From contig NZ_JAGSPD010000003.1 of assembly GCF_019203985.1 (NCBI RefSeq), positions 186,001 to 250,000 on the forward strand: a stretch of 64,000 bases of DNA, written 5' to 3'. The DNA is from Winogradskyella luteola (lineage in GTDB: Bacteria > Bacteroidota > Bacteroidia > Flavobacteriales > Flavobacteriaceae). Both the position numbers and the translations under genes were made by a program. This document shows, piece by piece, positions 1 to 64,000 of the stretch (positions within the stretch are counted from its first letter, which is position 1; every line of letters begins with the position of its first letter). The notes below the pieces were generated by a model that worked only from the letters and a program-made list of their open reading frames with translations, made no database searches and was not told where the DNA came from.

Positions 1-1
1 A

Positions 2-505
2 GAAGGCTATAAAGAATTTTTAAAAAATAATAAAGAAGCAAAAAAAGATACTCAACTACTTTTTATAGGATCAAATGAAGCTTTTAATGAATACTTAAAC
101 CACGAAAAGAATAATTTAGAACAATTATATGTAAGTAAGGGTTATGTACAATATAATGAGGTGCAGATTATGCAAATGAATGCTTCTATAAATGTTATAT
201 TGGAAGCTAAAGCCGAAATTAGTCCGTTTTTACCGGGAAAATTTCCACATTGTATTAAAGCAGATAAACCAATTTTGCATTTAGGCCCACAAATGAGTGA
301 AACATCTAGACTTTTAGGTGAGGATTACAAATACAAATCACAAATAGATGATACTCAAAAAATAGCTCAACATATTGAAGAGCTCTACCAAAAATGGAAA
401 AATGATAAGTATAATCACCTTAACAGACCTGACTTAGTTGATTATTTATCAATAAAAAATTTAAAAACCGTTATGAATTCTTTGTCCTCAGATGCAAGTA
501 GCTAA
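2..505 (+). CDS. Glycosyltransferase, C-terminal part (cut by window start)
   Basis: The reading frame is open from base 2, so this is the last 167 residues of a longer protein. The stretch PGKFPHCIKADKPIL, followed by GP and SETSRLL, resembles the nucleotide-sugar-binding end of GT-B glycosyltransferases of family GT4, where a sequence of the type PGK.PEY..AGKPIL is usual. It would transfer a sugar to the growing surface glycan on the cytoplasmic face of the membrane. Its last 14 bases overlap the next gene, as is common in this locus. Donor and acceptor cannot be read from the sequence. Confidence 0.7.
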   Translation, partial: EGYKEFLKNNKEAKKDTQLLFIGSNEAFNEYLNHEKNNLEQLYVSKGYVQYNEVQIMQMNASINVILEAKAEISPFLPGKFPHCIKADKPILHLGPQMSETSRLLGEDYKYKSQIDDTQKIAQHIEELYQKWKNDKYNHLNRPDLVDYLSIKNLKTVMNSLSSDASS

Positions 506-1091
506 AATCAGAAATAAAGTAAAGCACTTATATAACAAATACAGAAAGATTGTTATTACAAGATTTCATAGTATGAGGGGCACATCAGACAAGAACAGAT
601 GGAGTAAGAAAAAATCTTTATTTGAATCTTGGGATGAACGCACGCAGCTTTTAGCAAATGAGGTGCAACCAAATAGTAGGGTGATTGAGTTTGGAGCTGC
701 ACGTTTAGTTTTAGAAAAGATGTTACCAGAAGGATGTACTTATTATAACTCTGACATAGTTAAGAGAGATAATAGCACAATTGTGTTAGATTTAAATATA
801 GAATTACCAGTAATCGAAAGTGTAGATTATGTAATATTTAGTGGAGTATTGGAATATATATATAAAGTCGAAAGACTTTTAAAGCACCTTTCATCTTATA
901 CAGACTGCATAGTTTTTTCTTATGCGACTACAGATATGTTTCCTGATAATAAAGTTAGACATTACAACGGATGGGTAAGTGATTTAAGTCTAGAACAAAT
1001 AAAGAGTATAGGAACAGATTTAGGTTGGTATTGTGAGATTATTGGAACATGGAAAAATCAAACACTATTTAAATTTAGTAAAGGTTTATGA
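492..1091 (+). CDS. SAM-dependent methyltransferase-like protein
   Basis: A 199-residue protein with a class I methyltransferase pattern. A glycine-poor motif I (VIEFGAARLVLEKML) is followed by an acidic strand end (YNSDIV), then a strand and loop resembling motif IV (VDYVIFSGVLEYI). It is short for the family and its motif I is not canonical, so SAM binding is likely but not certain. It lies between two glycosyltransferases and overlaps both (14 bases upstream, 4 downstream), so it most likely modifies a sugar or a precursor of the surface glycan. The N-terminal 45 residues are basic and have no recognised domain. Confidence 0.6.
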   Translation: MQVAKIRNKVKHLYNKYRKIVITRFHSMRGTSDKNRWSKKKSLFESWDERTQLLANEVQPNSRVIEFGAARLVLEKMLPEGCTYYNSDIVKRDNSTIVLDLNIELPVIESVDYVIFSGVLEYIYKVERLLKHLSSYTDCIVFSYATTDMFPDNKVRHYNGWVSDLSLEQIKSIGTDLGWYCEIIGTWKNQTLFKFSKGL

Positions 1092-2182
1092 ATTCTAAGT
1101 ACACTATAATTTTTGCTTACAGAAACAGAGATTCTGAACGTGTAAAGTTGTCCTTAGAATCGTTGAGTAAACAAACCAATCTTAATTTTGAAGTTATTTT
1201 CGTTGATTATGGAAGTGATGAAAACTATGCAAAAGAAATTTATACCGTTGTTAATTCATTTCGTTTTGTATTATACCATTATATTTCACATTCTGGACTT
1301 CTGTGGAATAAATCCAAAGCACTTAATTATGGAATTAGCAATGCAAAAAATGAATATATATTATTAGCGGATGTCGATGTTTTATTCGCTTCAAATTTTG
1401 TCGAGACACTTAATGATTATAAAGACTCAGACAGTTTTACATTATTTAAAATTAATTATTTAGCTCAGGCTGTTCAATCATCTGATATTATAGAAAAACC
1501 TTTAGATAAATTAAAAATTTCGCATAGTGGAGATACCTTTGGCATAGGTTTATTCCCCAAGAAAGCTTTAGAAAGAGTTAGAGGATTGGATACTTTTTTC
1601 CATTTTTATGGATCCGAAGATGAGGATTTAAACTCAAGATTAGAAACGGCAGGTTACAAACAGAAAAGATGTAATGTTCCACTGCTATGGCATCAATGGC
1701 ATCCTACATACAACACGGAGAAGGAAATTTTAACCATAAACCCAAGATTATCTAATGTAAGGAGAATCAATCAGCGCCATTTTTTATGGCAAAAAGAAGA
1801 ACGTACCATTATTCCTAGTGATTCAGAAAATTGGGGAAAAGTATTTTTCAAAACAGATTTAGATATTCTTAATCGTCCTACAAGTTCAGTAACAATAGTA
1901 AACATTGAAGCTCATGTCATTCATTTTCTTAGACTTATTTTACCTTCATTGACAAATCATGTAGTTAAAGTGGTTTTTCTACAAGATGATTATTACAAAT
2001 CTTTGAAGTATAAATTAAAACATACATTAAATAAAGAGTCGCAACGCTATATTTCAATTAAGCAAGTGAACGACCTTATACTAGAAGAGATTATTTTTAA
2101 GTACAAAGATTATAATTATAAGTATGAAGTAGCTAAAAACCTAGAAACTATAATATTTACTATTGATCTAAATTCGAATTAA
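1088..2182 (+). CDS. Family 2 glycosyltransferase (galactosyltransferase-like)
   Basis: A 364-residue GT-A fold enzyme. It opens with the GT2 start (YTIIFAYRNRDSERVKLSLESL), has the strand FEVIFVDYGSD, and a DxD motif in LLADVDVLF for metal and nucleotide-sugar binding. The later GSEDEDLNSRL and HQWHP stretches match the acceptor-side motifs of the galactosyltransferase-type C-terminal subfamily. The last 120 residues are less conserved. It starts inside the stop of the previous gene (ATGA overlap) and its stop overlaps the next start, so it is translationally coupled. Substrate is unknown. Confidence 0.8.
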   Translation: MNSKYTIIFAYRNRDSERVKLSLESLSKQTNLNFEVIFVDYGSDENYAKEIYTVVNSFRFVLYHYISHSGLLWNKSKALNYGISNAKNEYILLADVDVLFASNFVETLNDYKDSDSFTLFKINYLAQAVQSSDIIEKPLDKLKISHSGDTFGIGLFPKKALERVRGLDTFFHFYGSEDEDLNSRLETAGYKQKRCNVPLLWHQWHPTYNTEKEILTINPRLSNVRRINQRHFLWQKEERTIIPSDSENWGKVFFKTDLDILNRPTSSVTIVNIEAHVIHFLRLILPSLTNHVVKVVFLQDDYYKSLKYKLKHTLNKESQRYISIKQVNDLILEEIIFKYKDYNYKYEVAKNLETIIFTIDLNSN

Positions 2183-2997
2183 TGAAAGGTAAAATAAGAT
2201 TGTTCTGGTGGAGTGAGGTCTTTTTGATGAATAAATCAAAAGAAAATTATGGTGATTTATTAGGTGCTCATTTAGTTGAAAAGATTTCAAAAAAAAAGGT
2301 CGAATTCACAAACCCGAAAAAACATAACCTTAAAGATTTATGGAGCCCAATTTATGTGACTATTGGTAGTATTCTAATGCACATAAACAAAAAATGCATT
2401 GTCTGGGGAAGTGGTATAATTAAAAATAATCAGCCAATTAAGCCAGCAAGATTTCTTGCTGTTAGAGGACCAGAAACAAGACGTGCATTAATACAGCAAG
2501 GGTACAATGTACCAGAAGTATATGGAGATCCCGCTCTATTGTTACCAAAATACTTTAGTCCTAAAGTTAAAAAAAAATACAAGCTAGGGATTATACCTCA
2601 TTATGTAGATTATCAATCAACTCTAGGTATGTACAAGAATAAAGAGGACATTTGTATTATAGATTTAATGACTAATGATATCGAAAAGACCACTACAGAA
2701 ATTTTAGAGTGTGAACGAATAATTTCCTCATCCCTACATGGTCTAATTGTTCCTCATGCATATCAAATACCTGCCGTTTGGGTACGTTTTTCAGATAAGT
2801 TGTTTGGTGATGATATAAAATTTAAAGACTATTTTGCATCAGTTGAAATTCCTTATTATGAAGTAGATAAGCAAAATAAACCCCTGACCAGCCATGAAAT
2901 AGATGGACTATTTAAAGATGTGACTGTGCTTCCCAAAGCGGATATAATAACTATGCTACAAGAAGGGTTGTTAAATTCGTGTCCTTTTATAGATTGA
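2182..2997 (+). CDS. Polysaccharide pyruvyl transferase family protein
   Basis: A 271-residue protein of the PF04230 type. These enzymes put pyruvate ketals on sugars, or act as related GT-B transferases. Seen here are the N-terminal NYGDLLGAHL (family form N.GD), VWGSGII, the RGPETRRAL motif, the YGDPALLLP motif, and near the end the SSLHGLIVPHAYQIP block, which is diagnostic of the family. It directly follows a GT2 gene with a one-base overlap. It is the last gene before a gap of about 130 bases and may end a first translational unit. The exact sugar acceptor is not deducible. Confidence 0.8.
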   Translation: MKGKIRLFWWSEVFLMNKSKENYGDLLGAHLVEKISKKKVEFTNPKKHNLKDLWSPIYVTIGSILMHINKKCIVWGSGIIKNNQPIKPARFLAVRGPETRRALIQQGYNVPEVYGDPALLLPKYFSPKVKKKYKLGIIPHYVDYQSTLGMYKNKEDICIIDLMTNDIEKTTTEILECERIISSSLHGLIVPHAYQIPAVWVRFSDKLFGDDIKFKDYFASVEIPYYEVDKQNKPLTSHEIDGLFKDVTVLPKADIITMLQEGLLNSCPFID

Positions 2998-3090
2998 TTT
3001 ACTAAAATTCTGTTTCCGCACTATTTTAAAATGAATTCAATACATAAGCTAAATTTAGGTAATTTGCAGTAATAAAATGTCTCGTAGAAA

Positions 3091-3108
3091 TTAATGAAAC
3101 ATCATTAA
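3091..3108. promoter_or_regulatory. Perfect dyad upstream of the FkbM-type gene
   Basis: TTAATGA and TCATTAA form perfect 7-base arms around a 4-base spacer, 23 bases before the ATG at 3132. It lies in the only gap over 100 bases in the first 23 kb, so it could be an operator or a small RNA hairpin. The arm spacing differs from that of the Fnr-like sites further along. No matching protein can be named. Confidence 0.35.
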
Positions 3109-3131
3109 GACATTACAATTGAATTTAAAGA

Positions 3132-3872
3132 ATGAAACCAAAAAAAATTCTTAAAAATACGTTTAAAACTCTTGGTTATGACCTTGTCCGTTTAGATGGT
3201 GGCCTTGGATACGGAAGTGCTGAAAACGAACTTTTAAAATTGATAAAGGAGGCCAATGTTGACTTAATATTAGATATAGGAGCAAATAAAGGACAATTTG
3301 GTAAGGCCATGTTTAATTTTGGTTACTCTGGTAGAATACTATCTTTTGAGCCATTGACTAAGATGTACAAAGTGTTAGTTGAAGAATCAAAAAAATATTC
3401 AAATTGGTCTGTGTACGAGCAATGCGCAATAGGAGACAAAGAAACCGTAACAACGATAAACATCTCCAATCTGGTTGGTAACAGTTCTGTTTTACCAATA
3501 AAATCAACAAAATATAATGTAGGCAATAGCCATTACATTGAAAAGGAAGACGTAAAGCAAATAACCCTTACAACTTTAAATGAAAATAAGAACGTAACTA
3601 ATGCGGAGAATATCTTTATAAAAATGGATGTTCAAGGTTTTGAGCATTATATATTAAACACCCTAAAAGATGTTAATTACAATATTGTTGGGTTTTATAT
3701 TGAGATGTCCTTAGTAAAACTGTATGATGGACAAGAAGACTATTTATACATCTGTAATTTGCTAAAGAAATTAGGCTATGATTTGGTTTATATAATTCCA
3801 GAAAGCATAAGAAACCAAAGAATGATTCAGTGCAATGGTGTTTTTTTACATAATTCATTAAGCTATAAATAA
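3132..3872 (+). CDS. FkbM family methyltransferase
   Basis: A 246-residue class I SAM methyltransferase. LILDIGANKGQFG is a clear motif I, LSFEPL is the acidic motif II end, and IFIKMDVQGFEHYIL is the FkbM signature stretch (usual form IKiDvqG.E). The family O-methylates sugars and polyketides, and in glycan loci it is thought to methylate hydroxyl groups of a sugar residue. The start is an ATG after a gap of about 130 bases that contains a perfect dyad, so transcription may restart here. It is followed six bases later by neuA. Confidence 0.85.
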   Translation: MKPKKILKNTFKTLGYDLVRLDGGLGYGSAENELLKLIKEANVDLILDIGANKGQFGKAMFNFGYSGRILSFEPLTKMYKVLVEESKKYSNWSVYEQCAIGDKETVTTINISNLVGNSSVLPIKSTKYNVGNSHYIEKEDVKQITLTTLNENKNVTNAENIFIKMDVQGFEHYILNTLKDVNYNIVGFYIEMSLVKLYDGQEDYLYICNLLKKLGYDLVYIIPESIRNQRMIQCNGVFLHNSLSYK

Positions 3873-3878
3873 TAAAAA

Positions 3879-4550
3879 TTGAGTAAGACATTAACCATTA
3901 TTCCTGCGAGAAGAGGTTCTAAAAGAATTCCAAGAAAGAATTTAAGAAAACTAAACGGCCTTTCACTTATTGAGCATAGTATTATCTATGCGCAGAACAA
4001 TATAGAGTATACTCAACACATATGTATCTCAACAGACGATTCAGAAATATTAAAAGTTGCAAAAAAATATAATGTAGATGTAGTAAAAAGGCCTAAGGAA
4101 CTTTCAGGAGACTTGGCAACAACAGTTTCTGCTATAAAGCATGTGCTTCAAACATTAGATAATAATTACGAAAACGTGGTTCTTTTACAACCTACAAACC
4201 CTTTAAGGCCCAAAAATTTATTAAAGGAGGCCTATGGAATATATAGTAAATCAAAAAGTGATAGTTTAATTACCGTAAGTAAAAATGATAAAAAACTGGG
4301 CAAAATCACAGATGGTAAGTATATTCCCTATAGTTATAAAATGGGGCAACGTAGTCAGGACATAGATCCTTTGTATTTTGAAAATGGACTTCTGTATATT
4401 ACCAAAGCATCATTAATTTTAGAAGATAAAATACTTAGTGATAGCAACATTGCATTTATAGTTGACCACCCATATTCGTTAGTAGATATTGATGAAGAAG
4501 ATGATTTTAAGTTCGCAGAGTTCGTGTTAAATAATTACCCTAATGAGTAA
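3879..4550 (+). CDS. neuA: CMP-sialic acid synthetase (acylneuraminate cytidylyltransferase)
   Basis: A 223-residue cytidylyltransferase that would activate a nonulosonic acid with CTP to give the CMP-sugar donor. The N-terminal IIPARRGSKRIPRKNL is the CTP-binding signature of the family. ISTDDSEI, VVLLQPTNPLR and the late VDIDEEDDF stretch (metal-binding acidic residues) are all in the usual order. Length is normal. The start is TTG: no ATG is available upstream in frame after the previous stop, and the signature begins at residue 7. It sits with neuB and neuC, which supports a sialic-type substrate. Confidence 0.88.
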   Translation: MSKTLTIIPARRGSKRIPRKNLRKLNGLSLIEHSIIYAQNNIEYTQHICISTDDSEILKVAKKYNVDVVKRPKELSGDLATTVSAIKHVLQTLDNNYENVVLLQPTNPLRPKNLLKEAYGIYSKSKSDSLITVSKNDKKLGKITDGKYIPYSYKMGQRSQDIDPLYFENGLLYITKASLILEDKILSDSNIAFIVDHPYSLVDIDEEDDFKFAEFVLNNYPNE

Positions 4551-4598
4551 ATCTATAACAAAACGTATTATTTTTCGAATTAGAAGATATAGAAGAAA

Positions 4599-5642
4599 AT
4601 GAATAATCCTTTTATCACAATAGCTGGCCGTAAAATTGGTGCTGACTATTCACCTTTAGTTATTGCCGAAATAGGCATTAATCATGAAGGTTCTTTAAAA
4701 GTTGCCAAAGAAATGGTGGACGCAGCGAAAAGAGCAGGAGTTGAGGTTGTAAAACACCAAACCCATATTGTTGAAGATGAAATGAGTCCAGCGGCAAAAA
4801 AAGTTATACCTGGAAACGCTAAAGTGTCCATATACGAAATAATGGAGCGTTGTGCGCTCAATGAAAAAGACGAAAGAGCACTAAAGGTATATGTAGAAGA
4901 AAAAGGTATGATTTTTATCTCTACTCCTTTTTCGAGAGCGGCAGCCAATAGATTACAGGCTATGAATGTTGAAGCCTACAAAATTGGCTCAGGCGAATGT
5001 AATAATTATCCCTTGTTGGAGCACATTGCCTCCTTTGGAAAGCCTATTATTTTAAGTACGGGAATGAATACAATAGAAAGTGTTAAGAAAGCAGTATCTA
5101 TATTTAATGCTCGTAGCGTTCCTGTAGCTTTGTTGCATACTACAAATTTGTATCCAACACCTTCACATTTAGTACGTTTTGGTGCTATGCAAGAACTGCA
5201 TAGGGCTTTTCCAGATAAAGTATTTGGCTTAAGCGATCACACTTTAAATAATAATGCTTGTTTGGGAGCCGTTGCTCTAGGTGCTTCAATTTTAGAACGG
5301 CATTTTACAGATCATAAAAAACGTACTGGTCCAGACATTGTCTGTAGTATGGATGAAAACGATTGTAAATTACTTATTGAAGGAAGCAAAGAGATATGGC
5401 AAATGAGAGGAGGGACAAAAGCCCCCGCAAAAGAAGAGAAAGTAACCATTGATTTTGCCTTTGCCACAGTTTGCAGTATCAGTGATATTAAAAAAGGAGA
5501 GAAGTTAACAAATGACAATATTTGGGTTAAACGGCCTGGTACGGGTAAGATATTGGCAGAGCACTATAAAAATGTTTTAGGTAAAACAGCTATTAAGAAT
5601 ATTAAAACAGGTACACATCTGGACTATAGCGATTTTGAGTAA
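4599..5642 (+). CDS. neuB: N-acetylneuraminate synthase
   Basis: A 347-residue PEP-dependent synthase that condenses N-acetylmannosamine (or a related amino sugar) with phosphoenolpyruvate to a nonulosonic acid. The TIM-barrel part runs to about residue 270 with [36 protein letters not shown] and GLSDHT, all typical of NeuB. A C-terminal SAF (antifreeze-like) domain follows, with [18 protein letters not shown]. The neighbouring neuC makes ManNAc and neuA activates the product. No legionaminic or pseudaminic acid accessory genes are in this window, so Neu5Ac is the simplest product, but a modified nonulosonate is possible. Confidence 0.9.
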
Positions 5643-6301
5643 TGAAGAAACTATATCAATTAGAGAAGAAATTTGAATACGAAAATGGGTTTTATGCTAC
5701 AGCTGACCCTTCAAGATTCAGTAAATTTATAACGCATTTAGAACTCTTTAGACAAACCAGTAATATTCGAGGTGAAATTATGGAGTTCGGTATTTTTAAA
5801 GGCAACTCTTTCTTTAGATGGGTGAAATTTAGAGATTTGTTAGAACAGACGGCGAGCAGAAAAATTATCGGTTTCGATATTTTTGGTGATTTTCCTGAAG
5901 CAAACTTCAAAGATGACAAAGAAAAGAGAGATGCCTTTGTAGCAGAAACCAATGGAGGTAAAAGTATTTCTTATGAAGAGATAACTGATTTGTTGGCCAA
6001 ACAAAACCTCAATAAAAATATTGAAATAATAAAAGGAGATATATTGATTACCTTAGACCAATACCTCAATAAAAATCCTCACTTAAAGTTGTCTCTTCTT
6101 CATATTGACGTAGATTTGTACGAACCTTCCAAGTTAATTCTAGAAAAATTGTACAGTAGAGTCACTAAAGGTGGAATTATTATTTTAGATGATTATGGTG
6201 CTTTTGCTGGCACAAATAAAGCTGTTGACGATTTTTTTGAAAATAAAGTCGAAGTAAGGAAGTTACCGTATTCTCATGCTATTTCATACATAGTTAAGTA
6301 A
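5642..6301 (+). CDS. TylF/MycF-type SAM methyltransferase
   Basis: A 219-residue methyltransferase of the TylF type (macrocin O-methyltransferase-like). Seen are IMEFGIFKGNSF (motif I in the variant used by this family), IGFDIFGDFPE, a DVDLYEPS strand that supplies metal-binding acids, and IILDDYGAFAGTNKAVDDF, the metal-binding and catalytic end of the family. Such enzymes methylate sugar hydroxyls in a metal-dependent way. Its start overlaps the neuB stop by one base and neuC follows two bases later. The placement between neuB and neuC suggests it acts on the nonulosonic acid or a sugar attached to it. That is inference. Confidence 0.8.
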   Translation: MKKLYQLEKKFEYENGFYATADPSRFSKFITHLELFRQTSNIRGEIMEFGIFKGNSFFRWVKFRDLLEQTASRKIIGFDIFGDFPEANFKDDKEKRDAFVAETNGGKSISYEEITDLLAKQNLNKNIEIIKGDILITLDQYLNKNPHLKLSLLHIDVDLYEPSKLILEKLYSRVTKGGIIILDDYGAFAGTNKAVDDFFENKVEVRKLPYSHAISYIVK

Positions 6302-6302
6302 G

Positions 6303-7424
6303 ATGAAAAAAATAGTATTTCTTACTGGGACTAGAGCTGATTTTGGAAAGTTGAAGCCTTTAATGGCTATTCTTCAAGACAATACATCTTTTATACCTCA
6401 TATATTTGTTACGGGCATGCACTTACAAACATTGTATGGCTATACCCTGATTGAAATCCAAAAAAGTGGATTCAAAAATATTCATGAGTTCAAGAATCAT
6501 GGTAAGGATATACCGATGGATCTTACCTTGGCAAAGACAATTGAAGGGTTTTCCCAGTATATTAACCAACTAAAACCAGACTTAATAGTAGTACACGGTG
6601 ACCGTGTAGAAGCACTAGCTGGTGCTATAGTTGGTTCTCTTAACAATATATTGGTTGCACATATTGAAGGCGGTGAGGTATCGGGTACTATTGATGAGTT
6701 ATTGAGGCATGCTACTAGCAAGATGAGTCATATACATTTTGTGTCTAACGATTTGGCGAAAAAAAGACTTTTGCAAATGGGAGAGATGCCAGAATCTGTT
6801 TTCACAATAGGCTCTCCTGATATAGACATTATGTTTTCTGATAACCTTCCATCACTAAAAATAGCCAAAACATATTACGACATAGAATTTAAGGATTATG
6901 CTATAGCCATGTTTCATCCAGTCACTACTGAGATGGATTCTTTAGATGAACAAATTTCTAATTATATCCAGGCTCTGACAAAGAGTGGTGATAATTACGT
7001 TGTGATATATCCCAATAATGATATGGGTAGTAATATAATATTGAAAGCCTTCGAGGTTATAAAAACCAATCCGAGGTTTAGAGTTTTTCCTTCCCTTAGG
7101 TTTGAGTATTTCTTAGTTCTTTTAAAATATTCTAAATACATTATTGGCAATAGTAGTGCGGGTATTAGGGAAGCTCCTTATTACGGAGTGCCAACAATAA
7201 ATATTGGCACACGTCAGCGTAACAGAAGCCTAAATAAAAATATAATCAATATAAAAAGTGAAGAAGGTTTGATTATAGAATCCATAAAAAAGATAAAATG
7301 TCAGTCTAATGAAGCTATTGGTAAATTTGGAAAGGGCAATAGTGCTAAACTGTTCTTAAAATCATTAGAAACCAAGGCTTTTTGGAGAATTAATCATCAA
7401 AAACAGTTCGTTGACAAAAACTAA
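6303..7424 (+). CDS. neuC: UDP-N-acetylglucosamine 2-epimerase (hydrolysing)
   Basis: A 373-residue epimerase that converts UDP-GlcNAc to ManNAc and UDP, the first step of sialic acid synthesis. The opening KKIVFLTGTRADFGKLKPL is the hydrolysing-type signature (GTRADFGKL), followed by VHGDRVEALAGA, HIEGGEVSGTIDELLRHA and YIIGNSSAGIREAPYYGVP, all in normal order. Length is normal. HIEGGEVSGTIDE is typical of NeuC/LegG rather than the non-hydrolysing WecB. It completes a neuABC set, although the order here is neuA-neuB-methyltransferase-neuC. Its end overlaps the next gene by 14 bases. Confidence 0.9.
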   Translation: MKKIVFLTGTRADFGKLKPLMAILQDNTSFIPHIFVTGMHLQTLYGYTLIEIQKSGFKNIHEFKNHGKDIPMDLTLAKTIEGFSQYINQLKPDLIVVHGDRVEALAGAIVGSLNNILVAHIEGGEVSGTIDELLRHATSKMSHIHFVSNDLAKKRLLQMGEMPESVFTIGSPDIDIMFSDNLPSLKIAKTYYDIEFKDYAIAMFHPVTTEMDSLDEQISNYIQALTKSGDNYVVIYPNNDMGSNIILKAFEVIKTNPRFRVFPSLRFEYFLVLLKYSKYIIGNSSAGIREAPYYGVPTINIGTRQRNRSLNKNIINIKSEEGLIIESIKKIKCQSNEAIGKFGKGNSAKLFLKSLETKAFWRINHQKQFVDKN

Positions 7425-8805
7425 ACCTAAAATATTCGTAGTTATTTCAGATGGTGTAAGCCTGCGTAATTTTGTATATTCAAACTTTTATCATCTTGCC
7501 GATAAAAGGGGATATGATGTTTACTTCTTAAATACTACTGTATTTGAATTAAGTGAATTGGGTTTAAATGAAATTAGAATCAATTCAAAAACTCACCCAA
7601 TAACTAACATTTTGAAAAATGTTAGAAAGCATATTGAATTAAGACGTTTTAAAAAACGCTTCAAAGATAATATTTATTTAGAATACCTTTTTCCTCTTCC
7701 CTTTAAAGGAATTAAAAATAGTATTAAAAGCAGTGCCACCAAGCTATTGGTAGCTATGCTTAACAGTGAAATTGGTCTGGTTAAAGTTCGTAGATGGATT
7801 AAGAATTTAGAATCTAAAACCCAGACCCACAAAGATTGTCTCAAAATCTTTAAAGAGTATCAGCCTATTTTGGTGTACAACACAAGTCAAAGAGCTGTTT
7901 CATCAATAGCTTTAGTACAAGCAGCAAAACAGATGAAAATTCCCACTCTAGGGTTTATTTACTCATGGGACAATCTGCCAAAAGCAACTTTAGACGTAGA
8001 AACTGATTATTACCACGTGTGGAGTGAGCATATGAAAGCTGAACTCTTAAGATATCATAATTTCATTGGAGAAGACAAAATCACCGTTACTGGCACACCT
8101 CAATTTGAACCTCATTTTAATAAAGAAAAACTATTATCTAGAGAAGATTTTATTGCAAATTACAGACTCAACCCCAATGTGGATTATATTTGTTTCAGTG
8201 GTGATGATATTACAACATCTCCCAAAGATCCAATATATTTGAGAGATTTAGCAGAAGCTGTTAAGCAATTAAATAATGAAGGAAAAAATATCGAAATAAT
8301 ATTTAGACGGTGTCCTGTTGATATTTCAGATAGGTACAATTCCGTAATTAAGGAGTATGGTACTATCATCCATGCTATAGAGCCTGTTTGGAAACCACTT
8401 GGTAAAGTTTGGGATGCTATTTTACCAGCAGAGGAGGATGCTTTATTGTTGGCCAATATAGCAAAACATTGCAAGCTTGTTGTTAATTTGGGATCTTCAA
8501 TGGTTTTTGATTTTGCTGCTCATAATAAACCGTGTGCTTATTTTAACTATAATTATTTAAATCCAGGCAATACTGAAGAGAAAGGCGTTTTTGTGTACGA
8601 TTATATTCATTTTAAGTCAATGCCATCTCAAAGTGCAGTATTTTGGATCGACTCAAAAAAGGAATTTAGGGAAGTTCTTTTAAAAGCACTTCAAAGTCCA
8701 AAAACTCAAGTTGACTCGGCAAAGCAATGGTTTAAAAAGATAAATCAATACCCTTTTGAAAAAGCTTCTGATAGGATTTTGGAAGACATCTCAAATCATT
8801 TATAA
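7411..8805 (+). CDS. Putative GT-B type glycan transferase, family not recognised
   Basis: A 464-residue soluble protein that I cannot place with confidence. It starts with a strand (KIFVVISDGVSLRNF) typical of GT-B folds. In the middle it has IPTLGFIYSWDNLPKA and YYHVWSEHMKAEL, then VTGTPQFEPHF, a pattern seen in transferases related to CDP-glycerol glycerophosphotransferases and in 'surface carbohydrate biosynthesis' proteins. The late VVNLGSSMVFDFAAHNKPCAYFNYN fits the nucleotide-binding C-terminal half. The start is a TTG inside the end of neuC. It is probably a glycosyl- or polyol-phosphate transferase acting just after sialic acid activation. The function is inferred from context. Confidence 0.5.
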   Translation: MTKTKPKIFVVISDGVSLRNFVYSNFYHLADKRGYDVYFLNTTVFELSELGLNEIRINSKTHPITNILKNVRKHIELRRFKKRFKDNIYLEYLFPLPFKGIKNSIKSSATKLLVAMLNSEIGLVKVRRWIKNLESKTQTHKDCLKIFKEYQPILVYNTSQRAVSSIALVQAAKQMKIPTLGFIYSWDNLPKATLDVETDYYHVWSEHMKAELLRYHNFIGEDKITVTGTPQFEPHFNKEKLLSREDFIANYRLNPNVDYICFSGDDITTSPKDPIYLRDLAEAVKQLNNEGKNIEIIFRRCPVDISDRYNSVIKEYGTIIHAIEPVWKPLGKVWDAILPAEEDALLLANIAKHCKLVVNLGSSMVFDFAAHNKPCAYFNYNYLNPGNTEEKGVFVYDYIHFKSMPSQSAVFWIDSKKEFREVLLKALQSPKTQVDSAKQWFKKINQYPFEKASDRILEDISNHL

Positions 8806-8828
8806 GACGAGAAAGTAACAGAAGATAT

Positions 8829-10262
8829 ATGCTATTTAATACGTTTACTTTTTTTCTGTTTTTTATCACTGTTTTTTTTCTGTATTGGTTCTTGCTTAAG
8901 AAACGTAGAGTTTCACAAAATATATTGTTATTAATTGCTAGTTATGTTTTTTATGGCTGGTGGGATTGGCGTTTTTTATCTCTAATAGTAATTAGTACAA
9001 TAGTTGATTTTGCAATAGGGAAACTCATATTTAATACTACCGATAAAAAAAGACGAAAAGTACTTTTGGTAATAAGTTTACTGGTAAACCTAGGGTTTTT
9101 AGGCTTCTTTAAGTATTACAACTTCTTTATAGAAAATTGGATTCTGGCTTGGGAATCTTTCGGAATTTCCATGAATTTGTCTTCACTACAAATAATTTTA
9201 CCTGTAGGTATTTCATTTTATACATTTCAGACGCTTAGTTATACCATAGATATTTATCGTAAAAAGATTGAACCAACCGATAGTATTTTAAGCTTTGCAA
9301 CATTTGTGGCTTTTTTTCCGCAGTTAGTTGCAGGTCCCATAGAAAGGGCTCAGCATTTACTGCCTCAGTTTTTAAGAGAAAGAAAGTTCTCTTACAAACA
9401 TGCACTTTCTGGGATACATATTTTTATTTGGGGCCTATTTAAAAAAGTTGTTATAGCAGATACATGCGCTACCTATGTAGATGTCATCTTTCAAGACTAC
9501 GGATCCATGAGTACACTAACTTTGATGTTGGGCGCAGTTTATTTTGCATTTCAGATTTATGGTGATTTCTCAGGATACTCAGACATGGCTATTGGTTTGG
9601 CTAGAATGCTTGGTTTTGACCTAATGCAAAACTTTAAGTACCCTTATTTTGCCAGAGATATTGCTGAATTTTGGAGAAGATGGCATATATCACTAACCAC
9701 GTGGTTTAGAGATTATCTTTATATACCCTTAGGTGGTAGTAGAACAACCTTGGCATTACAAGTAAGAAATGTGTTTATCATCTTTTTGGTCAGTGGCTTC
9801 TGGCACGGTGCAAATTGGACATTTATTGCTTGGGGATTTTTAAATGCAATTTATTTTTTACCATTACTTTTGTTAAAAAGAAATAGAGTTAACAAAGACA
9901 ATATAGAAATTGTTAATGTTGGTCAAGGTATTAAAACTGGCTTTAAAATTCTTGCCACCTTTACAATTACTTGCTTTAGTTGGGTTTTCTTTAGGGCTGA
10001 TAATATACAACATGCCCTTGATTATATAATGAGAATGGTATCCAATAAGAATTTTGGCATTCAATTTTTAAGTATTGAAAGATATAACATAGAATTGATC
10101 GCAATCTTAGGGGTATTTATAGCGATAGAATGGTTTCACAGAAAACATGAGCATCCATTTACAGGTAAGTTCTATTTAGCGAAAATAATTCTCATCCTGT
10201 TTTTGACTATTGTACTAGGTGTGTTTTCTAATCACGAAGACTTTATTTATTTTCAATTTTAG
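8829..10262 (+). CDS. MBOAT family O-acyltransferase
   Basis: A 477-residue polytopic membrane protein of the AlgI/DltB type. These enzymes move acyl groups, usually acetyl, across the inner membrane onto extracellular glycans. Seen are many hydrophobic segments, LPVGISFYTFQTLSY, FFPQLVAGPIERA, EFWRRWHISLT and SGFWHGANWTFIAWG, where the invariant catalytic histidine is His326. Length is normal for the AlgI group. The next gene is an SGNH-type membrane-anchored protein, the usual partner that completes transfer in the periplasm. The pair probably O-acetylates the polymer made by this locus. Confidence 0.9.
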   Translation: MLFNTFTFFLFFITVFFLYWFLLKKRRVSQNILLLIASYVFYGWWDWRFLSLIVISTIVDFAIGKLIFNTTDKKRRKVLLVISLLVNLGFLGFFKYYNFFIENWILAWESFGISMNLSSLQIILPVGISFYTFQTLSYTIDIYRKKIEPTDSILSFATFVAFFPQLVAGPIERAQHLLPQFLRERKFSYKHALSGIHIFIWGLFKKVVIADTCATYVDVIFQDYGSMSTLTLMLGAVYFAFQIYGDFSGYSDMAIGLARMLGFDLMQNFKYPYFARDIAEFWRRWHISLTTWFRDYLYIPLGGSRTTLALQVRNVFIIFLVSGFWHGANWTFIAWGFLNAIYFLPLLLLKRNRVNKDNIEIVNVGQGIKTGFKILATFTITCFSWVFFRADNIQHALDYIMRMVSNKNFGIQFLSIERYNIELIAILGVFIAIEWFHRKHEHPFTGKFYLAKIILILFLTIVLGVFSNHEDFIYFQF

Positions 10263-10263
10263 T

Positions 10264-11142
10264 ATGAAACGATTTTTAATGAAGATAAGCTTTTATTGCC
10301 TACTTGTTGTAGTACTACTTTGTATATTGGATGTTGTCTATACTCAGGTTTATAAAAAATCTAATCCTAGAAATAAAATTCAACGTGTATTGGCATTAAA
10401 AAACGAAAGCTTTGATTATGTTTTTCTGGGAAACTCTCGGGTAGAAAATATCATTGTTACGCCTTTAATTAATCAAGAAACAGATAAGAGCGCACTAAAT
10501 TTAGGAATTCAGCAAGCAAAATTAAATGATGTTTTAGTAATCCTAAAATTACTGATTCATAATAATGTTAAAATGCAAAAGCTTTTTGTGCAAATTGATT
10601 CTCATTATAATGATTTAGGTAGCTCAGATATTGTTAAATCACAATTGTTACCTTATATACATTCTAACGAAATAATAAATTCTTATTTAAAAGAAAACGA
10701 TTCAGAATTTAACCAAAAATATTACATACCATTTTATAGATATGCTGTAAATGATTATAGAGTTGGTTTTAGGGAGGTATTTGCATCTGTTTTATCTCAA
10801 GCCAAAAATACTGATTTTAATGATGGTTATATTCCTTTTGGTAATCGAAGAAATACAGCTATTCCAAAATTGCCGGCAAGTGTAATCTCTAAAAACATAG
10901 TTTTAGATGAAATTGTTGAAATTTGTAAATCAAATGAAATTGAAATTGTACTGTTTTGCGCACCTTACTGTCCTGGCCTACATAAAGATAACTATCTTAG
11001 TGAAATAGACTATGAAATTGATAATCTTTATAATTTTTCTTCAGCAATTACAGATAGTTCATATTTTGCTGATTGTGGGCATCTTAACCATAGCGGAGCA
11101 ATGAAGTTTACAGAATTTTTAATTGACGAATTAAAGCTATGA
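10264..11142 (+). CDS. Membrane-anchored SGNH hydrolase-like protein, partner of the MBOAT enzyme
   Basis: A 292-residue protein with one N-terminal membrane segment (about residues 8-26) and a periplasmic domain. VFLGNSRVEN holds the block I serine (Ser58), and DCGHLNHSGA supplies the block V pair Asp270 and His273, the SGNH/GDSL catalytic layout also found in AlgX and DltD-type partners. I prefer the ATG at 10264, one base after the MBOAT stop, over an upstream in-frame ATG at 10219 that would run through the MBOAT gene and put extra residues before the membrane anchor. It probably takes the acyl group from the MBOAT enzyme and places it on the glycan. It is coupled to the next gene by an ATGA overlap. 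Confidence 0.7.
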   Translation: MKRFLMKISFYCLLVVVLLCILDVVYTQVYKKSNPRNKIQRVLALKNESFDYVFLGNSRVENIIVTPLINQETDKSALNLGIQQAKLNDVLVILKLLIHNNVKMQKLFVQIDSHYNDLGSSDIVKSQLLPYIHSNEIINSYLKENDSEFNQKYYIPFYRYAVNDYRVGFREVFASVLSQAKNTDFNDGYIPFGNRRNTAIPKLPASVISKNIVLDEIVEICKSNEIEIVLFCAPYCPGLHKDNYLSEIDYEIDNLYNFSSAITDSSYFADCGHLNHSGAMKFTEFLIDELKL

Positions 11143-12290
11143 CCATAGGTTTTATAACATCCGAATATCCACATGCTAATTTAAAACGCTCTGCAGGTTT
11201 GGGGTCTAGCATTAAAAACCTGTCAAAAGGCCTAGTTTCCAAAGGGGTGAAAGTCGTAGTTTTTGCTGTATTTCAAAATAAGGACAAAACCTTTGAAGAC
11301 GATGGTATTACTATCATTTCAATGGCTAGAAAAGGACATCGTTTTTTGGGTTGGTATTTTGAACGTAAGCACATAGAAAAACGAGTTAAGGAAGAGATCA
11401 AAGCTCATCATATTGATGTTCTAGAAGCACCTGACTGGACAGGTATCACTGCTTTTATGAATTTTAATGTTCCATTGATTATTAGACTGCATGGTTCTGA
11501 TGCCTACTTTTGTAAACTAGAAAACCGTAAGCAAAAGTGGAAGCATTTTATGTTTGAAAAAAATGCCCTGAATAAAGCAGATTTTATTATTTCCGTAAGT
11601 GATTTTGCTGCTAATGTAACTAGAGATATTTTTAAATTAAAGCAAGAAATAATAACGATATACAATGGCGTTAATGTCACAACCTTTAAACCTAAAAGTG
11701 AATTAATAGTTAAAGGAAGGTTGCTGTATTTTGGAACCATAGTTAGAAAAAAGGGTGTTTTAGAATTGGCTGAAATATTTAATGGGTTAGTTGATAAAAA
11801 ACCAGATGTATCATTGGTGCTGATTGGTAAAGATGCTATGGATGTATTTAAAAAAACATCGACTCTGAGCCTTTTTAATATAAAACTAAATGCTGAAGCC
11901 AAACAAAGAGTGGAACATATCAACGAAGTGGCATATAGTGAGATAAATAGCTATATAGCAAGTGCAGAAATTATAGTATTACCTAGTTTTGCTGAAGCTT
12001 TTCCCATGACTTGGCTCGAAGCACTTGCAATGGAAAAACCATTGGTTACATCAAATATAGGATGGGCAAAAGAATTGATGATTAATAATAAAACAGGTTA
12101 TACTATAGATCCAAAAAACCATAACGACTATACTAATGCAATCCTAGATTTGCTAAATGATGAAACAAAGCAAAAAATCTTTGGATCTAATGGAAGAAAA
12201 CATATTATAGACAATTTCTCAACAGAAATTGTTCTAGAGAAAAATATGGATTTATTTAACCAGATAATGCAGCAAAAAAGTGAAGCTTAA
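11139..12290 (+). CDS. Family 4 glycosyltransferase
   Basis: A 383-residue GT-B enzyme. The N-terminal half has GFITSEYPHANLKRSAGLGS, typical of GT4 acceptor domains, and IIRLHGSD. The C-terminal half has IYNGVNVTTFKP, LLYFGTIVRKKGV (start of the donor-binding domain), and VLPSFAEAFPMTWLEALAMEKPLV, which holds the E-x7-E donor-binding motif. Length and order are normal. It would use a nucleotide sugar to extend the lipid-linked repeat unit. It overlaps the upstream gene by four bases and the following GT2 by 11 bases. Donor is not deducible. Confidence 0.87.
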   Translation: MTIGFITSEYPHANLKRSAGLGSSIKNLSKGLVSKGVKVVVFAVFQNKDKTFEDDGITIISMARKGHRFLGWYFERKHIEKRVKEEIKAHHIDVLEAPDWTGITAFMNFNVPLIIRLHGSDAYFCKLENRKQKWKHFMFEKNALNKADFIISVSDFAANVTRDIFKLKQEIITIYNGVNVTTFKPKSELIVKGRLLYFGTIVRKKGVLELAEIFNGLVDKKPDVSLVLIGKDAMDVFKKTSTLSLFNIKLNAEAKQRVEHINEVAYSEINSYIASAEIIVLPSFAEAFPMTWLEALAMEKPLVTSNIGWAKELMINNKTGYTIDPKNHNDYTNAILDLLNDETKQKIFGSNGRKHIIDNFSTEIVLEKNMDLFNQIMQQKSEA

Positions 12291-13815
12291 AACTTATCAA
12301 GCAGATAACGGCGAGGTGTTGTTGTATAATGGCAATCCTAATTTTAAAGTTTTGGAACAGTTAGTACTAGGCTCAGGTGATGTATGGCATAGTTCTTTAG
12401 ACCAAGGTTTTAAAAACTGTTTACCAGAATTAGTATATCAAACAGCTGTATACTGGTGGTTTTTAAATGATTTTGAAAATTGTGATACTTGCGTGAATTG
12501 GAGAATTAACATCGATGAATTTGTAATTAGAGAATCCGTTTGGAATCAGTTGAATACATTTAATACCAATTATGAAAATCCTTTAGTTGCTGGCTTGGAT
12601 TTTGGTTTTAACTTGCTTAGAAATCAAGGTGGTATTCCGTTATATGTTAAAGGTTTGTTTGATAAAAAACTTGCTGATGTTAAAATTAGTAAGCACGACC
12701 GTTACCTATTTTTTCTAAATAACTTTAAAAAGCGGCACAGTCACTATATGCTCTTGCGTAAAGGTATTTTTAATCTTCCGAAAGAATTTATTGCATTAAG
12801 GAAAGCTTCTAAAAACATCTTAAATAACAGCAATGTTATTATTAAACCTAAGGAATTAGAACCTGTCCAAGGAAATCCTTCAGTTAGTTTGGTTATACCA
12901 ACGATGAAACGGCAAGCATTTACGGAATTGCTTTTGCAAGATCATAATGTTCAGTCATATCCTATAAAAGAAGCAATCATCGTAGATGCTACGCCACCAG
13001 AAGAGCGCAATGATAAGTTTTACAGGCAAGAGAATTATAACTTTAAAGTAAAGGTAAAGTGGCAGACTACCAAAGGAAGTTGTAAGGCCAGAAACGAAGC
13101 TATAGAAATGTGTACTGCCGACTACATTATTTTTGCAGATGATGACGTACGAGTTTTGCCAGATTTTGTTGAGAACCACATTAAATTACTTCAAACCTAT
13201 AATGCAGAAGCTTGTAATGGCTTGGATATTATGGCAGAGCATATGAACCAAAATTTAGATGATCTAAAACGTCGACTGCAAGATCTTGGTGATGAACGTT
13301 GGAGAGTTGGAGTTTCTCATATGTTTAGTAATGCAAATTCTTGTGTAAAAAAATCACTTGTAGATGAGTTGATTGGTAATGATGTCAATTTTGATGGAGG
13401 TTATGGCGAAGATTCAGATTTCGGACTTAGGATTTTAAAATCTGGCAAGGTGTTGCTGCATAATCCTTTTTCACCCAACTTGCATTTAAAACCGCCAGTT
13501 GGCGGGTATCGTTTTTGGGGAAATCAAGCAAAGGTAATAGGCAAAAAGAGAAAGCCCCAGCCGTGGGAGTTAGGAGATCCGGTACGTTTTATTAGACCTG
13601 TACCAAGCCCAACAATGACTTATAAATATGTTAAGCACTATAAAGAACAACAGTTAAAAGAATGGAGATATCGCTACTTCTTTATGTATTTGTTCGGAGG
13701 TAAAAAGCGAGCATTTATTTTAAAATTTTTGAATTGGCCCATAAAAAAATTACAATTTAAAAAATCGATGTACTATGCAAAAAGACTCATGCATAGAGGA
13801 CCTAAATACAATTAA
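12280..13815 (+). CDS. GT2 glycosyltransferase with an unrecognised N-terminal domain
   Basis: A 511-residue protein with two parts. About residues 200-420 are a GT2 (GT-A) domain: VSLVIPTMKRQAFTELLL, a region with KGSCKARNEAIEMC, the DxD motif in FADDDVRVLP, and GGYGEDSDFGLRIL near its end. The first 200 residues are aromatic-rich (YWWF, WHSSLDQGF, several Cys near residue 70) and match no domain I know. The C-terminus is basic. It starts at a GTG that overlaps the previous GT4 gene. The N-terminal part may bind the acceptor or another glycosyltransferase. Confidence 0.75.
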   Translation: MKLKTYQADNGEVLLYNGNPNFKVLEQLVLGSGDVWHSSLDQGFKNCLPELVYQTAVYWWFLNDFENCDTCVNWRINIDEFVIRESVWNQLNTFNTNYENPLVAGLDFGFNLLRNQGGIPLYVKGLFDKKLADVKISKHDRYLFFLNNFKKRHSHYMLLRKGIFNLPKEFIALRKASKNILNNSNVIIKPKELEPVQGNPSVSLVIPTMKRQAFTELLLQDHNVQSYPIKEAIIVDATPPEERNDKFYRQENYNFKVKVKWQTTKGSCKARNEAIEMCTADYIIFADDDVRVLPDFVENHIKLLQTYNAEACNGLDIMAEHMNQNLDDLKRRLQDLGDERWRVGVSHMFSNANSCVKKSLVDELIGNDVNFDGGYGEDSDFGLRILKSGKVLLHNPFSPNLHLKPPVGGYRFWGNQAKVIGKKRKPQPWELGDPVRFIRPVPSPTMTYKYVKHYKEQQLKEWRYRYFFMYLFGGKKRAFILKFLNWPIKKLQFKKSMYYAKRLMHRGPKYN

Positions 13816-13821
13816 TTACAA

Positions 13822-14832
13822 TTGAATAAATTTGCACTTATAGTATGTACTTACATGAGACCCATAGCTTTATTAAAGTTGTTGGAGTCGGTAAGGGAAC
13901 AGTCACTATATCCAAATGAAATAATAATTGTTGACGGATCATCCAATAACCATACAGAAAAAGTTATTCGATCTAATGATTTCAATAACTTAACGTATCA
14001 TAGGGTAGAAGAAAAAGATAGAGGACTTACCAAGCAGAGGAATTTTGGAATAAAAAAATTATCAGCAGATACTGAAATAGTTAGTTTTTTAGATGATGAT
14101 ATTGTCTTGACAAATAATTACTTTAAAGAGTTAATACAAACATATCATATAAAACCCGATGCCATAGCTGTCGGCGGTTATATAAAGAATGAGGTTGTTT
14201 GGCAAGCCTTAAAAGATGGCTCATATGCAGAAGGTAAATTTTGTATCGATGGATGGCAGCGCAACGAACCATTAAAATTCAAAGTACGAAAAAAGCTAGG
14301 ATTATTACCTGATACACGTCCAGGAATAATTTGTTCATTTTCGCACGGAAGGTCTGTAAGTTTTTTACCGCCCAATGGTAAGGTTTACCAAGTAGAACAG
14401 TTTATGGGAGGTGTGTCGTCCTACAAAACTGAGGTGTTTAAAAAGGTAGGTTTTTCTAACTATTTTGAAGGTTATGGTTTGTATGAGGATGTTGATTTCT
14501 GCATTAGATTATTACCATTAGGCAAGCTTTATCTAAACACAGCTGCCCAACTCAACCATTATCATGAGCCATCTGGTCGCCCAAATCAATATAAATATGG
14601 TAAAATGGTGATAAGAAATGGGTGGTATGTGTGGCGTTTAAAAAACAATAAGCCATTATTGAAAACTAAGTTTAAATGGTATGCAGTTTCTGCTTTACAA
14701 ACCTTATTTAGATTTTTTAATGTATTTAATACATCAAAAAAGGTTGAGGCTTTATCTGATACATTAGGTAGGATATCCGGACTTTTAGGATTGTTGATAA
14801 ATAAACCTAGATTACCTCATAATAACCCTTAA
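13822..14832 (+). CDS. Family 2 glycosyltransferase
   Basis: A 336-residue GT-A enzyme: ALIVCTYMRPIALLKLLES, EIIIVDGSS, a TKQRNFGI helix, the DxD region VSFLDDDIVL, GGVSSYKTEVF and GYGLYEDVDFCIRL, then HYHEP. This is the layout of the GT2 subfamily with a C-terminal acceptor-recognition loop. The start is a TTG seven bases after the previous stop. No ATG lies nearby in frame. It resembles the GT2 domain of its upstream neighbour in motif order, so the two may be distant duplicates. Substrate unknown. Confidence 0.85.
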   Translation: MNKFALIVCTYMRPIALLKLLESVREQSLYPNEIIIVDGSSNNHTEKVIRSNDFNNLTYHRVEEKDRGLTKQRNFGIKKLSADTEIVSFLDDDIVLTNNYFKELIQTYHIKPDAIAVGGYIKNEVVWQALKDGSYAEGKFCIDGWQRNEPLKFKVRKKLGLLPDTRPGIICSFSHGRSVSFLPPNGKVYQVEQFMGGVSSYKTEVFKKVGFSNYFEGYGLYEDVDFCIRLLPLGKLYLNTAAQLNHYHEPSGRPNQYKYGKMVIRNGWYVWRLKNNKPLLKTKFKWYAVSALQTLFRFFNVFNTSKKVEALSDTLGRISGLLGLLINKPRLPHNNP

Positions 14833-14863
14833 ATTAACGAACTGTAAGGAATTGTAATTATAA

Positions 14864-15670
14864 ATGATTAAGAAATTCAACGCTTTTTTAGAACGTCTAA
14901 AGTATACCAACACGTATTCCAAATATACGATCCGTCTAATTCTTCCTATTCTTAATATTAGAAAAAGAAAACGTGTAGATTATGCCTTATCAATAGAAGA
15001 TGCACTTAAAAATTTTGAAACTTTGAATGTTCTTGGATCGGGCCCATCTTTAAATAAATGCAACTTTAATAAAGACGAATTATATGTTACAACTAATTCG
15101 TCTTACTTAAGTTTATCTAATGCGCATAGTTTTGTACACATTATAAGGGATGGAGGATATTTAAAACAATTCTTAATGTTTGGCTTAAAATATAAACCAA
15201 AGCTGTTAATTGTTGAGTCCTTATATACAGACAAAGCACCTCTTACCCACATTGCCAATTATGGAGTGCAAGCCCTAAAAAAATATCTCGGAAGACGTAA
15301 ATTTGATTACCCGATACTTATCACGGGTGGAAAGCCGTTTCCTTACTTAGAATTTAATGATAGTTATATTTTGAAGAATCAGTTTTTAAAGGATAATAAT
15401 CTGCAATGGCACGACAGTAATAGTGGTATTACTATTTACAGTTATGCAATTTGGTGGGCTAATATTTATGGGCATATTAAAAATATCAATGTTTACGGTA
15501 TTGATGCAGGTCAAGGTGGGGAAGTGTATTTTAATGGCCAGAAAACAAAATCAGACCACGTTGCAATGAAAGATCTAAACAAAAGTAAAATGGGTGTTTT
15601 TTTTGATAATTGCCAAGCTAAATATAAATTCATACAAAATTATTCATATTTTAAAAACAATGTCGATTAA
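14864..15670 (+). CDS. GT42/DUF115-like protein, candidate sialyltransferase
   Basis: A 268-residue protein with a Rossmann-type fold signature. LGSGPSL (Gly58-Ser62 core) matches the nucleotide-binding turn of GT42 sialyltransferases (CstI/CstII) and of the related MptE-like/DUF115 proteins. TTNSSY follows, as the 'CNQF' stretch does in CstII. Later come SGITIYSYAIWWA (from Ser187), NINVYGIDAG (Gly212-Asp214), and His232 in SDHVAM, placed where GT42 has its catalytic histidine. Because neuA, neuB and neuC are in the same locus, transfer of a CMP-activated sugar is the best guess. A DUF115-type non-transferase role cannot be excluded. It is followed two bases later by the aldolase fusion. Confidence 0.5.
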   Translation: MIKKFNAFLERLKYTNTYSKYTIRLILPILNIRKRKRVDYALSIEDALKNFETLNVLGSGPSLNKCNFNKDELYVTTNSSYLSLSNAHSFVHIIRDGGYLKQFLMFGLKYKPKLLIVESLYTDKAPLTHIANYGVQALKKYLGRRKFDYPILITGGKPFPYLEFNDSYILKNQFLKDNNLQWHDSNSGITIYSYAIWWANIYGHIKNINVYGIDAGQGGEVYFNGQKTKSDHVAMKDLNKSKMGVFFDNCQAKYKFIQNYSYFKNNVD

Positions 15671-15672
15671 CT

Positions 15673-17202
15673 ATGGTAAGAATTTTAGATTGTACTTTAA
15701 GAGATGGGGGTTATTATACAAACTGGGATTTTTCTAATCAGACAGTAGAACAGTACATAGAGACCATAAATAAGTTGCCTATCGAGTATATAGAGTTGGG
15801 CTATAGAAGTATAGATCTAGATGGATACCATGGCGAATTCTTTTATTGCCCCATAAGCACGTTGGAAAGCATAAAATCAACGACGGATAAAAAAATCGCT
15901 ATCCTTTTAAACGAAAAAGATATTAAACCGTCTGATGTTGATGACTTGTTACAACCATGTATGCACTTGGTAGATTTAATTAGAATAGCGGTTAACCCTT
16001 CGAATATCCATAGTGCTATTTCATTAGCTAAGCGTGTGAAACAACTAGATTTTCAAGTTGCTTTTAATGTGATGTATTTATCAGAATGGGATAGCTATCC
16101 AGAACTTTATGAATCATTGCCTAAAATTGAAGATGTAGTTGATATTTTTTACCTCGTAGATTCTTACGGTAGCATTTTTCCTGAGCAATTAAAAGAAATT
16201 ATAACAACCATTAAAAAGTCAACTGATATGGCCTTGGGCTTTCATGGGCATAATAATTTAGAATTGGCATTGGCAAATACAATGCAGGCTATAGAGTGCG
16301 GAGTGCAAATAGTAGATGCAACAATTACTGGAATGGGAAGAGGAGCAGGAAACCTAAAAACAGAATTGATCTTAACGGTTTTAAATAGGAAAAATGGTCT
16401 GAATATTGATTTTGATGCCCTAAGCCATGTTACCGAAATTTTTGAAGATTTAAAAAGCCAATACCAATGGGGGACAACTTTACCTTATATGGTCTCTGGT
16501 ATTAACTCCTTGCCACAAAAAAATGTGATGCATCTTGTACAGAAAAAGATTTATTCTTTAAATACAATTATTAATAAACTGACTAAAAATAATAATAAGC
16601 AAAAACAGTTTGAAGAGTTTAAGGTTAACAATGGTTTTAAAAATGCAGTTATTATTGGAGGTGGTCCTAGTGCAGGGGTACATTCAAAGTTTATTAAACA
16701 ATTTGCAGAGCAACAAAAATCTACATGCCTTATTCACTCATCCTCAAAAAATGCCAATCATTATTCCGATAGTAAAATAGCACAGTTTTTCTGTTTATTG
16801 GGTAACGAAGGTTATCGTCTAAAAAGTGTATTCAATAATTTTTTATCACATTTTGAAGGTCAATGTGTTTTACCGCCCACAAAGAACTTAAAGGGTACGT
16901 TTATTCCACGAGCAGTTGTTGAAAATACATTTCAGTTAGATGAAATAAAGTTCACCGAAATAAAAGAAGACTCACATTTGGCACTTGCTATTCAAATAGC
17001 ACTAAAGCTACAAGTCGATACAATATATTTTGTAGGTTATGATGGTTATAGCCAAAATCAAATTGCAGCTAAGGATTTAAAATTTTTCAAAGAAAATTCA
17101 AAAATCTTTAACGATTTACGAAAAGAAGCCGTAGAATTTTGCTCGCTTACACCTACACTATATGATGTTTTGCCCAAATCAAGTGTGTTTAAGTATATCT
17201 AA
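15673..17202 (+). CDS. DRE-TIM pyruvate aldolase fused to a GT42/DUF115-like domain
   Basis: A 509-residue two-domain protein. Residues 1 to about 280 are an HMGL-like aldolase of the 4-hydroxy-2-oxovalerate aldolase type: LDCTLRDGG (Asp6, Arg10, Asp11), FHGHNN with the metal-binding pair His191/His193, and GMGRGAGNLKTE. This fold adds or removes pyruvate on aldehydes using a divalent metal. Residues about 320-509 hold GGGPS (329-333), then a long helix followed by VDTIYFVGYDGYS, the pattern also seen in the preceding gene. No histidine equivalent to the GT42 catalytic one is visible there. It is followed six bases later by a KdsB-type gene. I infer the product is a 3-deoxy-2-keto sugar acid or its phosphate. 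Confidence 0.7.
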   Translation: MVRILDCTLRDGGYYTNWDFSNQTVEQYIETINKLPIEYIELGYRSIDLDGYHGEFFYCPISTLESIKSTTDKKIAILLNEKDIKPSDVDDLLQPCMHLVDLIRIAVNPSNIHSAISLAKRVKQLDFQVAFNVMYLSEWDSYPELYESLPKIEDVVDIFYLVDSYGSIFPEQLKEIITTIKKSTDMALGFHGHNNLELALANTMQAIECGVQIVDATITGMGRGAGNLKTELILTVLNRKNGLNIDFDALSHVTEIFEDLKSQYQWGTTLPYMVSGINSLPQKNVMHLVQKKIYSLNTIINKLTKNNNKQKQFEEFKVNNGFKNAVIIGGGPSAGVHSKFIKQFAEQQKSTCLIHSSSKNANHYSDSKIAQFFCLLGNEGYRLKSVFNNFLSHFEGQCVLPPTKNLKGTFIPRAVVENTFQLDEIKFTEIKEDSHLALAIQIALKLQVDTIYFVGYDGYSQNQIAAKDLKFFKENSKIFNDLRKEAVEFCSLTPTLYDVLPKSSVFKYI

Positions 17203-17208
17203 ATATTT

Positions 17209-17940
17209 ATGAAAATTGTAACAGTAATACCTGCCAGATACGATTCTAAAAGGTTTCCTGGAAAACCATTAGTGGATATAGCTGGCAAATCCATGATTAA
17301 GAGAGTCTATGAAAAATGTAGAGAAGTTATCGATAATACTGATCTATACGTTGCAACAGACAGCCAGTTAATATATCAACATTGTATAGATAATAATATG
17401 AATGTTGTAATGACAAGCTCTAATTGTTTAACAGGAACTGATAGAATTGCCGAGTTTTCCTTAAAAATAAAAGCCGATTATTATATAAATGTTCAGGGTG
17501 ACGAACCTGTAATTGACTCGCAAGATATTTTAAAAATCAAAGAATCGATTCTAAAACATCCTAGTAAAATTATTAATGGTTATTGTGCGATAAAATCTGA
17601 AGAAACTTTTCGTAGCCTTACAATGCCAAAAGTTGTTTTTAGAGAAGACGAACGTCTTTTATATATGTCTAGATCACCTATACCAGGGAATAAAAACGAT
17701 CAATTTAACATTGGTTTTAGGCAAGTTTGTATTTATGCCTTTCCTTATAAATCATTAGAAGACTTTTATAAGTGCAAAGCTAAAACACGTTTTGAAAGTC
17801 AAGAGGATATAGAAATCCTTAGGTTTTTAGAATTGGGTTTTGATGTACAGATGGTTCTTTTATCCGATACTTCAATTCCTGTAGATACACCAGAAGATTT
17901 ACAAAAGGTTATAAACTATGTCAATAAAATTGAAAGATAA
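17209..17940 (+). CDS. kdsB: KdsB-type CMP-ulosonate synthetase (3-deoxy-manno-octulosonate cytidylyltransferase family)
   Basis: A 243-residue cytidylyltransferase. The N-terminus VTVIPARYDSKRFPGKPL is the KdsB signature, with YVATDSQLI, TGTDRIAE, INVQGDEPVID and the RSPIP stretch following in normal order. It would activate a 2-keto-3-deoxy sugar acid with CTP. Housekeeping kdsB is usually placed elsewhere in the genome. Its position between an aldolase and a phosphatase, and its 23-base overlap with the phosphatase gene, suggest a dedicated paralogue for a locus-specific ulosonic acid rather than for core Kdo. That last point is inference: whether a second kdsB exists cannot be seen here. 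Confidence 0.85.
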   Translation: MKIVTVIPARYDSKRFPGKPLVDIAGKSMIKRVYEKCREVIDNTDLYVATDSQLIYQHCIDNNMNVVMTSSNCLTGTDRIAEFSLKIKADYYINVQGDEPVIDSQDILKIKESILKHPSKIINGYCAIKSEETFRSLTMPKVVFREDERLLYMSRSPIPGNKNDQFNIGFRQVCIYAFPYKSLEDFYKCKAKTRFESQEDIEILRFLELGFDVQMVLLSDTSIPVDTPEDLQKVINYVNKIER

Positions 17941-18556
17941 AAATGTTATCCTGTGGGATTTTGATGGTGTAATTTTAAATAGTAATGACATTAGAGACAT
18001 TGGATTTACTAAAACACTAGAAAACTTTCCTAAAGAACAGGTAGATGAATTAATGAAATACCACCACGAAAATGGAGGTCTTTCGAGATACAATAAATTC
18101 AGGTATTTTTTTGAAAAAATAAGAGACGAAACAGTTAATGATGCATTAATTTTAGAATATGCCTCAAGGTTTTCTCAGGTAATGCTCAATAGACTTATTA
18201 ATAAATCACTTTTAATTGAAGATTCTTTTAAGTTCATTAAAGAAAATTATAGAAGTATGCGAATGCATATCGTCTCTGCTTCGGATCAAAATGAGTTAAG
18301 AACTATTTGTAAAGGATTGGGTATCGATAAATTTTTTCATTCAATTCAAGGGTCTCCAACTACTAAGATTGATAATGTATCAAGTATTTTAGAAGAAAAT
18401 AAATATAAAAAAGAAGCTACAGTTTTAATTGGCGATTCAATAAATGATTACCACGCAGCATCCAAAAATGGAATTAGCTTTATTGGTTACAATAATATAA
18501 ATTTGAAAGCTAATGTGCTTAATTACATAGAAAGTTTTAACGCTATTATATCATAA
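17918..18556 (+). CDS. HAD family phosphatase
   Basis: A 212-residue haloacid dehalogenase-type hydrolase. Motif I is WDFDGVI with the nucleophile Asp14 and the acid/base Asp16. Motif II is VSASD, a lysine follows in TTKID, and motif IV is IGDSINDYHAA, giving the metal-binding acids. A helical cap lies between motifs I and II (type C1), as in phosphoglycolate phosphatases, and unlike the capless KdsC. The gene overlaps the kdsB-type gene by 23 bases, so the two are translated together. The likely job is removing phosphate from the sugar-acid intermediate before CMP activation. Confidence 0.82.
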   Translation: MSIKLKDKNVILWDFDGVILNSNDIRDIGFTKTLENFPKEQVDELMKYHHENGGLSRYNKFRYFFEKIRDETVNDALILEYASRFSQVMLNRLINKSLLIEDSFKFIKENYRSMRMHIVSASDQNELRTICKGLGIDKFFHSIQGSPTTKIDNVSSILEENKYKKEATVLIGDSINDYHAASKNGISFIGYNNINLKANVLNYIESFNAIIS

Positions 18557-18577
18557 TTTCCTATTTAGAAACCTATT

Positions 18578-19696
18578 ATGAGATTGACCATATTTACGTC
18601 CGTTGAGCACGTTTTTCGAGATAACAAATTTTACGGTTACGGACCGTATATCAGGGAAATGAATATTTGGATAAAGTATGTAGATGAGGTCGTAATTGTG
18701 GCGCCAAAAAGTAAAAATGGTGAAATATTACCAATGGATTTACATTATGAGCATCCGAAACTCCAATTTGTTGAAATCCCAAGCTTTAATTTAACCACTT
18801 TTCCCAATGTGCTAAAAACATTAGTGGTAAGCCCATTAATATTATATAGGATGATTAAAGTTTTGCGAAAGGTAGATCAGGTACACCTTCGTTGTCCTAG
18901 CAATACCGGTCTCTTAGGCTGTGTAGCTCAGATTTTTTTTCCAAAGCTAAAGAAGTCAACAAAATTTGCAGGTAATTGGGATCCAAATAGCAATCAACCT
19001 CTAAGTTACAGGTTACAAAAAAAATTGCTTGCTAACACAACTTTGACCAAAAACATTAAAGTTTTGGTTTATGGAGAATGGCCAAATCAAACCAAGAATA
19101 TTGTCCCTTTCATATCCGCAACTTATTACGAACACGAAATTGAGAAAACAGAAGAACGAGATTATACAGGGGTGTTAAATTTTGTTTTTGTTGGTAGTAT
19201 TGTTGTAGGTAAAAGGCCTATACTAACCATTAAAATTATAGAGGAATTAAATAGAAGAAGAATCCCTTCTCAACTAGAATTATTTGGTGAAGGCACAATG
19301 TTTGAAGAAACAAAAGCCTACATTGATGAAAATAACCTAAAAGATGTCATCTTCTTAAGAGGTAACCAAGATAAGGAGACAGTAAAACAATCGTTGAAAA
19401 AAGCGCATTTTAATATACTGCCATCAAAAAGTGAAGGTTGGCCAAAAGCAGTCGCAGAAGGTATGTTTTTCGGCGCTATACCTATAGCTACTAGAATATC
19501 TTGTTTAGATTGGATGTTAGATTATGGTAACAGAGGTATCTTAATCGAGCCAAATGTTAAAGTAGCAGCAGATAGTATTTCTCAAGTTCTTAAGGATGCA
19601 GACCTACATAACATGGCAACAAAAGCGGTGCAGTGGTCTCAACAGTATACGCTAGACACATTAGAGGAAGCAATAAGGAAAACCATAGAGGAATAA
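18578..19696 (+). CDS. Glycosyltransferase, GT4-like
   Basis: A 372-residue GT-B enzyme. The C-terminal half is clear: LNFVFVGSIVVGKRPIL opens the donor-binding domain, LELFGEGTMFE is the usual sugar-binding strand, and ILPSKSEGWPKAVAEGMFFGAIPIA carries the E-x7-E motif. The N-terminal acceptor half is less conserved, with VHLRCPSNTGLLG as a recognisable stretch. Its stop (TAA) shares one base with the ATG of the next gene. It lies immediately after the putative CMP-ulosonate genes, so it may add the residue next to that sugar. Donor unknown. Confidence 0.82.
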   Translation: MRLTIFTSVEHVFRDNKFYGYGPYIREMNIWIKYVDEVVIVAPKSKNGEILPMDLHYEHPKLQFVEIPSFNLTTFPNVLKTLVVSPLILYRMIKVLRKVDQVHLRCPSNTGLLGCVAQIFFPKLKKSTKFAGNWDPNSNQPLSYRLQKKLLANTTLTKNIKVLVYGEWPNQTKNIVPFISATYYEHEIEKTEERDYTGVLNFVFVGSIVVGKRPILTIKIIEELNRRRIPSQLELFGEGTMFEETKAYIDENNLKDVIFLRGNQDKETVKQSLKKAHFNILPSKSEGWPKAVAEGMFFGAIPIATRISCLDWMLDYGNRGILIEPNVKVAADSISQVLKDADLHNMATKAVQWSQQYTLDTLEEAIRKTIEE

Positions 19697-20760
19697 TGCG
19701 TGTTATACAAATTATAGATTCATTAAACTTAGGTGGCGCTGAACGTGTGGCTGTAAATATAGCCAATCAATTAGTAGATAAAATTGATAAATCTTTTCTT
19801 TGTACAACCAGAGAAGAAGGACTTTTAAAGGAGGAATTAAACAATGATGTTGGCTACTTTTTTTTAAACAGGAAAAAGACTCTTGATTTTAAAGCGATAA
19901 AACGCTTGAGAGATTTTATCACAGTTAATAAAATAGGTATTGTTCATGCACATGCGTCGTCTTATTTTATCAGTTCTATCATCAAAATACTTTTACCTAG
20001 AGTACAATTAATATGGCATGACCATCTAGGGAATAGAAACCAAATAAAACCAAATTCATCTTTCGTACTAAAATTGAGTTCATATTTTTTTGATAAAGTG
20101 ATTGCGGTTAATAGTGAGTTAGCTAGTTGGGCAAAAACTAATTTAAAAACTAATGAAGCTATCTATGTTCCCAACTTTACAGTAAGAAGCAAAGTAGATA
20201 GCTATACACAATTAAAAGGTGTTAGAAGTAAACGAATATTATATTTAGCTAATCTAAGGAACCCAAAAAATCACTTACTTTTACTTAGAGTTTTTTATGA
20301 GCTAAATGAGAATTTTCACGATTGGACTTTGCATCTGGTTGGTAAAGATTACAATGACAATTATTCTAAAGAGATAAAATCATTTATTAAATCTAAGGAT
20401 TTAGAGTCAAATGTGTTTTTACTGGGGCAAAGAAATGACGCCTCCAGTATTATCGGCCAGTGTAGCATAGGTGTACTAACATCAACTTATGAGGGGTTAC
20501 CAATGGCTTTGTTAGAATATGGATTAGGAAGCCTGGCCGTTGTCGTAACAGACGTGGGTCAATGTAAAGAAGTAGTCTCGGATTATGGTTTTGTGGTTAA
20601 ATCGCAATCAGAATCAGAGTTAAAAAAAGCTTTGGTAAAGCTTATGTCTAATGAAGAACTGAGAACTGAAAAAGGTAAGGCGTATAATTTGCACATAAAT
20701 CAAAATTATACCGCTAAGCAAGTAATAAGTAGAATAATAGATATATATTCAATGAATTAA
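19696..20760 (+). CDS. Family 4 glycosyltransferase
   Basis: A 354-residue GT4 enzyme. It opens with VIQIIDSLNLGGAERVAVNIA, the standard GT4 start with the GGAE turn, then IVHAHASSYF, WHDHLGN, ILYLANLRNPKNHLLLL and TSTYEGLPMALLEYGLGSLAVVV with the second donor-binding glutamate region. I chose the ATG at 19696, which overlaps the preceding stop (TAATG), because the family signature begins right there. An in-frame ATG at 19633 would add 21 residues that lie inside the previous gene. It couples to the downstream polymerase gene by another one-base overlap. Confidence 0.87.
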   Translation: MRVIQIIDSLNLGGAERVAVNIANQLVDKIDKSFLCTTREEGLLKEELNNDVGYFFLNRKKTLDFKAIKRLRDFITVNKIGIVHAHASSYFISSIIKILLPRVQLIWHDHLGNRNQIKPNSSFVLKLSSYFFDKVIAVNSELASWAKTNLKTNEAIYVPNFTVRSKVDSYTQLKGVRSKRILYLANLRNPKNHLLLLRVFYELNENFHDWTLHLVGKDYNDNYSKEIKSFIKSKDLESNVFLLGQRNDASSIIGQCSIGVLTSTYEGLPMALLEYGLGSLAVVVTDVGQCKEVVSDYGFVVKSQSESELKKALVKLMSNEELRTEKGKAYNLHINQNYTAKQVISRIIDIYSMN

Positions 20761-22127
20761 TGGGTATTAACTCTGAATATAAGTATTTACAATTAATAGT
20801 ATTACATATTATTATTGGGTTGTTAGTGTTCTATTTTAGGCCATTGGCCAAAATTTATTTTTTTGCTGTCGTTATATTTTTTCTTGTTAGAATCGTAGTG
20901 GCACCACCGCCTAAAAAAACGTATGAAGTTTTAAAAGCGTGCGCATATATAGTTGGTGTAGAGGTACTTTTTAGAATGAGTGATGGTGGGGTTTTTTATG
21001 AAGCCTCTAAGTACTTGGTAATTTTATTTATACTTTTTGGCATGTTTTATAATGGAGTTTCTGGTAAAGGCTATCCATATTTTATTTACCTTATTCTATT
21101 AGTGCCAGGTGTAATCGTAGCCAGTAATAATATTGGCTTTGATGCCAACTTTAGAACCAACGTGGCATTTGTACTCAGTGGTCCAGTTTGTTTAGGGATA
21201 TCTGCACTTTATTGCTACGAAAAAAAAGTAACGAAGCATCAAATTATTGACATTGTAAAGGTTATTTCATTTCCAATTATATCAATGACCGTGTATGTCT
21301 ATTTATATACGCCAAAGCTAGAAGATGTTTTATTGGGAACGGAATCTAATTTTGCAACATCTGGTGGGTTTGGTCCAAATCAAACCTCGACTATTTTAGG
21401 TTTGGGAATGTTTTCCTTAGTAGTTAGATTTTTCTTAAAATCGCCAACTTTGTTATTAAAGATTGTAAATGCTTCAATATTTGTATTTATTGCACATAGA
21501 GCTATTATTACATTTAGTAGAGGCGGGGTTTTTACGGCAATCATCATTATAGCATTTTTTTTATTTTCACTTTATAAAAAATCACACAGAATACAAAAAA
21601 CTCAAATTTTAACAACTGGGATTTTGTTAGTTTTCATTGGTGTTGCAACCTGGTTATATAGTGCCCAACAAACAGGTGGACTAATAGAAAATAGATATAC
21701 CAATAAGGATGCGTTAGGTAGGGATAAAGGTGATGTGTCTACAGGTAGAGTAGATCTCTTTTTGTCAGAATTAGAGGGTTTTATGAATCATCCCTTTGTT
21801 GGTGTAGGGGCAAGTGGCATGAAAGAGTTTCGTATTGAAACAAGAGGTAAGGGTATAGTGTCTCACAACGAAATAAGTAGAGTTCTGTCAGAACATGGGC
21901 TTTTTGGTGTTATAGTTATTTTAATACTAATTATTAAACCTCTTGGTTTCCGTTCTAGAAATAAAAAAAGCTTATTCTTCTATGCTTTTTTAGCTTTTTG
22001 GTTTGCAACTGTTAACCATTCAGCAATGCGTATTGCTGCACCTGGTTTTATATATGCTTTAGCGCTTTTAAATATACAATATGAAAAACGTCCTTTATCT
22101 AGGAAACGCATTATCTCAAAAGGGTAG
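20760..22127 (+). CDS. O-antigen polymerase/ligase-like membrane protein
   Basis: A 455-residue polytopic membrane protein with about ten or more hydrophobic segments. A long periplasmic loop near residues 300-370 contains GRVDLFLSELEGFMNHPFVGVGASG and the SHNEISRVLSEHG stretch, the conserved region of the O-antigen ligase/Wzy_C family (PF04932). Such proteins polymerise lipid-linked repeats or ligate them to lipid A core, and the two roles cannot be told apart by sequence. It is flanked by GT4 genes and its end overlaps the next gene by 47 bases. No Wzx flippase is in this window, so one probably lies upstream. Confidence 0.78.
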   Translation: MGINSEYKYLQLIVLHIIIGLLVFYFRPLAKIYFFAVVIFFLVRIVVAPPPKKTYEVLKACAYIVGVEVLFRMSDGGVFYEASKYLVILFILFGMFYNGVSGKGYPYFIYLILLVPGVIVASNNIGFDANFRTNVAFVLSGPVCLGISALYCYEKKVTKHQIIDIVKVISFPIISMTVYVYLYTPKLEDVLLGTESNFATSGGFGPNQTSTILGLGMFSLVVRFFLKSPTLLLKIVNASIFVFIAHRAIITFSRGGVFTAIIIIAFFLFSLYKKSHRIQKTQILTTGILLVFIGVATWLYSAQQTGGLIENRYTNKDALGRDKGDVSTGRVDLFLSELEGFMNHPFVGVGASGMKEFRIETRGKGIVSHNEISRVLSEHGLFGVIVILILIIKPLGFRSRNKKSLFFYAFLAFWFATVNHSAMRIAAPGFIYALALLNIQYEKRPLSRKRIISKG

Positions 22128-23088
22128 AGCCTTAACGTCCATCGAAACTTTAAGTGTAAGATTAGAAGAGTTTTGCTCGGTCAAGATTGCGTCCAATAAG
22201 TCTAATAAAGTGCTTAGGTTGTTAGATATGATATGGCTTGTTTTTTCTAATAGGTCTAAGGCAGATTATATACTTATAGACACTTATAGCACTATTAACT
22301 TTTATTATGCTTTTATTGTTAGCCAGTTATGTAGACTTTTTAAGATTAAATATATTCCAATATTGCATGGTGGTAACTTGGAAAAACGTTTAAAAAACAA
22401 TCCTAAACTAAGCAGTTTGATTTTTAAATATGCTTATAAGTTGGTGTCACCTTCAATTTTTTTGAAAAAAGTTTTTGAAAGGTATGGTTATACTAACATT
22501 CAACATATACCCAATAGTATAGAAATTGAAGATTTTGAATTTCAGAATAGAAATATTCAAACAATAAAACTATTGTGGGTAAGGTCATTTGCTTCCATAT
22601 ATAACCCAGAACTCGCAATTTCAGTTTTGGAAGTATTGGTGCAAAATGGTTATGAGGCAGAGCTGACCATGATAGGGCCTGATATAGATGGTTTAATGGC
22701 CAAAATTAAAAATCAGGTTGAAGAAAAAAACCTGAACGTAAACTTCACAGGTAAATTGTCGAGAGAAGCTTGGCGGGAGTTGTCTAGGCACTGTAACGTA
22801 TTTATAAATACTACAAATTTTGATAATATGCCTGTTAGTGTTATTGAGGCAATGGCTCTTGGATTACCAGTAGTTTCTACCAATGTTGGCGGATTACCTT
22901 ATTTAGTAATAGATGATGTCGACGGACTCTTGGTGCCACCAGAAGATATTGATGCAATGTTTAATGCCATTGTAAAGTTAAAGATCCACAAAAATCTGAA
23001 AGATAAAATGGTGATTAATGCCAGAAATAAAGTAGAGTTATTTGACTGGAAAGCCATTAAACCCAAGTGGGAAATGCTTTTGTCTTAA
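22081..23088 (+). CDS. Family 4 glycosyltransferase
   Basis: A 335-residue GT-B enzyme. PILHGGNLEKRLK lies in the acceptor domain. IQHIPNSIEIEDF, LLWVRSFASIYNPELAI and NTTNFDNMPVSVIEAMALGLPVVSTNVGGLPYLV form the normal donor domain, the last with the E-x7-E-type motif and the classical GGLP end. The N-terminus is short compared with other GT4 members. Its ATG lies 47 bases inside the polymerase gene, in another frame. It ends the first long run of overlapping genes. A gap of about 55 bases with a possible promoter follows. Confidence 0.85.
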   Translation: MKNVLYLGNALSQKGRALTSIETLSVRLEEFCSVKIASNKSNKVLRLLDMIWLVFSNRSKADYILIDTYSTINFYYAFIVSQLCRLFKIKYIPILHGGNLEKRLKNNPKLSSLIFKYAYKLVSPSIFLKKVFERYGYTNIQHIPNSIEIEDFEFQNRNIQTIKLLWVRSFASIYNPELAISVLEVLVQNGYEAELTMIGPDIDGLMAKIKNQVEEKNLNVNFTGKLSREAWRELSRHCNVFINTTNFDNMPVSVIEAMALGLPVVSTNVGGLPYLVIDDVDGLLVPPEDIDAMFNAIVKLKIHKNLKDKMVINARNKVELFDWKAIKPKWEMLLS

Positions 23089-23095
23089 TTTGATG

Positions 23096-23124
23096 TTGAA
23101 AATAAATTGTACTTATTATCTTTA
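23096..23124 (+). promoter_or_regulatory. Possible Bacteroidota-type promoter for the initiating sugar transferase
   Basis: A TTG at 23096-23098 is followed after 18 bases by TATCTTTA (23117-23124), one base from the TAnnTTTG -7 consensus of Bacteroidota. The ATG of the sugar transferase is 20 bases further on. It is the first clear gap after the run of overlapping genes, so a separate promoter makes sense. Short, AT-rich boxes like this also occur by chance. Confidence 0.45.
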
Positions 23125-23144
23125 CGTTATTACCAACCTAAACG

Positions 23145-24539
23145 ATGAAACATAAAAAAGGCATCCATTTTGAAGTTTCAGAGCGAAAGATTTTGCTCAG
23201 AATTATGGATTTGGCCATGGTTTTCCTTTCCATATACTGCTTGGGTCTGTTCTTTGATTTTGAGTATATTCTATTCAATCAGGAGAATACAGTAGCTTTG
23301 GTGTTGCTGGGAATATATATTACCGTTTTCGGAACCGTATTTGAACTTTACGACCTTCAAAAAGCAAGTAAACTAGACACTACATTTAGAAATTTAGTTA
23401 TTGCCACATCAACAGTAGTACTGTTTTATCTTTTAACACCAGTATTGTCACCTTATTTACCAGAAGAACGTATGCAAATCGTATACTTCTACATGGCCAT
23501 TATAATATCTATTTTATTATGGAGATTGGTGTATATTAATCTTATTGAGTCTCCCAGATTTTATAAACGTGTTCTTTTGGTAGGCGAGATCTCGAATATA
23601 GATGGATTAATTAAAGCACTGAATACTTCAGATCCGAATTATAAAATTGTCGGATTTATAAACAGTGAAATCTCTACACCAGAATCTGTAAAATTCAAAG
23701 GACTCGAAGAGTTTGAAGCAAATGACTTTTTAGAAACCATTGAAAAAGAAAGAATCTCTGAAGTCTTGGTTGCAAGTTTTAATACGGAATCTATTATTAC
23801 AGAAGTTTATCACGATTTAATGCTATTGATGGAACGCGGTTTTAAGATTAGGGAATATACACAAGTTTACGAAGAACTACTATACAGGGTGCCAATCCAG
23901 TTTGTGGGTAAAGACTTTTATAAATATTTCCCTTTTAGTAGAAGTAACGAGAATAAACTTTACATTTTTTTTCAGCGTACTTTCGATATTGTCATTGCAA
24001 TTATGGGTTTATTTATTGGCGTTCTTTTATCGCCATTTTTACTTTTAGGTAATATGTTGGGCAATAGAGGTCCAATGTTTTATTCTCAAGAACGGGTGGG
24101 CAGAAATAGCAAGTCCTTTAAAATCTTAAAATTGAGAACTATGGTTATCAATGCTGAAAAAGATGGCGCTAGATGGGCTCAAAAAGATGATAAACGTGTA
24201 ACGGCTTTTGGGAGATTTTTAAGACGTTCTCGATTAGATGAAATTCCACAATTTTATAATGTCCTAAAAGGTGAAATGAGTATTATTGGCCCAAGACCAG
24301 AACGCCCATTTTTTGTAAATGAGCTGTGCCGTATCATTCCATTTTATGAAACGCGCCATATTATTAAACCAGGTCTTACAGGTTGGGCACAAGTCAATAC
24401 AAGATACGGATCATCCATTGACGATAGCTTAACTAAACTTCAATACGATTTGTACTATATAAAGCACAGAAGTGTATTTTTAGACTTCAGCATAACGGTT
24501 AAAACCTTAAGTACTATATTGTATTACAGAGGACAGTAA
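23145..24539 (+). CDS. Polyprenyl glycosylphosphotransferase (initiating sugar transferase, WcaJ/PglC superfamily)
   Basis: A 464-residue membrane enzyme that moves a sugar phosphate from a nucleotide sugar to undecaprenyl phosphate, the first step of repeat-unit assembly. The N-terminal half has four hydrophobic segments and a Rossmann-like CoA-binding-type part (VLLVGEISNIDGL). The C-terminal bacterial sugar transferase domain starts with RTFDIVIAIMGLFIG (membrane re-entrant helix) and continues with YSQERVGRNSKSFKILKLRTM, RRSRLDEIPQFYNVLKGEMS, IGPRPERP and KPGLTGWAQV, all diagnostic. Asp-Glu of LDEIPQ are the catalytic acids in this family. It is the last gene of the glycan locus and meets the next gene tail to tail. 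Confidence 0.93.
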   Translation: MKHKKGIHFEVSERKILLRIMDLAMVFLSIYCLGLFFDFEYILFNQENTVALVLLGIYITVFGTVFELYDLQKASKLDTTFRNLVIATSTVVLFYLLTPVLSPYLPEERMQIVYFYMAIIISILLWRLVYINLIESPRFYKRVLLVGEISNIDGLIKALNTSDPNYKIVGFINSEISTPESVKFKGLEEFEANDFLETIEKERISEVLVASFNTESIITEVYHDLMLLMERGFKIREYTQVYEELLYRVPIQFVGKDFYKYFPFSRSNENKLYIFFQRTFDIVIAIMGLFIGVLLSPFLLLGNMLGNRGPMFYSQERVGRNSKSFKILKLRTMVINAEKDGARWAQKDDKRVTAFGRFLRRSRLDEIPQFYNVLKGEMSIIGPRPERPFFVNELCRIIPFYETRHIIKPGLTGWAQVNTRYGSSIDDSLTKLQYDLYYIKHRSVFLDFSITVKTLSTILYYRGQ

Positions 24540-24540
24540 A

Positions 24541-25710
24541 TTAATTTCTACTGTAGAATCTTAACAAATAAATATACCTAATTATTAATGCTATGAGCAG
24601 CGGGATTAAGCCTATGGCAAATACTTGAACTCCAATAAGCCAATGTAAGGTTAAGAGGCAGAGCATTATAATCAAAAACTTAAGGTAAGCTTTAAACCAG
24701 TTTCTAATTTGTGCTTTAAACAGTTGGCCTAAGACAAATATGTTAAGTGGCACAGCCCAAAGTACGTTGTAATTGTGGGCAGTTGCAGAATGATCAGTAG
24801 CAAACCAAAGGCATAAGAGAAGTATGCCTATTATTCCTGTAATGCCAAATAACACAATATCTAACCATTTGCTACTTGTTTTATTTTTTGAATCTCTATA
24901 AGTAATGTAGAGAATTAGAGCAGCAATTATACCTAGAACCATTAATGGACTAAAGAGAAAGTCAGACCTTAATATTTCAGCTTTCTTCTTATATAAAGTA
25001 GATGAGCTTTTTACCAGATTTTCATTACCATTGATTTTGGCAACATCGAAAAAAGCATAAATGTATTTAGGTAAATACATATATTCTTGTGGTTTAGCTT
25101 CTATATCTATAACAGAACCCAAGGCAATATCTATTCCCAAACTTCCCCAAGAATTACGATTTAAATGTTCATGTATTAGCATCCTAAATGTTTTTGGTTC
25201 AAAATCTTTGGGCAATACAAAATCAATATTGGAGTTTGTTGAAACTTTTACAACATCTCTTATTCGTGTGGCACAATTATCATAAAAGAAATCGTACTTG
25301 TACCTTCGGTTCTCTGGCTTGTAGTTGTTTTCTAAAAAATCAAAAAGCTTCTGTTTTTCTTTTAAGGATAGGTTTAAAATTTGCTCATCTATAGTTCGGT
25401 TAGAGTTAGAATAATGGTAATAGATGTCAGAAAAATTGTGTTTACTTATAAGGTAATTCAATTTCCCTCTTGCAAATTTTAAATAAAAATTAGGAGCGTC
25501 AAAATCGTATTCCCCATAGCCGTACACTAAGTCAATACCTTTATTTCTATCAGTAATTCTAAAAGCATTATGACCGAAGGAGTCATTTAATGATTGCCCT
25601 GGGCCGAAAGTTAGTACAGATACTTCAGCTTCTTTAGATAATGGAGATTGCTGGCTAAAGATCCATAACGTAGTAAAAAGAAATAAGAAAGAGAGTATTT
25701 TTTTTGCCAA
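24541..25710 (-). CDS. DUF4105 protein, Lnb-type lipoprotein N-acyltransferase
   Basis: A 389-residue envelope protein. The start is a TTG directly followed by a signal peptide (about residues 1-19, ending FSQQ). The DUF4105 domain follows, with SFGHNAFRI, YGYGEYDFDAPNFY and YDNCATRIRD; the His of GHNAF and the Cys of DNCAT are the conserved thiol-type active-site pair. Four or more membrane segments fill the C-terminal half. Members of DUF4105 in Bacteroides (Lnb) N-acylate lipoproteins, replacing Lnt. This gene fits that in layout, but DUF4105 proteins occur as paralogues and not all are tested. It ends one base from the sugar transferase stop. Confidence 0.75.
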   Translation of the reverse strand: MAKKILSFLFLFTTLWIFSQQSPLSKEAEVSVLTFGPGQSLNDSFGHNAFRITDRNKGIDLVYGYGEYDFDAPNFYLKFARGKLNYLISKHNFSDIYYHYSNSNRTIDEQILNLSLKEKQKLFDFLENNYKPENRRYKYDFFYDNCATRIRDVVKVSTNSNIDFVLPKDFEPKTFRMLIHEHLNRNSWGSLGIDIALGSVIDIEAKPQEYMYLPKYIYAFFDVAKINGNENLVKSSSTLYKKKAEILRSDFLFSPLMVLGIIAALILYITYRDSKNKTSSKWLDIVLFGITGIIGILLLCLWFATDHSATAHNYNVLWAVPLNIFVLGQLFKAQIRNWFKAYLKFLIIMLCLLTLHWLIGVQVFAIGLIPLLIALIIRYIYLLRFYSRN

Positions 25711-25791
25711 AATTTAGGTTTACTAATTTAATTGAACGACGAATTACATGTTATTTACCAAAATTTCCTTTAAAGGCTTTTGTAACCTTAG

Positions 25792-26889
25792 CTATCTAAA
25801 AACACTAAAATCTACTTTTAAGGAAAACACATTAGAGTACAAAGCCGCACTTTGATCACCTATGTCAGTAAATGCGTAATCGAGCTGTATGCCTTTATAC
25901 TTAAACCCTACGCCAAAATTGGGTTGAAACGTTAAATCTTCGGAATCATCAATTTGTCTTTCATTCTGAAAATTGCCAACTCCACCTCTTAGAAATACTA
26001 AGTCAGTATAGCCAAACTCAAAACCCAAAGCAGGATTTATACTTGCAAATGATGTAGAAAACACATCGTTGTTCTCTTCAAAACGTACATTTAGATTGGC
26101 TGCTGCTAATAGCGAATAGTCATAATGGAAAATCCATTGTTTAGACATGCCAATTTGTAACTTAGGAATCGTGATTTCCGTAGTCTCGGGCAATTCTTGG
26201 TTTTGCCCTTCTATAGCACCACTGATCCTTTCAAAATTATCTTCGTCAATAGACCAAGCATTATATGTTGTGGTAATGTCTCTAGCCATTAAGCCAAATT
26301 TCCATCCCGATTTGTTTTCAAACTGAATACCAGCATCTAAACCAAAACCCCAAGCCGAAGCGAAATCTCCTATAATACGTCGTATTACTTTGGCATTTAC
26401 ACCAAAATTGAGACCATCCAAGGGCAATTTTCTGGCATAAGAAAACGTTAATCCGTAATCTGCGGTAGAGAATGTACTTATTCTGTCATAGTTAATATTA
26501 CCTTCATCATCAATTAACTGTGTGGTATCTAAAATATCATCGACACCAAACCTAATCAGGGAGACGCCAACGGCACTTCTGTTATCCAGAGGCATACCAA
26601 AACCTATATAGTTGTAATTTGCAATGTTGGCAAAATAGCTAGAATGCATCAAGGCCAATTGTTTGTCTTCGAGATGTACCAATCCTGCTGGATTCCAATA
26701 CCCAGAATTCACATCACTGGTTTGTGATACAACAGCATTGCTCATACCTAAAGCCGCAGCATCAACACCAATATTCATAAATTCATTTGAATACTTTCTT
26801 GTGGTCTGAGCCGAAGCGAAAAGTGTAGCAAGTGTTAAGAGAATTACAATGTAATTTTTCAACAGCAAAATTTTTTTACAAAGATGCAC
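25792..26889 (-). CDS. PorV/PorQ-type outer-membrane protein
   Basis: A 365-residue beta-barrel protein. A signal peptide ends near ASAQ. The mature part has GVDAAALGMSNAVVSQTSDVNSGYWNPAGL, the signature start of the PorV/PorQ family (FadL-like fold), and ends in an aromatic-rich strand finishing with FR as outer-membrane proteins do. PorV-type proteins act in the type IX secretion system as shuttles for cargo on the outer membrane. This copy is most like the second PorV found in many flavobacteria. The listed start is a GTG. TTG codons a few residues on would leave a more usual signal peptide, so the first residues are uncertain. Confidence 0.78.
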   Translation of the reverse strand: MHLCKKILLLKNYIVILLTLATLFASAQTTRKYSNEFMNIGVDAAALGMSNAVVSQTSDVNSGYWNPAGLVHLEDKQLALMHSSYFANIANYNYIGFGMPLDNRSAVGVSLIRFGVDDILDTTQLIDDEGNINYDRISTFSTADYGLTFSYARKLPLDGLNFGVNAKVIRRIIGDFASAWGFGLDAGIQFENKSGWKFGLMARDITTTYNAWSIDEDNFERISGAIEGQNQELPETTEITIPKLQIGMSKQWIFHYDYSLLAAANLNVRFEENNDVFSTSFASINPALGFEFGYTDLVFLRGGVGNFQNERQIDDSEDLTFQPNFGVGFKYKGIQLDYAFTDIGDQSAALYSNVFSLKVDFSVFR

Positions 26890-27006
26890 AATTTTTCTAT
26901 TAATTTAACTTCAAAATAGCCGACTTATTGTCTGACAAAAGGGCAATTTGAAAAAAATAATAAGTTAAGCCCAAATACTTTTTTATTTTTACAAAAACTA
27001 AAGTTT

Positions 27007-27765
27007 ATGAATTTAAAACGACAAATACCTAATGTAGTTACGCTTCTCAATTTATTTTCGGGTTGTATAGCAGTAATATTTGCAGTCTATGGAAATTTTG
27101 TTGTGGCTGCCATGTTTGTGTTTTTAGGTATATTCTTTGATTTTTTTGATGGTCTTTTGGCTCGCAAGCTCAATGTGCAAAGTCCGTTAGGAATTCAATT
27201 AGATTCTTTGGCTGATTTAGTAACCAGTGGTGTAGTGCCGGGAATTATTATGTTTAAGTTAATTTCCCTAACAGTTGATGCACCAGATTATTCAACTTAT
27301 AATGATAATTGGAATTCTATTTTTCATTGGCAAGGCTTCAAACTCTCTGTTTTGCCGCTCATAGGATTGTTTATTCCGTTAGCATCTGCATACCGTTTGG
27401 CAAGGTTCAATTTAGACGAAGATCAGCAAACCTATTTTAAAGGGCTTCCAGTACCAGCGAATACCTTATTAATTTTGTCATTACCAATGATTTTAGAATA
27501 TCAAAACAATGATATTATGAATTCTATTATTATTAACAAATGGTTTTTAATTGGGTTGACTCTTTTAAGTTGTTACCTGCTCAACTCCAAGATTAAGTTA
27601 TTTGCTTTAAAATTCAAGGACTGGAGTTTTAAAAATAATGTAACACGATACCTTTTTTTAATATTAAGTCTAGTGGTATTAATCGTTTTACATTTTGCTG
27701 CGATACCAGTTATTATCATTTTGTATATACTCTTATCATTGCTAGATCAGAAACAAATCAATTAA
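27007..27765 (+). CDS. pssA: CDP-diacylglycerol-serine O-phosphatidyltransferase
   Basis: A 252-residue integral membrane enzyme that makes phosphatidylserine from CDP-diacylglycerol and serine, the precursor of phosphatidylethanolamine. The CDP-alcohol phosphotransferase motif is complete, running DGLLAR, then eight residues, G, three residues, D, three residues, D (within residues about 45-70), preceded by FDFFDG. About seven hydrophobic segments are visible. Length matches the Bacteroidota subfamily. The upstream region is AT-rich with no clear -7 box. It is followed 22 bases later by a DUF808 gene, possibly in the same transcript. Confidence 0.93.
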   Translation: MNLKRQIPNVVTLLNLFSGCIAVIFAVYGNFVVAAMFVFLGIFFDFFDGLLARKLNVQSPLGIQLDSLADLVTSGVVPGIIMFKLISLTVDAPDYSTYNDNWNSIFHWQGFKLSVLPLIGLFIPLASAYRLARFNLDEDQQTYFKGLPVPANTLLILSLPMILEYQNNDIMNSIIINKWFLIGLTLLSCYLLNSKIKLFALKFKDWSFKNNVTRYLFLILSLVVLIVLHFAAIPVIIILYILLSLLDQKQIN

Positions 27766-27787
27766 TAAATTTCACTAAACACATTAA

Positions 27788-28675
27788 ATGGCTTCAGGCT
27801 TTTTTGCATTATTAGATGACATTGCAACACTTATGGATGATGTTGCAACTATGACCAAGGTGTCAACCCAAAAAACAGCAGGAATTTTAGGCGACGATTT
27901 AGCCGTAAATGCTGAGAAAGCCTCTGGTTTTAGTCCATCGAGAGAATTACCAGTGCTGTGGGCAATTTCTAAAGGATCATTGTTAAATAAGATTATTATA
28001 TTACCATTGGCATTTTTAATGAGTGCTTTTGTACCCAAAATGGTAATTGTTGTTTTGGTACTTGGTGGACTTTATTTAGCGTATGAAGGTGCTGAAAAAA
28101 TTTACGAATTCTTTTTTCATCGTACTGAGAAGAAAGTTGTAGTAGCACAAAAGGATATTTCAGCTGAAGAATTACTCAAAATCGAAAAAAAGAAAATAAA
28201 ATCTGCAATTATTACGGATTTTATTCTTTCCGTAGAAATTGTAATTATTGCGTTGGGCGCCGTGGTCGAAGAAAGCCTAACCACTCAAATCATTGTTGTC
28301 TCCATCGTAGCGCTAATCGCCACAGTTGGAGTGTACGGAATTGTTGCGCTTATAGTACGTATGGATGATATTGGTCTTAAACTTATACAAAAAAGTAAAT
28401 CCAAATCAGGACTTTTGTATAATACAGGTGTAGGATTGACAAAAGCACTGCCGTGGATTATTAAATCACTTTCAATTATAGGAACTCTCGCTTTATTACT
28501 TGTGGCAGGAGGAATTTTTGTACACAATATTGAATACCTTCATCATGTTTTAGAAGCCATACCAGGTATACTTAGAGATTTTGTTATTGGCTTAGCAGTA
28601 GGTGTTATTTGTTTATTGGTTGTAAAAGCCTTTAAATGGGTTTTGCCTAAAAAGAAAAACTTAGATACTCAATAG
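27788..28675 (+). CDS. DUF808 family inner-membrane protein (YedI-like)
   Basis: A 295-residue polytopic membrane protein. The N-terminus MASGFFALLDDIATLMDDVA and the following TAGILGDDLAVNAEKASGF are diagnostic of DUF808 (E. coli YedI). After an amphipathic region come five or six hydrophobic segments separated by a charged loop of about 60 residues. Function is unknown in the family, with no catalytic motif seen. It follows pssA closely on the same strand and meets lptB tail to tail, so it ends this short unit. Confidence 0.88.
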   Translation: MASGFFALLDDIATLMDDVATMTKVSTQKTAGILGDDLAVNAEKASGFSPSRELPVLWAISKGSLLNKIIILPLAFLMSAFVPKMVIVVLVLGGLYLAYEGAEKIYEFFFHRTEKKVVVAQKDISAEELLKIEKKKIKSAIITDFILSVEIVIIALGAVVEESLTTQIIVVSIVALIATVGVYGIVALIVRMDDIGLKLIQKSKSKSGLLYNTGVGLTKALPWIIKSLSIIGTLALLLVAGGIFVHNIEYLHHVLEAIPGILRDFVIGLAVGVICLLVVKAFKWVLPKKKNLDTQ

Positions 28676-28693
28676 ATAGCAAGCTAGGCTAGG

Positions 28694-29434
28694 TTAAAAC
28701 TCTAACTTCTTCTTACGAAGCTCAAAGTTCTGACCTAAATATACTTTACGTACCATTTCATCATTGGCCAATTCTTCTGGGACACCAGCTTTTAAGATAC
28801 CACCTTCAAACATAAGGTAAGTTCTATCGGTTATAGCAAGTGTTTCTTGTACATTATGATCCGTGATAAGAATACCAATATTCTTCTTGGTCAGTTTGGC
28901 AACGATGCGTTGAATATCTTCCACAGCAACAGGATCTACTCCGGCAAAGGGTTCATCCAAAAGAATAAAATTGGGGTCTGTTGCCAAAGCCCTTGCTATT
29001 TCGGTACGCCGTCGTTCACCACCAGATAGTAAATCACCTCTGTTGGTTCTAATATGTCCTAGACCAAACTCATCAATAAGAGATTCCATCTTTTCATGTT
29101 GTTGCTTTTTGCTCAACTTGGTCAATTGCAGTACACTAAGAATATTATCTTCTATACTTAATTTTCTAAATACAGAAGCTTCTTGTGCCAAGTAACCAAT
29201 ACCATTCTGTGCGCGTTTGTACATTGGGTATTTTGTAATATTGGTATCGTCTAGATAGATATTACCACCATTGGGTTTTATAATGCCAACAATCATATAG
29301 AATGACGTGGTTTTACCAGCACCATTGGGACCGAGTAAGCCAATAATTTCACCTTGATTAACTTCAAGAGAAACATCTTTTACCACTTTTCGCCCGCTAT
29401 AGGACTTCATTAAATTTTCCGCACGTAACTTCAT
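28694..29434 (-). CDS. lptB: LPS export ABC transporter ATPase LptB
   Basis: A 246-residue ABC ATPase that powers extraction of LPS from the inner membrane with LptFG. Walker A is GLLGPNGAGKTTS, the signature is LSGGERRR, Walker B is FILLDEPFAGVDP and the H-loop is ITDHNV, all in normal order. The stretch GYLAQEASVFRKLSIEDNI after the Q-loop is characteristic of LptB rather than other ABC ATPases. It is leftward like the genes upstream of it (a carboxymuconolactone decarboxylase-like gene, tatC, kdsD). kdsD also serves LPS synthesis, so the grouping has sense. Confidence 0.95.
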   Translation of the reverse strand: MKLRAENLMKSYSGRKVVKDVSLEVNQGEIIGLLGPNGAGKTTSFYMIVGIIKPNGGNIYLDDTNITKYPMYKRAQNGIGYLAQEASVFRKLSIEDNILSVLQLTKLSKKQQHEKMESLIDEFGLGHIRTNRGDLLSGGERRRTEIARALATDPNFILLDEPFAGVDPVAVEDIQRIVAKLTKKNIGILITDHNVQETLAITDRTYLMFEGGILKAGVPEELANDEMVRKVYLGQNFELRKKKLEF

Positions 29435-29507
29435 AATGCTAATTAGAACGCTAAAAATAACAAAATCATATAGATTCGGTCTGCGTCAATTGAGTTTTAT
29501 TAAAAGT

Positions 29508-29864
29508 TTAACCTTGTGAATAGTGTTCTTCTAGGGCTTCCCAATATTCGTGAGCACGTCTTAAATGCGGAATTGTTATGGTTCCACCAATAAGTGTTGC
29601 AATGCTCAAAGCTTCACTTATTTCGGCTTTTGTTAAACCTTCGTTGTATGATGATTCCAAATGATATTTCACACAATCATCACATCTTAACACAGCTGAA
29701 GCGACTAAACCTAGTAACTCTTTTGTTTTTTTATCTAGAGCTCCTTCTGCAAAGGCATTGGTATCAAGATTAAAAATACGTTTAACGATTTTATTGTTAT
29801 CAGCTAAAATCTTATCGTTCATTTTAGAGCGATAGTCATTAAATTCTTCAACGATATCAGACAT
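29508..29864 (-). CDS. Carboxymuconolactone decarboxylase-family (AhpD-like) protein
   Basis: A 118-residue all-helical protein. LGLVASAVLRCDDCVKYHLESSYNEGLTK carries the CxxC-x3-H motif typical of AhpD-like peroxidase/thiol proteins in the carboxymuconolactone decarboxylase family. The tail TITIPHLRRAHEYWEAL is also usual. With the CxxC and His it is more likely a redox protein than a decarboxylase. Its start overlaps the tatC stop by eight bases, so it is translated with tatC. Physiological substrate unknown. Confidence 0.85.
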   Translation of the reverse strand: MSDIVEEFNDYRSKMNDKILADNNKIVKRIFNLDTNAFAEGALDKKTKELLGLVASAVLRCDDCVKYHLESSYNEGLTKAEISEALSIATLIGGTITIPHLRRAHEYWEALEEHYSQG

Positions 29865-30678
29865 GCTTTCTTTTTCTATTTTGATTCTTAACGACTACTG
29901 CCGAAATGTAAATACTTATTTGATATAATACTAAAATTGGTATAGCTACTATAACTTGGCTTGCAATATCCGGAGGAGTTATGATTGCCGATAATATTAA
30001 AACAATGACCAGTGCATATTTTCTATACCTTCTTAAAAATTGAGGTGTCACCAATCCGACTTTGGTTAAAAAGTATATAAGTATTGGCAGCTCAAAAACA
30101 AAACCAGAGGCTATAGCAGAAGAACGCACAATGGCAATGACAGAGCTTACATCAAACTCATTAGAAATTTGTTCACTAATTTGATAGTTGGCTAAAAAGT
30201 TAATGGACAACGGAGTGATTATATAGTAACCAAACAAAACTCCAGTAAAAAACAGAAGTGAAGCAATAACCAAAAACCCTCGGGAATTTTTACGCTCACT
30301 GGGTTTTAAACCAGGACTTATAAAACTCCATAGTTGATACAAAACATAAGGAAATGCTACAATAAATCCAGCGTAAATCGATGTCCAAATATGGGCAGAA
30401 AATTGACCTGCAACTGTTCTGTTTTGAATGATAAATGGGAATTTATCAGCACAAAATGTCGTATCTGTCATTCCAAAAAACTTTGAAACTTGGCATAGTC
30501 CATTGTAAGTGAGGAAATCCATTTTTGTTGGCCCAAATATAATGACATCAAAAATAAATTTCTTGCAAATAAAAGCTATAGTAGCTGCAATGACAATTCC
30601 TAAAGTCGCTCTAATTAAATGCCATCTTAAATCCTCAAGATGATCTAAAAAAGACATGTCGTCAATCTGTTTTGTCAT
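29857..30678 (-). CDS. tatC: Sec-independent protein translocase TatC
   Basis: A 273-residue membrane protein, the substrate-receptor part of the Tat system for folded proteins. MSFLDHLEDLRWHLIRA is the TatC N-terminal signature. PYVLYQLWSFISPGLKPSERK and FGYYIITPLSINFL follow, with six hydrophobic segments. A loop of about 50 residues with two Cys after the first membrane helix is longer than in E. coli TatC, as is common in Bacteroidota. The only Tat-like signal seen in the window is on the flavin oxidoreductase at 37334-38335. Its ATG overlaps the kdsD stop by one base. Confidence 0.94.
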   Translation of the reverse strand: MTKQIDDMSFLDHLEDLRWHLIRATLGIVIAATIAFICKKFIFDVIIFGPTKMDFLTYNGLCQVSKFFGMTDTTFCADKFPFIIQNRTVAGQFSAHIWTSIYAGFIVAFPYVLYQLWSFISPGLKPSERKNSRGFLVIASLLFFTGVLFGYYIITPLSINFLANYQISEQISNEFDVSSVIAIVRSSAIASGFVFELPILIYFLTKVGLVTPQFLRRYRKYALVIVLILSAIITPPDIASQVIVAIPILVLYQISIYISAVVVKNQNRKRKHV

Positions 30679-31643
30679 TAGATAATGCCTTCTTTAATTA
30701 AATCGTGAAGATGAACAACACCTGCATATTTTCCATCATGTTCAACCAATAATTGTGAAATACCGAATTCTTCCATCACTTCTTTGGCATCCACAGCCAT
30801 AGCATTTTCTTCAATAAGTCTTGGATTTGTGCTCATAATGTCCTTGGCCCTTAGTTCTGTAATAGCATCACTTTTGCTAAGCATTCTTCTTAAATCGCCA
30901 TCTGTAATAATACCAACAATTTTATTATTGTCAATCACTGCAGTAACCCCAAGCATTTTTTCTGTAATCTCAACAATTACTTCCTTTAAGCTTGCTTCTA
31001 GGCCAACTTGAGGTTTTAAGTTTTGTGATGATAAATCGTTTACTCTTAAATAGAGGCGTTTTCCTAAGGCACCACCAGGGTGGTATTTTGCAAAATCCTT
31101 GCTGGAAAATCCTCTTAATTCGAGCAAGCAAACCGCTAAGGCATCACCCATTACCAACTGAGCTGTTGTGCTAGTAGTCGGTGCTAAATTGTTAGGACAT
31201 GCTTCCTGTTCTACATAAGCATTGAGAATATAATCGGCTTGTTGTCCCAAAAAGGAATCTATGTTACCCGTAATGGCAATCATTTTATTTTTCGCATTCT
31301 TAATAAGCGGTACCAAAACTTTAATTTCGGGTGTGTTCCCACTTTTAGAAATACAAATAACCACATCGTCTTCTAAGATCAATCCCAAGTCACCATGTAT
31401 GGCATCTGCTGCATGCATAAAAACTGAAGGCGTTCCCGTGGAATTCAAAGTTGCTACTATTTTGTTAGCAATAATGGCACTTTTGCCAATTCCTGTTATA
31501 ATAACTCTCCCTTTGGAATGATATATTAGCTCCACTGCATTTGCGAAATCTTCTGTAAGCAATTCCGATAAATTTGCAATGGCTTTACTTTCAGACTTTA
31601 TGGTGCTTTTTGCAATGTTTAAAATAGAAGACACAGTGTTCAA
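30678..31643 (-). CDS. kdsD: Arabinose-5-phosphate isomerase
   Basis: A 321-residue enzyme that converts ribulose 5-phosphate to arabinose 5-phosphate for Kdo synthesis. The SIS domain has VIITGIGKSAIIANKIVATLNSTGTPSVFMHAADAIHGDLG and ISKSGNTPE, the family signature. KYHPGGALGKRL joins to two C-terminal CBS domains (VTAVIDNNKIVGIITDGDLRR and a second copy near the end). Length is normal. The start is TTG, with no in-frame ATG before the conserved region. It heads the leftward group kdsD-tatC-AhpD-like. It supplies canonical Kdo, separate from the kdsB-type gene in the glycan locus. Confidence 0.94.
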   Translation of the reverse strand: MNTVSSILNIAKSTIKSESKAIANLSELLTEDFANAVELIYHSKGRVIITGIGKSAIIANKIVATLNSTGTPSVFMHAADAIHGDLGLILEDDVVICISKSGNTPEIKVLVPLIKNAKNKMIAITGNIDSFLGQQADYILNAYVEQEACPNNLAPTTSTTAQLVMGDALAVCLLELRGFSSKDFAKYHPGGALGKRLYLRVNDLSSQNLKPQVGLEASLKEVIVEITEKMLGVTAVIDNNKIVGIITDGDLRRMLSKSDAITELRAKDIMSTNPRLIEENAMAVDAKEVMEEFGISQLLVEHDGKYAGVVHLHDLIKEGII

Positions 31644-31861
31644 AACTAATTATTTATAGTGTTTTTTAGATTTAAAGAAATTGTTATCTTTAAGGTTATG
31701 CAAAAGTACATGAATTTTTTTATTCAAAAATTCTCTAGGAACGATTGTATAAATTTTGTGTACTAAAAAGTAGTTAATTATGTAAAGCTAAATTTTGCCC
31801 CTATTTATAGCGAATTTTAGTTGCTTACAGAAAAAATGTATTAAAATACGAACAGGTATTA

Positions 31862-34063
31862 ATGAGTATTGCAGAAATAGATTTACACTCCGCATTAAAA
31901 AAGTACTTTGGTTTTTCGGGATTTAAAGGGCTTCAAGAAGAAGTTATAAAAAACGTCGTAGCAGGTAATAATACCTTTGTTATTATGCCTACTGGTGGTG
32001 GAAAATCATTGTGCTACCAGTTGCCGGCTTTAATAAAAGAAGGGACGGCTATTGTAGTGTCACCACTTATTGCTTTGATGAAAAATCAGGTTGATGCCAT
32101 TAGAGCAGTATCTGAACATGAAGGAGTAGCGCACGTTTTAAATTCATCATTGAATAAAACAGAAGTTAAACGTGTAAAAGACGATATTGTAAATGGCGTT
32201 ACCAAATTGCTTTATGTGGCACCAGAATCATTGACCAAAGAAGAATATGTTGACTTTTTAAGAACGGTCAAGATTTCTTTCATGGCTGTAGACGAAGCGC
32301 ACTGTATTAGTGAATGGGGACACGATTTTAGACCAGAGTACAGAAACCTTCGGCATATTATTAAGCGTATAGGAGACGATATTCCTATTGTTGGTCTAAC
32401 AGCTACAGCAACCCCAAAAGTGCAAGAAGATATTCTTAAAAACCTTGGGATGAGTGATGCTGTAACGTTTAAGGCTTCATTTAATCGTCCAAATTTATAT
32501 TACGAAGTACGTCCAAAAACAAAGAATGTAGATGCCGATATTATTCGTTTTATTAAACAGAATGAGGGCAAATCCGGTATTGTATATTGTTTAAGCAGAA
32601 AACGTGTTGAAGAATTGGCACAAGTACTTCAGGTTAATGGTATTAAAGCCGTGCCTTATCATGCAGGATTAGATGCTAAAACCAGAGTGAAGCATCAAGA
32701 TATGTTCTTAATGGAAGATACCGATGTTGTTGTGGCTACTATTGCCTTTGGGATGGGAATTGATAAACCCGATGTACGTTTTGTAATACATCACGATATT
32801 CCTAAAAGTATAGAAAGTTATTATCAGGAAACTGGACGAGCTGGCCGCGATGGAGGAGAAGGGCACTGTTTGGCTTATTATGCTTATAAAGATATTGAGA
32901 AGCTCGAAAAATTTATGTCTGGCAAACCTGTTGCAGAGCAAGAAATTGGTCATGCACTTTTACAAGAAGTAGTTGCTTTTGCTGAGTCATCAATTTCTAG
33001 GCGTAAATTCATTTTACATTATTTTGGTGAGGAATTTGATAACGAAACAGGTGAAGGTGGAGATATGGACGATAATGTCCGCAATCCTAAAAATCAGGTT
33101 GAAGCCAAAGATGATGTAAAAATACTGTTGCAAACGGTTCAGAATACAAATGAAAAATATAAATCCAAAGATCTGGTACAGGTTATTATCGGTAAAGAAA
33201 ATGCCTTAATATCTTCGCACAAGACAGATACATTACCGTTTTTTGGAGTTGGTAAAGACAAAGAAGCTAGGCATTGGATGGCTTTAATTCGTCAGGTTAT
33301 TGTTGCGGGTTATTTAAAAAAGGATATTGAAACCTACGGTGTATTGCGACTAAGTGATACAGGCAAAGCGTTTATAGAAAATCCAAAATCCTTTATGATG
33401 GCAGAAGACCATGTGTTTGATGATACTACAAATGATGGTATTATCACAAACTCTAAAGGAGGTGGTGCGGCAGCCGACGAAAAGTTAATGACCATGCTCA
33501 AAGATTTACGAAAACGTAATGCAAAACGTTTGGGTGTTCCGCCTTTTGTGATTTTTCAAGATCCTTCTTTAGAAGATATGGCTTTAAAATACCCTATCAC
33601 CTTAGAAGAATTATCCAATGTTCATGGGGTTGGTGAAAGTAAGGCCAAAAAGTACGGTAAGGACTTTATTGCTCTCATTGCAGATTATGTTGAAGAAAAT
33701 GATGTGATGCGACCAGAAGATTTGGTGGTGAAGTCAACGGGATCCAACTCTGCATTAAAGCTATACATTATTCAGAATGTAGATAGAAAACTACGACTCG
33801 ATGATATAGCATCATCTAAAGGTATGGAAATGCCAGATTTTATAAAGGAAATGGAAGCCATTGTCTATTCTGGTACCAAACTGAATATCAACTACTGGAT
33901 TGATGAAATTTTAGACGAAGACCAACAGGAAGAAATCCACGACTATTTTATGGAGTCCGAAAGTGATAAAATCTCTGATGCCGTTGAAGAATTTGATGGA
34001 GACTACGAAGACGAGGAACTACGCTTATATCGTATTAAGTTTATGAGTGAAGTGGCTAATTAG
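31862..34063 (+). CDS. recQ: ATP-dependent DNA helicase RecQ
   Basis: A 733-residue 3'-5' helicase for recombination repair. Motif I is [15 protein letters not shown], motif II is [16 protein letters not shown] (DEAH), motif III is LTATATP and motif VI is [11 protein letters not shown] winged-helix RQC region follows, then an HRDC domain ([22 protein letters not shown], about residue 550 on) and an acidic C-terminal tail. The region between helicase and RQC (about residues 375-405), which in E. coli RecQ holds four zinc-binding cysteines, has none here ([17 protein letters not shown]). A possible -7 box TATCTTTA lies at 31685-31692 in the 218-base gap before it. Confidence 0.95.
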
Positions 34064-34128
34064 ACTATAGTTTACAGTCGCAGTATCCGGTTTCAAAATT
34101 TAGATTTTAGTATTTAAAGTTTGATAAT

Positions 34129-34572
34129 TTACTCTTCTTCATCAGAGGTAATGTACTTGTTAAAAGAAAGCTCCTGCTTTTTAACTTTCAACAAAATGCT
34201 GGTCAATTTTGCGTCCTGTAAGTTTTTAATATCGGTTTCCTCTACCTGAAAATCTATTTTAGTGACATGTCTACCTTTAACATCGGTAAATTCAGACTCA
34301 AACTCTATGGAATCCGAATCTAATTGTAATTCAAAATTATCACTGAGAAATATAAGCTTTGCTCCATTTTTTACCTTAATTTTTAATTGACCAACAATTA
34401 CGGTTTGGAAAAAATGATAGCCGCCAAGTTCATTTAAGCCAGCATAAAGTACATTGTGTTCTGAAACTGCATAAGGTGTATTCTCAACAGCTTCTATTAT
34501 TACTTCGATGCTGTCATTGTTTTCTGTTTCTGTTTCTGCTTTTCCAAAAAGTTTTGAAAATGAAAATCCCAT
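34129..34572 (-). CDS. Hypothetical protein, short beta-rich
   Basis: A 147-residue protein with no domain I recognise. From the ATG at 34572 it reads MGFSFSKLFGKAETE. An upstream in-frame ATG at 34644 would add 24 residues that look unlike coding sequence. After a short acidic linker the rest is alternating hydrophobic and charged strands (LIFLSDNFELQLDSDSIEFES), ending in a lysine and glutamate-rich tail. No signal peptide or membrane segment is seen, so it is probably cytoplasmic. It meets recQ tail to tail and lies divergent from the immunophilin gene. Confidence 0.75.
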   Translation of the reverse strand: MGFSFSKLFGKAETETENNDSIEVIIEAVENTPYAVSEHNVLYAGLNELGGYHFFQTVIVGQLKIKVKNGAKLIFLSDNFELQLDSDSIEFESEFTDVKGRHVTKIDFQVEETDIKNLQDAKLTSILLKVKKQELSFNKYITSDEEE

Positions 34573-34744
34573 GTGAAATTTTTTGCCAAAGCTAAGGAAA
34601 AAATAAGTTTTTATTGATGAGATTGCCGCGTCCTTCGTCCTCACAATGGCATCAGGATTTTTTTAATTAGAGATTACAGTTTTGCACGTTGTGTTTCGTG
34701 CGTACAATTCGCCAATCTAAATTCGTAAATCATAAATCATTGAT

Positions 34745-34752
34745 TATCTTTG
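34745..34752 (+). promoter_or_regulatory. -7 promoter box for the immunophilin gene
   Basis: TATCTTTG matches the Bacteroidota TAnnTTTG -7 box exactly and ends 24 bases before the ATG at 34777. The -33 region has only a poor match (TTCG near 34722). This is the only strong box in the gap. Confidence 0.5.
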
Positions 34753-34776
34753 CAGCCTTAAATAAAAGAAAACACA

Positions 34777-35709
34777 ATGCAAGACGGTTTATACGCAAAA
34801 TTTAACACCTCGAAAGGTGAAATAGTAGTGAATTTAGAGTTTGAAAAAACTCCGGGAACAGTAGGTAATTTCGTGGCACTAGCAGAAGGTAATTTAGAAA
34901 ATTCGGCTAAACCACAGGGTACACCTTATTATGATGGATTAAAATTCCACAGGGTCATTCCAGATTTTATGATACAAGGAGGTTGTCCTCAAGGTACGGG
35001 AACAGGAAGTCCTGGTTATAAGTTTGATGATGAAATCCATCCAGATTTAAAGCACGATGCACCGGGAAAACTATCCATGGCCAATGCTGGGCCTGGCACT
35101 AACGGAAGCCAATTTTTTATAACCCATGTGGAAACACCTTGGTTAGATGGTAAGCATACCGTTTTTGGTAATGTGGTAGAAGGACAAGATGTTGTAGATG
35201 CTATTGCACAAGGTGATGCTATTGAAAGTCTTGAAATTATAAGAGAAGGTAAAGCAGCTGAAGATTTTAATGCTATTGAAGCTTTTAGAACTTTTGAAGG
35301 CGCACGTGAGAAGCGTATTGCGGTAGAACGCGAAGCTGCCAAAGCTGAGCTAGATAAATTGGCAGCTGGTTTTGACGAAACTGCATCAGGATTGCGTTAC
35401 AAAGTGATTCAAAAAGGTGATGGTCAAAAAGCAGAAAAAGGGAATATGGTGTCTGTACACTATAAAGGACAATTGGCAGATGGAACTGTATTTGATTCGT
35501 CTTACAAACGAAATTCTCCATTAGATTTTCAAGTAGGAGTAGGACAAGTTATTCCAGGTTGGGATGAAGGTATTTGTTTGCTTAATGTGGGTGATAAAGC
35601 ACGTTTGGTAATACCAAGTGACTTAGCTTATGGTTCTGCTGGTGCTGGAGGTGTAATTCCACCAAATGCTACTTTGGTTTTTGATGTAGAACTAATGGGT
35701 GTGAATTAA
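34777..35709 (+). CDS. Dual-family immunophilin: cyclophilin fused to FKBP peptidyl-prolyl isomerase
   Basis: A 310-residue protein with two different prolyl isomerase domains. The first 165 or so residues are a cyclophilin: [13 protein letters not shown] (active-site Arg and Phe), [10 protein letters not shown] and [10 protein letters not shown] charged helical linker of about 40 residues follows. From about residue 200 an FKBP domain carries [28 protein letters not shown] and [29 protein letters not shown], complete with the usual active-site aromatics. No signal peptide is seen, so it is cytoplasmic. Fusions of this order (CFBP type) are known in some bacteria and protists but are uncommon. 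It ends with a strong terminator. Confidence 0.93.
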
Positions 35710-35752
35710 GCACATTTTATAGTCACTTTGGTAACAAAACTTAAAAAGAATC

Positions 35753-35779
35753 GTCTCACTTTTAGTGAGACTTTTTTTT
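35753..35779 (+). terminator. Intrinsic terminator after the immunophilin gene
   Basis: GTCTCACT and AGTGAGAC form a perfect 8-base stem around a TTT loop, followed at once by eight T residues. It lies 43 bases after the stop at 35709. Confidence 0.9.
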
Positions 35780-35813
35780 GCTCATATTTTTAGACTAATC
35801 AATCCAATCATAA

Positions 35814-36533
35814 ATGAAATTAAAAGCTGTAATCTTAGTAATGCTATTAACAACAGTGTTCTACAGTTGCTCAAATTCTGTTGAATATTCTGAAGTTTTT
35901 AAAAAAGAAACTTCGGGAAAGTACAGTTATAATCCAAATGAGGTTATAGAGGTGTCTTACGAAGGTAACAATATCTACATTAACTGGCGAGGTGGTAAGC
36001 TTAAAACCATTTCATTAAGTGAAGATGAATTTTATGTCGCCGATATGAATAAGAAATTACGTTTTGTTGAGCATCCAGAAACTGAAGCACAATATTTGTC
36101 TGTGGTATCTGAAGATGATACCAAAACCACTTACGATTATCGTAAAATGCCAGATGATTATATGACACCAAGTATGCACCTTAAAGCTGGTAATTACGAA
36201 GCTGCATTAGAAGGCTTTTTAGAAATTAAAAGACAAGATTCATTAAGTCCATTTATAAATGAATGGGATTTTAACAGACTTGGCTATGATTATTTTGGGA
36301 AGGGTAAATATAAGGATGCAATTGCCGTTTTTACAATGAACACAAAATTACATCCTACAAGCGATAATGTGTATGATAGTTTAGCTGAGGCTTATTTATT
36401 TACAGGTGATAGTCTACAAGCCTACCATAATTACAAAAAAGCATTACAATTTAATACGGGTAACCGACGTGCAAAACGCTTTTTAAAGGTTTATAGACCA
36501 AAGCAAGAATTAGATAGCGTTCAGAATGATTAA
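35814..36533 (+). CDS. TPR-repeat lipoprotein
   Basis: A 239-residue protein with a lipoprotein signal peptide. The lipobox is TVFYSC, with Cys near residue 19. The first half is beta-rich without a known domain. From about residue 150 there are two or three TPR units (LGYDYFGKGKYKDAIAVFTMNTKLHP, YDSLAEAYLFTGDSLQAYHNYKKAL). It is probably anchored in the periplasmic side of the outer membrane. It has its own transcript after the upstream terminator. TPRs suggest a scaffold or binding role, but no partner can be named. Confidence 0.8.
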   Translation: MKLKAVILVMLLTTVFYSCSNSVEYSEVFKKETSGKYSYNPNEVIEVSYEGNNIYINWRGGKLKTISLSEDEFYVADMNKKLRFVEHPETEAQYLSVVSEDDTKTTYDYRKMPDDYMTPSMHLKAGNYEAALEGFLEIKRQDSLSPFINEWDFNRLGYDYFGKGKYKDAIAVFTMNTKLHPTSDNVYDSLAEAYLFTGDSLQAYHNYKKALQFNTGNRRAKRFLKVYRPKQELDSVQND

Positions 36534-36585
36534 CCTATAAACTATAGTTGTGTATAATTTAAAGGTTTTTCATTTATATCATAAG

Positions 36586-37128
36586 TTATTGAAACAATAC
36601 ATACCTGGGCGGCACAAGTCCGTTTAATCGCATATAGACGAGCATTTGTCCCCTATGATGGGTAATATGGTCGGTCAGTAATAATAGAATCTGTCGTTTG
36701 GTTCTGGTCAATCCAAAGTAATCGAGTTTATTGTTAAGTAGATCTACATCAAACTCAGATATTAATTTAATAGAGTCGTCAAATGTTTTGTTGATCAATT
36801 CTATCATCTCTTCTTTAGATTTATTGGCAACCTTAAACACAGTATCTGTGCTCCAATCCCTAGGTTCTCGTCCACCCAATAATGACTGGCTATGCCAATC
36901 CATCGCATAACCTATATGCAATAGGTTTTCTGCAAAAGTTAATGAATCTGGTGACGCCTTAAAATTATATTTATCCTCAGGCATTATTTCTGCGACAAGA
37001 GTTAAATATTTACGAGAATTTTCTAAGCGTTCTAAATAGTCCTTTATAAAATCATTTTGCTGAGCAAATAGAGGTGAAGAAATAATACCTAAAAGTATAA
37101 AGCTTGTAAGTGTTATTATCTTTTTCAT
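36586..37128 (-). CDS. Secreted DinB-family protein
   Basis: A 180-residue protein. A clear signal peptide ends FAQQ. The mature part is a four-helix DinB-like domain with the three metal-binding histidines expected: one in LLHIGYAMDWH and two in TDHITHHRGQM, followed by YMRLNGLVPP, the usual end of the family. In Bacillus the founding member is DNA-damage-inducible, and many relatives are thiol transferases. A periplasmic copy is common in Bacteroidota and its role is unknown. The 205 bases between it and the flavin oxidoreductase upstream hold nothing recognisable. Confidence 0.83.
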   Translation of the reverse strand: MKKIITLTSFILLGIISSPLFAQQNDFIKDYLERLENSRKYLTLVAEIMPEDKYNFKASPDSLTFAENLLHIGYAMDWHSQSLLGGREPRDWSTDTVFKVANKSKEEMIELINKTFDDSIKLISEFDVDLLNNKLDYFGLTRTKRQILLLLTDHITHHRGQMLVYMRLNGLVPPRYVLFQ

Positions 37129-37333
37129 GGCATTTAGATGTTGTTTAAGTTGTTTTTATGAATACTTTTTTGAAATTTAAATCAATAATTTCTGCTACAA
37201 TGAGTTATTAACACATTATTAGGTAATGTTTTGTCTCGCGCCTATTAAAAGTATCACTTTTTATTATTTACTAAACTGATTTGTGCTGTTAGGTCCGACC
37301 CAGCAACACTTCAACTATGATTTATATAGTTGT

Positions 37334-38335
37334 CTAAAATTGCTCATTGGTTAATTCCATATTTACAACAGCACCAACAATGTTTCCAGATGCAACAGCA
37401 TTAGCTACGGAACGCATTCTTGAGCAGTTGTCACCACAGGCAAATACACCTTCAATAGTTGTTCTATACATCGTGTCTACTTGTATATATCCCTGTTCGT
37501 TAAGTTCACAACCCAGTAATTCTGGTATGTCTGAATGTTGTTTAAATGGAAGTGGTGCATAAGTTGCTTCAAAAGGTTCTCTGCTATTATCATTAAAGAT
37601 TACATTTTTAATATATCCATTCTCATGTTCTATTTCTGTGATTTCCTTTTCAATAATTCTTATGTTGTTCTTATTTAATTTTGCCATTTGTTCGGGGTCA
37701 AATATAGCTTTTCCCCTAGTTAATATACCAAGATCATCAGTAAGGTTATTGACCAAAGATGCTAAGTGAAATGCCATTTCTCCATTAGCTATGATTCCTG
37801 TTTTTTTATTTTTTATTTCGTAACCATGGCAATATGGACAGTGGACTACTGAAATTCCCCAACAATCTGAAAATCCTTTAATTGATGACATTATATCTTT
37901 AATTCCGGTAGCAAAAATCAATTTTTTAGTTTCAAATTCTTTTCCAGATGCTGTGAGGATATGAAAAGTATTGTTTGCTTGTTTTCCTTTAATTGCTATT
38001 TCTTCAATGAAATTTACCGTATTATATTTTAAAACTTGAGATTTTGCCTTTTGTGAAATTTCTTTTGGTGTAGCTCCATCTTGCGTTATAAAGTTTTGTG
38101 AATGAGGTGTTTGCCGGTTGCAAGGTAAACCGCTGTCAATGATTAAAACATTGCGTAATGAACGCCCAAGTGCCATGGCTGCTGATAGGCCTGAGTAACT
38201 ACCACCTACTATTATGGCTTCAAACTTTTTTGGTGTATTCATATCATTATAATTTTTAAAACTGTTTATTGAAGTCGGAAGCGTAAATGCTAAAGCAGCC
38301 ATACTTATTTGTTTTAGCATTTCTCTTCTAGTCAT
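37334..38335 (-). CDS. Tat-type NAD(P)/FAD-dependent oxidoreductase, thioredoxin-reductase-like
   Basis: A 333-residue flavoprotein. The start is best placed at the ATG at 38335, giving MTRREMLKQISMAALAF: a twin-arginine motif before a hydrophobic segment, as in Tat signals. An in-frame ATG at 38365 lies inside an operator-like dyad. The body has the FAD motif AIIVGGSYSGLSAAMALG, the LIFATGI strand, a CPYCHGYE stretch with a CxxC disulfide like thioredoxin reductases, and GVFACGDNCS at the second FAD site. It probably reduces a disulfide partner or peroxide-linked substrate in the periplasm. It diverges from a Fur-family regulator with shared control sites. Confidence 0.85.
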   Translation of the reverse strand: MTRREMLKQISMAALAFTLPTSINSFKNYNDMNTPKKFEAIIVGGSYSGLSAAMALGRSLRNVLIIDSGLPCNRQTPHSQNFITQDGATPKEISQKAKSQVLKYNTVNFIEEIAIKGKQANNTFHILTASGKEFETKKLIFATGIKDIMSSIKGFSDCWGISVVHCPYCHGYEIKNKKTGIIANGEMAFHLASLVNNLTDDLGILTRGKAIFDPEQMAKLNKNNIRIIEKEITEIEHENGYIKNVIFNDNSREPFEATYAPLPFKQHSDIPELLGCELNEQGYIQVDTMYRTTIEGVFACGDNCSRMRSVANAVASGNIVGAVVNMELTNEQF

Positions 38336-38349
38336 TAAATTTAATTTAA

Positions 38350-38364
38350 TGCAATTATGTCGCA
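38350..38364. promoter_or_regulatory. Operator-like dyad, copy A
   Basis: TGCAATTATGTCGCA has the form TGC-N9-GCA and matches copy B (38402-38416) at 13 of 15 positions. It lies just downstream of the expected start of transcription of the oxidoreductase gene, where bound repressor would block RNA polymerase. The outer bases AAT and ATT extend the symmetry. Confidence 0.6.
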
Positions 38365-38376
38365 TTAGTGTGTTTG

Positions 38377-38406
38377 CAAATATAGAAACATTTTGTATTA
38401 TTGCAA
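38377..38406 (-). promoter_or_regulatory. Promoter of the Tat-type oxidoreductase
   Basis: Reading leftward, TTG (38406-38404) is followed after 19 bases by TATATTTG (38384-38377), a perfect Bacteroidota -33/-7 pair. Copy B of the dyad overlaps the TTG and copy A lies downstream of the box, so the promoter is bracketed by both. Confidence 0.65.
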
Positions 38407-38416
38407 TAAAGTCGCA
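38402..38416. promoter_or_regulatory. Operator-like dyad, copy B
   Basis: TGCAATAAAGTCGCA, again TGC-N9-GCA. The outer bases make a longer inverted repeat ATTATTGC and GCAATAAT. It lies 14 bases before the ATG of the Fur-family regulator gene and over the -33 site of the divergent promoter. The half sites TTGCAAT and TTGCGAC are of the size used by Fur-type dimers. It is probably the regulator's own site. Confidence 0.6.
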
Positions 38417-38430
38417 ATAATAATTTTATA

Positions 38431-38811
38431 ATGAAAAGAAGAAATACGGCTACAAAAGAAGCAGTGCTCTCAGTTTTAAATTCGTCGGATAAAGCGATGA
38501 GTCAAGGGGCAATTGAAAAGAAAATAGGTGTTAACATTAATAGAGCTACTATTTACAGAGTACTTAATCGCTATTGTGAAGATGGTGTTTTGCATAGGAT
38601 TGTTGCAGATAATGGCAAGCAATATTTTGCACTTTGTGAGGAATGTGATAAGCATCGAAAACCTTTACATCATTTTCATTTTCGTTGTGAAAAATGTGAA
38701 ACTATAGAATGTTTACCTGAGCCTGTGCATTTTTCATTATCAAATGCTTATGTTGTAGAAAAAGTTAACTGTGTTCTTACAGGAATTTGTAAAGATTGTA
38801 GCAAGTTTTAG
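38431..38811 (+). CDS. Fur-family transcriptional regulator
   Basis: A 126-residue regulator. The N-terminal winged helix (about residues 1-75) has TIYRVLNRYCEDGVLHRI, the family's recognition helix and wing. The C-terminal dimer domain carries HHFHFRCEKCETIECLPEP with one CxxC and GICKDC with another, the structural zinc site, and a His-rich HHFHF metal-sensing stretch. Which metal or peroxide it senses (Zur, Fur or PerR type) cannot be read. It diverges from the Tat-type oxidoreductase gene and its promoter region holds two matching dyads, suggesting it controls itself and that gene. Confidence 0.88.
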   Translation: MKRRNTATKEAVLSVLNSSDKAMSQGAIEKKIGVNINRATIYRVLNRYCEDGVLHRIVADNGKQYFALCEECDKHRKPLHHFHFRCEKCETIECLPEPVHFSLSNAYVVEKVNCVLTGICKDCSKF

Positions 38812-38831
38812 CTATTGATGAATTATACATA

Positions 38832-38939
38832 ATGGACATTTGGACGGATTTAGCACAGGCGTTAACTATTCCGATTGGATTTTCGGACATGGTTTCTGGG
38901 CTCGTCAATAGGCTCGATGTAGGTTTTGTTGAAGGATAG
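38832..38939 (+). pseudogene. Short ORF, possible remnant of a gene lost by deletion
   Basis: An ATG 20 bases after the regulator's stop opens 35 codons with a plausible protein composition (MDIWTDLAQALTIPIGF at the start), then stops at TAG. It runs up to the point where the converging epimerase gene loses its family match. This is what a deletion joining two converging genes would leave. No homologue is recognised, and it could be chance. Confidence 0.25.
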
Positions 38940-39203
38940 TTGTACATCCAACTGAAAAGGTGTACCTCCATGAACCACTATTTCGCAACCTTTTGTGAAG
39001 TCTTTTAATTGATTTTTGTTTTCAACTTTTAAAGGAAGAATTTTAAGATTTTCTGCGTTTGGTAAATCTTTTAAGTGCTCATATTTTTCTGTTTTGGAAA
39101 TATCAGTGGCAGAGACCCTGACCTTAAAACCTTCTTGTAAAAACTTCTTTGTAGTATGGCTTCCAATGAAGCCAGAACCACCAATAATTCCAACTGTTTT
39201 CAT
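38862..39203 (-). pseudogene. Truncated NAD-dependent epimerase/dehydratase
   Basis: About 113 codons remain of a protein that is normally about 300 or more. From the ATG at 39203 it reads a clean SDR Rossmann start (VGIIGGSGFIGSHTTKKFL), then LPLKVENKNQLKDFTKGCEIVVHGGTPFQLDVQ. After LDVQ, near base 38940, the sequence no longer looks like the family and runs out in a basic tail. Catalytic residues (YxxxK) are missing, so it cannot be a working enzyme. An upstream in-frame ATG at 39239 exists but adds nothing family-like. Confidence 0.7.
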
Positions 39204-39334
39204 ATTTTCTATTACTTTGTAGTTCATAATTTTTCTCAAATGGCATACAACAATTACCGAAAAAAAGTCTTTTGCCCCAAAATATTTTTACTTCAAATTA
39301 CTGAAAATAAGTGAAACCAAATGTGATGTAGTAA

Positions 39335-39910
39335 TTATTCAATAATACCGGCACAGCTTACGCGAGCACCAGCTGCTCCTGAGGGTTGCGATGTGTAATC
39401 GTCTGTACCTTCATGTACAATCACAGCTTTTCCCAAAATATCCTTGGTCTCGTCACCGCAGCCAATACACCATTGGTCTGTAGTCATTGTAACTGTACCT
39501 TTACCGTCAGCTACGACTTTAAAATTACCAATATCACCTTTGTGATAACCTGTTTCAGCATTCCACTTCCCATGAGGTTGTCCGGTTGGATTCCAGTGAC
39601 CGCCAGAAGATTTTCCATCAGGTGATGTACAATCTGCTTTTTCATGAATGTGTATGGCGTGTTCACCTTCGCTCAAACCTGTCATATAAGCGGTCATACT
39701 TACAATTCCGTCTTTTTCTTTAAAGGTTACTGTACCTTCAACTTGGCTGTCACTTTTGGGTGATAAACTGATGGTTAATTCTTTTTTTGTCGAGGCTTCT
39801 TTTACAACCTCTTCCACTTCAGTTTCTTTTACTTCTTCTTTTTTGTTCTCCTTACAAGATGTTGCAAATACAAGTGCAAAAGCAATAGCAGCTAACGTTA
39901 TGTTTTTCAT
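39335..39910 (-). CDS. sodC: Cu/Zn superoxide dismutase lipoprotein
   Basis: A 191-residue secreted enzyme that turns superoxide into hydrogen peroxide. The signal peptide ends in the lipobox FATSC (Cys19), followed by a Lys/Glu-rich linker of about 30 residues, so it is lipid-anchored. The SOD domain has HAIHIHEKADC with copper ligands, GGHWNPTGQPHG with the bridging and zinc ligands, a second His in ETGYHKGDIGN, and VIVHEGTDDYTSQPSGAAGARVSC with the last ligand and the disulfide Cys. It is complete. The linker should keep it on the periplasmic or outer surface. Confidence 0.93.
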   Translation of the reverse strand: MKNITLAAIAFALVFATSCKENKKEEVKETEVEEVVKEASTKKELTISLSPKSDSQVEGTVTFKEKDGIVSMTAYMTGLSEGEHAIHIHEKADCTSPDGKSSGGHWNPTGQPHGKWNAETGYHKGDIGNFKVVADGKGTVTMTTDQWCIGCGDETKDILGKAVIVHEGTDDYTSQPSGAAGARVSCAGIIE

Positions 39911-39972
39911 GATTGGATAATTTTAGTTTTTAGTAAAGTTAATAATATCACAGCGCTTCTGCAAATGCCAAT

Positions 39973-40461
39973 TCAAAACTTCTTTAGCCATAATTTAGGG
40001 TCTTTAACGCCTCGTTTTAAATTTTCAGTAAGCAATATGGCCTTATCAATACGTTTTTGTGAGGATTTGTATCGAGAAATCGTATATATAATACTTCGTT
40101 GGCGACCAGGTGTAAGATCTTCAAAAATTGTATAGGCTTCATAATCGCTTAGTAGAACGGCCTTGAGTTCTTCTGACATTTCCACACCATATTTCGATGT
40201 GTCTTCAAATACCTGAATTGTAAAATAATCGTTCATAAAAACCTCGAGCTCTTTTTGCTTGGCTTTACTAAAATACATGCGATACAAGCCACTTTTTTCA
40301 CGTTTTAGAGCAGCATAGAACTCAATTTCATTATGAGGAGATGAAGCTTTAACCTTTATGCGTTTATGTTTGTTTTCAATAAATTCTGTGATGTGCTTAT
40401 CTGGTAAAATCACACTTTGTTTATCAGCCAAGGAGACTTCAAAAGGTTTACTTTTTAGCAT
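39973..40461 (-). CDS. YdeI/OmpD-associated family protein, DUF1905 type
   Basis: A 162-residue protein. The start chosen is the ATG at 40461 (MLKSKPFEVS). A longer frame to 40512 would cross the Fnr-like site and is rejected. The first half is a small beta-barrel-type DUF1905 domain (family position of KHKRIKVKAS to LYRMYFS). The second ends with LTPGRQRSIIYTISRYKSSQKRIDKA, the YdeI/OmpD-associated signature. Function is unknown. A second member of the family lies at 62999-63571. It is divergent from hemN. Confidence 0.8.
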   Translation of the reverse strand: MLKSKPFEVSLADKQSVILPDKHITEFIENKHKRIKVKASSPHNEIEFYAALKREKSGLYRMYFSKAKQKELEVFMNDYFTIQVFEDTSKYGVEMSEELKAVLLSDYEAYTIFEDLTPGRQRSIIYTISRYKSSQKRIDKAILLTENLKRGVKDPKLWLKKF

Positions 40462-40485
40462 AATACCTCTGATTAAATCGTTTAC

Positions 40486-40529
40486 ATGACAAATATCATA
40501 TTTTTTAAGCACATGTAGATTTAATTTTG
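40486..40529 (+). promoter_or_regulatory. Fnr-like site and promoter of hemN
   Basis: ATGACAAATATCAT (40486-40499) is a dyad of the Fnr type (TGAC/TGAT-N4-ATCA). Its centre is 36.5 bases from the last base of TAATTTTG (40522-40529), a perfect -7 box. That places the site near -41, as for class II activation. The same dyad and spacing occur before ccoS and ccoI. The start of transcription should be near 40534. Confidence 0.75.
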
Positions 40530-40548
40530 AATATTGAAGTCAACGCTT

Positions 40549-41913
40549 ATGTGCCAATCTTTAGTTAATAAATATAATGTTGCGGGCCCAAGGTACACCA
40601 GTTACCCTACAGTTCCGTATTGGGATATTAATACATTTTCGTTACAGCTATGGAAAACATCCTTGCAAAAATCATTTGAAGAGAGTAATGATTCTGAAGG
40701 TTTGAGTTTGTATTTACATTTGCCATTTTGCGAAAGCCTATGTACGTTTTGTGGTTGCCATAAGCGTATTACAAAACGGCATGAAGTAGAATCTCCTTAT
40801 ATAAAGGCACTCCTAAAAGAATGGAGTTTGTACAGAAAACTTCTGGGAGGTAAGCCAAAAATTAAAGAGTTACATCTCGGTGGTGGTACCCCTACGTTTT
40901 TTTCACCACAAAATTTAGAGTTTTTAATTTCTGAATTACTAAAAGTATCTGATTTGGCAGAAAACTATGAGTTTAGTTTTGAAGGTCATCCAAACAACAC
41001 AACCGAAGCACACCTTAAAACCTTATATGATTTAGGATTTAGACGTGTAAGCTTTGGAGTTCAGGATTATAACCTAAAAGTCCAGAAGGCCATCAATCGT
41101 GTTCAGCCTTTTGAAAATGTAAAGCGTGTTACAGAATTGGCAAGACAGATAGGTTACACTTCCGTGGGACATGATATTATTTTTGGATTACCATTTCAAA
41201 CGGAAGCAGATGTTGTAGAAACCATAAGAAAAACGGAAGCTTTGATGCCAGATCGCATAGCATTTTATAGCTATGCACATGTACCTTGGATAAAAGGGAA
41301 TGGCCAACGTGGCTTTAAGGACGGGGATTTACCAAGTGGTGAATCCAAGCGCCAGCAATATGAAACAGGAAAGCATTTATTGGAGCAAGTTGGCTATGAA
41401 GAGATAGGAATGGACCATTTTGCACTTAAGAAAGATTCGCTTTACCAAGCCATGGAAACCGAAACCTTGCATCGTAATTTTATGGGATATACAGCCTCTA
41501 AAACTCAGGCCATGATTGGTCTAGGCGTATCCTCAATTAGCGATAGTTGGTATGGATTTGCCCAGAATGTAAAATCAATAGAGGACTATTATCATTTAGT
41601 GAATGAGGATATTATACCTGTTTATCGTGGACATATTTTGAATGCTGAAGATCTTATAATTAGAAAGCATATTCTTAATTTAATGTGCCATTTTAAAACC
41701 TCTTGGTTACATGCTGAAATGGCATTTAAAGAACTACCAGAAGTCCTTATAAAACTTAAAGAATTTGAACAAGACGGTTTAATTGAGTTTGAAAGAAGGC
41801 AAGTAACCGTAACAGAAAAAGGGAAACCTTTTATTAGAAATATTTGTATGGCGTTTGATTTGCTTCTACAGCGTAAAAAACCAAATACTCAGTTGTTTTC
41901 TATGACTATTTAA
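40549..41913 (+). CDS. hemN: Oxygen-independent coproporphyrinogen III oxidase
   Basis: A 454-residue radical SAM enzyme that decarboxylates coproporphyrinogen III to protoporphyrinogen IX without oxygen. The iron-sulfur motif C-x3-C-x2-C-x-C is present as CESLCTFCGC (Cys61, 65, 68, 70). GGGTPTF is the SAM-binding stretch and FGVQDYNLKVQKAINRVQ is typical of HemN. The ATG at 40549 is chosen because an in-frame TTG at 40534 sits at the predicted transcription start. An Fnr-like site upstream fits its use at low oxygen. It is followed closely by a universal stress protein gene. Confidence 0.93.
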   Translation: MCQSLVNKYNVAGPRYTSYPTVPYWDINTFSLQLWKTSLQKSFEESNDSEGLSLYLHLPFCESLCTFCGCHKRITKRHEVESPYIKALLKEWSLYRKLLGGKPKIKELHLGGGTPTFFSPQNLEFLISELLKVSDLAENYEFSFEGHPNNTTEAHLKTLYDLGFRRVSFGVQDYNLKVQKAINRVQPFENVKRVTELARQIGYTSVGHDIIFGLPFQTEADVVETIRKTEALMPDRIAFYSYAHVPWIKGNGQRGFKDGDLPSGESKRQQYETGKHLLEQVGYEEIGMDHFALKKDSLYQAMETETLHRNFMGYTASKTQAMIGLGVSSISDSWYGFAQNVKSIEDYYHLVNEDIIPVYRGHILNAEDLIIRKHILNLMCHFKTSWLHAEMAFKELPEVLIKLKEFEQDGLIEFERRQVTVTEKGKPFIRNICMAFDLLLQRKKPNTQLFSMTI

Positions 41914-41924
41914 AAACTGATATT

Positions 41925-42758
41925 ATGAAAAAAATTATTGTACCCGTAGACTTTTCTGAGCATTCAGAATATGCTTTAGAAGCCGCAGCTTATATTGCTA
42001 AAAAGCACCATTCTAAACTGATTGTTTTGCATATGCTGGAATTGTCCAATGCTATTATTTCGGTAGGTAATGATACGTTAAACGAAGAGGCTGTATTTTA
42101 CTTAAAGTTAGCCGAGAAAAAGTTTGAAGAATTTTTAGATAAACCATACTTAGATGGTATTGAAGTCGCACCAATAGTTAAACATTTTAAAGTATGGAGT
42201 GAAGTTAATGATGTTGCCAATGAGCACAATGCTAATCTTATAGTAATGGGTTCTCACGGAGCCAGTGGAATTAAGGAAGTTTTAGTGGGTTCTAATACCG
42301 AAAAGGTGGTACGTTATTCAGATGTGCCTGTTTTAGTGATAAAACACAACCCTATTTTAATGGAGTTTGAAAACGGAGTATTTGCAAGCGACTTTTCCGA
42401 TGCAGCTGTTACTCCATACCTTAAAGCAAAAGTAACATTTGATAAGCTTAAAGTGAAAATGCACCTGGTTTATGTGAACTCACCAGACGGTAATTTTAAA
42501 AGCTCCACAGAAATAGATAAACAGGTTTCTAGATTCTTGAAGAAAGCAGATGGTGATTTAGAAAATTTGAGTAAAGTAAATGTAGTTTCAGATTATTCTA
42601 TAGAAAAGGGCATCTTAAACTATGCTAATGTTATTGGAGCTGATGTTATTGCCGTAGCTACACATGGTAGAAAAGGCTTGGCACATTTCTTAGAAGGCAG
42701 TATTTCTGAGGATATAGCTAACCATTCTACATTGCCGGTAATGACCTTTAAAATATAA
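41925..42758 (+). CDS. Universal stress protein, two UspA domains
   Basis: A 277-residue cytoplasmic protein made of two UspA domains in tandem. The first (KIIVPVDFSEHSEYALEAA to VIVMGSHGASGIKEVLVGSNTEKVVRYSDVPVLVI) has the ATP-binding motif GSHG-x2-G-x9-GS. The second ends in VATHGRKGLAHFLEGSISEDI with a matching motif. Paired domains like this are common in Bacteroidota. It follows hemN by 11 bases, so it is probably transcribed from the same Fnr-type promoter and responds to low oxygen. A bidirectional terminator follows. Confidence 0.9.
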   Translation: MKKIIVPVDFSEHSEYALEAAAYIAKKHHSKLIVLHMLELSNAIISVGNDTLNEEAVFYLKLAEKKFEEFLDKPYLDGIEVAPIVKHFKVWSEVNDVANEHNANLIVMGSHGASGIKEVLVGSNTEKVVRYSDVPVLVIKHNPILMEFENGVFASDFSDAAVTPYLKAKVTFDKLKVKMHLVYVNSPDGNFKSSTEIDKQVSRFLKKADGDLENLSKVNVVSDYSIEKGILNYANVIGADVIAVATHGRKGLAHFLEGSISEDIANHSTLPVMTFKI

Positions 42759-42800
42759 TACTTGATATTTGTTAGTTAGTGATTTTGTAATGTCAAGTTA

Positions 42801-42833
42801 AAACACCAAGGATTAGATTCTCTGGTGTTTTTT
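42801..42833. terminator. Intrinsic terminator between converging genes
   Basis: AAACACCA and TGGTGTTT form a perfect 8-base stem with a 14-base loop, followed by T-rich DNA on one side and preceded by an A-rich run on the other. It lies between the universal stress gene and the SafE-like gene, which converge, so it may serve both. Confidence 0.75.
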
Positions 42834-42865
42834 ATTTTAAATTAACACAGCTTAATATAAATATA

Positions 42866-43567
42866 TTAATGGCATTCTATAGCACTCGAAACTGTTTCAA
42901 CAACCGGAATGGGAGAGAGGTAAGGAATTCCCAAACCTAGACCACGAAGGATAAACAAAACTCCAATGATTATCACAAAAAAAGGAATTGCTTTTTGGAT
43001 GCGTTGTTTTACAGTGTGGTTTAGAAATTTTCCTAAATATATCGCTGAAGTCATTAAGGGTATGGTTCCTAATCCAAATAAAATCATATAAAAACTTCCT
43101 TGGAGTAAACTCCCCGTTGCTATGGCTCCAAAAACGGCCATATATACCAAACCACAAGGTAAAAACCCATTTAAAAAACCAATAGTTAAAAATGTATCTG
43201 CTGTCTTCTTTTTTAAGGCTTTACCCAAATTTGACTTTACTTTTGATATGAGTTTGTTTAAGGGTTGGGACAAATTATACTTACCTATAGTTTTATAAGG
43301 TATAATTACCAAGACAATCATAATAATACCAATGGCAATTGATAGCTGTTGCTGAATTCCAAAAATGTAGAGGCTTTTGCCAACCAAGCCAAAAACCAAG
43401 CCAATTAAACTATAGGCCAATAATCTTCCAAAATGATAAACACCAATCTGACTTACTTTTTTAAAAGAGTTAGAACGATCTACAGGTAACATAAAGGCAA
43501 TTGGGCCACACATGCCAACGCAATGTAGACTTCCCAATAGACCTAATATGAGCGCAGAAACTAACAC
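42866..43567 (-). CDS. Sulfite exporter TauE/SafE-like membrane protein linked to cbb3 oxidase
   Basis: A 233-residue polytopic protein. The start LVSALILGLLGSLHCVGMCGPIAFML is the signature of the SafE/UreH-like (PF13386) group, with the GMCGP turn. A second GFLNGFLPCGLVYMA stretch is the matching repeat. About six membrane segments are seen. Members at the end of cbb3 gene sets probably handle copper for the oxidase, but this is known mainly from context. It lies three bases from ccoH and is the last gene of the cco set. Confidence 0.85.
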   Translation of the reverse strand: MLVSALILGLLGSLHCVGMCGPIAFMLPVDRSNSFKKVSQIGVYHFGRLLAYSLIGLVFGLVGKSLYIFGIQQQLSIAIGIIMIVLVIIPYKTIGKYNLSQPLNKLISKVKSNLGKALKKKTADTFLTIGFLNGFLPCGLVYMAVFGAIATGSLLQGSFYMILFGLGTIPLMTSAIYLGKFLNHTVKQRIQKAIPFFVIIIGVLFILRGLGLGIPYLSPIPVVETVSSAIECH

Positions 43568-43569
43568 TT

Positions 43570-44016
43570 TTAGTACACAATTTCTTCTTTAAAAAGATAT
43601 GGATTAGAATTATACGTCCAATCAATTTTAATGTTCCAGCGACCATCTAGTAAACGTTTGTCAGGTATGAGCAAATTGTGGTCAGATAATGAAATCTTAG
43701 TTTCAAAATCCAGATGTTTATTAGGTGGTCTGTATAGGAACACTGTACCTTCAATATTTTTTATGTCCAAATTTTCAGGAAACATAATCACTATACCTTC
43801 TTCTGCTTTATGCCAAGAAATATCACTTTTTAGAGTTTTTGAATTTTCTTCTTTTTCAATATCATTTTGAAATTTTAGTTCCTGTTGATAGTAGTCTTCA
43901 ACGACTAAATCATGGTCGTATTTTTTATCTGTACTCATACTAATAACAAAGTACATAATGAAAGCTATAAAACAAGCAAATGCAATGACGATGGCTGTTC
44001 CCCAATTTATTTTCAT
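43570..44016 (-). CDS. ccoH: cbb3 oxidase accessory protein CcoH/FixH
   Basis: A 148-residue single-span membrane protein. From the ATG at 44016, MKINWGTAIVIAFACFIAFIM gives the membrane segment at once, as in CcoH. The rest is a periplasmic domain of the FixH type (VVEDYYQQELKFQNDI, then RPPN and GRWNIKIDWTY near the end). An in-frame ATG at 44094 would add 26 residues encoded by an interspersed repeat and is rejected. CcoH helps stabilise the cbb3 complex during assembly. It lies between ccoG and the SafE-like gene. Confidence 0.87.
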   Translation of the reverse strand: MKINWGTAIVIAFACFIAFIMYFVISMSTDKKYDHDLVVEDYYQQELKFQNDIEKEENSKTLKSDISWHKAEEGIVIMFPENLDIKNIEGTVFLYRPPNKHLDFETKISLSDHNLLIPDKRLLDGRWNIKIDWTYNSNPYLFKEEIVY

Positions 44017-44034
44017 AACAAAATTTATTTTGCT

Positions 44035-44055
44035 ATCCTGAACTTGTTTCAGGAT
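44035..44055. repeat. Interspersed palindromic repeat
   Basis: ATCCTGAA and TTCAGGAT form a perfect 8-base stem with a 5-base loop, in the gap between ccoG and ccoH. I know this sequence as a common scattered repeat of flavobacterial genomes. Here it also encodes, in frame, the false start of ccoH. In messenger RNA it could act as a processing or attenuation hairpin. Confidence 0.6.
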
Positions 44056-44071
44056 CTCTTTATTTATCTTT

Positions 44072-45496
44072 TTAATTATAACTGCGAGGCCCAAGGAAAC
44101 TAACAGTTGTAGTTTCGATTAATTCCTCATTGCTATAAACGTCTAGTCTCAATTTATTTTTATCGCCAGAGAGATCACTTTGTCTCAATTCTATAAACAT
44201 GGTGCCTTCAGCAATACCTTGAGCTTCTATTTTAAATGTATCTGAGGTTGATACTAATTTAATTTCTCCCTCAAGACCTCTTAACTTAAAGCTAATGTCT
44301 TCTATATTCTCGGTGGTTTTATTCACTAATTTATAGGTAAAGACATTACTTATAATACCATTGTCTTTATGCTCATATAATTGACCTGGTAATCTTAAAA
44401 CTACAGCTTCAACGTCATTTCTTAAGGCTAGCATTCCTCCTAAAATACCAATTAAAATTACGAGAACTGCTATATAGCCTTTCATACGAGCAGTGAGTTT
44501 AAAAGGTGCTTTTTTCTCTATGTTATCTTCACTCGCATATCTAATTAATCCTTTAGGGAGATTAATTTTTTCCATAATGATGTCGCATTCATCGATACAA
44601 GCTGTACAATTCACACATTCTAACTGTGTACCATTTCTTATGTCTATTCCCGTTGGGCAAACATGTACACACTGAAAACAGTCTATACAGTCTCCATGAC
44701 CTAAAGCTGTTCTATCTTCATTTTTTCTAAACTTCTTTCTTCCGTTTTCGCCTTCGCCACGTTTGTGGTCGTAGGCAACAACTATAGATTTGTTATCCAG
44801 TAGTACGCCTTGTAATCGCCCATAAGGACATGCGATAATACATACCTGTTCCCTAAACCACGCAAAAATAAAATAAAATACCCCAGTAAAAATCAGTAAC
44901 GGTATCAAAGTGCCCATGTGCTTAAACGGCCCCTCAACGATATATGCGAGTAATTTATCACTGCCGATTAAATAGGCGAGGAAAACATTTGCGATTAAAA
45001 AGGATACAGCTAAAAAAATAAGCCATTTTAAAAGTCGCTTTCTAATCTTTTCTGCATCCCACTTTTGCCTAGCCAGTCGCATTTGTTTGTTTCGATCTCC
45101 ATCAATCCAATATTCAATACGTCTAAACACCATTTCCATAAAAATGGTCTGTGGACAAATCCATCCACAAAAAATACGACCAAATCCAACGGTAAATAGT
45201 GTGATAAATACCACACCAATTATCATTGAAATCACAAACAAATGAAAATCTTGAGGCCAAAACGGAAATCCAAAAATATTGAAACGTCGCTCTAGGACAT
45301 TAAACAATAAAAATTGATTACCGTTAACCTTTACAAAAGGTGCAGCAAATAGGAACGCCAATAAAACATAGCTAACTATTTTTCGTTTTTCATAAAAATA
45401 ACCAGAAGGTTTTTTAGGAAATACCCAATTACGTTTACCTTCTTTATTAATGGTACCTATTGAATCTCGAAAAACTTCATTTTCTGGCGTTTCCAT
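44072..45496 (-). CDS. ccoG: cbb3 oxidase accessory ferredoxin CcoG/FixG
   Basis: A 474-residue membrane iron-sulfur protein. About five membrane segments lie in the first 340 residues. FCGWICPQTIFMEMVFRRIEYWIDG is the CcoG signature and CIIACPYGRLQG is a second. The two 4Fe-4S motifs are CIDCFQCVHVCP and CVNCTACIDECD. An Ig-like periplasmic domain ends the protein. CcoG reduces copper for delivery to the cbb3 site in Rhodobacter. The order after ccoP is normal for Bacteroidota. Confidence 0.93.
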   Translation of the reverse strand: METPENEVFRDSIGTINKEGKRNWVFPKKPSGYFYEKRKIVSYVLLAFLFAAPFVKVNGNQFLLFNVLERRFNIFGFPFWPQDFHLFVISMIIGVVFITLFTVGFGRIFCGWICPQTIFMEMVFRRIEYWIDGDRNKQMRLARQKWDAEKIRKRLLKWLIFLAVSFLIANVFLAYLIGSDKLLAYIVEGPFKHMGTLIPLLIFTGVFYFIFAWFREQVCIIACPYGRLQGVLLDNKSIVVAYDHKRGEGENGRKKFRKNEDRTALGHGDCIDCFQCVHVCPTGIDIRNGTQLECVNCTACIDECDIIMEKINLPKGLIRYASEDNIEKKAPFKLTARMKGYIAVLVILIGILGGMLALRNDVEAVVLRLPGQLYEHKDNGIISNVFTYKLVNKTTENIEDISFKLRGLEGEIKLVSTSDTFKIEAQGIAEGTMFIELRQSDLSGDKNKLRLDVYSNEELIETTTVSFLGPRSYN

Positions 45497-45517
45497 TTTT
45501 TAGAACAGCATTAGAAT

Positions 45518-46492
45518 TTAATAATTAATAGAAGTCTCTAATGAATCGTTGATAACGTTTTTAACTTCAACTTTTACATCATGTACTTCTTCACCAGTTT
45601 CTGTATCTTTTAAGGTGGCGTCTATCCACACTTCACCTTCGGCAGCTTTAGGTTCTGCGGGAGTTGTACCTTGAAATTGAAGAACATAACTGGCTACTTG
45701 TGCCATCTCAAGAGGTTTTAACTCAGATTTCCAAGACACCATACCTTTTCCATCACGACCTCCTTCAGAAATTGTTCTAAATACATTTTTAATACCTCCG
45801 CCTAAAATCCAATTTTCATCGGTAAGGTTTGGTCCAATTCCGCCACCTCCATCGGCTTTATGGCAAGCTACACAGTTAACTTCAAATATTTTTTTACCAG
45901 CATTTAGATCTCCTGCCTCAGTTAATACTTCAACGGTATTAATATCGACTAAATTCTTTGCGGTTCTTTTATATTCTTCAATAGCTCTGTTGGCTTCGGC
46001 ATATTCAATTTCATATTCAGCAAACTGATCATCAGCATTGAGTACATGGTAACGAATCATGTAAATTACCGCAAAAATTATGGTAAGATAAAAACTATAG
46101 ACCCACCACGGCGGTAAGTTGTTATCAAGCTCTTTTATACCATCGTAATTGTGGTCTAAGATAATTTCACCCTCTTGTTCAATTGGTTTAGAGCCCAAGA
46201 GTTTACTGTATGTATCTTTAATCCATAGACCTAATTTAGAAGGACTATTTCTTTTAGCATCCATACGTGCTCTACCTTCTTCATCTAAACTTTGATACAA
46301 TATATTATCCATAGAGCTTACTATACCTTCAATGGCAATAAGTATAAGCAGTACTAACAATAAGAATAATAAGATAATTGGTTGTTCCATAAATGCAGGT
46401 TGATCACCTGAATCAATGAAGTATTCTACGAGTGCAGCAATGGCAAAAAATACAAGAGGCACTCTTATGTATGATGGGATTAGATTTCTCAT
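45518..46492 (-). CDS. ccoP: cbb3 oxidase subunit III CcoP, mono-haem form
   Basis: A 324-residue membrane-anchored cytochrome c. Two hydrophobic segments come first, then a cytoplasmic part of about 80 residues, then NNLPPWWVYSFYLTIIFAV, the CcoP signature helix. The haem motif CVACH is followed by GGGIGPNLTDENWILGGG and a Met ligand in GKGMVSW. Only one CxxCH is present, whereas proteobacterial CcoP has two, as is usual for Bacteroidota. It passes electrons to the CcoNO part. Its start overlaps the ccoQ stop by four bases. Confidence 0.92.
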   Translation of the reverse strand: MRNLIPSYIRVPLVFFAIAALVEYFIDSGDQPAFMEQPIILLFLLLVLLILIAIEGIVSSMDNILYQSLDEEGRARMDAKRNSPSKLGLWIKDTYSKLLGSKPIEQEGEIILDHNYDGIKELDNNLPPWWVYSFYLTIIFAVIYMIRYHVLNADDQFAEYEIEYAEANRAIEEYKRTAKNLVDINTVEVLTEAGDLNAGKKIFEVNCVACHKADGGGGIGPNLTDENWILGGGIKNVFRTISEGGRDGKGMVSWKSELKPLEMAQVASYVLQFQGTTPAEPKAAEGEVWIDATLKDTETGEEVHDVKVEVKNVINDSLETSINY

Positions 46493-46674
46493 GATATAGT
46501 GTCGTTTTGGTTATCTAATGGTAAATTACTAACGGTTGATATGTATTCTTTTTTTGCGGTAAATACCCAATAGAATAGTATTACAAAGAAAATAAAGAAT
46601 ATGAGGAGCGATATCATAGGATAGATTTCTATACCTGTGATGCTTTCCATATGATTTTTTACAAATTTTAGCAT
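46489..46674 (-). CDS. ccoQ: cbb3 oxidase small subunit CcoQ
   Basis: A 61-residue membrane peptide with one hydrophobic segment (MISLLIFFIFFVILFYWVF) followed by the short KKEYI stretch and a polar tail, as in CcoQ. It lies between ccoNO and ccoP in the usual order, with an ATGA overlap with ccoP. CcoQ stabilises the oxidase against oxygen. Sequence alone would be weak evidence, but position settles it. Confidence 0.85.
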   Translation of the reverse strand: MLKFVKNHMESITGIEIYPMISLLIFFIFFVILFYWVFTAKKEYISTVSNLPLDNQNDTIS

Positions 46675-46681
46675 GACGTTC

Positions 46682-48874
46682 TTAGTTTTGAGCAGTTTCG
46701 TTAGTAATATCCTTTACCTTTATATCGGTTCCTAAACGCTGTAAATAAGCAATCAGCGCTACGATTTCTCGATTTCGCATTTCTACGAAATCTTCACCAC
46801 CAGCTTGTTTATCTGCCTCATAGGTTTTAACAAAATCAGGATCTGAGTAAAGGTTCTTTTCAATTTGTGTGCCCTGCTCTAACATAGAAGCTTGTGCATT
46901 GGCAATATCCTCTTCAGTATAAGGTACTCCTAAACTTACCATGGTTTCCATTTTCTTTTCGGTCATGGACTTATCCAACTCGTTTTTTACCAACCATTGA
47001 TAAGCAGGCATAATGGAACCACTAGAGGTGCTTTGTGGATCGTACATGTGGTTTAAGTGCCAGTTATCGGAATATTTGCCACCAATCCTGTGCAGATCTG
47101 GCCCAGTACGTTTACTTCCCCAAAGGAATGGGTGATCATATACAAACTCGCCTGCTTTGGAGTATTCTCCATAGCGTTCTACTTCACTTCTAAACGGACG
47201 TATCATTTGAGAGTGGCAGCCAACACAGCCCTCTCTAATATATAGGTCACGACCTTCCAACTCCAGAGGTGTGTAAGGTTGTACGCTGCTAATAGTAGGA
47301 ATATTAGACTTTACAACAATTGTTGGTATAATTTGAACAATACCACCAATTAATATTGCTATCGTAGCATATATGGTTAACATAACTGGTTTACGCTCTA
47401 ACCAAGTGTGCCAACCTTCACCAGCTACACGTCTTTTAGATACACGTTGTAAAGCGGGTGCTTCTGCCAACTCATCAGTGACTTTATTCTCGGATTTTAC
47501 AACAGTCATTATGATGTTATAGACAAGTATTAGCATACCAGTGATATAAAGTGTGCCACCAATGGCACGCATCCAGTACATTGGCATTATTTCAGTTACT
47601 GTTTCTAAGAAATTACCGTAAACCAAAGTTCCGTCTGGATTAAATTGTTTCCACATACTAGCTTGAGCAAAGCCAGCAACATACATTGGTAGTGCATATA
47701 GTATAATACCCAAAGTGCCTATCCAAAAATGCATATTTGCTAAGCCTGTAGAATGTAGTTTTGTTTTAAATAATCTTGGAATTAACCAATAGATCATACC
47801 AAAAGCAAGGAATCCATTCCAGGCTAATGCACCTACGTGCACATGGGCAATAATCCAATCGGTAAAGTGCGCAATAGCATTTACGTTTTTAAGTGAAAGC
47901 ATTGGACCCTCAAATGTTGCCATACCGTAACCAGTGATTGCAACAACCATAAATTTAAGAACGGGATCAGTACGTACTTTATCCCATGCTCCACGTAAAG
48001 TCAACAATCCATTAATCATACCTCCCCAAGATGGTGCGATTAACATTACTGAAAACGCAACACCCAAATGCTGAGCCCACTCTGGTAAAGCGGTATATAA
48101 TAAATGGTGAGGTCCAGCCCAGATATATATAAAGATTAATGACCAAAAGTGAACAATAGATAAGCGATAAGAATATACTGGACGATTCGCTGCTTTAGGC
48201 ACAAAATAGTACATCAATCCGAGGAAAGGTGTTGTTAAGAAAAATGCAACAGCATTATGTCCGTACCACCATTGTACTAAGGCATCTTGTACGCCAGCAT
48301 AAACAGAATAACTCTTCAGTCCGCTTACAGGCAATTCTAAACTGTTAAAAATATGAAGTACAGCAACGGTAACAAAGGTTGCAAGGTAGAACCAAATAGC
48401 TACATACAAATGTCTTTGACGACGCTTTAGAATTGTGGCGATCATATTAACACCAAACGCAACCCATACTAAAGCAATGGCAATATCAAAAGGCCACTCA
48501 AGCTCTGCATACTCTTTTGAGGTTGTTATACCCAAAGGCAAGGTGACTGCTGCTCCCACAATGATTAATTGCCAAGCCCAAAAATTGAAATTACTAAGAA
48601 AATCACTAAACATTCTTGCTTTTAGTAAACGCTGTAATGAGTAATATACACCTGCAAAAATTGCGTTACCTACAAAGGCAAAAATCACAGCATTAGTGTG
48701 TAACGGTCTTAAACGACCAAAACTTAGCCACGATATTCCATCCGTCATATTTGGGAATAAAAACATAAAGGCCAGAATAAGGCCTACCAGCATACCAACA
48801 ACGCCCCAAAGTATGGTGGCGTAGAGGAATTTTTTAACGATTTTATTATCGTAATAGAATTGTTGCATCTCCAT
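46682..48874 (-). CDS. ccoN: Fused cbb3 oxidase subunits I and II (CcoNO)
   Basis: A 730-residue fused catalytic protein. Residues 1 to about 480 are CcoN with twelve or so membrane segments and the haem-copper histidines ([16 protein letters not shown] for copper [26 protein letters not shown] for the two haems). The rest is CcoO, with one membrane segment and the haem motif [12 protein letters not shown], then a Met-rich end. It reduces oxygen to water with high affinity and pumps protons. The N-O fusion is normal in Bacteroidota. It lies ten bases after ccoS and starts at an ATG (48874). Confidence 0.95.
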
Positions 48875-48884
48875 ATTAAAAAAA

Positions 48885-49070
48885 TTAGTCAGTTTTTATA
48901 TCTGTTGATTTTTCGGTTTCTGATTTTACGAGTTCGTCTTCAAAGAGCATACGTACTGAAGGCGTATAACTATCATCATACTGTCCTGATTTCACAGCGG
49001 CAATGAATATGAAAAAGAAAGCAACGCCCACAATGACACTAACAGTTAGTAAAATATATATAACACTCAT
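48885..49070 (-). CDS. ccoS: cbb3 oxidase assembly protein CcoS
   Basis: A 61-residue membrane peptide. From the ATG at 49070 it reads [19 protein letters not shown], the typical CcoS start, followed by a short GQYDD stretch and an acidic tail. An in-frame ATG at 49094 lies inside the predicted -7 box and is rejected. CcoS is needed to put haem and copper into CcoN. It is the first gene of the leftward ccoS-NO-Q-P-G-H run. An Fnr-like site with the same layout as before hemN and ccoI lies upstream. Confidence 0.88.
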
Positions 49071-49091
49071 ACCTATTTTGAAGTTATGGCT

Positions 49092-49138
49092 CAAAATTAC
49101 TCTTGAACTTGTTTTTAAAACATGATATTTATCATGTT
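49092..49138 (-). promoter_or_regulatory. Fnr-like site and promoter of the cco genes
   Basis: The site is AACATGAT-N4-ATCATGTT (49119-49138): perfect 8-base arms, the longest of the three Fnr-like sites. Leftward, the -7 box TAATTTTG lies at 49099-49092. The core dyad centre to the last base of the box is again 36.5 bases. The start of transcription should fall near 49087, between the two candidate ATGs of ccoS. Confidence 0.8.
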
Positions 49139-49145
49139 GAATTAT

Positions 49146-51521
49146 TTATTTTAATTTTCTCCCTAAAAGATTGGTGGAAATTGTCGTAAAAACCACAATG
49201 CTAATAGAACTCAAAGGCATTAATATTGCGGCAACAACAGGTGCCAATTGACCTGTAACTGCAAAATACAATCCAATGATGTTATATATAAATGAGAGAA
49301 CGAAACTCCATTTAATAATTTTTATAGCTGATTTTGAAGCTTTGATGTATTGATAGAGTTCTTTAAACTTTGAAGCATCTAAAATGGCATCGCAAGCGGG
49401 AGAGAAGACATTAACATCCTCGGATATAGCAATACCAACATCGCTTTGTGCCAATGCACCGGCATCGTTTAGACCATCCCCAATCATAAGTACTTTTGCA
49501 CCTTCAGACTGATGGTATTTGATAAACTCTAACTTGTCCTCAGGTTTTTGGTTGAAAATTAATTTGGTTTTAGCTGGAAGTAATTTTTTTAAATTTTCGC
49601 GTTCACCCTCATTGTCTCCAGATAGAATTACCAAATCAAATTGCTTTTTAAGTTGATTGAATAATTTAGAAACCCCTTTTCTATAGCTGTTATAAAACGT
49701 AAACTTTCCTTTATAAACTTTATTACTACTAATATGAACGGTAGTGTTTAAAACTGAAGTTTCTTCTGGCTTACCGACAAAACTAGCTGATCCAATTTTA
49801 AGATTTATATTGTCGTGCTTGGCTTCAATTCCCTTTCCGATATGTTCTTTAAAGCCATCTAGCGTAACAATATTGTTTTCTTCTAAGATGTTGTAAAGTG
49901 TTCTGCTTAATGGATGATTAGATCCGCGAAGCGAATTCTTAAGAACTAAGTTTTCAGATTCAGATAAAGATAGTCCATCGTATTGCGCATTACTGCTTTT
50001 ATTTGAGGTGATGGTGCCTGTCTTATCAAAAATAATGGTGTTGATTTGCGCTAATTGTTCAATGACACTGGCATTTTTTATGTAGAATTTCAGCTTTCCA
50101 AAGATTCTCAATAAATTCCCGAATGTAAAAGGCGCAGATAAAGCAATAGCACAAGGACATGCAATAATCAGTACTGCTGTAAATACGTTCATGGCTTTGC
50201 TGGCATCGTTAAATAGCCAAAATGTTGTAGCAACTATGGCAATGGCTAAAATGGCAATAGTAAAATGTTTACTAATATTATTGGTAATATTTGTAAAACC
50301 ATCTTCTTTGTTTTTGTTGAAAACATCGTTACTCCACAATTGTGTTAGATAACTCTGCTCCACAGATTTAAGGGCTTCGAGTTCAATAACTCCAGCTGTC
50401 TGTTTGCCACCTGCAAAGAGTTTGTCGCCAGATCGTTTTGAAACAGTTTGGGATTCACCAGTTACAAAGCTATAATCTATTTTAGCTTTGCCGTTTATTA
50501 ATATGCCATCAACAGGAATTAATTCTTCATTTCTAATTAAAAGACGATCTCCCTTTTTAATATCGTAAACCTGAATGGAGTTTTCGTTACCGTTTTTTTC
50601 AATTTTAGTTATGGCAATAGGAAAGTAGGATTTATAATCGCGCTCAAAGGATAGGAAATCATAGGTTTTTTGCTGAAAGAACTTTCCAACCAAAAGAAAG
50701 AATACCAAACCTGCCAAGCTATCAAAGAAGCCTGAACCTAAGTCGAACATAATTTCAACTGTACTTCGAATAAAAAGTACAGATATCCCCAATGCAATTG
50801 GCACATCAATGTTAAGGAGTTTTGCCTTTAAACCTTTAAATGCCGAAATAAAATAATCTTGTGCCGAGTAGAAAACCACAGGAACAGAAAGTGCAAACAT
50901 TAACCAGCGAAACATAGGTTTGTACTGCTCTAGCCAGTATTCATTGACTTCAAAGTACTCAGGAAAAGATAGAAACATAATATTTCCAAATCCAAAACCT
51001 GCAACACCAAGTTTATAAATTAGTGTTCTATTGATATGCTTTTTTCCTGATTTAAAATCGTCTAAGCTTATGTAAGGTTCGTAGCCAATTGAGCTAAGTA
51101 ACAAAACAATGGATTTTAAATCAGTTGTTTTAGAACTGTAGGTAACTCTAACTGTTTTCTTACCAAAGTTGACTTGAGAATCCGATATGCTTGGGTTGAG
51201 TTTATTTAGGTTTTCCAATATCCAAATACAAGAGCTACAATGAATATGAGGAATGTAAAGTGTTACAATTTCTATATCGTCACTTCTAAATTCTGTAAGC
51301 TTTTCAATGATGTTCTCTTGTGAAAGAAAATCGTATTTACCCTCTATTTCCTTGGGAATGGCACCAGGAGAATTTTGTAAATCGTAATAACAGGTTAAAT
51401 CATTTTCGTTAAAAATCTCAAAAACAGTTTTACAACCATTACAACAAAATGATTTTTCCTGAAACGTAATTGCGTGATTACCACAATCATCACCACAATG
51501 AAAACACGTATCGTTTTCCAT
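49146..51521 (-). CDS. ccoI: Copper-type P1B ATPase for cbb3 assembly (CcoI/FixI)
   Basis: A 791-residue P-type ATPase. The N-terminus has a Cys-rich zinc-like domain (CFHCGDDCGN, FCCNGCKTVFEIF), typical of CcoI in Bacteroidota, then a degenerate HMA domain with HIHCSSCIWIL. Eight membrane segments follow, with ACPCAIALS (metal-binding CPC), the phosphorylation site DKTGTIT, HPLS and GDGLNDAGAL. It exports copper to the periplasm for the oxidase. It lies directly upstream of ccoS but has its own Fnr-like promoter in the gap to the regulator gene. CopA-type detoxification is possible but the N-terminal domain argues against it. Confidence 0.93.
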   Translation of the reverse strand: MENDTCFHCGDDCGNHAITFQEKSFCCNGCKTVFEIFNENDLTCYYDLQNSPGAIPKEIEGKYDFLSQENIIEKLTEFRSDDIEIVTLYIPHIHCSSCIWILENLNKLNPSISDSQVNFGKKTVRVTYSSKTTDLKSIVLLLSSIGYEPYISLDDFKSGKKHINRTLIYKLGVAGFGFGNIMFLSFPEYFEVNEYWLEQYKPMFRWLMFALSVPVVFYSAQDYFISAFKGLKAKLLNIDVPIALGISVLFIRSTVEIMFDLGSGFFDSLAGLVFFLLVGKFFQQKTYDFLSFERDYKSYFPIAITKIEKNGNENSIQVYDIKKGDRLLIRNEELIPVDGILINGKAKIDYSFVTGESQTVSKRSGDKLFAGGKQTAGVIELEALKSVEQSYLTQLWSNDVFNKNKEDGFTNITNNISKHFTIAILAIAIVATTFWLFNDASKAMNVFTAVLIIACPCAIALSAPFTFGNLLRIFGKLKFYIKNASVIEQLAQINTIIFDKTGTITSNKSSNAQYDGLSLSESENLVLKNSLRGSNHPLSRTLYNILEENNIVTLDGFKEHIGKGIEAKHDNINLKIGSASFVGKPEETSVLNTTVHISSNKVYKGKFTFYNSYRKGVSKLFNQLKKQFDLVILSGDNEGERENLKKLLPAKTKLIFNQKPEDKLEFIKYHQSEGAKVLMIGDGLNDAGALAQSDVGIAISEDVNVFSPACDAILDASKFKELYQYIKASKSAIKIIKWSFVLSFIYNIIGLYFAVTGQLAPVVAAILMPLSSISIVVFTTISTNLLGRKLK

Positions 51522-51547
51522 TTTTATTTGCTCATTTATACCTGTAA

Positions 51548-51591
51548 CAAAGGTGACACAACATTAACTTTTAAAATATGATATTTGTCAT
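51548..51591 (-). promoter_or_regulatory. Fnr-like site and promoter of ccoI
   Basis: Leftward the dyad reads ATGACAAATATCAT, identical to that of hemN, with flanks that match over a further nine bases. The -7 box is CACCTTTG (51555-51548), one base from consensus. The dyad centre to the last base of the box is 36.5 bases, as at the other two sites. The site also lies 8 bases upstream of the rightward -7 box of the regulator gene. Confidence 0.7.
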
Positions 51592-51599
51592 GTAATTAG

Positions 51600-51607
51600 T
51601 ATCTTTG
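51600..51607 (+). promoter_or_regulatory. -7 box of the Fnr-type regulator gene
   Basis: TATCTTTG matches the -7 consensus exactly and ends 24 bases before the ATG at 51632. The Fnr-like site covers the region where its -33 box should be, which suggests negative self-control rather than activation on this side. Confidence 0.6.
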
Positions 51608-51631
51608 AATTACGATCACAAAACAATAGGT

Positions 51632-52309
51632 ATGAGTAAATGTGAATCTTGTATTATTAGAGAATTTAACTCTTTAAAATCGCTGACGCGCGAAGAATTA
51701 ATGCGTGTCTCTGCATGCAAAACAGGCAAAATCTACAAAAAAGGCCAGGTAATATTTGAGGAAGGTGAAACGCTCAATGGAGTTTATTGCGTGAGAGATG
51801 GTGTTTGCAAACTCACTAAACTAAGTGAGAATGGAAAAGACCAAGTTGTTAAATTGGTTGTTAAAGGAGGTTTGTTGGGTAAACGCTCTTTAGTATCTGA
51901 GCAGAAAACCAACTTAAGTGCAGTAGCTTTAAATGACATGGAAATGTGCTTTATTCCGAAGAGTGAAATCATGAACGATTTAACAAAGAATCCAAAATTC
52001 ACCATGGATGTTCTAAAGAAAATGGCTGAAGACTTAAAAGTATCAGATGAATCTTTAGTTAAAATGGCGCAGAAATCCGTAAAATGTAGAATGGCTGAAA
52101 TCCTTATGTACATTCATGATAATTTTGGGACTGATGATGATGGATATTTAAGTATTGTGCTATCTCGTAAGGATTATGCAAGTATAGTGGGTACAGCTAC
52201 AGAGTCTGCGATTAGAATACTCTCTCAGTTTAAGAAAGAGGGTATAATCTCAACTTCTGGTAAGCGTATAAAGATCGAAGATTATAGAAGTCTTAGATGG
52301 ATTGAGTAA
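51632..52309 (+). CDS. Crp/Fnr-family transcriptional regulator
   Basis: A 225-residue regulator. The start is the ATG at 51632 (MSKCESCIIREF); a TTG at 51605 lies in the promoter and is rejected. The cyclic-nucleotide-type beta-barrel has KKGQVIFEEGETLNGVYCVRDG. A helix-turn-helix follows near the end (LSRKDYASIVGTATESAIRILSQFKKEG), where TESAIRILSQF is the recognition helix. Cys4, Cys7 and Cys29 near the N-terminus give a CxxC like Fnr, but the spacing differs from the E. coli cluster ligands. It lies beside the cco genes and probably controls them and hemN. Confidence 0.88.
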   Translation: MSKCESCIIREFNSLKSLTREELMRVSACKTGKIYKKGQVIFEEGETLNGVYCVRDGVCKLTKLSENGKDQVVKLVVKGGLLGKRSLVSEQKTNLSAVALNDMEMCFIPKSEIMNDLTKNPKFTMDVLKKMAEDLKVSDESLVKMAQKSVKCRMAEILMYIHDNFGTDDDGYLSIVLSRKDYASIVGTATESAIRILSQFKKEGIISTSGKRIKIEDYRSLRWIE

Positions 52310-52350
52310 GAATGTCACCATCTGAAAAGATGTCATTCTGAATGAAATAA
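52309..52350. repeat. Hairpin-forming repeat remnant after the Fnr gene
   Basis: AGAATG pairs with CATTCT, and inside it CATCT pairs with AGATG around GAAA. The part TGTCATTCTGAATGAA is a scattered element I recognise from other flavobacteria. It starts at the regulator's stop codon and may end the transcript, although no T run follows closely. The rest of the 190-base gap to the BNR protein gene is AT-rich and shows nothing else. Confidence 0.4.
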
Positions 52351-52498
52351 AAAACCTAATTACTTTTATTTTTTTGATTATTAAATAAGTAATGTTTTAG
52401 CTTTCACATTCCGGCTTTACTCCAGTGTAAACAGGCTTAGTCTTACAGCCTTGAATTAGAAATCAACTCATTTTTCCAAACAACGTCTTATTCAATAA

Positions 52499-55400
52499 TT
52501 AATCTATTTTAAAGGTTTTTATTTCCTTAAAAGGATTGGTTTCAACTTGCCTCATACGAGTTTCGTAGTCTTTCCATTGCTTATTAAAAAAAGTATTTGT
52601 TTCGCTGAAAAATTCATTTAGCGCATTTTTAGCATGTTTAATTAAGGTCGTTTCAGTAGAGGTTAAACCCGTTTGACTATTATAAGTATAGCTCTGTGCA
52701 GTTCTTAAGCGTTGTAATGGGGTGACTTCGGGATTTCTAGTTATACCTTGACGTTTATCTACTTTACCTAAGTATTTATCTATTAAACTATCTATGGTTT
52801 TTACGGTCTCTTTTGAAGCATCAATCTCATCTTTGTATTGCTCTTTATCCAGTTCAGATAACTCTTTTTTATAAGTCTCAGCAATACCTTTACTTTCAAC
52901 TAATTGTTTTACGGCATCTGCGGCCGTTTTTTGTAATTGTTCGAGTTGTTTAGCTGTAGCATAAACTTCATCAATATTTTTCTGAGATACATTTAGCCTC
53001 GGATCCGATTCTACTTTTATTGCAGTTTCAGACGTTAGGTTACCATAATGCAAAACTGCTTTATAAGTACCTGGCTTTACAGATACACCAGCTGGCTCTC
53101 TAGTTTCTTTTCTAATTGTTCTTGATGGTCTGCTAACACCTGCCTCATTCATATACCAAGTCCATTTATGGATGCCATTTTCTTTAGGTGCTTTTCGTTT
53201 TAAAGTTCTAATTAAACGATTGCCGTCATATAACTTTAAGGTCAGCGAATCCCATTTGATCGTATTTTTTTCATCCATAGATGCTTCATTATTCTTAATA
53301 ACGTCATCATCCTTTTTCGCTTCCTTTTCCTCTTTATTTGGCACCTCCTGTTTGTTGAAGAGGTAAGAAAAACGAGCACCTCTATCACGATTTTCGCCAT
53401 TATACAGAGCATCTCCTCCAAAACGACTTCCGGTTGGTTGCTGATAAGCCACTTGATATGCAGTTGGCGGCTCAAACAATTGTATGTTAGAATTTATTGT
53501 AGACGCATTTTTTGCCATTGCTCTTAATGGCCTAATATCATCTAAAACCCATGCGGCTCTTCCGAAAGTTCCAATAACTAAATCGTGCTCCCTAGGTTGA
53601 ATGACTAAATCCTTTACTGATGTTGTAGGAAAGCCTTCCGTCCATTTCGTCCATTTTTTGCCTGCATTTATAGAAATGTACAAGCCATCATCGGTTCCCA
53701 AAAACATAAGATTTGGTTCTACTAAATCTTCAACTATGGCTAAAGTGTAGCTTTGTACATCATTCTCATTGACGATACGTTCCCAGGTTTTGCCATAGTT
53801 CTTAGTTCTATAGGCATAAGGAGTGTAATTAAAACGTCTATAGTCGTTAGCAATTAAAAGTGCCTCACCTTTATTTATATTCGATGCTTTAATCTGCGCA
53901 ATCCAACTTCCAGTTGGTAATCCTTTAATGTTTTTTGTGACTTCGTTCCAATTGTTTCCTCCGTCTGTGGTATAATGAACCCTGCCATCATCAGTGCCTG
54001 CCCAAAGCATATCTTTTTCAACAGGCGATGGCTCAATCACCAAAATGGTACAGTGATTTTCTGCACCAGTGGCATCCATAGTTAAGCCACCACTTTCAGA
54101 CTGTTTTTGTTTTTCTGGATCGTCAGTCGATAAATCTGGAGATATAACCTCCCAAGTTTCACCCTTATCAGTGGATTTGTGAACAAATTGACTACCAAAA
54201 TAAATCGTGCTATTATTAAAAGGATCAATATTTATTGCAGAATTCCAATTGAAACGCAATCGTACATCAGCATTGGGATGTGTAGGTCTTACACCATAGT
54301 TGTTTCCTGTTTGCCAATCGTAACGGCTTACAAAACCTTGCTGGCTCATTGACCAGCCATAACGAGAATCATCTCTATCGGGAACTACATCAAAACCATC
54401 TCCAAAACTAATTTCTTGCCAATAACTATTTCTAATGCCTTGAGCACGCCAAACATAAGCTGGCCCTCGCCAAGAACCATTATCTTGCATACCACCATAG
54501 ACATTGTATGGATATTCATTATCGATGTTAATATGATAGAACTGAGCCACAGGTAGGTTACCAATGAACCGCCATGTTTTTCCTCCATCTTTAGTGATAT
54601 TCATACCACCATCGTTTCCATCTATCATAAAATTACCATTGTTTGGATGAATCCACCATGCATGATGATCTGGATGTACACCATTGCTCACTCCATAAGC
54701 TGGCATCAGTTGAGTGAAGTTTTTTCCTCCATCCTCTGAAACATTTACGTAGGTGAATACGGAATAAACCCTATTTTCATTTTGTGGATGTACATAGATT
54801 TCAGAATAGTAGAATGGACGATTGCCAATGTCATTTTTGTCATTTATTTTTTTCCATTTAAAACCACCATCCTCGCTTTTATATAGAGCATTCTTTTTAG
54901 CTTCAACCAAAGCATAAATAATATTCGGTTTGTTTGGTGCTATGGCTATACCAATTCGACCTAAATTTCCTTTAGGGAAACCATCTTCATCGGTGATTTT
55001 TTTCCAAGTTTCACCACCATCATATGTAATGTGCAAACCAGAACCTTCACCGCCAGAGTTAAAAAACCATGGATCGCGTTTGTGCTCCCACATGGCCGCA
55101 ATTAATTTATTCGGATTTGTAGGGTCCATCACTAAATCTGCAGCTCCGGTTTTATTATTGGCAAATAAGATTTTATTCCAGGTTTTCCCACCATCAGTAG
55201 TTTTAAATACCCCACGCTCAGGATGTTCTCCCCAAGGAGAACCAATAGCACCAACATAAACGATATCGGGATTTGTTGGATCCACGATAATTCTATGGAT
55301 ATGTCTTGTTTTTTCTAAGCCCATAGCCATCCATGTTTTTCCTCCATCAAGCGATTTATAAACTCCATAACCGCCATTAAGCGAGTTGCGTGGATTGCCT

Positions 55401-55717
55401 TCGCCTGTGCCAACCCAAATTACGCTAGGGTTAGATTGTTGAATTTCTACTGCTCCAATAGATGCCGTTAATTCTTCATCAAAAATAGGCTCCCATTTTA
55501 TACCGCCAGAGGTTGATTTCCAAAGCCCACCAGAAGCGGTGCCGACGTACATTACATCAGGATTGTTAAGGACAACATCAATAGCCGTAACACGACCAGA
55601 CATACCGCCTGGACCAATATTTCTCGGTGCCATATTTTTGACCATATCCATTGAAAATTCTTGTGCAGAAAGTGTTGCTATACAGATTAGTAAAAGCAGA
55701 GATAAATAGCTTCTCAT
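52499..55717 (-). CDS. Secreted BNR-repeat protein of the sortilin/VPS10-like glycosidase type
   Basis: A 1072-residue secreted protein. The signal peptide ends LSAQEF. From about residue 30 to 740 it is a set of beta-propeller blades with many Asp-box copies, for example KSTSGGIKW, KSLDGGKTW, KTTDGGKTW, YKSEDGGFKW, YTTDGGNNW. RNIGPGGMSGRVTAIDV is the start typical of this group. The rest is a linker and a helical tail without known catalysis. The family is often named glycosyl hydrolase, but no catalytic residues are shown for it, so binding or hydrolysis of sugars or peptides are both open. Common in marine flavobacteria. Confidence 0.83.
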   Translation of the reverse strand: MRSYLSLLLLICIATLSAQEFSMDMVKNMAPRNIGPGGMSGRVTAIDVVLNNPDVMYVGTASGGLWKSTSGGIKWEPIFDEELTASIGAVEIQQSNPSVIWVGTGEGNPRNSLNGGYGVYKSLDGGKTWMAMGLEKTRHIHRIIVDPTNPDIVYVGAIGSPWGEHPERGVFKTTDGGKTWNKILFANNKTGAADLVMDPTNPNKLIAAMWEHKRDPWFFNSGGEGSGLHITYDGGETWKKITDEDGFPKGNLGRIGIAIAPNKPNIIYALVEAKKNALYKSEDGGFKWKKINDKNDIGNRPFYYSEIYVHPQNENRVYSVFTYVNVSEDGGKNFTQLMPAYGVSNGVHPDHHAWWIHPNNGNFMIDGNDGGMNITKDGGKTWRFIGNLPVAQFYHINIDNEYPYNVYGGMQDNGSWRGPAYVWRAQGIRNSYWQEISFGDGFDVVPDRDDSRYGWSMSQQGFVSRYDWQTGNNYGVRPTHPNADVRLRFNWNSAINIDPFNNSTIYFGSQFVHKSTDKGETWEVISPDLSTDDPEKQKQSESGGLTMDATGAENHCTILVIEPSPVEKDMLWAGTDDGRVHYTTDGGNNWNEVTKNIKGLPTGSWIAQIKASNINKGEALLIANDYRRFNYTPYAYRTKNYGKTWERIVNENDVQSYTLAIVEDLVEPNLMFLGTDDGLYISINAGKKWTKWTEGFPTTSVKDLVIQPREHDLVIGTFGRAAWVLDDIRPLRAMAKNASTINSNIQLFEPPTAYQVAYQQPTGSRFGGDALYNGENRDRGARFSYLFNKQEVPNKEEKEAKKDDDVIKNNEASMDEKNTIKWDSLTLKLYDGNRLIRTLKRKAPKENGIHKWTWYMNEAGVSRPSRTIRKETREPAGVSVKPGTYKAVLHYGNLTSETAIKVESDPRLNVSQKNIDEVYATAKQLEQLQKTAADAVKQLVESKGIAETYKKELSELDKEQYKDEIDASKETVKTIDSLIDKYLGKVDKRQGITRNPEVTPLQRLRTAQSYTYNSQTGLTSTETTLIKHAKNALNEFFSETNTFFNKQWKDYETRMRQVETNPFKEIKTFKID

Positions 55718-55840
55718 TATTTTTGGGTTAGTTCAGAAAAGTTTAAAATTAGTAAAAAGAAATTTTACAAATCTTAATGTGGTGTTAAGGTGTTTTAAAG
55801 CCTGTTTTTTAATTCAAAAAAGCGTTATTTTTACATAACA

Positions 55841-56977
55841 ATGGAAGAGAAAAGAAAAAAAGCGGGTTTTGTCTTTAAAACCTATGAAGCACCTCATCAA
55901 TCTCCTTTTGATAAATTATTCGAAATCTTTAAGGAATTAATTACCTATACCTCTGGAGATTTTGATGAAGCCATCGATTGGCTACGTCAATTGGATAAAG
56001 AATATGAGCTTACTACACCAGAGTATACGATTGATGATTTTATCGAAGACCTTAAAAATAAAGGCTACATAAGAGAAGAGATAGACCCAACAGAAAATGG
56101 CGATGGTAAAGGCAAAACTACTATTACGGCTAAAACCGAACGTGCCATACGCCAACAGGCTTTAGATCATATTTTTGGTAAAATAAAGCGCAGTGGTTCG
56201 GGCAATCATAAAAGCAAAGGAGTTGGTTTAGGCGATGAGCATACTGGCGATTTTAGGGCGTATCAGTTTGGGGATGCTTTAGATAAAGTATCCATGACCG
56301 AAAGTTTACGTAATGCGCAGATTAATAATGGAATAGGAGATTTCAGTTTAACTGAAGATGATTTGGTGGTAGAAGAGACGCTACATAAAAGCCAGATGAG
56401 TACAGTACTAATGATTGATATTAGTCACAGTATGATTCTATACGGAGAAGACCGTATTACTCCTGCCAAGAAAGTAGCTATGGCTTTATCGGAATTAATC
56501 ACCACGAGATACCCAAAGGATACGTTAGAGATTTTAGTATTTGGTAATGATGCATGGCCTATAAAAATTAAAGATTTACCGTATTTAAAAGTTGGACCTT
56601 ACCATACCAATACTGTTGCAGGATTACAATTAGCTATGGACATGCTACGGAGAAAACGCAACACCAATAAGCAAATATTTATGATTACAGATGGTAAACC
56701 AAGTTGCTTACGTATGCCAGACGGTCAGTACTACAAAAACAGTAATGGTCTAGATCCATATATCACAAATAAGTGTTACGCAATGGCACAACAAGCCAGA
56801 CGTTTGCATATTCCTATAACCACATTTATGATTGCAGAAGATCCCTATTTAATGCGGTTTATTAGAGAATTTACGCAAGCCAATAGAGGCAAAGCATTTT
56901 ATACAGGATTGAAAGGCTTAGGCGAGATGATTTTTGAAGATTACGAAAACAATAGAAAAAGAAGAATTAAAGGCTAA
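55841..56977 (+). CDS. von Willebrand factor A domain protein
   Basis: A 378-residue soluble protein. The first 150 residues are charged and lack a known domain. From about residue 188 there is a vWA domain with the metal-ion-dependent adhesion site DISHSM (DxSxS form, residues 193-198) and ITDGKPS near residue 285 as the later part of the site. With the MoxR-type ATPase gene that follows, it forms a pair like chelatase ChlD/ChlI or MoxR/vWA, where the ATPase remodels a target that the vWA protein presents. The target is unknown. The genes are 85 bases apart. Confidence 0.87.
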   Translation: MEEKRKKAGFVFKTYEAPHQSPFDKLFEIFKELITYTSGDFDEAIDWLRQLDKEYELTTPEYTIDDFIEDLKNKGYIREEIDPTENGDGKGKTTITAKTERAIRQQALDHIFGKIKRSGSGNHKSKGVGLGDEHTGDFRAYQFGDALDKVSMTESLRNAQINNGIGDFSLTEDDLVVEETLHKSQMSTVLMIDISHSMILYGEDRITPAKKVAMALSELITTRYPKDTLEILVFGNDAWPIKIKDLPYLKVGPYHTNTVAGLQLAMDMLRRKRNTNKQIFMITDGKPSCLRMPDGQYYKNSNGLDPYITNKCYAMAQQARRLHIPITTFMIAEDPYLMRFIREFTQANRGKAFYTGLKGLGEMIFEDYENNRKRRIKG

Positions 56978-57062
56978 TTAAAAGACAAAAGAATAAAGAG
57001 AATAGAAGAAAAACGACTAAATCTATTTTCTTTTTTCTAGAATCTTTTTCTAAAAAATATAT

Positions 57063-58526
57063 ATGAAAATAGAGACTATAAAAACACTAGGAGAATTAAA
57101 AAAAGCAGGATACCAATCAAAGTCTATTAAAGATGAACTGAGAGATAACTTAATTGAAAATATAAAAAATAAGGTTACTACTTTTAAAGGTATTCATGGT
57201 TATGAGAATACCGTGATCCCTGAGTTGGAGCGGGCAATTTTATCGAGACATAATATTAATTTATTAGGACTTCGAGGTCAGGCAAAAACCCGTCTGGCAC
57301 GTATGATGGTGAATTTATTGGATGAATATATTCCTGTTGTGGAAGGTTCAGAAGTTAATGATGACCCATTACAGCCTATTTCGAGATTTGCTATAGAATT
57401 GATTGCCGAAAAAGGTGACGGTACACCAATTACTTGGTTATATCGTAACGAGCGTTTTGCAGAAAAATTAGCAACACCAGATGTTACGGTTGCTGATATT
57501 ATTGGAGATGTGGATCCTATAAAAGCAGCTAATTTAAAATTGAGTTATGCCGATGATCGTGTGATTCATTATGGAATGATTCCACGTGCCAATCGTTGCA
57601 TATTTGTAATTAACGAATTGCCAGATTTGCAGGCCAGAATTCAGGTGGCATTATTTAATATTTTACAAGAAGGTGATATACAGATTAGGGGATTTAAATT
57701 ACGCCTGCCGTTAGATATGCAATTTGTATTTACTGCGAATCCTGAAGATTACACCAACCGCGGCAGTATTGTCACGCCATTGAAAGATAGAATTGGTTCT
57801 CAGATTTTAACGCACTATCCTGATACAGTAGAAACGGCAAGAATGATTACTTCGCAAGAAGCAAATTTAGATAAACGCCAAGCAGATGTTGTTTATGTAC
57901 CTGATCTGGCAAAAGATTTATTGGAACAAATTAGTTTTGAAGCTCGTGAAAGTGAATATGTTGATGTAAAAAGTGGAGTCAGTGCACGTATGAGTATTAC
58001 TGCTTTTGAAAATCTGTTGAGTACCGCAGAGCGACGTGCTCTAATTGCTGGTGATGATAAAACTACAGTACGTTTATCAGATTTTATTGGAGTGATTCCT
58101 GCCATAACAGGTAAAGTAGAATTGGTATATGAAGGTGAGCAAGAAGGTGCTGATTTTGTTGCCAATACTTTAATGGATGAGGCTATTAAAACTTTATTCC
58201 CGAAATACTTCCCAAAAATTGAAAAGCTAGAAAAGCAAGGGGAAGAAACACCTTATGATGATTTAGTGTCTTGGTTTTTTAATGGTGAAGGTTTTGAATT
58301 GTTAGATGAGTATGATGACGCAACTTATAAAGCTAAACTGGATGAAGTAACACCTTTAGATGTATTATTGGCGGATTACCAACCAGACATTGATAAACGC
58401 GATGTTTATTTTGAAAAAGAGTTTATCCTTTGGGGATTGGTACAGTTTAAAAAGCTTAGTAAGTATCGTTATTCAGAAGGTTTGCAGATTAAAGATCTTT
58501 ATGGCAGTTATATTAGTGGATTATAA
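57063..58526 (+). CDS. MoxR/ChlI-type AAA+ ATPase with altered Walker motifs
   Basis: A 487-residue ATPase. The Walker A place reads GLRGQAKTR (about residues 69-77), where the glycine before the lysine is alanine. The Walker B place reads CIFVINELPDL, with Asn in place of the first Asp. Sensor 1 (FTANPEDYTNRG) and the arginine finger region (LKDRIG) are present. ARIQVALFNILQEGDIQIRGF is the ChlI/MoxR insertion region. It is often named magnesium chelatase, but no tetrapyrrole genes for that step are here. A perfect 30-base palindromic terminator follows. It belongs with the vWA gene upstream. Confidence 0.87.
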   Translation: MKIETIKTLGELKKAGYQSKSIKDELRDNLIENIKNKVTTFKGIHGYENTVIPELERAILSRHNINLLGLRGQAKTRLARMMVNLLDEYIPVVEGSEVNDDPLQPISRFAIELIAEKGDGTPITWLYRNERFAEKLATPDVTVADIIGDVDPIKAANLKLSYADDRVIHYGMIPRANRCIFVINELPDLQARIQVALFNILQEGDIQIRGFKLRLPLDMQFVFTANPEDYTNRGSIVTPLKDRIGSQILTHYPDTVETARMITSQEANLDKRQADVVYVPDLAKDLLEQISFEARESEYVDVKSGVSARMSITAFENLLSTAERRALIAGDDKTTVRLSDFIGVIPAITGKVELVYEGEQEGADFVANTLMDEAIKTLFPKYFPKIEKLEKQGEETPYDDLVSWFFNGEGFELLDEYDDATYKAKLDEVTPLDVLLADYQPDIDKRDVYFEKEFILWGLVQFKKLSKYRYSEGLQIKDLYGSYISGL

Positions 58527-58531
58527 ATTTT

Positions 58532-58561
58532 AAAAAAGGAAGCCAATTGGCTTCCTTTTTT
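58532..58561. terminator. Intrinsic terminator, 30-base perfect palindrome
   Basis: AAAAAAGGAAGCCAA is followed at once by its exact reverse complement. The GGAAGCC stem flanked by A and T runs makes it a terminator in both directions, serving the ATPase gene and the converging outer-membrane receptor gene. Confidence 0.9.
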
Positions 58562-58612
58562 ATTGCCTTTTTGATGACTTAAAACCCAGTAAAATAATAC
58601 ACAGTTTAAATC

Positions 58613-61012
58613 TTAATCTATTCTATTTTTTTCGGCTTCTATGCCCGTTTTTCGTTTACGTACTTTTTTAATTTCATTTCTTCCAAAATTATAGGTAGCA
58701 CTAAAGCGTATTTGTCTGCTATCGCTTCCACCATTGCCATCAATAAATAAGTCTCCAAAACGTGTAGTACCTCGCCATGGAGATGTAAATAGAATGTCAT
58801 TAAATCCTAATCTAGCAGTGAGTTTATTATCCATGAATTTCTTTTGGAATGCTAAATTTAAAGACCCGAGACTTCGGGTTTCGTAAGTGCCACCCCAAAC
58901 CGAAGGTGAACTGTACCATCCAGAAACTTCAAACGTAATAGCTTTAGGAAGCTTAAATGTATTTTGCGCATATAGGCTTAATGTATTTTGTCTGGTTGAT
59001 ACAAAGTCTGGGTTAGTAGCTTCATAGATGCTTCGGTAGGCGTTTACACTAAAATAAATACGCCACCAATCATTAAATTTTGTGGGATATGAAATACCGA
59101 GATTAATTATCTTTTGGTCGGCTACATTTCTTTGAATGATAAAGTTTTGGTCATCACCAACAGCTTCGGTAACCTGAGCAAAAAAGTCGGATATAAAGCT
59201 ATAGCTTAATGATGTGGTTAACCTGTAATTATAGGTGTGCGATAACTTTATGTTATCCGTATACTGAGGCTGCAAAAATGGATTGCCCTGTCTAAACGAT
59301 AACTCATCAATTCTATACTGAAATGGATTTAAACTCTGATAGTTTGGTCGTTGTATACGCTTACTGTAAATAAGAGCTAAGCTGTTTTTTTGATTCATTT
59401 GATAGGTAATTCCTCCGCTAGGAAACCAATTGGTATAATTGCGTTTTACACGATTATTAGCATTCACTTGATTACTCTCTAATTGACCATCTGAAATGGT
59501 ATTCTCCATTCTCAGTCCAAACTGTAAATTCAACTTATCAAGTTTTCGGCTGTAATTAAAGTAAGCGGCACTAATCTGTTCATCATAATTAAAATCATTG
59601 GATTGAGATTCGTCTAAATCATTATTACCATTAGTTCTATCATAGGCATCAAAACTGTTTTCGGTATTTACTTTAGAATATTTTACGCCAAGACTCAAGA
59701 TCCCTTTTAAAAAGTTTTGCTCGTAATCTATTTGGCCAGATATGATTGAAATGTCTATTGGTGTATCAAAGAAGACGATATTTTCACTTAGCACTTGTGT
59801 TTCATCTCCGTTAAAATAGCGATTAGGTTGCAGGTTTTCGCGCTCGCTATCATACTTTCCGTAATCTAGATCTATATTTAAAACATGCCCTAAAGTATCT
59901 TTAAATCTGTAGTTAATGTTTGTAAATAGGTTAGAAGTTCTGTTTTTAGAATCACTACCAGCTACAAGAACTTCTGAGGGGTTATTTGCGCCACTTGGTG
60001 TAATTGGAGTTCTTGAATCACTTTCGGAATTAGAGTTATTAAAATTACCATTAATAATGATTCCAAAAGTAGATTTCTTATTGGCATAGTAATCAAAACC
60101 AAGCTTTATATTGTTACGATTACTGTCAAAAACACTTTCTGTTCTTGCATTAAAGTTTGTCTCATTTTGCGTACGATTAAGATTGATGAAACCGGTGCTT
60201 TTTCCAAAGAAGTTATTATAAGTACCATAGATACTTGTTTTTTTATTTCTGTTGTTAAAGGATATAGAATTACTGGTTCTGGCAAAATCACCAATGGTTA
60301 AAGACGATGCCACTGTACCATTGGTACCTAATGACTTATCTGTTTTTAATATTATATTTATAATACCTGCATTGCCTTCGGCATCATAACGTGATGAGGG
60401 TTGAGTTATAATTTCTATGGACTCGATATCTGCTGCTTGTAAAGTTTTGAGAAAGTTTACCAGATCTGACCCTCTTAATACAGAGGGTCTACCATCTATG
60501 TAAAATAGTACACCAGTTTTACCTTCAACAATAATACTATCTGAGTTGTCAATAATGATGCCTGGTGCTTTTCGTAATAACTCAAAGCCAGAATCTCCAA
60601 TGGCATTTATGGTTCCTGCAACATTAAAAATAGTTTTGTCTGCTCTAACTTCTATCATTGGCTTTTCGGCAACAATAGTGACTTCGTCTAACTCGGCGGA
60701 ATCTTCAAGCATTATAATATTAGAGAAGCTTTTATCATTATTGCTCAATACAAAAGCTTCTGACTTATAATCTTTTAGACCAAGGCTGGTTATCATAAGC
60801 ATATACGAACCATTTTTAATATTTTTAAATTGAAAGTTTCCTAAGTCATCAGAAAGTTCACCTTTTATAAACCCACTGGTTTCAGTATTTAATAATGATA
60901 TAATTGCTGATGGAACTGGTTGTTGGTCTTCTGATATGATTTTTCCTGTAATAGAATTTTGTGCTGTAATGGACCCAAAAAGCAATAGCAAGAGTAGTGT
61001 AAACGGTTTCAT
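58613..61012 (-). CDS. TonB-dependent-receptor-like outer-membrane beta-barrel protein
   Basis: A 799-residue outer-membrane protein. After the signal peptide (ending ITAQ), residues about 20-100 are a carboxypeptidase-regulatory-like beta-sandwich (ITGKIISEDQQPVPSAIISLLNTETSG). A plug domain follows (IEVRADKTIFNVAGTINAIGDSGFELLRKAPGI, VLFYIDGRPSVLRGSDL, IESIEIITQPSSRYDAEGNAGIINI). The rest is a barrel of the PF14905 type. It would import a substrate or shuttle one, but no TonB box is clear. It lies divergent from the LytS/LytTR pair, which may control it. Confidence 0.87.
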   Translation of the reverse strand: MKPFTLLLLLLFGSITAQNSITGKIISEDQQPVPSAIISLLNTETSGFIKGELSDDLGNFQFKNIKNGSYMLMITSLGLKDYKSEAFVLSNNDKSFSNIIMLEDSAELDEVTIVAEKPMIEVRADKTIFNVAGTINAIGDSGFELLRKAPGIIIDNSDSIIVEGKTGVLFYIDGRPSVLRGSDLVNFLKTLQAADIESIEIITQPSSRYDAEGNAGIINIILKTDKSLGTNGTVASSLTIGDFARTSNSISFNNRNKKTSIYGTYNNFFGKSTGFINLNRTQNETNFNARTESVFDSNRNNIKLGFDYYANKKSTFGIIINGNFNNSNSESDSRTPITPSGANNPSEVLVAGSDSKNRTSNLFTNINYRFKDTLGHVLNIDLDYGKYDSERENLQPNRYFNGDETQVLSENIVFFDTPIDISIISGQIDYEQNFLKGILSLGVKYSKVNTENSFDAYDRTNGNNDLDESQSNDFNYDEQISAAYFNYSRKLDKLNLQFGLRMENTISDGQLESNQVNANNRVKRNYTNWFPSGGITYQMNQKNSLALIYSKRIQRPNYQSLNPFQYRIDELSFRQGNPFLQPQYTDNIKLSHTYNYRLTTSLSYSFISDFFAQVTEAVGDDQNFIIQRNVADQKIINLGISYPTKFNDWWRIYFSVNAYRSIYEATNPDFVSTRQNTLSLYAQNTFKLPKAITFEVSGWYSSPSVWGGTYETRSLGSLNLAFQKKFMDNKLTARLGFNDILFTSPWRGTTRFGDLFIDGNGGSDSRQIRFSATYNFGRNEIKKVRKRKTGIEAEKNRID

Positions 61013-61053
61013 AGAATTGTATTAAAATTTCTGTGAGACAAATTTGAAATACT

Positions 61054-61068
61054 TGTGTATTTTACACA
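61054..61068. promoter_or_regulatory. Short dyad in the receptor/LytS promoter gap
   Basis: TGTGTA and TACACA are a perfect 6-base dyad with a 3-base spacer, 42 bases upstream of the receptor's ATG at 61012. It could be an operator. Confidence 0.3.
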
Positions 61069-61081
61069 CGTCATAACTGTT

Positions 61082-61139
61082 GAGTTGGGATATAAGACGA
61101 TAAATAGGGATTCCCATTCGTCGGTATATAGGTCAACTC
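61082..61139. promoter_or_regulatory. 58-base imperfect inverted repeat between receptor and LytS genes
   Basis: Three nested pairs line up: GAGTTG with CAACTC, ATATA with TATAT, and GACGA with TCGTC. The GGGATTCCC core lies in the loop. Such a large dyad between a membrane receptor gene and a two-component system that diverge suggests a shared control site or a strong RNA hairpin in the leader of one of them. Confidence 0.45.
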
Positions 61140-61174
61140 GTCTTTTTTTGATGATATAGAGCCTATATATAAAG

Positions 61175-61182
61175 TATATTTG
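61175..61182 (+). promoter_or_regulatory. -7 box of the LytS/LytTR genes
   Basis: TATATTTG matches the -7 consensus and ends 19 bases before the ATG at 61202. A TTTG at 61147-61150 could be the -33 box, but the 24-base spacing is slightly long. Confidence 0.5.
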
Positions 61183-61201
61183 AATATTAAATCTTATTTA
61201 T

Positions 61202-62272
61202 ATGAAAAAGAAGTTTTACAATAAGAGGTTTATGTCAATAAAAGTTGGCGAACTCTTATGTTTTATTGGTTTCTATTTCTTTTTTGCAATTTTTTACTAC
61301 GTTACATTATATATAAATAGACAAGGTTATACAGATAAGAATGACAAATTTTTTAATCTTATAACGGTTATCGATGATAGTGGTTTAGACTATTTTATTA
61401 AATTTTTAATTACCATTCCTATTTGGTATTTATTATTTAGAAAACTTAGACATTGGTCAATGTCTAAAAGATTACTTCTGCATATAATTTTACTACCAAT
61501 GTTTGTTATCGTTTGGCAGCAGCTATACTATATTATTTGTGAAAAAATCGGTTTTTATCATTTGGGAGGAACAGGTCGTGTTTGGGATATATATATACCT
61601 GCATTATTCTATATTCTTCAGTTTGGTATTATGCATTCTTATAACTTTTATCTCGAAAACCGACGAAAGCTAAAGTTAGAAGGTGAGTTAAGGACAGCAG
61701 CCCTAAAAAGTGAATTATCTGCAATAAAAGCACAATTGAACCCTCATTTTTTGTATAACATATTTAATACCATAAGTGCTTCTGTACCGCCTAAGAATGA
61801 GAAAACCCGACATTTAATCGCTGAACTTTCGGACTTGTTTCGTTACCAGTTAAAAGCTTCTCAGGTAGAAAAAGTACCTCTAAAAGAAGAATTGGAATTT
61901 GTCAATAAATACCTGGATTTGGAAAAGGAGCGCTTTCAAGAACGACTGCAGGTAGAAGTAAATGTTGAAGATAATTTGAAGCATGAAATGGTACCTCCTA
62001 TGTTGTTACAGCCTTTAGTAGAAAACTCTATTAAACATGGTTTGTCATCATTGATTGAAGGTGGAAAAATTAGTATTTCAATATTTAAGAAACATGATAA
62101 ATTACATTTTGAGATTTCAGATACTGGTATAGGTGTTAAAGACAAAACTTCTGTTTTTGAAAAGGGTATAGGGCTAACCAATATTAAGCTTAGACTCGAA
62201 AAAATGTATCAAAGCACCTTAAGTTTATCAGATAACCAACCTCAAGGTTTAAAAATATCTTTTGCGATATGA
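61202..62272 (+). CDS. LytS/YehU-type sensor histidine kinase
   Basis: A 356-residue membrane kinase. Four hydrophobic segments take up the first 150 residues, without a known extracellular sensor domain. A short coiled stretch follows, then the His_kinase domain: AIKAQLNPHFLYNIFNTIS holds the phosphorylated His, and MVPPMLLQPLVENSIKHGL (N box) and ISDTGIGV with GIGLTNIKLRL (G boxes) form the ATP site. Length is usual for the LytS group in Bacteroidota. It overlaps the response regulator gene by four bases, so the two are made together. Confidence 0.93.
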   Translation: MKKKFYNKRFMSIKVGELLCFIGFYFFFAIFYYVTLYINRQGYTDKNDKFFNLITVIDDSGLDYFIKFLITIPIWYLLFRKLRHWSMSKRLLLHIILLPMFVIVWQQLYYIICEKIGFYHLGGTGRVWDIYIPALFYILQFGIMHSYNFYLENRRKLKLEGELRTAALKSELSAIKAQLNPHFLYNIFNTISASVPPKNEKTRHLIAELSDLFRYQLKASQVEKVPLKEELEFVNKYLDLEKERFQERLQVEVNVEDNLKHEMVPPMLLQPLVENSIKHGLSSLIEGGKISISIFKKHDKLHFEISDTGIGVKDKTSVFEKGIGLTNIKLRLEKMYQSTLSLSDNQPQGLKISFAI

Positions 62273-62997
62273 GAAAAGTAATTATAGTAGATGATGAGGT
62301 TGCAGGACGTCAATTAATTAAGGAATATTTGGAAGACTATCCAGAGTTAATTTTATTAGGTGAGGCAAATAATGGTGTAGATGCGGTGAAGATAATCAAT
62401 GAGTTTAAACCAGATTTAGTTTTTCTGGATATACAAATGCCTGGTATGACAGGTTTCGATGTACTTACGCATTTAGAAGAATTACCACAGATTATATTTT
62501 CTACAGCTTATGATCAATATGCTCTTAAAGCTTTTGAAGTTCATGCTGTTGATTATTTGTTGAAGCCTTATACTAAAGAGCGTTTTAAGGTCGCAGTAGA
62601 CCGATTAAAACATAATACTGATGAGAATAAAGCTAGACCTTTAACAGAAAGCTTATTAATGGATGCACCAAAGTTCCCAGAACGTATTTTAGTGCAAAGT
62701 CAAAATAGATTAGTGACTATAGCTGTGGAAGAAGTGATAAGAATTGAAGCTTATGGTGATTATTCAAAATTGGTAACCGAAAGTAAAACTTATGTTAGTA
62801 ATTATGGTATTTCTATACTCGAAGAGAAACTAAATGATGCGATTTTTATAAGGGTTCACCGTTCGTCTATAATTAATCTTAAGGCTGTTAAGGAATTAAA
62901 TAAGTATACCAAAAGCTATGATGTTACTATGCTAAATGGAGATGTTGTTAGAGTAAGTAGAGGATATATGGGAAATATTAAAAAACTAATGTATTAG
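62269..62997 (+). CDS. LytTR-type response regulator
   Basis: A 242-residue regulator. The receiver domain (about residues 1-120) has VDDEVAG at the acid pocket, the phosphorylated Asp in FLDIQMPGMTGFDVL, and YLLKPYT with the conserved Lys. The C-terminal LytTR domain (about 140-240) contains VIRIEAYGDYSKLVTESKTYV and FIRVHRSSIINLKAVKEL, the typical DNA-binding end. It is paired with the kinase upstream. LytTR proteins bind paired short repeats, so the dyads in the gap at 61054-61139 are natural candidates. Confidence 0.94.
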   Translation: MRKVIIVDDEVAGRQLIKEYLEDYPELILLGEANNGVDAVKIINEFKPDLVFLDIQMPGMTGFDVLTHLEELPQIIFSTAYDQYALKAFEVHAVDYLLKPYTKERFKVAVDRLKHNTDENKARPLTESLLMDAPKFPERILVQSQNRLVTIAVEEVIRIEAYGDYSKLVTESKTYVSNYGISILEEKLNDAIFIRVHRSSIINLKAVKELNKYTKSYDVTMLNGDVVRVSRGYMGNIKKLMY

Positions 62998-62998
62998 T

Positions 62999-63571
62999 TT
63001 ACCAAGTATCACGGCTTTTAATATTGGCATTACAAAGTCTTATAATTTCTGAGATTCTTTTTTCTTTGGTGGCATCGCGTTTGCCACTGTTTAGCCATGA
63101 TAGATAGCCTTTTCTATAACTTTTAGAAAAACCTAAATAATTCTCGTAAGCTTGTGGATTTTTATAAAAGGCCAATTGTAAGTCTTTTGGAATAATACCA
63201 TTTTCAACATCATCCATTTCGGTCCATTTGCCGGTTTTCTTTGCTAACGTAATCATTTTATAACCAGACTCCTGAATTAACCCCTGAGCTTCAAGTTCAA
63301 TGATGTATTTTTTATTGAGTGCACTCCAAGAACTTTTAGGGTTTCGTGGCGAGAAGTGTTGCCTACGTTTGCCATTGCCCAAACTTTTAACGGTTGAATC
63401 TATCCAGCCAAAGCACAGAGCTACCTTAACAGCTTCTTCCCAGCGCATGGTTGGTATTCCTGTTTCGAGTTTGTAGAAAATGAGATAAACTACTTTGTGT
63501 TTGGTATGATTGTTTAATAGCCAATCATACCAGTCTGTATCACGTTCAAAATAGAGTTCGGGAAATTCCAC
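62999..63571 (-). CDS. YdeI/OmpD-associated family protein
   Basis: A 190-residue cytoplasmic protein. WYDWLLNNHTKHKVVYLIFYK at the start, WEEAVKVALCFGWIDSTVKSLG, RRQHFSPRNPKSSWSALNKK and the late GFSKSYRKGYLSWLNSGKRDATKEKRI with a conserved basic helix are all typical of the family. This is a fuller member than the one at 39973-40461. Function is unknown; proteins of this family have been linked to cationic-peptide or stress resistance. It meets the response regulator gene tail to tail and is close to the M1 aminopeptidase gene. Confidence 0.88.
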   Translation of the reverse strand: MEFPELYFERDTDWYDWLLNNHTKHKVVYLIFYKLETGIPTMRWEEAVKVALCFGWIDSTVKSLGNGKRRQHFSPRNPKSSWSALNKKYIIELEAQGLIQESGYKMITLAKKTGKWTEMDDVENGIIPKDLQLAFYKNPQAYENYLGFSKSYRKGYLSWLNSGKRDATKEKRISEIIRLCNANIKSRDTW

Positions 63572-63576
63572 AATAT

Positions 63577-64000
63577 TTATAATTTCTTTGAATAAATATA
63601 ATAATCTCTGTCTATTTTAAAGTCTGAACTTTCAACAGTTTTTGTTTTCCACTCAGATTTTGGAAATAACCATTCGGTCTTTCCGTCAATTTCAACTTCA
63701 ATAGGCATGTCAAAGCCTTCAACAATATTTATATATCTATACTTTAGCTTACCATTTTTAATTTCATACTCTAAAGTTGGAATACGTACATCTCTTAAAT
63801 ATTGATTGAAAAAAGCGGTTAAGTCTTTATTGGTCTTTTCACTAATATAATCTTCTATTTGTTTTGTAGTTACTGTCTGGTGGTAGAATTTTGAGTTTAA
63901 ACCTCGAAGAATTTCCCTCCATAATTTGTCGTCCTCAATTAATTGACGCAAGGTATGTAGCATGTTTGCTCCTTTGTAGTACATGTCGCTAGAGCCTTCT
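63577..64000 (-). CDS. M1 family metallopeptidase, C-terminal part (cut by window end)
   Basis: The reading frame is open to the last base, so only the C-terminal 140 or so residues are here. The part before the first internal Met reads GSSDMYYKGANMLHTLRQL, which is the conserved stretch after the active site of M1 aminopeptidases (family form MYYKGA.ML). DYISEKTNKDLTAFFNQYLRDVRIPTLEY leads into the C-terminal beta domain. The zinc site (HExxH) lies beyond the window. It is probably a secreted or surface aminopeptidase, as is usual for this group in Bacteroidota. Confidence 0.85.
   Translation of the reverse strand, partial: EGSSDMYYKGANMLHTLRQLIEDDKLWREILRGLNSKFYHQTVTTKQIEDYISEKTNKDLTAFFNQYLRDVRIPTLEYEIKNGKLKYRYINIVEGFDMPIEVEIDGKTEWLFPKSEWKTKTVESSDFKIDRDYYIYSKKL

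Follow-up and report, generated by a model that had tools for sequence, protein, structure and literature searches.

Conserved linkage of a two-domain aldolase-type fusion to cytidylyltransferases points to a possible second route to sialic-acid-like surface sugars

Four open reading frames of 268, 509, 243 and 212 amino acids lie on the forward strand of the window, the 64,000-nucleotide stretch of the Winogradskyella luteola genome analysed here, where a sequence-only reading had placed them (Table 1). The first two are separated by 2 bp and the second and third by 6 bp, while the last two overlap by 23 bp, as had been described. The motifs attributed to the 509-residue protein, namely LDCTLRDGG, H191/H193, GGGPS and VDTIYFVGYDGYS, were all found. 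Elsewhere in the window, a KdsD-like gene (30678-31643) was recognised by eye, and NeuA- and NeuB-like genes are also present.

Table 1. Features of the four-gene locus, in window coordinates
Feature	Position	Strand	Remark
268-aa protein, upstream neighbour of fusion	14864-15670	+	glycosyltransferase candidate, motif only (GSGPSL, GIDAG)
Fusion protein, 509 aa	15673-17202	+	DRE-TIM (HOA-type) aldolase barrel and C-terminal Maf/MptE/GT42-like domain (predicted)
Aldolase domain of fusion, residues 1-300	15673-16572	+	
LDCTLRDGG motif, fusion	15685-15711	+	
H191 codon, fusion	16243-16245	+	
H193 codon, fusion	16249-16251	+	
C-terminal domain of fusion, residues 313-509	16609-17199	+	Maf/MptE/GT42-like fold, predicted
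GGG, fusion C-terminal domain	16657-16665	+	
GYDGY, fusion C-terminal domain	17035-17049	+	
KdsB-type cytidylyltransferase, 243 aa	17209-17940	+	NF009905
Gln172 codon, KdsB-type cytidylyltransferase	17722-17724	+	His in most comparison KdsBs
HAD_2 / HAD-IA hydrolase, 212 aa, probable phosphatase	17918-18556	+	HAD_2 and TIGR01549 matches

The N-terminal part of the fusion exceeds the cut-off of the HMGL-like family PF00682 (E 2.2e-24), and its nearest model is that of 4-hydroxy-2-oxovalerate aldolase, NF006049 (1.6e-32), whose cut-off of 229 bits is missed at 112.9 bits. The closest structure is 3dxi_A (Foldseek TM-score 0.97 on the target), followed by 4lrs_A and 1nvm_A, and phmmer aligns residues 2-312 with 3DXI at an E-value of 3.8e-107. 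R10, D11, Y14, R45, R104, H191, H193, N195, D215, R223 and N227 are shared by all 34 aligned fusions, and R10, D11, R104, H191, H193, N195, D215 and N227 also occur in L013, a comparison protein classed by eye as HOA-type. R10 and D11 are the Arg-Asp pair of the TLRDG motif and H191 and H193 the HxH metal ligands, residues with catalytic roles in this superfamily. The barrel is thus a DRE-TIM metallolyase of the 4-hydroxy-2-oxovalerate-aldolase type by fold and motif, as the sequence-only reading had it. HOA aldolase proper was set aside because the curated HOA model TIGR03217 is missed (97.8 bits against 286) and because position 14, after TLRDG, is Tyr in 34/34 fusions and His in L013; no counterpart of Arg45 or Arg223 was found in L013. 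The fusion is a member of a known orphan family of which one barrel has already been solved (3DXI). Its architecture is not a product of chance, since it is kept in all 33 other aligned proteins (43-53 % identity) and is matched nearly end to end in 80 loci.

The C-terminal domain was modelled with a pLDDT of 92.6, and the model (VIA) reaches Z-scores of 13.8 to Maf (5mu5), 11.6 to MjHPPK (8sd5) and 10.0-10.9 to CstI/CstII; the cell division regulator SteA (12.6 and 12.2) and thiamine pyrophosphokinases (8.6-10.6) are matched as well. The predicted fold is therefore Maf/MptE/GT42-like, in keeping with the proposed likeness to GT42 and not with an unrelated fold. Profile searches were less favourable to that proposal: the MptE-like family PF01973 is matched below its cut-off (22.6 against 34.6 bits), although 21 of the 34 members match it at E <= 0.1, and the GT42 model CST-I is not among the Pfam matches of the fusion at E <= 1. 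Asp457 and Tyr459 of GYDGY are invariant in the 34 aligned fusions. GT42 transferases use a catalytic His; the window fusion has five His in this domain (337, 355, 363, 393 and 435), and none is invariant across the 34 rows, the commonest being His337 (30/34) and His355 (27/34). The 268-residue protein, also described as GT42/DUF115-like, did not bear out that assignment: it matches no Pfam family at E <= 1 and no solved structure at E <= 10, profile comparison with MptE-like neighbours aligned only the stretch around GPSL (probability 7.8), and relatives occur in just two of the 80 loci (L033 and L064; 41 and 40 % identity).

The 243-residue protein belongs to the KdsB type, with scores above the subfamily models NF009905 (282.9 against 255 bits) and NF003952 (237.5 against 193) and below the equivalog model TIGR00466 (130.8 against 155.2). 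The His of the [RK]H[LVI]GIY motif, a Kdo contact, is present in 20 of 21 comparison KdsBs but replaced in all 37 cluster KdsBs, 33 times by Gln and four times by Ala; R10, K19 and R205 are kept in 37/37. Because of Gln172 and the lack of His in every cluster row, the protein was not filed as a CMP-Kdo synthetase. In a KdsB tree, 33 of the 37 form a group that also takes in one non-cluster row (SH-aLRT 87); those of L038, L040, L041 and L072 sit on a separate deep branch, which counts against the model proposed below. The cluster gene is not the sole KdsB of the W. luteola genome, which encodes a second KdsB (36 % identity) and a KdsA; a KdsB-type copy is found in 43/43 other fusion-bearing genomes (31-41 % identity), that of G314 with an internal stop. 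The overlapping 212-residue protein is a HAD_2 member (67.3 against a cut-off of 23.8 bits), above the HAD-IA model TIGR01549 (33.5 against 23.3) and below the KdsC-type phosphatase model TIGR01670 (22.9 against 106.95), and is probably a phosphatase.

The gene neighbourhood was surveyed in 80 loci with near full-length relatives of the fusion, which are related to one another and are not independent events. A cytidylyltransferase is encoded within -3 to +4 genes of the fusion, on the same strand, in 80/80: KdsB-type in 35, NeuA-like in 44 and both in 1. In 69 loci the two genes are immediate neighbours, and 62 of these pairs lie no more than 20 bp apart; five or more genes away from the fusion, 11 of 478 genes are of either type. 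On a quick tree of the fusions, 15 changes between the two types are counted, of which well-supported branches require 8, and such alternation is as expected if each type activates the product of the fusion. The aldolase is therefore widespread without a KdsB-type gene nearby (44/80 loci), but all 44 of these loci have a NeuA-like gene instead, which strengthens the idea of CMP activation while weakening its KdsB-specific wording. In loci without HpaI, 35 of 36 NeuA-like enzymes at +1 to +3 fall into a single clade (SH-aLRT 99), from which 14 others are separate; those of the nine HpaI loci lie outside it, which counts against the model. So does the narrow miss of Pfam CTP_transf_3 by one of four tested NeuA-like representatives, that of L103 (21.4 against 22.6 bits).

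Other partners are less constant. A HAD hydrolase lies near the fusion in 64/80 loci; of the 16 loci in which none was counted, six carry a kinase in its place, an exchange that a simple phosphatase step leaves unexplained. Judged by tested representatives, a KDG-kinase-like PfkB occurs in 6/80 loci and a HpaI/GarL-type aldolase in 9/80, and both belong to families that handle 2-keto-3-deoxy acids. Either aldolase may make the acid in the nine HpaI loci, which weighs against assigning it to the fusion there. Nearby transferase groups, again by tested representatives, include GT29 (14/80), polysialyltransferase (12/80) and Capsule_synth (10/80), families whose donor is CMP-sialic acid or CMP-Kdo; 34/80 loci have none of the six counted transferase groups, an adverse observation. 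No aldehyde dehydrogenase group was seen by eye among the commonest neighbour groups. NeuB exceeds the PF03102 cut-off in 31 of 43 fusion-bearing genomes, which also counts against the proposal, as do the NeuA- and NeuB-like genes of the window itself; it stays below the cut-off in 12, of which 11 lack any match. A NeuB-dependent nonulosonic acid pathway would call for NeuB in every cluster-bearing genome, which these 12 do not bear out. Genomes with no NeuB match at all and a NeuA-like partner are those of L059, L060, L066 (all Sphingobacterium), L087 and L091, mostly drafts.

Altogether, these findings lead to a model in which the product of the cluster is rather probably the CMP-activated form of a 2-keto-3-deoxy sugar acid, namely of a non-Kdo ulosonic acid built without KdsA or NeuB. 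The metal-dependent DRE-TIM barrel would join pyruvate to a sugar aldehyde in its open-chain and most likely phosphorylated form, yielding a 2-keto-3-deoxy sugar acid; the HAD enzyme would remove the phosphate; the KdsB-type enzyme, or a dedicated NeuA-like one in other clusters, would form the CMP-ulosonate; and a CMP-dependent transferase would deliver the ulosonate to a surface glycan. The CMP-ulosonate may be bound by the C-terminal domain of the fusion, for transfer or for feedback sensing; in other DRE-TIM enzymes a feedback-sensor domain lies behind the barrel. We infer all of these reactions from observed gene content, families, conservation and linkage and from predicted folds. The model is supported by the cytidylyltransferase in 80/80 loci with its two alternating types, by the NeuA-like clade (35/36), by the cluster KdsB grouping (33/37) with Gln or Ala for His, by the 12/43 genomes in which NeuB stays below the cut-off (the partner being NeuA-like in five), by the families of partners and transferases, and by the Arg-Asp and HxH that the barrel shares with HOA-type aldolases. 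The barrel score under the HOA cut-offs and Tyr14 in place of His argue against it. The earlier proposal of a CMP-ulosonate pathway in which a pyruvate aldolase takes the place of a PEP-dependent synthase is strongly supported by this context and inferred as regards the reaction, whereas transfer by the 268-residue protein or the fused domain, suggested there too, gained no support.

The cytidylyltransferase could instead activate an acid made elsewhere by NeuB or KdsA, with another role for the fusion, for example modification of the CMP-sugar or synthesis of a hydroxy-acid substituent. The presence of NeuB above the cut-off in 31/43 genomes and of NeuB inside 13/80 loci would fit, as would a predicted fold common to nucleotide-sugar enzymes, but what always accompanies the fusion is a cytidylyltransferase and not a synthase (NeuB lies near it in 4/80), the adjacent NeuA-like enzymes of loci without HpaI form their own clade, and five genomes, though mostly drafts, have a NeuA-like partner and zero NeuB match; we regard this explanation as unlikely. 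Less likely still is a capsule-dedicated duplicate of the Kdo pathway, in which the aldolase would combine pyruvate with arabinose 5-phosphate to give Kdo 8-phosphate itself or a closely similar compound. Group 2 capsules do have a second CMP-Kdo synthetase, and the NF009905 score, the HAD hydrolase alongside, the Capsule_synth-type group in 10/80 loci and the KdsD-like gene at 30678-31643 agree with such a duplicate, whereas the replacement of the motif His in 37/37 cluster KdsBs, of KdsB itself by NeuA-like enzymes in 44/80 loci, and the KdsA and second KdsB already in the genome do not. A Claisen-type synthase acting on acetyl-CoA and a keto acid, like isopropylmalate or homocitrate synthase, whose product is not a sugar acid, is very improbable, for although the superfamily is the same and 2-isopropylmalate and homocitrate synthase models are matched, they score lower than the HOA models (71.3 bits against 112.9 and 97.8), HOA aldolases are the closest structures after 3DXI, and the fusion carries TLRDGG and not the TLRDGE of Claisen-type members.

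The linkage of fusion and cytidylyltransferase thus hints that bacteria may have a second means of making surface sugars of the sialic-acid-like kind. In its full form, the chances stand about even that Bacteroidota, Balneolota and one Verrucomicrobiota bin share a further CMP-ulosonate route, in which a DRE-TIM pyruvate aldolase permanently fused to a sialyltransferase-fold domain makes a family of non-Kdo acidic sugars, dedicated KdsB- and NeuA-type enzymes activate them interchangeably, and the fused domain either transfers the sugar or senses the CMP-sugar. Genome searches use NeuB for sialic-acid-like sugars and KdsA for Kdo; if the proposed route is real, Bacteroidota of soil, sea and gut, Phocaeicola vulgatus among them, carry a class of acidic surface sugars that such searches overlook. 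An aldolase family with a structure public since 2008 would then gain a function, and CMP-sugar synthesis a pyruvate-using enzyme.

The closest known ulosonate pathways are PEP-dependent: KdsA-KdsC-KdsB for Kdo, NeuB-NeuA for nonulosonic acids, and the Kdn-9-phosphate synthase route of B. thetaiotaomicron. As in these, the carbon-carbon-forming enzyme has a cytidylyltransferase of KdsB or NeuA type beside it and, in most cases, a HAD hydrolase, but here the enzyme next to the cytidylyltransferase is an aldolase-type barrel. A 2020 survey describes NeuB as the one gene that is conserved from pathway to pathway and from species to species in nonulosonic-acid synthesis (PMC7371886), and another report describes the assay of Kdn-9-phosphate synthase with PEP and mannose 6-phosphate (PMC6200933). 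HOA aldolases of the DmpG/BphI/AmnG type (1nvm, 4lrs, 8ih7) share the barrel fold, and R10, D11, H191, H193, N195 and N227 recur in the HOA-type row L013; the fusion differs in Tyr14 for His, in Arg45 and Arg223, which were not found in L013, in the aldehyde dehydrogenase group not seen among its commonest neighbours, and in its C-terminal domain, predicted to resemble nucleotide-sugar enzymes. Maf (5mu5), CstI/CstII of GT42 and the MptE-like HPPK (8sd5) have folds like the one predicted for that domain, which, unlike them, sits behind an aldolase, has no invariant His in 34 rows and lacks a CST-I match. BVU_2661 of Bacteroides (Phocaeicola) vulgatus (3DXI, "putative aldolase") belongs to the same family as the barrel, and the P. 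vulgatus locus L103 encodes the full fusion with a NeuA-like gene and a PfkB kinase. The barrel family is therefore already known and the gene neighbourhood of the fusion is the new part: 3DXI covers the N-terminal barrel under a title that gives no function, whereas the present analysis describes the C-terminal domain and the partner genes and links them to CMP activation.

The cluster in the window consists of four collinear genes encoding, in order, proteins of 268, 509, 243 and 212 residues. The first three genes are separated by 2 and 6 bp, and the last two overlap by 23 bp. The region is AT-rich, in a window of 30-38 % GC, and the cluster is preceded by two family-2 glycosyltransferase genes and followed by genes that look glycosyltransferase-like by eye. 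The 509-residue protein is a fusion, whose N-terminal part is HMGL-like (PF00682, E 2.2e-24) and whose nearest curated function is 4-hydroxy-2-oxovalerate aldolase (HOA), at a score under the model cut-off. The 243-residue protein scores over the cut-offs of KdsB subfamily models, while the 212-residue protein is a HAD_2 hydrolase that does not reach the KdsC cut-off. It is fairly probable, in our reading, that the cluster makes a CMP-activated 2-keto-3-deoxy acid from pyruvate and an aldehyde or aldehyde phosphate. The barrel would join the two into a 2-keto-3-deoxy acid, the HAD enzyme would strip the phosphate from the acid phosphate, the KdsB- or NeuA-type enzyme would form the CMP-acid, and a CMP-dependent transferase would consume it.

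Coordinates of the fusion and of related features in the window and in other genomes
Feature	Location	Remarks
Fusion	window 15673-17202 (+)	509 residues
Cytidylyltransferase	window 3879-4550	CTP_transf_3, E 8.7e-24; second acidic-sugar set (3879-7424)
NeuB-like gene	window 4599-5642	by eye; same set
NeuC-like gene	window 6303-7424	by eye; same set
KdsD-like arabinose 5-phosphate isomerase gene	window 30678-31643	by eye; 12 kb downstream of the cluster
Distant barrel relative	L011:658-3444	31 % identity over residues 4-241
KdsB-type copy of P. vulgatus	L133, G333:C1:4970650-4971357	~2 kb from a NeuB gene

With search peptides taken from the window's own fusion, one scan of genome contigs yielded 149 confirmed relatives, of which the best 80, matched nearly end to end, were kept. 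These 80 loci are not independent: two of the proteins are identical, and L084 and L098 come from one metagenome bin and encode proteins nearly those of L083 and L035. By NCBI names, the hosts are Bacteroidota, Balneolota (L044, L051, L076) and one Verrucomicrobiota bin (L079). The distribution is patchy, since at E < 1e-100 the fusion occurs in 8 of 296 sampled genomes of the window's phylum, its own genome counted. Surface-glycan genes are often patchy in distribution.

The neighbour counts rest on a non-overlapping pick of ORFs of 80 aa or more, which were grouped with profiles derived from the same loci; contigs sometimes end early, and family names were verified on representatives only. 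A cytidylyltransferase gene lies within -3 to +4 genes of the fusion in all 80 loci: 35 have a KdsB-type gene alone, 44 a NeuA-like gene alone and 1 has both. In 69 loci it directly adjoins the fusion gene, and in 62 of them no more than 20 bp separate the two; five or more genes away, 11 of 478 genes are cytidylyltransferases. The partner changes between the two types 15 times on the best quick fusion tree, 8 of these switches being forced by well-supported branches, compared with about 26 changes when the labels are shuffled, so that the types also cluster on the tree. An HAD gene is found near the fusion in 64 of 80 loci, at +2 in 49, +3 in 11 and +4 in 4; a partial HAD match in L066 was dropped by ORF picking, and the HAD gene of L108 is on the opposite strand. 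Six loci (L088, L090, L096, L099, L103, L107) carry a PfkB kinase gene and no HAD gene, and the one PfkB protein compared with NCBIfam is nearest to the KDG-kinase kind. Among nearby transferase groups, GT29 occurs in 14 loci, polysialyltransferase in 12, Capsule_synth in 10 and MptE-like in 10; of the six groups counted, 46 of the 80 loci have one or more and 34 have none, and in L072 the surrounding genes look non-glycan by eye. Because no gene group except the cytidylyltransferases and HAD is so constant, the neighbour counts make a central metabolite the probable aldehyde substrate.

The predicted structure of the fusion (pLDDT 87.3) matches first 3DXI, the solved barrel of the P. vulgatus relative BVU_2661, entitled "putative aldolase", and next HOA aldolases. 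Eleven barrel residues are invariant in 34 of 34 sequences: R10, D11, Y14, R45, R104, H191, H193, N195, D215, R223 and N227. In a five-row alignment, R10, D11, R104, H191, H193, N195, D215 and N227 are shared with L013, which is HOA-type by eye; L013 lacks Arg45 and Arg223 and has a His after TLRDG, at the place held by Tyr14 in the fusion. We read Arg45 and Arg223 as candidates for binding a phosphate or a second carboxylate. L011, L013 and L015 were considered as relatives without the second domain and set aside as distant, their barrels being 26-31 % identical. By eye, the L013 barrel gene adjoins an acetaldehyde-dehydrogenase-like gene, and that of L011 is flanked by HpaI-like and 2-hydroxyacid-dehydrogenase-like genes; L011 is perhaps another pathway pairing both aldolase classes.

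The sequence-only reading described the fusion as a pyruvate aldolase joined to a GT42-like domain, in a candidate PEP-independent route to a CMP-ulosonate. The GT42-like assignment holds at the level of predicted fold, which fits a transferase, a pyrophosphokinase or a non-enzymatic binder alike. Predicted alone, the C-terminal domain (pLDDT 92.6) has its best structural match, in a second-look alignment, with a Magnetospirillum Maf glycosyltransferase (Z 13.8, 184 residues, 3.4 A), followed by SteA (Z 12.6 and 12.2), archaeal HPPK (11.6), the GT42 sialyltransferases CstI/CstII (10.0-10.9) and thiamine pyrophosphokinases (8.6-10.6), with mammalian sialyltransferases lower (6.2-7.6); with plain Foldseek, the top ranks go to thiamine pyrophosphokinase and HPPK. 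These matches support a GT42-like fold without choosing among the three functions. A profile search against solved structures gave no credible match (best E 0.28), and hhalign aligned the domain with MptE-like neighbours (probability 85, P-value 6.1e-06), the family of the 268-residue protein aligning more poorly with either. The CST-I model (PF06002) matched none of 148 genomes of the phylum but none of 14 controls either, which shows no absence. The domain's invariants are GGG, Asp457, Tyr459, Glu474 and Asn475; no His is invariant, the window protein having five in this domain. In DRE-TIM enzymes such as isopropylmalate synthase, an end-product sensor lies behind the barrel. By this analogy, the C-terminal domain may equally plausibly be a CMP-sugar sensor or a transferase.

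Judged by their sequences, the cluster cytidylyltransferases look dedicated to the cluster. The KdsB tree holds 58 rows, of which 37 come from clusters (those of 36 loci plus the window's) and 21 serve for comparison (20 fetched from fusion-bearing genomes and the own genome's copy). It is a quick tree without bootstrap, like those of the fusion and of the NeuA-like enzymes, the latter with long branches. Thirty-three of the cluster KdsBs group with one non-cluster P. vulgatus row (SH-aLRT 87), the other four (L038, L040, L041, L072) have a deep branch of their own, and 20 of the 21 comparison copies fall together (SH-aLRT 91). The motif [RK]H[LVI]GIY contains a His that we take to contact Kdo. 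All but one of the 21 comparison copies have it, as do the five solved KdsBs with alignments shown (among 13 matches); the 37 cluster copies all have a replacement (Gln in 33, Ala in 4) but retain R10, K19 and R205. Among the comparison copies, the KdsB-type L133 of P. vulgatus has Phe at this position; it is probably no housekeeping KdsB, given its closeness to a NeuB gene, and possibly a CMP-Kdn synthetase.

In loci free of HpaI-type aldolase, 35 of 36 NeuA-like enzymes at +1 to +3 fall into a single clade (SH-aLRT 99), which excludes 14 others, among them the window's own NeuA-like protein. An HpaI-type aldolase occurs in nine of the 80 loci (L042, L044, L048, L052, L053, L061, L063, L064, L087), all of which also hold NeuA-like and HAD genes; the one such aldolase tested matched HpaI/GarL models below cut-off. 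Two aldolase types thus stand in a single sugar cluster. The NeuA-like enzymes of these nine loci lie outside the 35-member clade. Four branch close to it and five far away, a hint that the product of these loci differs.

The cluster coexists with the usual synthases in its own genome, where a KdsA over cut-off and a second KdsB mean that the cluster is not needed to make the Kdo of LPS. The second acidic-sugar set of the window indicates that a conventional nonulosonic acid is probably another product of this W. luteola strain. Genome searches covered 43 of the 80 loci's genomes, chiefly named isolates: NeuB was over cut-off in 31, matched below it in 1 and gave no match in 11. Five of these 11 (L059, L060, L066, L087, L091; three of them Sphingobacterium) have a NeuA-like partner, so that the acid should there come from something other than NeuB; most of the five are drafts, and a NeuB gene may be missing from any one.

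A phosphonate-type CMP pathway was considered and set aside; a word search of the main text of PMC6697681 found no mention of aldolase. Among the matches listed from the open-licence PMC literature, neither the fusion cluster or its pathway nor BVU_2661 is described, and a description in print elsewhere is possible. According to a 2020 survey (PMC7371886), no gene but NeuB is conserved among the nonulosonic-acid pathways of different species, and the Kdn route uses PEP and mannose 6-phosphate (PMC6200933). Whereas known CMP-ulosonate pathways employ PEP-dependent synthases, the fusion cluster would use a different carbon-carbon-forming enzyme for CMP-ulosonate synthesis.
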